In this document: positions 1-10,177 of the stretch, piece after piece
Layout: each line of letters opens with the position of its first letter
How positions within the stretch are numbered: position 1 is the stretch's first letter
Assembly (NCBI GenBank): GCA_031288885.1
Contig: JAITQP010000043.1
Location: 1 to 10,177, forward strand
From: Prevotellaceae bacterium
Lineage (GTDB): Bacteria; Bacteroidota; Bacteroidia; Bacteroidales; UBA932
Direction of reading: 5' to 3'
Length of the DNA stretch: 10,177 nucleotides
Position numbers and translations under genes: made by a program
Notes under the pieces: model-generated
The model's input: the letters and a program-made list of their open reading frames with translations, nothing else
What the model was told of the DNA's origin: nothing
Database searches by the model: none

Positions 1-204
1 AAGAATGTACAGCATAGGCTTAATCGCCGGCCAAGAAAATTGCTTAACTTTGAGGCCCCTTGCAAAGTATTTGCTGCCGCGATGAATAAATCGGTTGCAT
101 TGGCGACTTGAATCTACGCAACCTTCAATGTGTGGAAATCGAAATTTGATTTTTCCATCTTACAAAATACGACTAAATTATTTAACTTTTAAAGATTAAT
201 TATT
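1..204. other. AT-rich intergenic leader, no gene seen
   Basis: I see no convincing coding frame here. On the plus strand, TAACTTTG at 45-52 fits the Bacteroidetes -7 consensus TAnnTTTG, but no TTTG/TTG lies at the right distance upstream, so it is only a weak candidate promoter for the small ORF at 205. A short inverted repeat, GGTTGC (93-98) and GCAACC (118-123), could form a 6-bp stem in that leader. The last 40 bases before 205 are very A/T-rich, which suits a Bacteroidetes translation start. Confidence 0.4.
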
Positions 205-451
205 ATGAAAAAAATATGTTTTATTTGCGCTTTTGCTGTAGTATTTGCTGATATAGTAACGGTAAATTTTAATTTTAATTTCACGCTGCAAAATATTAAC
301 TTACTATCAATTTCTTTGATAGATATTGAAATATTTATAAAAAATATTTGCGGGCGCATGAGCAAGTTGTTGATATTGTTATTTGTTGTACTCGTTTTGC
401 AAAAAAAGTAATAGATTCCATAACTACTCGTGACATGGTTTTATGTATTGC
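198..451 (+). repeat. Diverged direct repeat, copy 1 (pairs with 1675-1950)
   Basis: This unit covers the small ORF at 205-411 plus about 40 bases after its stop. Its partner at 1675-1950 has the same arrangement: ATTATGAAAAAAATAT at the start, the FNFTLQN-coding segment, a leucine-rich 3' end, and downstream the shared string AATAGATT followed by GACATG-TTTTATGTATTGC. Similarity outside the frame means the DNA segment was duplicated, not only a protein motif conserved. The copies have diverged with many substitutions and small indels. Confidence 0.6.
205..411 (+). CDS. Small NVEAL-like secreted/membrane peptide, copy 1
   Basis: A 68-aa peptide. It starts MKK, has a hydrophobic stretch at residues 4-20, then VNFNFNFTLQN (20-30), then LLSISLIDIEIF (33-44), and ends in a second hydrophobic run (about 54-66) before QKK. 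The order of short lysine-rich start, hydrophobic leader, N-x-N-F block and a motif shaped like LSDISLANVEAL resembles the NVEAL/NVEALA peptides of Bacteroidales, whose usual Cys-rich tail is missing. A second copy at 1682-1903 keeps MKKI, FNFTLQN and an LLxLL...LQxK ending at nearly the same length, and this shared frame is the best evidence that it is coding. The family call is by eye. The ORF could also be a decayed member or a frame inside a repeat. Function unknown. Confidence 0.45.
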   Translation: MKKICFICAFAVVFADIVTVNFNFNFTLQNINLLSISLIDIEIFIKNICGRMSKLLILLFVVLVLQKK

Positions 452-455
452 GAGC

Positions 456-1180
456 AAATCCGATGAAAGTTGTGACAGCATAGGAAGATGGTTCGGCAAC
501 CCACTACGTACAGTAAGTAGCGGTATAAAAACGGTAAGCAAAACTGGCAATTTGGAGTCACTTCTCGGTATATATCAGTACAAAATACGAGATTGCCCTC
601 AAAACGCGCAGCTGTCAAAAGCAATTTTACGAGTTGAGATTTTCTCGTCCAACAGTAGCACGCGGCGATGAGGCTTAGAAAACGGAGGCAAAAAGACTCA
701 GGATGAAAGCAGAAAGTCGTGATTGTGGAGTTTTTTTGAAGACGAGGTTCACCTCAAGCAAACGTTAAGCATTTTCGTGCATAGTTTTTGGTGAGAAGTT
801 AACCTGAAGTAAAGTCTCCCGTTGAAAGATATAAAATGAGTATTTTTGGTGCTATTAAAAATGAGCAATTGCGGGCAAGATCTGCTACGCCACTTTATGA
901 TTAAAAAATACCGCTAACCGGAAGCAGTGCAGTTACTTCATGTGGAGATGAAGCCGAATGAGGAGGGCTTTTTTAGCAAAACAGCGGAAGGAAATAACAA
1001 CGTCTAAAGTTCTCTCTTGCAGCTCACCGTGAGCGGAACAGTGGGGAAACAGCAGCAGTGAAGTTAGAAATGTTGCACATTGGGTGAATAAATAGAGGCA
1101 ATCCTCAAAAATACAATCTGCTGATTTTTAATTGCATGAAAAAATTTCGCAAAAAAAATCATGTTTTTTCGTAAAAAAAA
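456..1180. other. Gene-poor stretch with broken frames, possible eroded repeat
   Basis: No frame here looks like a real gene. The open frames at 348-671 (plus) and 335-624 (minus) have no start context or recognisable family, and they run through the duplicated DNA behind the small ORF. From about 670 to 1060 both strands show fairly long frames interrupted by several stops, as expected of an eroded repeat or pseudogene that I cannot identify. Small palindromes occur at 744-755 (GAGGTTCACCTC) and 1022-1034 (GCTCACCGTGAGC). The stretch 1138-1182 is extremely A/T-rich and leads into the promoter at 1181. Confidence 0.4.
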
Positions 1181-1211
1181 TTGCATTATTGTCAAATCTT
1201 TCTTATCTTTG
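1181..1211 (+). promoter_or_regulatory. Bacteroidetes-type promoter for the small ORF at 1305
   Basis: TTG at 1181-1183, a 20-nt spacer, then TATCTTTG at 1204-1211 match the Bacteroidetes sigma-ABfr pattern (TTTG/TTG, 19-21 nt, TAnnTTTG). Transcription should begin near 1216-1219. That leaves a leader of nearly 90 nt before the ATG at 1305, containing a 5-bp hairpin, TGGAG-TGAGG-CTCCA (1271-1283). Confidence 0.65.
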
Positions 1212-1304
1212 TTGCCATTACATGCAAAGATTCGTTGAAGAAAGGTAAAAAAATATTCGGGAAAACAAACTGGAGTGAGGCTCCACACAAGCAACCTAAA
1301 CACA

Positions 1305-1511
1305 ATGAACAAAAAAAAACATAAAACGATAGCCAAAGGGGTAGCAATATCTGTGCTACACTTTTTCCTTTTCCTTGTAGTGCCCCTACTCTGCTTATAC
1401 AAAGTATTTTTAGATGCTTGTTATTTTCAGTGTAATCTTCTACATATTTTGCCATCATTACCGCTGTTCATAATTAGTATTTGGAGGTTGGAGAAATTTA
1501 AATTCCCCTGA
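1305..1511 (+). CDS. Small hydrophobic protein of unknown function, 68 aa
   Basis: I do not recognise this protein. The ATG at 1305 is preferred over an in-frame start at 1275 because it gives a classic MNKKKHK basic start. A hydrophobic segment follows at about 13-32 (VAISVLHFFLFLVVPLLCLY) and a second at about 45-60, with a basic tail RLEKFK. It could be a two-pass membrane peptide or a precursor with a signal sequence. A good promoter lies at 1181-1211 and a strong hairpin begins 3 nt after the stop, so the unit looks self-contained. It lacks the FNFTLQN block of the two peptide ORFs on either side. Toxin-like or small membrane regulator roles are possible but nothing shows them. The transcript could instead be a noncoding RNA. 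Confidence 0.45.
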   Translation: MNKKKHKTIAKGVAISVLHFFLFLVVPLLCLYKVFLDACYFQCNLLHILPSLPLFIISIWRLEKFKFP

Positions 1512-1514
1512 CTA

Positions 1515-1550
1515 AGCGCCTGCCATAACTCTTTCCGGTTGGCAGGCGCT
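1515..1550 (+). terminator. Strong hairpin after the small ORF, possible terminator
   Basis: AGCGCCTGCCA (1515-1525) and TGGCAGGCGCT (1540-1550) form a perfect 11-bp GC-rich stem with a 14-nt loop, 3 nt after the stop at 1511. There is no T-run on either side, so it is not a canonical intrinsic terminator. It may stabilise the 3' end, end transcription in another way, or be a palindromic repeat. Confidence 0.45.
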
Positions 1551-1681
1551 GGAAGCCGCGAATATTCGCTATTCGTGTACGGAGAGTTGATGCAAGTACC
1601 GAAACGCGTAAAAAACAAAGTATAGCTTTTCCAAATGAAACTGTAAAACATAAATAAGTTATTCATTAAAAAATGATCATT
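1551..1681. other. Short intergenic stretch with a perfect 12-bp palindrome
   Basis: GCGAATATTCGC at 1558-1569 is a perfect palindrome sitting 7 nt after the 11-bp hairpin, and a second ATTCG follows closely. Such a site could bind a dimeric regulator or be part of a repeat element. The remainder up to the second peptide ORF is A/T-rich. No promoter with both consensus boxes is visible; TAGCTTTT at 1623-1630 differs from the -7 box by its last base and lacks a -33 partner. Confidence 0.35.
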
Positions 1682-1950
1682 ATGAAAAAAATATTTTCAA
1701 TTAATATTTTCACTACAGCAATAGTTGTTATAGTGGTATTAAATGTTAATTTCAACTTTATCTTCAACTTTACGTTGCAAAACGTTGATTTTTCATCACC
1801 TTCTTCAACAAACGTGGAGGTCGTGATGAGAGTGATTTCTGAATATATAAATACATGTTTATTATTGTTGCTATGTTTGACATTCTTGTTGCAAGAAAAA
1901 TGAGCAATAGATTTTATTTACTCCACGCGCGACATGATTTTATGTATTGC
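1675..1950 (+). repeat. Diverged direct repeat, copy 2 (pairs with 198-451)
   Basis: This is the partner of the unit at 198-451. It covers the peptide ORF and the following segment through TTTTATGTATTGC. Copy 2 is slightly longer because of small insertions in the leader-coding part and the middle. It runs directly into the inverted-repeat element starting at 1956. Confidence 0.6.
1682..1903 (+). CDS. Small NVEAL-like secreted/membrane peptide, copy 2
   Basis: A 73-aa peptide if read from the ATG at 1682, chosen because MKKI lines up with copy 1; an in-frame ATG at 1673 would add three residues. Residues 5-20 are hydrophobic, followed by LNVNFNFIFNFTLQN (20-34) and SSTNVEVVM, which is close to the NVEAL signature seen at the end of the leader in Bacteroidales NVEAL/NVEALA peptides. 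The tail is hydrophobic (about CLLLLLCLTFLL) and ends QEK, instead of the Cys-rich tail I would expect. The frame continues after the stop with IDFIYSTRDMILCIA, which matches the DNA behind copy 1. The family call is moderate and function is unknown. Confidence 0.5.
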   Translation: MKKIFSINIFTTAIVVIVVLNVNFNFIFNFTLQNVDFSSPSSTNVEVVMRVISEYINTCLLLLLCLTFLLQEK

Positions 1951-1955
1951 CTTTA

Positions 1956-2091
1956 GCACGCTTTGCGTCATTGTAAGCGGCGCAAAGCAACCGGAGCAAA
2001 GCGGAGTTCAACGAAGCCACTGTAGCATGGAACAAAACTCAATGAAGTATTCTATATTGTTTCGCTACATTCGCAATGACGCAAGGCGTGC
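1956..2091. repeat. Inverted-repeat (MITE/REP-like) element behind the operon
   Basis: GCACGCTTTGCGTCATTG at 1956-1973 is repeated in inverted form as CAATGACGCAAGGCGTGC at 2074-2091, 17 of 18 positions pairing. The roughly 100 bases between contain partly complementary strings such as GCGCAAAGCAA and TTGTTTCGC. There is no coding frame. Many bacterial genomes carry dispersed elements with arms like CGTCATTGCGAGC. The element starts about 60 bases beyond the last operon stop (2150), so in RNA it could fold and act as the operon's 3' end. Confidence 0.6.
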
Positions 2092-2149
2092 ACATAACCT
2101 GCATGGAAATTAAAATAACCTATCGCTCGTTACTCGCCACTCGCGCCGC

Positions 2150-2857
2150 TCAAAACTCCTCGTCAAAAACAATGATAACGTCGCTGCTGCTGCTGCCCTC
2201 GCCGCTGCCGGTGGCGAGGGCTGTGGCGGGTTTAGGCGTGGGGGCAGAGGCAGGGCGCTGCTTCCTTTCGGCTGCGGGGGGAAGCTGCTGCGCAAGTTGC
2301 CTGTTTTTGCTTGCCGCCGCCGCCGGCGTGCGCACGCGCCCTGCGCCCGAAAAATATTTGCTCCAGTAGGCGTTGTTTAGGTCTGCAACGCTCACGCCCT
2401 TGGAGGTGGAGGCGTGCACAAACTTTCCGTTTGCCAAGTAAATCCCAACGTGCGACACCTTTTTTTCTTTTATGGTGAAAAAGAGCAAATCTCCGCAGGC
2501 GAGCTCGCTCCTCTTTACGCGCTTTGCCTGCTGCGCAAGGGCGCTCGTTGAGCGCGGGAGGGTAATCCCGTAGGCCTCCCTGTACACGCTCCCCACCAGC
2601 GCCGAGCAGTCTATACCCTTACGGTTTTGCCCGCCGTAGCGGTAGGGTACGCCCAGCCACTCCGCCGACGATTGGATAAGGTCTTTGTCCTCCGTTCCGG
2701 CAAGGCTTACGCCCAGCTTTTGGGAGTAGTCGCGGTAAAAATTGCCGTCGGTTGTTTGCGCGGAGTGCCGTAGCGGGGTGCACCCAGCCCCCCAAAGCTG
2801 CGCCGCCAAGCAAAAAATTAGCAGCGTCGCAAAACGTATGTTGCACTTCTTTTTCAT
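2150..2857 (-). CDS. NlpC/P60 family cell-wall endopeptidase, probable lipoprotein
   Basis: A 235-aa Spr/MepS-like cysteine peptidase, expected to cut peptide stems of peptidoglycan in the periplasm. Residues 1-26 form a basic, hydrophobic signal ending LWGAGC, a loose lipobox with Cys26 as the likely lipidated residue. The NlpC/P60 domain spans about 57-172, with catalytic Cys84 in GIDCSALV, His136 in SHVGIY and His148 in KFVHAS; the usual YRYGG precedes the Cys. After about 175 comes a low-complexity Ala/Pro/Lys/Ser tail ending in four serines and DVIIVFDEEF, which makes it longer than a minimal Spr protein. The ATG follows the MBOAT stop by 3 nt, so translation is probably coupled. It is the last gene of the operon. 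The family call is secure; lipidation and exact bond specificity are inferred. Confidence 0.93.
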   Translation of the reverse strand: MKKKCNIRFATLLIFCLAAQLWGAGCTPLRHSAQTTDGNFYRDYSQKLGVSLAGTEDKDLIQSSAEWLGVPYRYGGQNRKGIDCSALVGSVYREAYGITLPRSTSALAQQAKRVKRSELACGDLLFFTIKEKKVSHVGIYLANGKFVHASTSKGVSVADLNNAYWSKYFSGAGRVRTPAAAASKNRQLAQQLPPAAERKQRPASAPTPKPATALATGSGEGSSSSDVIIVFDEEF

Positions 2858-2860
2858 GAG

Positions 2861-4390
2861 CTAAAATTGAAAGTAAATAAACGGTTGCAGCTCCGATGAC
2901 GAAGCTTGATAGAGGCAAAACACGACCAGCAGCACCGCCAAAATTTTTGCGGCTATCGGTAAGCTGACGAACGCTTCGCGGTAGCGGATTTTGAATTTCT
3001 GCGGTAAAAAATGCATCACATACGCCGCAAGTATCAACCCAAATATTACGCTGTAGCCCGACACCACCTCCGGAATGGCGGAGGCGTAAAACTCAGCGCC
3101 GATGCGGCGGATAAAGTCCAGCGCCAGCGACACGTCGGCAGCCCTGAAGAATATCCACGTGAGGCACACAAAGTGAAAGGTGAGCAGGACGAGCAAAAAT
3201 CGCGGCAGCTTTGCCTTTCCCTGTCGGGCGGCGCGGCGGCGCTCCCAAAGCCTGTCGGCGGCAAGGGCGAGCCCGTGCAGCCCGCCCCACGCTATGAACT
3301 TGTAGCTTGCGCCGTGCCACAATCCGCCCAGCAGCATGGTGAGCATCAGGTTGAGGTGGGTGCGCAGCTTGCCCTTTCGGCTGCCGCCAAGCGGAATGTA
3401 AAGGTAGTCGCGCAGCCACGACGAAAGCGAAATGTGCCACCGCCGCCAAAAGTCGCGCACACCCGTGGCGCAGTAGGGCGCGTTGAAGTTGAGCGGCAAC
3501 CTAAACCCCAGCAGCAGCGCCACCCCGATGGCAATGTCGGTGTAGCCCGAAAAATCGCAGTAGATTTGAATGGCGTAGCCGTAGCTCCCCATGAGCAGCT
3601 CAAAGCCGGTGTACAGCTCGGGGTTGTCAAAAACGCGGTCTACAAAGTTGAGCGAAATGTAATCCGAAATGGCAATTTTTTTCACCAGCCCGTTCAAAAT
3701 CAGGAATACGGCGTGCCACATTTCGCGCCGCGTAACGCTGTACTTTCGGTATATTTGGGGGATGAACTCCGACGCGCGGACAATGGGGCCTGCCACCAGC
3801 GAGGGGAAAAAGGAAACGTAAAACCCGAAATCTACGATGCTGTCAACGGGCTTCACCTTGCGCCGGTAAACGTCTATCGTGTAGCTGAGGATTTGGAAGG
3901 TGTAGAACGAAATGCCTATGGGCAGGATGAGGCTGTCCACGTCAAACCTTTCCGCGCCGGTAGCCATGTTCACAGCCGCCGAAAAAATGTTGACCACGCG
4001 GCACTTTATCCCAAAAAAATCATTGATGACGGAGGTGAAAAAGTAGGCGTACTTGAAGTAGGCGAGCAGGCCGAGGTTGACGGTAACGCTAAGCGCCACC
4101 AGCAGCCTGCGGGCAAGCGCGCGGTGGCTGCGGTAGATGGCTTGGGCGAGGTGAAAATCCAGCGTGGTGGAGAACAGCAGCAGCAAAAAGTAAACGCCGC
4201 TGGACTTGTAGTAAAAAAAAATGCTGAACGCAAACAGGTAAAGGCTCTTGGCGAGGTGCGTTTTTTTGTAGATAAACAGGTAGCCTACCAGCAGCACAGT
4301 GAAGAAAACCCAGAACGACAGGCGCGTAAAAATAATTGCAGAGCCTTCGTTGTAGGTAAAAACCTCCTCCAGTATGCTGTAAATATCCAT
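2861..4390 (-). CDS. MBOAT family membrane O-acyltransferase (AlgI/PatA/DltB-like)
   Basis: A 509-aa polytopic inner-membrane protein with many hydrophobic helices, of normal length for the AlgI branch. Family marks are LPIGISFYTFQ (156-166), SLVAGPIVRA (197-206), YCDFSGYTDIAIG (277-289), DFWRRWHISLS (313-323) with His319, LLGGLWHGAS (353-362) with the probable catalytic His359, and the common FIYFQF ending. Such proteins pass acyl groups, usually acetyl, across the membrane to an extracytoplasmic partner that modifies alginate, teichoic acid or peptidoglycan. The gene just upstream encodes an SGNH protein, the usual partner type. It starts 17 nt after that gene and ends 3 nt before the NlpC/P60 gene. 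The substrate polymer cannot be read from sequence. Peptidoglycan is suggested by the neighbours and an exopolysaccharide is the main alternative. Confidence 0.93.
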   Translation of the reverse strand: MDIYSILEEVFTYNEGSAIIFTRLSFWVFFTVLLVGYLFIYKKTHLAKSLYLFAFSIFFYYKSSGVYFLLLLFSTTLDFHLAQAIYRSHRALARRLLVALSVTVNLGLLAYFKYAYFFTSVINDFFGIKCRVVNIFSAAVNMATGAERFDVDSLILPIGISFYTFQILSYTIDVYRRKVKPVDSIVDFGFYVSFFPSLVAGPIVRASEFIPQIYRKYSVTRREMWHAVFLILNGLVKKIAISDYISLNFVDRVFDNPELYTGFELLMGSYGYAIQIYCDFSGYTDIAIGVALLLGFRLPLNFNAPYCATGVRDFWRRWHISLSSWLRDYLYIPLGGSRKGKLRTHLNLMLTMLLGGLWHGASYKFIAWGGLHGLALAADRLWERRRAARQGKAKLPRFLLVLLTFHFVCLTWIFFRAADVSLALDFIRRIGAEFYASAIPEVVSGYSVIFGLILAAYVMHFLPQKFKIRYREAFVSLPIAAKILAVLLVVFCLYQASSSELQPFIYFQF

Positions 4391-4407
4391 TGATTTATCC
4401 TCAAAAA

Positions 4408-5913
4408 TTACTTGGAGGTTGAATGTTCGGCAAGCGACACGGCGCGCTCCGCCTCGTGCGCAGCCATGTATCGCCTAACATCGCGCGAAAATGAGCGGTA
4501 CATCAGCTCCGCCAGCAGCGTTGCCCCGTCGCTGCTGAAGTGGCAAAAGTCCTTGGTGGCGAGCATGGGGCGCGCGTAAGCCCACGAAATGATGGAGTTT
4601 TTTCCGCCCATTGCCTCGTAGGTATCCCAAAACGCGCATCCGGCCCTGAAAGCCGCCCGCCGCTGGGCGTTGCGTATCTTCACAATGTTGGGGTACGACG
4701 CCAGCACGCCTCCGCTCCGGCGCGCCATATCCGATACGCCCACCACAAGGATGTTGACCTTTGGTATCAGCTGCTTTATCAGCGCCAGCTGCCGGTGGAG
4801 CTGCTCCTCGTAGGCGACGTAGCTTTCCATCACCTGCGGCACCATGTTGGCGCCAAACTGCATGATGACAAACTTTGCGCCAATCAGCTTGTAGCTTTCC
4901 CCCAGCAGCAGCTCGTTAGCCTTTACAAAGTCAATACCGGAGCTGCTGCGCAGCGGGATGTTATCCACGGCCACGCCGGTGTTGTAGTCCAGCGCAAGCC
5001 CGAATATTTCGGGGCAGCCGCTTCCGCGAAAGTGCAGCGTGAGGTTTTCGCGGCTTTGCTTCATGTTGAGGTTTATCTCCTGCAGGCCGGCGTTGGGTGG
5101 TATGGTGGTCGAAAAGATGGTTTTTGAGGGGGTTTTTGCCTCCAAAAATATGGGGGCGGAGGTATTTGTCAGCAGCAGCTTTACCCGCGAAAATTTAAGG
5201 GCAGGGAACGTTTTTATGGCGCGGCGCTCTATTTTTATCCACGCCGTTTTTTGCTGCCTCTGCGGAAGCCTTACGCTCGAGAGCAGGTGCCCCACGCGCA
5301 GCGGCGTTGAGCGCTTGTATTTTACCGCCGGAACGGAGTACTCCCACTCGGGGGACATGGAGATTTTTACGGTGGGGTTGATAGGTATTTGCGGGTTGAG
5401 CGACACGTATCCTACCCCGCCGCCGCCAAAGTCCTCCTGCAGGCGGTTTCGCAGGTACGCGGTTATCCTGTCGGCCTCCAGCTGCGAGTCTCCGTAGTGC
5501 AGGATGCGCACCAGCTCGCGGTTGCCGCTGTGCAGCGCCGTAAGCTCCGACATGATATCGTTCAGCGCGTCCTCCCTGCCCTGCGGGTACTCAATGGGCT
5601 GCACCGGCAGCGCGCGCACCTGCTCGGGCGTGCAGTTTACCGGCAGCGCCGACTCCTCGCACTGCTCCGGCTCGTTGAAGAAGTTGGAAAAGCCCACCTC
5701 GCTGCAGTCAATGGTAAACGCCACCCTAACGTTGCGCTCCGACAGGCCAAGCGCATCCTGAAGGCTGGGAAAGGTGAGCGTAAAGTGCGACGACAAGCGA
5801 ATACCTTCCGCCGGAAAAAGCAGGCAGGTAAACAGCAGCAGGGAGAAAACCAAAATCATCCCCGCCAAGATTTCGGAAAGGCGAACCGTCTCTTCGGTTT
5901 TTACGAGGTACAT
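4408..5913 (-). CDS. SGNH/GDSL hydrolase-fold protein, probable O-acetyltransferase or esterase
   Basis: A 501-aa protein with one N-terminal membrane anchor (about 13-33) and an extracytoplasmic remainder. SGNH blocks are visible: HYGDSQLEADR with nucleophile Ser143 (block I), VAVDNIPLRSSSG around 314-326 (block II region), MQFGAN with Asn356 (block III), and DFCH with Asp455 and His458 (block V). About 130 residues between blocks I and II (roughly 175-310) look beta-rich and may be a carbohydrate-binding insert. The next gene is an MBOAT protein. Such pairs occur in polysaccharide O-acetylation systems (AlgI with AlgJ/AlgX, PatA with PatB), where the SGNH partner completes transfer on the outer side. 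It begins 23 nt after the transglycosylase gene. It could instead be an O-acetyl esterase. The fold is clear; the reaction is inferred. Confidence 0.88.
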   Translation of the reverse strand: MYLVKTEETVRLSEILAGMILVFSLLLFTCLLFPAEGIRLSSHFTLTFPSLQDALGLSERNVRVAFTIDCSEVGFSNFFNEPEQCEESALPVNCTPEQVRALPVQPIEYPQGREDALNDIMSELTALHSGNRELVRILHYGDSQLEADRITAYLRNRLQEDFGGGGVGYVSLNPQIPINPTVKISMSPEWEYSVPAVKYKRSTPLRVGHLLSSVRLPQRQQKTAWIKIERRAIKTFPALKFSRVKLLLTNTSAPIFLEAKTPSKTIFSTTIPPNAGLQEINLNMKQSRENLTLHFRGSGCPEIFGLALDYNTGVAVDNIPLRSSSGIDFVKANELLLGESYKLIGAKFVIMQFGANMVPQVMESYVAYEEQLHRQLALIKQLIPKVNILVVGVSDMARRSGGVLASYPNIVKIRNAQRRAAFRAGCAFWDTYEAMGGKNSIISWAYARPMLATKDFCHFSSDGATLLAELMYRSFSRDVRRYMAAHEAERAVSLAEHSTSK

Positions 5914-5936
5914 GCTACATGCGTAACAAAAGTGTT

Positions 5937-7448
5937 TTACCCGATTTTTTTAATCTTTATTGTTTGCCCGGGCACTATTTTGGTGTTGCTGCTCATGTTG
6001 TTCAGCGACATCAAATCGGAGGGCGTGATGCCCAAGTATTTATACTGCTGCGATATGCTCCAAAGCGTATCGCCGCGCTTTACCTGATAGTAGAGGAAAT
6101 CGTTGTGCTGCCCCGACGACAGCTCCTGCGCAGCGGCGACTTTACTTGGGCTTGCGCTCGCCGTATAGCGCGCCGCCTTGGTCGGGCTTACGTACACGTC
6201 CAGCTTTTGCCCCTCCCGAATATAGTTTGAGCGCAGCGCATTCCAGAGCCTGAGGTCTTGCACGCGCACGCCGTAGTGGGCGGCAATGCTACCCAGCACA
6301 TCGCCCTTTTTCACCCTGTACACAATTCTTGCTTTCCCCGACGGCACGTAGGCCGTAAACTTGGCAGGCGCCGCCATGGTTTTCGGGTTGTACTCCTCCG
6401 CGTGATACTGCGCTATTTTACTTTCCCCGTCAATGTAGGTGTTTACGTACTCCACGGGCAGCTTGAGCGTGCAGGTGCGCTCGTTGCCGGGCACAATGTT
6501 GCGCCGGTATTGCGGGTTGAGGTCGCGCAGGGTTGCCACCGAAATGCCCGTAACCGCCGAAATTTGGTCAAAGTGCATCCACTGCGTTACGTGCACCGTG
6601 TCGTAGCTGAAGTATTTTTTGAAGTTGTACTTAGGCGTTCTGAGCCCGTGCTCCTTGGTGTAGTTCATCATGTAGGCTGCGCCGATGAACGCCGGAACGT
6701 AGCCGCGCGTTTCGCGCGGCAGGTGGTTGTAGATGCCCCAGAAGTCGTTACGCCCCGAGCGGCGGATGGCCTTGTTTACGCTGCCCACGCCGCAGTTGTA
6801 GGCGGCAATGGCGAGCGTCCAGTCGTTAAAGGTGTTGTACAGGTCGCGCAGGTGGCGCGCGGCGGCGTTTGTGGCTTTAATCGGGTCGCAGCGGTCGTCC
6901 ACCGTGGAGGTTACGTTGAGGCCGTACATCCTGCCCGTGCTGTACATAAACTGCCACAGGCCCGTAGCCCCCGCCCGCGACACAATGCGCGGGTTGAGCG
7001 CCGACTCTATCACCGCAAGGTAGCGCAGCTCCAGCGGAATACCGTACTGGTCTAATATCTGCTCAAAAATGGGGAAGTAGTACTCCGACAGGCCGAGTAT
7101 TGTTTCGGCCTTGTCGCGCTTGTCCTCGGTGTAGAGCTGGATGTACCTGCGGACAATGCTGTTAAACGGTAAATCAATCACCGAGTGCAGCCGCCCGAGC
7201 CGCGCAATGTACACCGAATCCGACACCACCGCGGGGAGCACCGGCTCGCCGGCTATTTGCTCGGTGGCGGTGGTCATCTCATCCGGCTGCATGGCAACGG
7301 TATCCAAATCAATATCGTCGGCTATTTCGCTGAGCATGTTGTCAACAGCCACCGTGTGGGGAGCACGCCCGTGAGCTTGGGCAGCTACCCGTAGGCTGGG
7401 CAAAAACAAAAGCATCCAAAAGGATACGACAAAAAAACGCATCATCAT
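5937..7448 (-). CDS. mltD: MltD-like membrane-bound lytic transglycosylase with LysM repeats
   Basis: A 503-aa secreted enzyme that cleaves glycan strands of peptidoglycan, leaving 1,6-anhydroMurNAc ends. A signal peptide covers about 1-24 (MMMRFF, then hydrophobic, ending VAAQA). There is no lipobox Cys, so lipid anchoring as in E. coli MltD is not evident. The SLT domain spans about 130-265, with catalytic Glu148 in LAVIESALNP, then GATGLWQFM (160-168) and AAYNCGVGSVNKAI (215-228), the Y-N-x-G-like signature. A region at 290-335 is a degenerate LysM-like segment. Clear LysM repeats lie at about 376-420 (YRVKKGDVLGSIA) and 452-500 (YQVKRGDTLWSIS), and they should bind GlcNAc-containing glycan. 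Three tandem ATG codons open the gene after an A-rich leader. It is third downstream of parA. Confidence 0.93.
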   Translation of the reverse strand: MMMRFFVVSFWMLLFLPSLRVAAQAHGRAPHTVAVDNMLSEIADDIDLDTVAMQPDEMTTATEQIAGEPVLPAVVSDSVYIARLGRLHSVIDLPFNSIVRRYIQLYTEDKRDKAETILGLSEYYFPIFEQILDQYGIPLELRYLAVIESALNPRIVSRAGATGLWQFMYSTGRMYGLNVTSTVDDRCDPIKATNAAARHLRDLYNTFNDWTLAIAAYNCGVGSVNKAIRRSGRNDFWGIYNHLPRETRGYVPAFIGAAYMMNYTKEHGLRTPKYNFKKYFSYDTVHVTQWMHFDQISAVTGISVATLRDLNPQYRRNIVPGNERTCTLKLPVEYVNTYIDGESKIAQYHAEEYNPKTMAAPAKFTAYVPSGKARIVYRVKKGDVLGSIAAHYGVRVQDLRLWNALRSNYIREGQKLDVYVSPTKAARYTASASPSKVAAAQELSSGQHNDFLYYQVKRGDTLWSISQQYKYLGITPSDLMSLNNMSSNTKIVPGQTIKIKKIG

Positions 7449-7478
7449 GTTGAAAATTATTTTTGGTTATTTTTTTTG

Positions 7479-8096
7479 TTAGAATGTCAGGCTAAAGGTC
7501 AACCCCACGTGCGCGTTAGCGCGCGCTGAGGAGGCGTGCCAGCCGTCCGTGTAGGGTTGCAGCTTAAGCGACAAATCGTTGCTTATATCGTAGGTAAAAA
7601 AATGCGCATCTACGGAGGCGTCAAGAATATTTATCCCGTAAAACAGTATCGTGAGGATAATAAAAAAATCCCTGTCGCGGCGGTATACGTTTTTGTAGTA
7701 CTGAAGCCTGTCTATCGGCACCGTCTGAAAGGCGCTGTACAAATCTTTTTCCAGCTCCGCCTTTTTTTCTTCATACTCCGGATCGTCCGATTTGAGCTGC
7801 GTAACGGCATACTTAACGCTGTACGCGTCGCGGTACAGCTTGTAGCGGAAGTTGTTGCTCTGAATGAAGTACCCAAACGCGGCAAATCCTCCGTAAATCA
7901 GCGGCAGCTTCCAGTATCGCTGGTTGTAGGCTTGCCCCAAGCCGGGCAGCAGCGTAGAGTACAGCGCCGCGCGCGACGGCGGGTGCACTACGCTATCCCT
8001 CACCTGAACTTCCTGACCTCCCTCAACTTGTCCAAAGGTCGCCCGCGGCAACAGCATTGCCGGCACAAGCAGCGCTACAACAGCATATCTTTTCAC
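7479..8096 (-). CDS. DUF5683 family envelope protein
   Basis: A 205-aa protein of the Bacteroidota-specific DUF5683 family, function unknown. Residues 1-23 form a signal peptide (KRYAVVALLVPAMLL, ending TFGQ). Then come SRAALYSTLLPGLGQAYNQ (41-59), the family core followed by a hydrophobic segment (about 66-79), a charged helix rich in Lys/Glu, and RRDRDFF with a second hydrophobic segment (about 139-158). The C-terminus is Phe. The longest frame starts with TTG at 8126 and overlaps parB by 10 nt. I chose the GTG at 8096 because it gives a normal signal peptide, whereas the longer form adds a Glu-containing extension. It lies between parB and the mltD-like gene, an order I remember as recurrent in Bacteroidales. 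The family call rests on the PGLGQ core and context. Confidence 0.82.
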   Translation of the reverse strand: MKRYAVVALLVPAMLLPRATFGQVEGGQEVQVRDSVVHPPSRAALYSTLLPGLGQAYNQRYWKLPLIYGGFAAFGYFIQSNNFRYKLYRDAYSVKYAVTQLKSDDPEYEEKKAELEKDLYSAFQTVPIDRLQYYKNVYRRDRDFFIILTILFYGINILDASVDAHFFTYDISNDLSLKLQPYTDGWHASSARANAHVGLTFSLTF

Positions 8097-8116
8097 CTCT
8101 AAAAACTTTATCAGCC

Positions 8117-9073
8117 TCAATTCCAAGTATGGAGCTTTTCAGGTTTTTCGCCTACAAGCGCGCTTAGCCGCTCAACGGCACTCCGGATATCGTCATCCGT
8201 TTTCAGCTCCACGGTAAGCTTAGCGCCGCCATTCGACCCGCGCTTGATGTTCACCTTGCCGCTAAAGCACCTCTCCATCCGCTCCACCAGCTTAAAAAAC
8301 AGCTCCGACTTGTCCTCGCCGCCCGCTTCGCCGTCGCCGGTGGGCTGGGGCTTTTCCGCCTTCGGCTTGCCCAGCGACTTCACCAGCTCCTCCACCTGCC
8401 TTACCGACAAGCCCTGATCTACAATTTTTTTGGCTATGCTCACCTGCTGCGTAACGCCGCTGACGTTTATCAGCGCGCGCGCGTGCCCCATGGTGATGAG
8501 CTGCTCGCGGATGGCCAGCTGAATTTCCTCCGGCAGCTTCAGCAGGCGCAGGTAGTTGGCAACGGTGGAGCGCTTTTGCCCTACCTTTTCGCTAATTTCC
8601 TCCTGCGTGTGGTGCAGCTGGTCAACCAGCAGCTGGTAGCTGAGCGCTATTTCTATCGCGTCGAGGTCGGTGCGCTGAATGTTTTCAATCAGCGCCATGA
8701 GCAGGCTGTCGTTATCGTTGGCTTCGCGCACGTAGGCGGGAATGGTTTCGTAGCCGAGCTGCTTTGACGCCCGATAGCGGCGCTCTCCGCTAATGATTTG
8801 GTACCTATTTTTGTCCACAGCGCGCACCGTGATGGGCTGTATAATGCCCAGCTGCCGGATGGAGTCGGCAAGCTCCCCGAGCGAGTCCTCATCAAAGCTG
8901 GTGCGCGGCTGCTGCGGGTTGGGCTCTATTTCCGACAGGGGAATTTCTTTTACCAGCTCCGACTTTACGGGGGGCGTTGGGGTTTCGCCCCGTTTGCCCA
9001 CCGCGCCGGGGGTGGTTGTTTGCCCGTCAAGCAGCGCACCTAACCCTTTACCTAAACGTTCACTTTTTGCCAT
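8117..9073 (-). CDS. parB: ParB/Spo0J chromosome-partition CTPase, parS-binding protein
   Basis: A 318-aa chromosomal ParB. These proteins load at parS, use CTP to close as sliding clamps, recruit SMC, and stimulate ParA. The N-terminal KGLGALL (9-15) is the ParA-interacting motif. The ParB/Srx domain spans about 41-135, with NPQQPR (52-57) and the CTP-binding GERRYRA (96-102), then LIENIQRTDLDAIE (128-141). A helix-turn-helix lies at about 155-176 (TQEEISEKVGQKRSTVANYL), followed by the rest of the central DNA-binding region to about 235. A flexible Lys/Pro/Gly-rich linker (236-256) leads to the C-terminal dimerisation domain (257-316). The length is typical. It starts 5 nt after the parA stop. 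No parS palindrome is visible in this window. Confidence 0.96.
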   Translation of the reverse strand: MAKSERLGKGLGALLDGQTTTPGAVGKRGETPTPPVKSELVKEIPLSEIEPNPQQPRTSFDEDSLGELADSIRQLGIIQPITVRAVDKNRYQIISGERRYRASKQLGYETIPAYVREANDNDSLLMALIENIQRTDLDAIEIALSYQLLVDQLHHTQEEISEKVGQKRSTVANYLRLLKLPEEIQLAIREQLITMGHARALINVSGVTQQVSIAKKIVDQGLSVRQVEELVKSLGKPKAEKPQPTGDGEAGGEDKSELFFKLVERMERCFSGKVNIKRGSNGGAKLTVELKTDDDIRSAVERLSALVGEKPEKLHTWN

Positions 9074-9078
9074 CTATT

Positions 9079-9876
9079 TTATAACTGTTTATTTTCGTTG
9101 CTAATTTCAGTCGCATTGTTGCGCTGCAAGAATTCGCGCGCGAGGTTCATGTACCCCACGCTTCCGTTTGACTGGGCGTCGTAGAGGATGACCGGCTTCC
9201 CAAACGAGGGGGCTTCGCTCAGCTTTACGTTGCGCATGATGATGGTTTCAAAAGCCATCGTGTCAAAGTGGTTGCGCACATCCTCCACCACTTGGTTGGC
9301 GAGCCTCACGCGGGCGTCGTACATGGTGAGCAAAAACCCTTCTATGGCGAGGTCGGGGTTGAGCCGCCCCTGCACCATCCGAATGGTGTTGAGGAGCCTG
9401 CTGAGCCCCTCAAGCGCAAAGAACTCGCACTGTATGGGGATAATCACCGAGTTTGCCGTTGTGAGGGCGTTGAGCGCGATAAGGCCCAGCGAGGGAAGGC
9501 AGTCGATGAAAATGTAGTCGTAGTCGTCCCTTATGGGCGCAATTACGTTGCCCAGCACGCTCTCGCGGTTAGGCCGCTCCACCAGCTCCAGCTCCGCCCC
9601 CACGAGGTCTACGCGCGACGGCAGCAGGTGCAAATTCTTGAGCTCCGTTTGCAGAATAGCGTCGCGCGGGTTGGCGTCGTCAACCATACATTCGTAGATG
9701 GTTGCCTTTATATTTTTTTCTTCAAAACCCAAGCCGCTCGTGGCGTTGGCTTGTGGGTCGGCGTCTATGAGAAGCACGCGCTTCTCAAGCACAGCAAGGC
9801 TTGCCGACAGGTTAATAGCGGTGGTGGTTTTGCCCACGCCGCCTTTTTGGTTTGCAATTGCAATTACTTTTGCCAT
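9079..9876 (-). CDS. parA: ParA/Soj chromosome-partition ATPase
   Basis: A 265-aa Soj-type ParA with no N-terminal HTH, as expected of a chromosomal copy. It binds DNA nonspecifically as an ATP dimer and is released by ParB, which drives segregation of the origin region. The deviant Walker A is KGGVGKTT at 11-18, with signature Lys11 and Lys16. The Walker A' region is [10 protein letters not shown] (35-44) and Walker B is [11 protein letters not shown] (121-131) with Asp125. The [15 protein letters not shown] segment (215-229) is typical of Soj/MinD-like proteins. It is the first gene of the seven-gene operon and has a leader of about 100 nt. The ATG at 9876 is fixed by the conserved [13 protein letters not shown] start. 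Confidence 0.97.
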
Positions 9877-9980
9877 TTTGTATGCCCTTTTTTTGTTAAC
9901 CCATAGTAGGATACACTCAAGTCCGAAATATCTTGCAAGTATAGCAATAAAACTCCAATTTTACCTTATAATTTTATTAA

Positions 9981-9988
9981 CAAATGTA
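9981..9988 (-). promoter_or_regulatory. Candidate -7 element for the par operon
   Basis: On the minus strand TACATTTG fits TAnnTTTG and would start transcription about 100 nt before the parA ATG at 9876. No TTTG/TTG lies 19-21 nt upstream, so support is partial. It is the only consensus -7 match I found in the parA leader, and I saw none in the short gaps inside the operon. Confidence 0.4.
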
Positions 9989-10013
9989 AATTACCAGATA
10001 TTTTACTGTCCTG

Positions 10014-10046
10014 TTGGGGGAAAGAGCGAAAAAAACAGTACCTTTG
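10014..10046 (+). promoter_or_regulatory. Promoter-like sequence facing right, antisense to the small RNA
   Basis: TTG at 10014-10016 and TACCTTTG at 10039-10046 match the Bacteroidetes boxes, with a 22-nt spacer that is slightly long. Transcription would start near 10050 and run rightward through the small RNA locus on its opposite strand, towards whatever lies beyond the window. It may serve a divergent gene outside this window or be a chance match. Confidence 0.4.
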
Positions 10047-10051
10047 CGCGC

Positions 10052-10090
10052 AAAAAAAAGATAGCCCCCTGCTGTCAGGTAAGCTATCTT
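10052..10090 (-). terminator. Intrinsic terminator of the small RNA
   Basis: On the minus strand AAGATAGC (10090-10083) pairs with GCTATCTT (10065-10058), eight perfect pairs. An inner stem, CCTG-ACAG-CAGG, sits within the loop. The 3' arm runs straight into T residues down to 10052, giving eight Ts in a row. This is a textbook Rho-independent terminator in this direction only. Confidence 0.8.
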
Positions 10091-10141
10091 GTCGGCCACT
10101 TAATTACGTTTCCCAAGGGAAAGAGGCTTGATTAAGCATCA
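10052..10141 (-). ncRNA. Small structured RNA of about 90 nt with its own promoter and terminator
   Basis: The minus strand has a complete small transcription unit and no coding frame of note. After the promoter at 10147-10177 the RNA should start near 10141. CTTAAT (10136-10131) pairs with ATTAAG (10104-10099) and encloses a second stem, TTTCC (10122-10118) with GGAAA (10113-10109), closed by a CTTG loop. A terminator hairpin follows and ends in a T-run at 10059-10052. It lies upstream of and codirectional with parA, separated by about 60 nt from the candidate parA promoter. The small Bacteroidales RNAs known from comparative genomics (for example Bacteroidales-1) share this promoter-stems-terminator layout, but I cannot assign it to a family from memory. 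Target and role are unknown. Confidence 0.7.
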
Positions 10142-10146
10142 CGGTA

Positions 10147-10177
10147 CAAAGGTAAGAATTATATTTGAATGTACAAA
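10147..10177 (-). promoter_or_regulatory. Bacteroidetes promoter of the small RNA
   Basis: On the minus strand TTTG (10177-10174), exactly 19 nt, then TACCTTTG (10154-10147) match the full Bacteroidetes consensus TTTG-N19-21-TAnnTTTG. This is the best promoter in the window. No start codon with a substantial frame follows, and a terminator lies about 60 nt further on, so it drives a short RNA. Confidence 0.75.

Follow-up and report, generated by a model that had tools for sequence, protein, structure and literature searches.

A short structured element at the end of a Prevotellaceae contig, next to the chromosome-partition gene parA, raised the question of whether it served parA or belonged to a different system. 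The window, i.e. the whole stretch of 10,177 nucleotides analysed here, contained the gene for a structured RNA, as the earlier note had proposed. That note had also suggested that its position might link the RNA to origin-proximal expression or growth rate. No tie to these or to parA was found: the RNA was absent from all eight other parA loci of the genus that had upstream sequence. Our preferred reading, which we hold with considerable though not full confidence, is a divergent abiF-like antitoxin RNA cassette, usually paired with a compact AbiF-fold HEPN toxin and situated here in a lipid-kinase leader beside parA. As the published AbiF systems suggest, the RNA was probably the antidote to a phage-defence toxin, and its place beside the partition gene would be incidental.

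A hairpin RNA gene at the end of the contig

On the minus strand, the element consisted of a promoter, a 40-nt hairpin, a short linker and a terminator ending at position 10052 (Table 1). It can be considered as encoding a stand-alone RNA, roughly 90 nt long, that would be transcribed from its own promoter to its own terminator. The pattern TTTG-N19-TACCTTTG, which we take to represent the Bacteroides promoter consensus, was present as claimed, with a single exact match in the window and a mean of 0.06 matches in 200 shuffles. Its TTTG formed the final four bases of the contig, and similar boxes of the TAYCTTTG type were located upstream of the RNA in several relatives, but not in all of them. 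The predicted intrinsic terminator appeared in the minimum free energy fold as a stem of 10058-10065 with 10083-10090, a nested stem of 10068-10071 with 10076-10079, and a T run from 10059 to 10052 with six T beyond the stem. A simple terminator scanner listed no terminator for this gene, probably because its loop limit was 8. A tRNA and tmRNA search gave no match.

Table 1. Coordinates of features at the parA end of the window
Feature	Position	Strand	Description
parA	9079..9876	-	neighbour only; Pfam AAA_31 4e-70
TATACTTG	9936..9943	-	probably parA's own promoter element; inside genus-conserved stretch
TACCTTTG	10039..10046	+	probable promoter of divergent lipid-kinase gene; corresponding box in L174 and L175
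Intrinsic terminator	10052..10090	-	interrupted stem and T run; from fold and sequence
Conserved hairpin	10098..10137	-	40 nt; 7-bp outer stem, NAAGCCUC / YGUA internal loop, 5-bp inner stem; covariation
AAGCCUCU	10122..10129	-	invariant in 14/14 aligned sequences
RNA promoter	10147..10177	-	-33 TTTG (10174-10177), -7 TACCTTTG (10147-10154); exact pattern match

The fold of the single sequence was unexceptional (z -1.41; 18 of 200 shuffles folded as well), and the structural support therefore came from comparison. The nested stems of the earlier note were recovered, with 10136/10099 as a pair of the outer helix and 10122/10109 as a pair of the inner one, and both helices covaried. All 106 cells paired in an alignment of nine sequences, where both sides had changed in 9 of the 12 pairs. 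With 14 sequences, 99.4% of 166 cells paired, 29 cells had changed on both sides (7.0 in shuffles), and sliding of the partner reduced pairing to 26-52%; this alignment leaned towards the covariance model R1, since five of its members were found with it. In all 14 sequences, AAGCCUCU on the 5' side and GUA on the 3' side were invariant, the first base of YGUA being G in one of them.

R1 was built from the nine sequences, and its score of 60.6 bits for the window was that of a training row. Counting the window's own genome each time, the model found the RNA in 7 of 393 genomes of the order, 6 of 395 in a phylum sample and 4 of 11 in the genus, where two were convincing. Dropped before counting were weak matches inside a tandem repeat (G007, E 0.057) and apparently in or adjoining a coding frame (G009, E 0.2), as well as a 14.3-bit match about 1.7 kb from parA in L033. 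When 60 related genomes were searched with the DNA, three matches corresponded to the element, namely in G047 (E 2e-12), G010 (1e-9) and G001 (0.002). The pattern AAGCCTCTTTC..GRARCGTAATYAAG occurred in 3 of the 393 genomes of the order, own genome included, and its backwards-read control had none among the matches listed.

Thus, a stand-alone structured RNA gene, conserved with compensatory changes and unmatched in Rfam, was confirmed. It was not Bacteroidales-1 or 6S RNA, the two models that the note had singled out for a search, as neither matched at gathering or at E <= 10. Rfam as a whole gave the element no match at gathering and three at chance level (E 3 to 6.3); family identities taken from such low-scoring matches, all below gathering scores, were rejected.

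The parA neighbourhood and the break between contigs

parA had one match each in 10 of the 11 genomes of the genus. G001, whose locus started inside parA, was left out of the upstream comparison. In the relatives, homology with the parA-proximal region of the window started at 9983-10003, so the conserved upstream region was that of parA itself and did not include the RNA. A trans-acting small RNA or a leader controlling parA or chromosome partition would fit the position of the RNA on the parA strand, where about 176 nt separated its 3' end from the start codon of parA, and a terminator that could serve as an attenuator. However, parA's own conserved region was located downstream of this terminator, the RNA occurred at none of the eight other loci, and elsewhere it adjoined other genes. 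Control of parA is very unlikely.

In the two closest relatives (L174 and L175), parA was divergent from a lipid-kinase gene (tested on L175: Pfam DAGK_cat 1e-31, YegS_C), and a TACCTTTG box was located between them. In the window's genome, the kinase gene began at base 1 of another contig, C166 (G000:C166:1). No end overlap of 6 bases or more was found between C166 and the window contig, C16, and their adjacency was therefore taken from the relatives. The RNA could then be viewed as an antisense regulator of the kinase leader, given that the plus-strand TACCTTTG pointed into the element and that the kinase gene started at the very first base of C166. Nevertheless, the RNA was absent from the parA-kinase junctions of both relatives and occurred elsewhere beside other genes, which makes an antisense role very unlikely.

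On the simplest reading, an RNA cassette would occupy the kinase leader, and the break between C16 and C166 would fall inside this insert, 40 nt past the hairpin. The start of a toxin gene would be expected near this break, because 39-67 nt separated it from the hairpin in six loci. The rest of the window's genome, which was 79% complete, yielded no compact Abi gene. Whether the gap held the toxin gene or the RNA was an orphan similar to the one in G001 was nearly an even choice, with presence of the toxin slightly favoured. Translation of a toxin from 10169 (MYK) was rejected as a start, since none of 120 homologues started that way.

Partner proteins and copies of the RNA in relatives

The RNA copies in G047 and G177 were back to back with genes for proteins of 227 and 224 aa that were 55% identical. 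A protein-led search found a relative at E <= 1e-15 in 14 of 395 phylum genomes. The same hairpin was divergently upstream of the Abi gene in G712, G536, G574 and G779 and on a Bacteroides faecis plasmid, and several other loci from this search had a different hairpin at that place. Between the Abi start codon and the hairpin, six loci had 39, 41, 42, 44, 50 and 67 nt, where the 42 nt of the plasmid would be 84 nt by its own annotation.

Without the window, R1 marked 13 places, of which seven were training sequences and six were new. Two at contig edges were left out as not evaluable (G130, ending 12 bases before the hairpin, and G446, 98 bases). A divergent Abi gene was present at 8 of the 11 evaluable places: in G047, G177, G151, G236, G574, G712, one copy of G536, and G779, where it was broken by one internal stop. 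It was missing in G001, G202 and the other G536 copy. Among the new places, four of six were evaluable and two of these had the Abi gene (G151 at 227 nt and G236 at 156 nt).

The partner proteins of the relatives had 224-265 aa and a predicted AbiF fold. Abi_2 matched 27 of 34 family members at E <= 0.01; the match was above the Pfam cut-off for the G151 protein, below it for the G047 protein (E 0.0027), and absent for the G177 protein. The HEPN RxxxxH motif was found in all 120 homologues kept from the 461 found, and R166, N167 and H171 were invariant across the 34 members. Foldseek gave no significant match of the compact Abi to the PDB, unlike a second look with VIA-align, where the match was significant.

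Several copies of the RNA had other surroundings. In G001, the complete RNA gene was located on a contig without parA, no Abi match was found in the locus or the whole genome, and a 38-aa gene fragment beside it had no Pfam match. G010 carried the 3' half of the element, which comprised the terminator alone and immediately followed a stop codon (L004, G010:C42:10877-10953); this relic may now function as a terminator. In L171 (G446) and L172 (G536), the same hairpin RNA was beside NTase_sub_bind and nucleotidyltransferase (HEPN-MNT) gene pairs, and no Abi gene was seen in either locus, L171 ending 98 bases before the hairpin. A HEPN-MNT pair was also located some 700 bases beyond the RNA in G047.

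On the B. faecis plasmid (L152, 32.9 kb), a ParA family gene, 41% identical to that of the window at the protein level, was followed by the RNA and then by the divergent Abi gene, which is the order expected for the window locus. This hairpin was located through its protein; a search of plasmids with the element DNA gave no copy at E <= 1. Against phages, the element DNA had one 24-base match (E 0.3). Among 48 pattern matches in viral contigs no Abi relative was confirmed, and one strict hairpin pattern had no match there.

The window RNA might also be an orphan or relic antitoxin, either left after toxin loss or retained by itself, as an anti-addiction RNA or a regulator of another HEPN protein. 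The toxin-free RNA gene of G001, the 3' remnant in G010, the copies beside HEPN-MNT pairs in G446 and G536, and the diverged linker of the window speak for it. On the other hand, the divergent Abi gene was kept at most evaluable places, and in the window the promoter, the two helices and the internal loop were all intact. We give this alternative somewhat less than an even chance, and its probability overlaps with that of the preferred reading because it is the same reading without a toxin in the gap.

According to passages in two papers, the RNAs of published systems bind and silence AbiF (PMC12373285, PMC12737573), and for this reason we ascribe a putative antitoxin role to the window RNA. 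The hairpin would be a protein-binding module followed by a terminator, and in the usual setting the RNA would be transcribed back to back with the compact AbiF-fold HEPN protein, bind this toxin and keep its RNase site shut. If the RNA supply failed, for example during phage takeover, the toxin would outlive the RNA and stop the cell. In the window, the cassette would have entered the leader of the kinase gene divergent from parA, and its toxin gene either would start in the assembly gap or has been lost. A wider generalization is offered tentatively, with clearly less than an even chance: a class of RNA antitoxins spread through Bacteroidota, unmatched by Rfam and divergent from compact AbiF-fold toxins, whose free-standing copies, some beside HEPN-MNT pairs, could work in trans against further HEPN toxins.

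Comparison with abiF RNA and other systems

The abiF RNA (RF03085) was the closest resemblance, as a short hairpin with AAGCCUCU directly after the 5' stem (our choice of defining feature) and, in the relatives, an association with Abi_2/AbiF proteins. Its consensus was stem-AAGCCUCU-loop-CAAAUC-stem, whereas the window RNA was stem-N-AAGCCUCU-inner helix-YGUA-stem, i.e. a second helix and YGUA replaced the remaining loop, and its type had a separate terminator and was divergent from the toxin. RF03085 (gathering 37 bits) had no match at gathering, nor any with E <= 10 when the final 308 bases were scanned, and R1 had no match on four canonical or near-canonical abiF loci. As the 5' element stood at the same place in both RNAs, yet neither model matched the other RNA, we treated the window RNA as a divergent relative of abiF RNA rather than a member of that family.

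Other RNAs were seen near Abi genes or alone. The only place over the RF03085 cut-off in the window's genome was on C42 (G000:C42:4771-4807, L120), and C110, C241 and C157 of G010 (L119, L122 and L125) also had abiF RNAs over or just under it. The ORFs listed for L119 and L120 included no Abi gene, L120 ending about 270 bases past the RNA and having a nucleotidyltransferase gene; these four are possibly solo antitoxin RNAs. On G000:C310 (L128), a 299-aa AbiF was encoded between two genes that we take for glutamate synthase and secA. No abiF RNA was listed on that contig among the 150 of 1513 candidates scored, and BLASTP of one compact Abi against this AbiF showed no significant similarity. 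By eye, a second RNA type was seen upstream of other compact Abi genes and divergent to them (L135, L140, L142-L145, L153-L155), with one hairpin-terminator such as CCCGGTAGTCCCTG..TTCAAACTGCCGGGTTTCGTTTTT; it looked intermediate to canonical abiF RNA, and L135 (G010:C35) belongs to the window's genus. A regular-expression scan of nine loci gave three matches, two of them plausible, and therefore no statistical claim is made for this type.

The compact Abi proteins of G047 and G177 had PD-T4-5 (PDLC04038) as their sole PADLOC match, at a low score (about 1e-10), and we know of no RNA partner for PD-T4-5. PbAbiF/AbiFr (PDB 8VZ6) resembled the present type in the predicted fold of the partner, the HEPN RxxxxH motif and one structured RNA beside the gene, but its AbiF has 300 aa. 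No open-licence paper was found by title or abstract on this hairpin or on divergent AbiF RNAs in Bacteroidota. The RNA may already be described by the covariance models of Zilberzwige-Tal and colleagues, whose AbiF/Cas13 study has models of its own according to PMC12804078. Passages in PMC12165695 and PMC12737573 propose AbiF-type HEPN proteins and their RNAs as ancestors of Cas13 and its guide. With R1, such modules can be annotated in Bacteroidota in cases that Rfam left unmatched, and NAAGCCUC / YGUA is a defined RNA motif for testing toxin recognition. As described in sections of PMC12373285, the type III-like toxin-antitoxin system RCd22-AbiF of C. difficile shares the hairpin motif, the RNA's own promoter and terminator, and an Abi_2-family neighbour. 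Its RNA, however, carries two abiF motifs, is upstream of the toxin in the same direction and is co-transcribed with it by readthrough, whereas the window type has one hairpin and opposite strands. Compared with RCd22-AbiF as presented there, a divergent RNA that has one hairpin, is transcribed on its own and pairs with a smaller protein would be a simpler arrangement.
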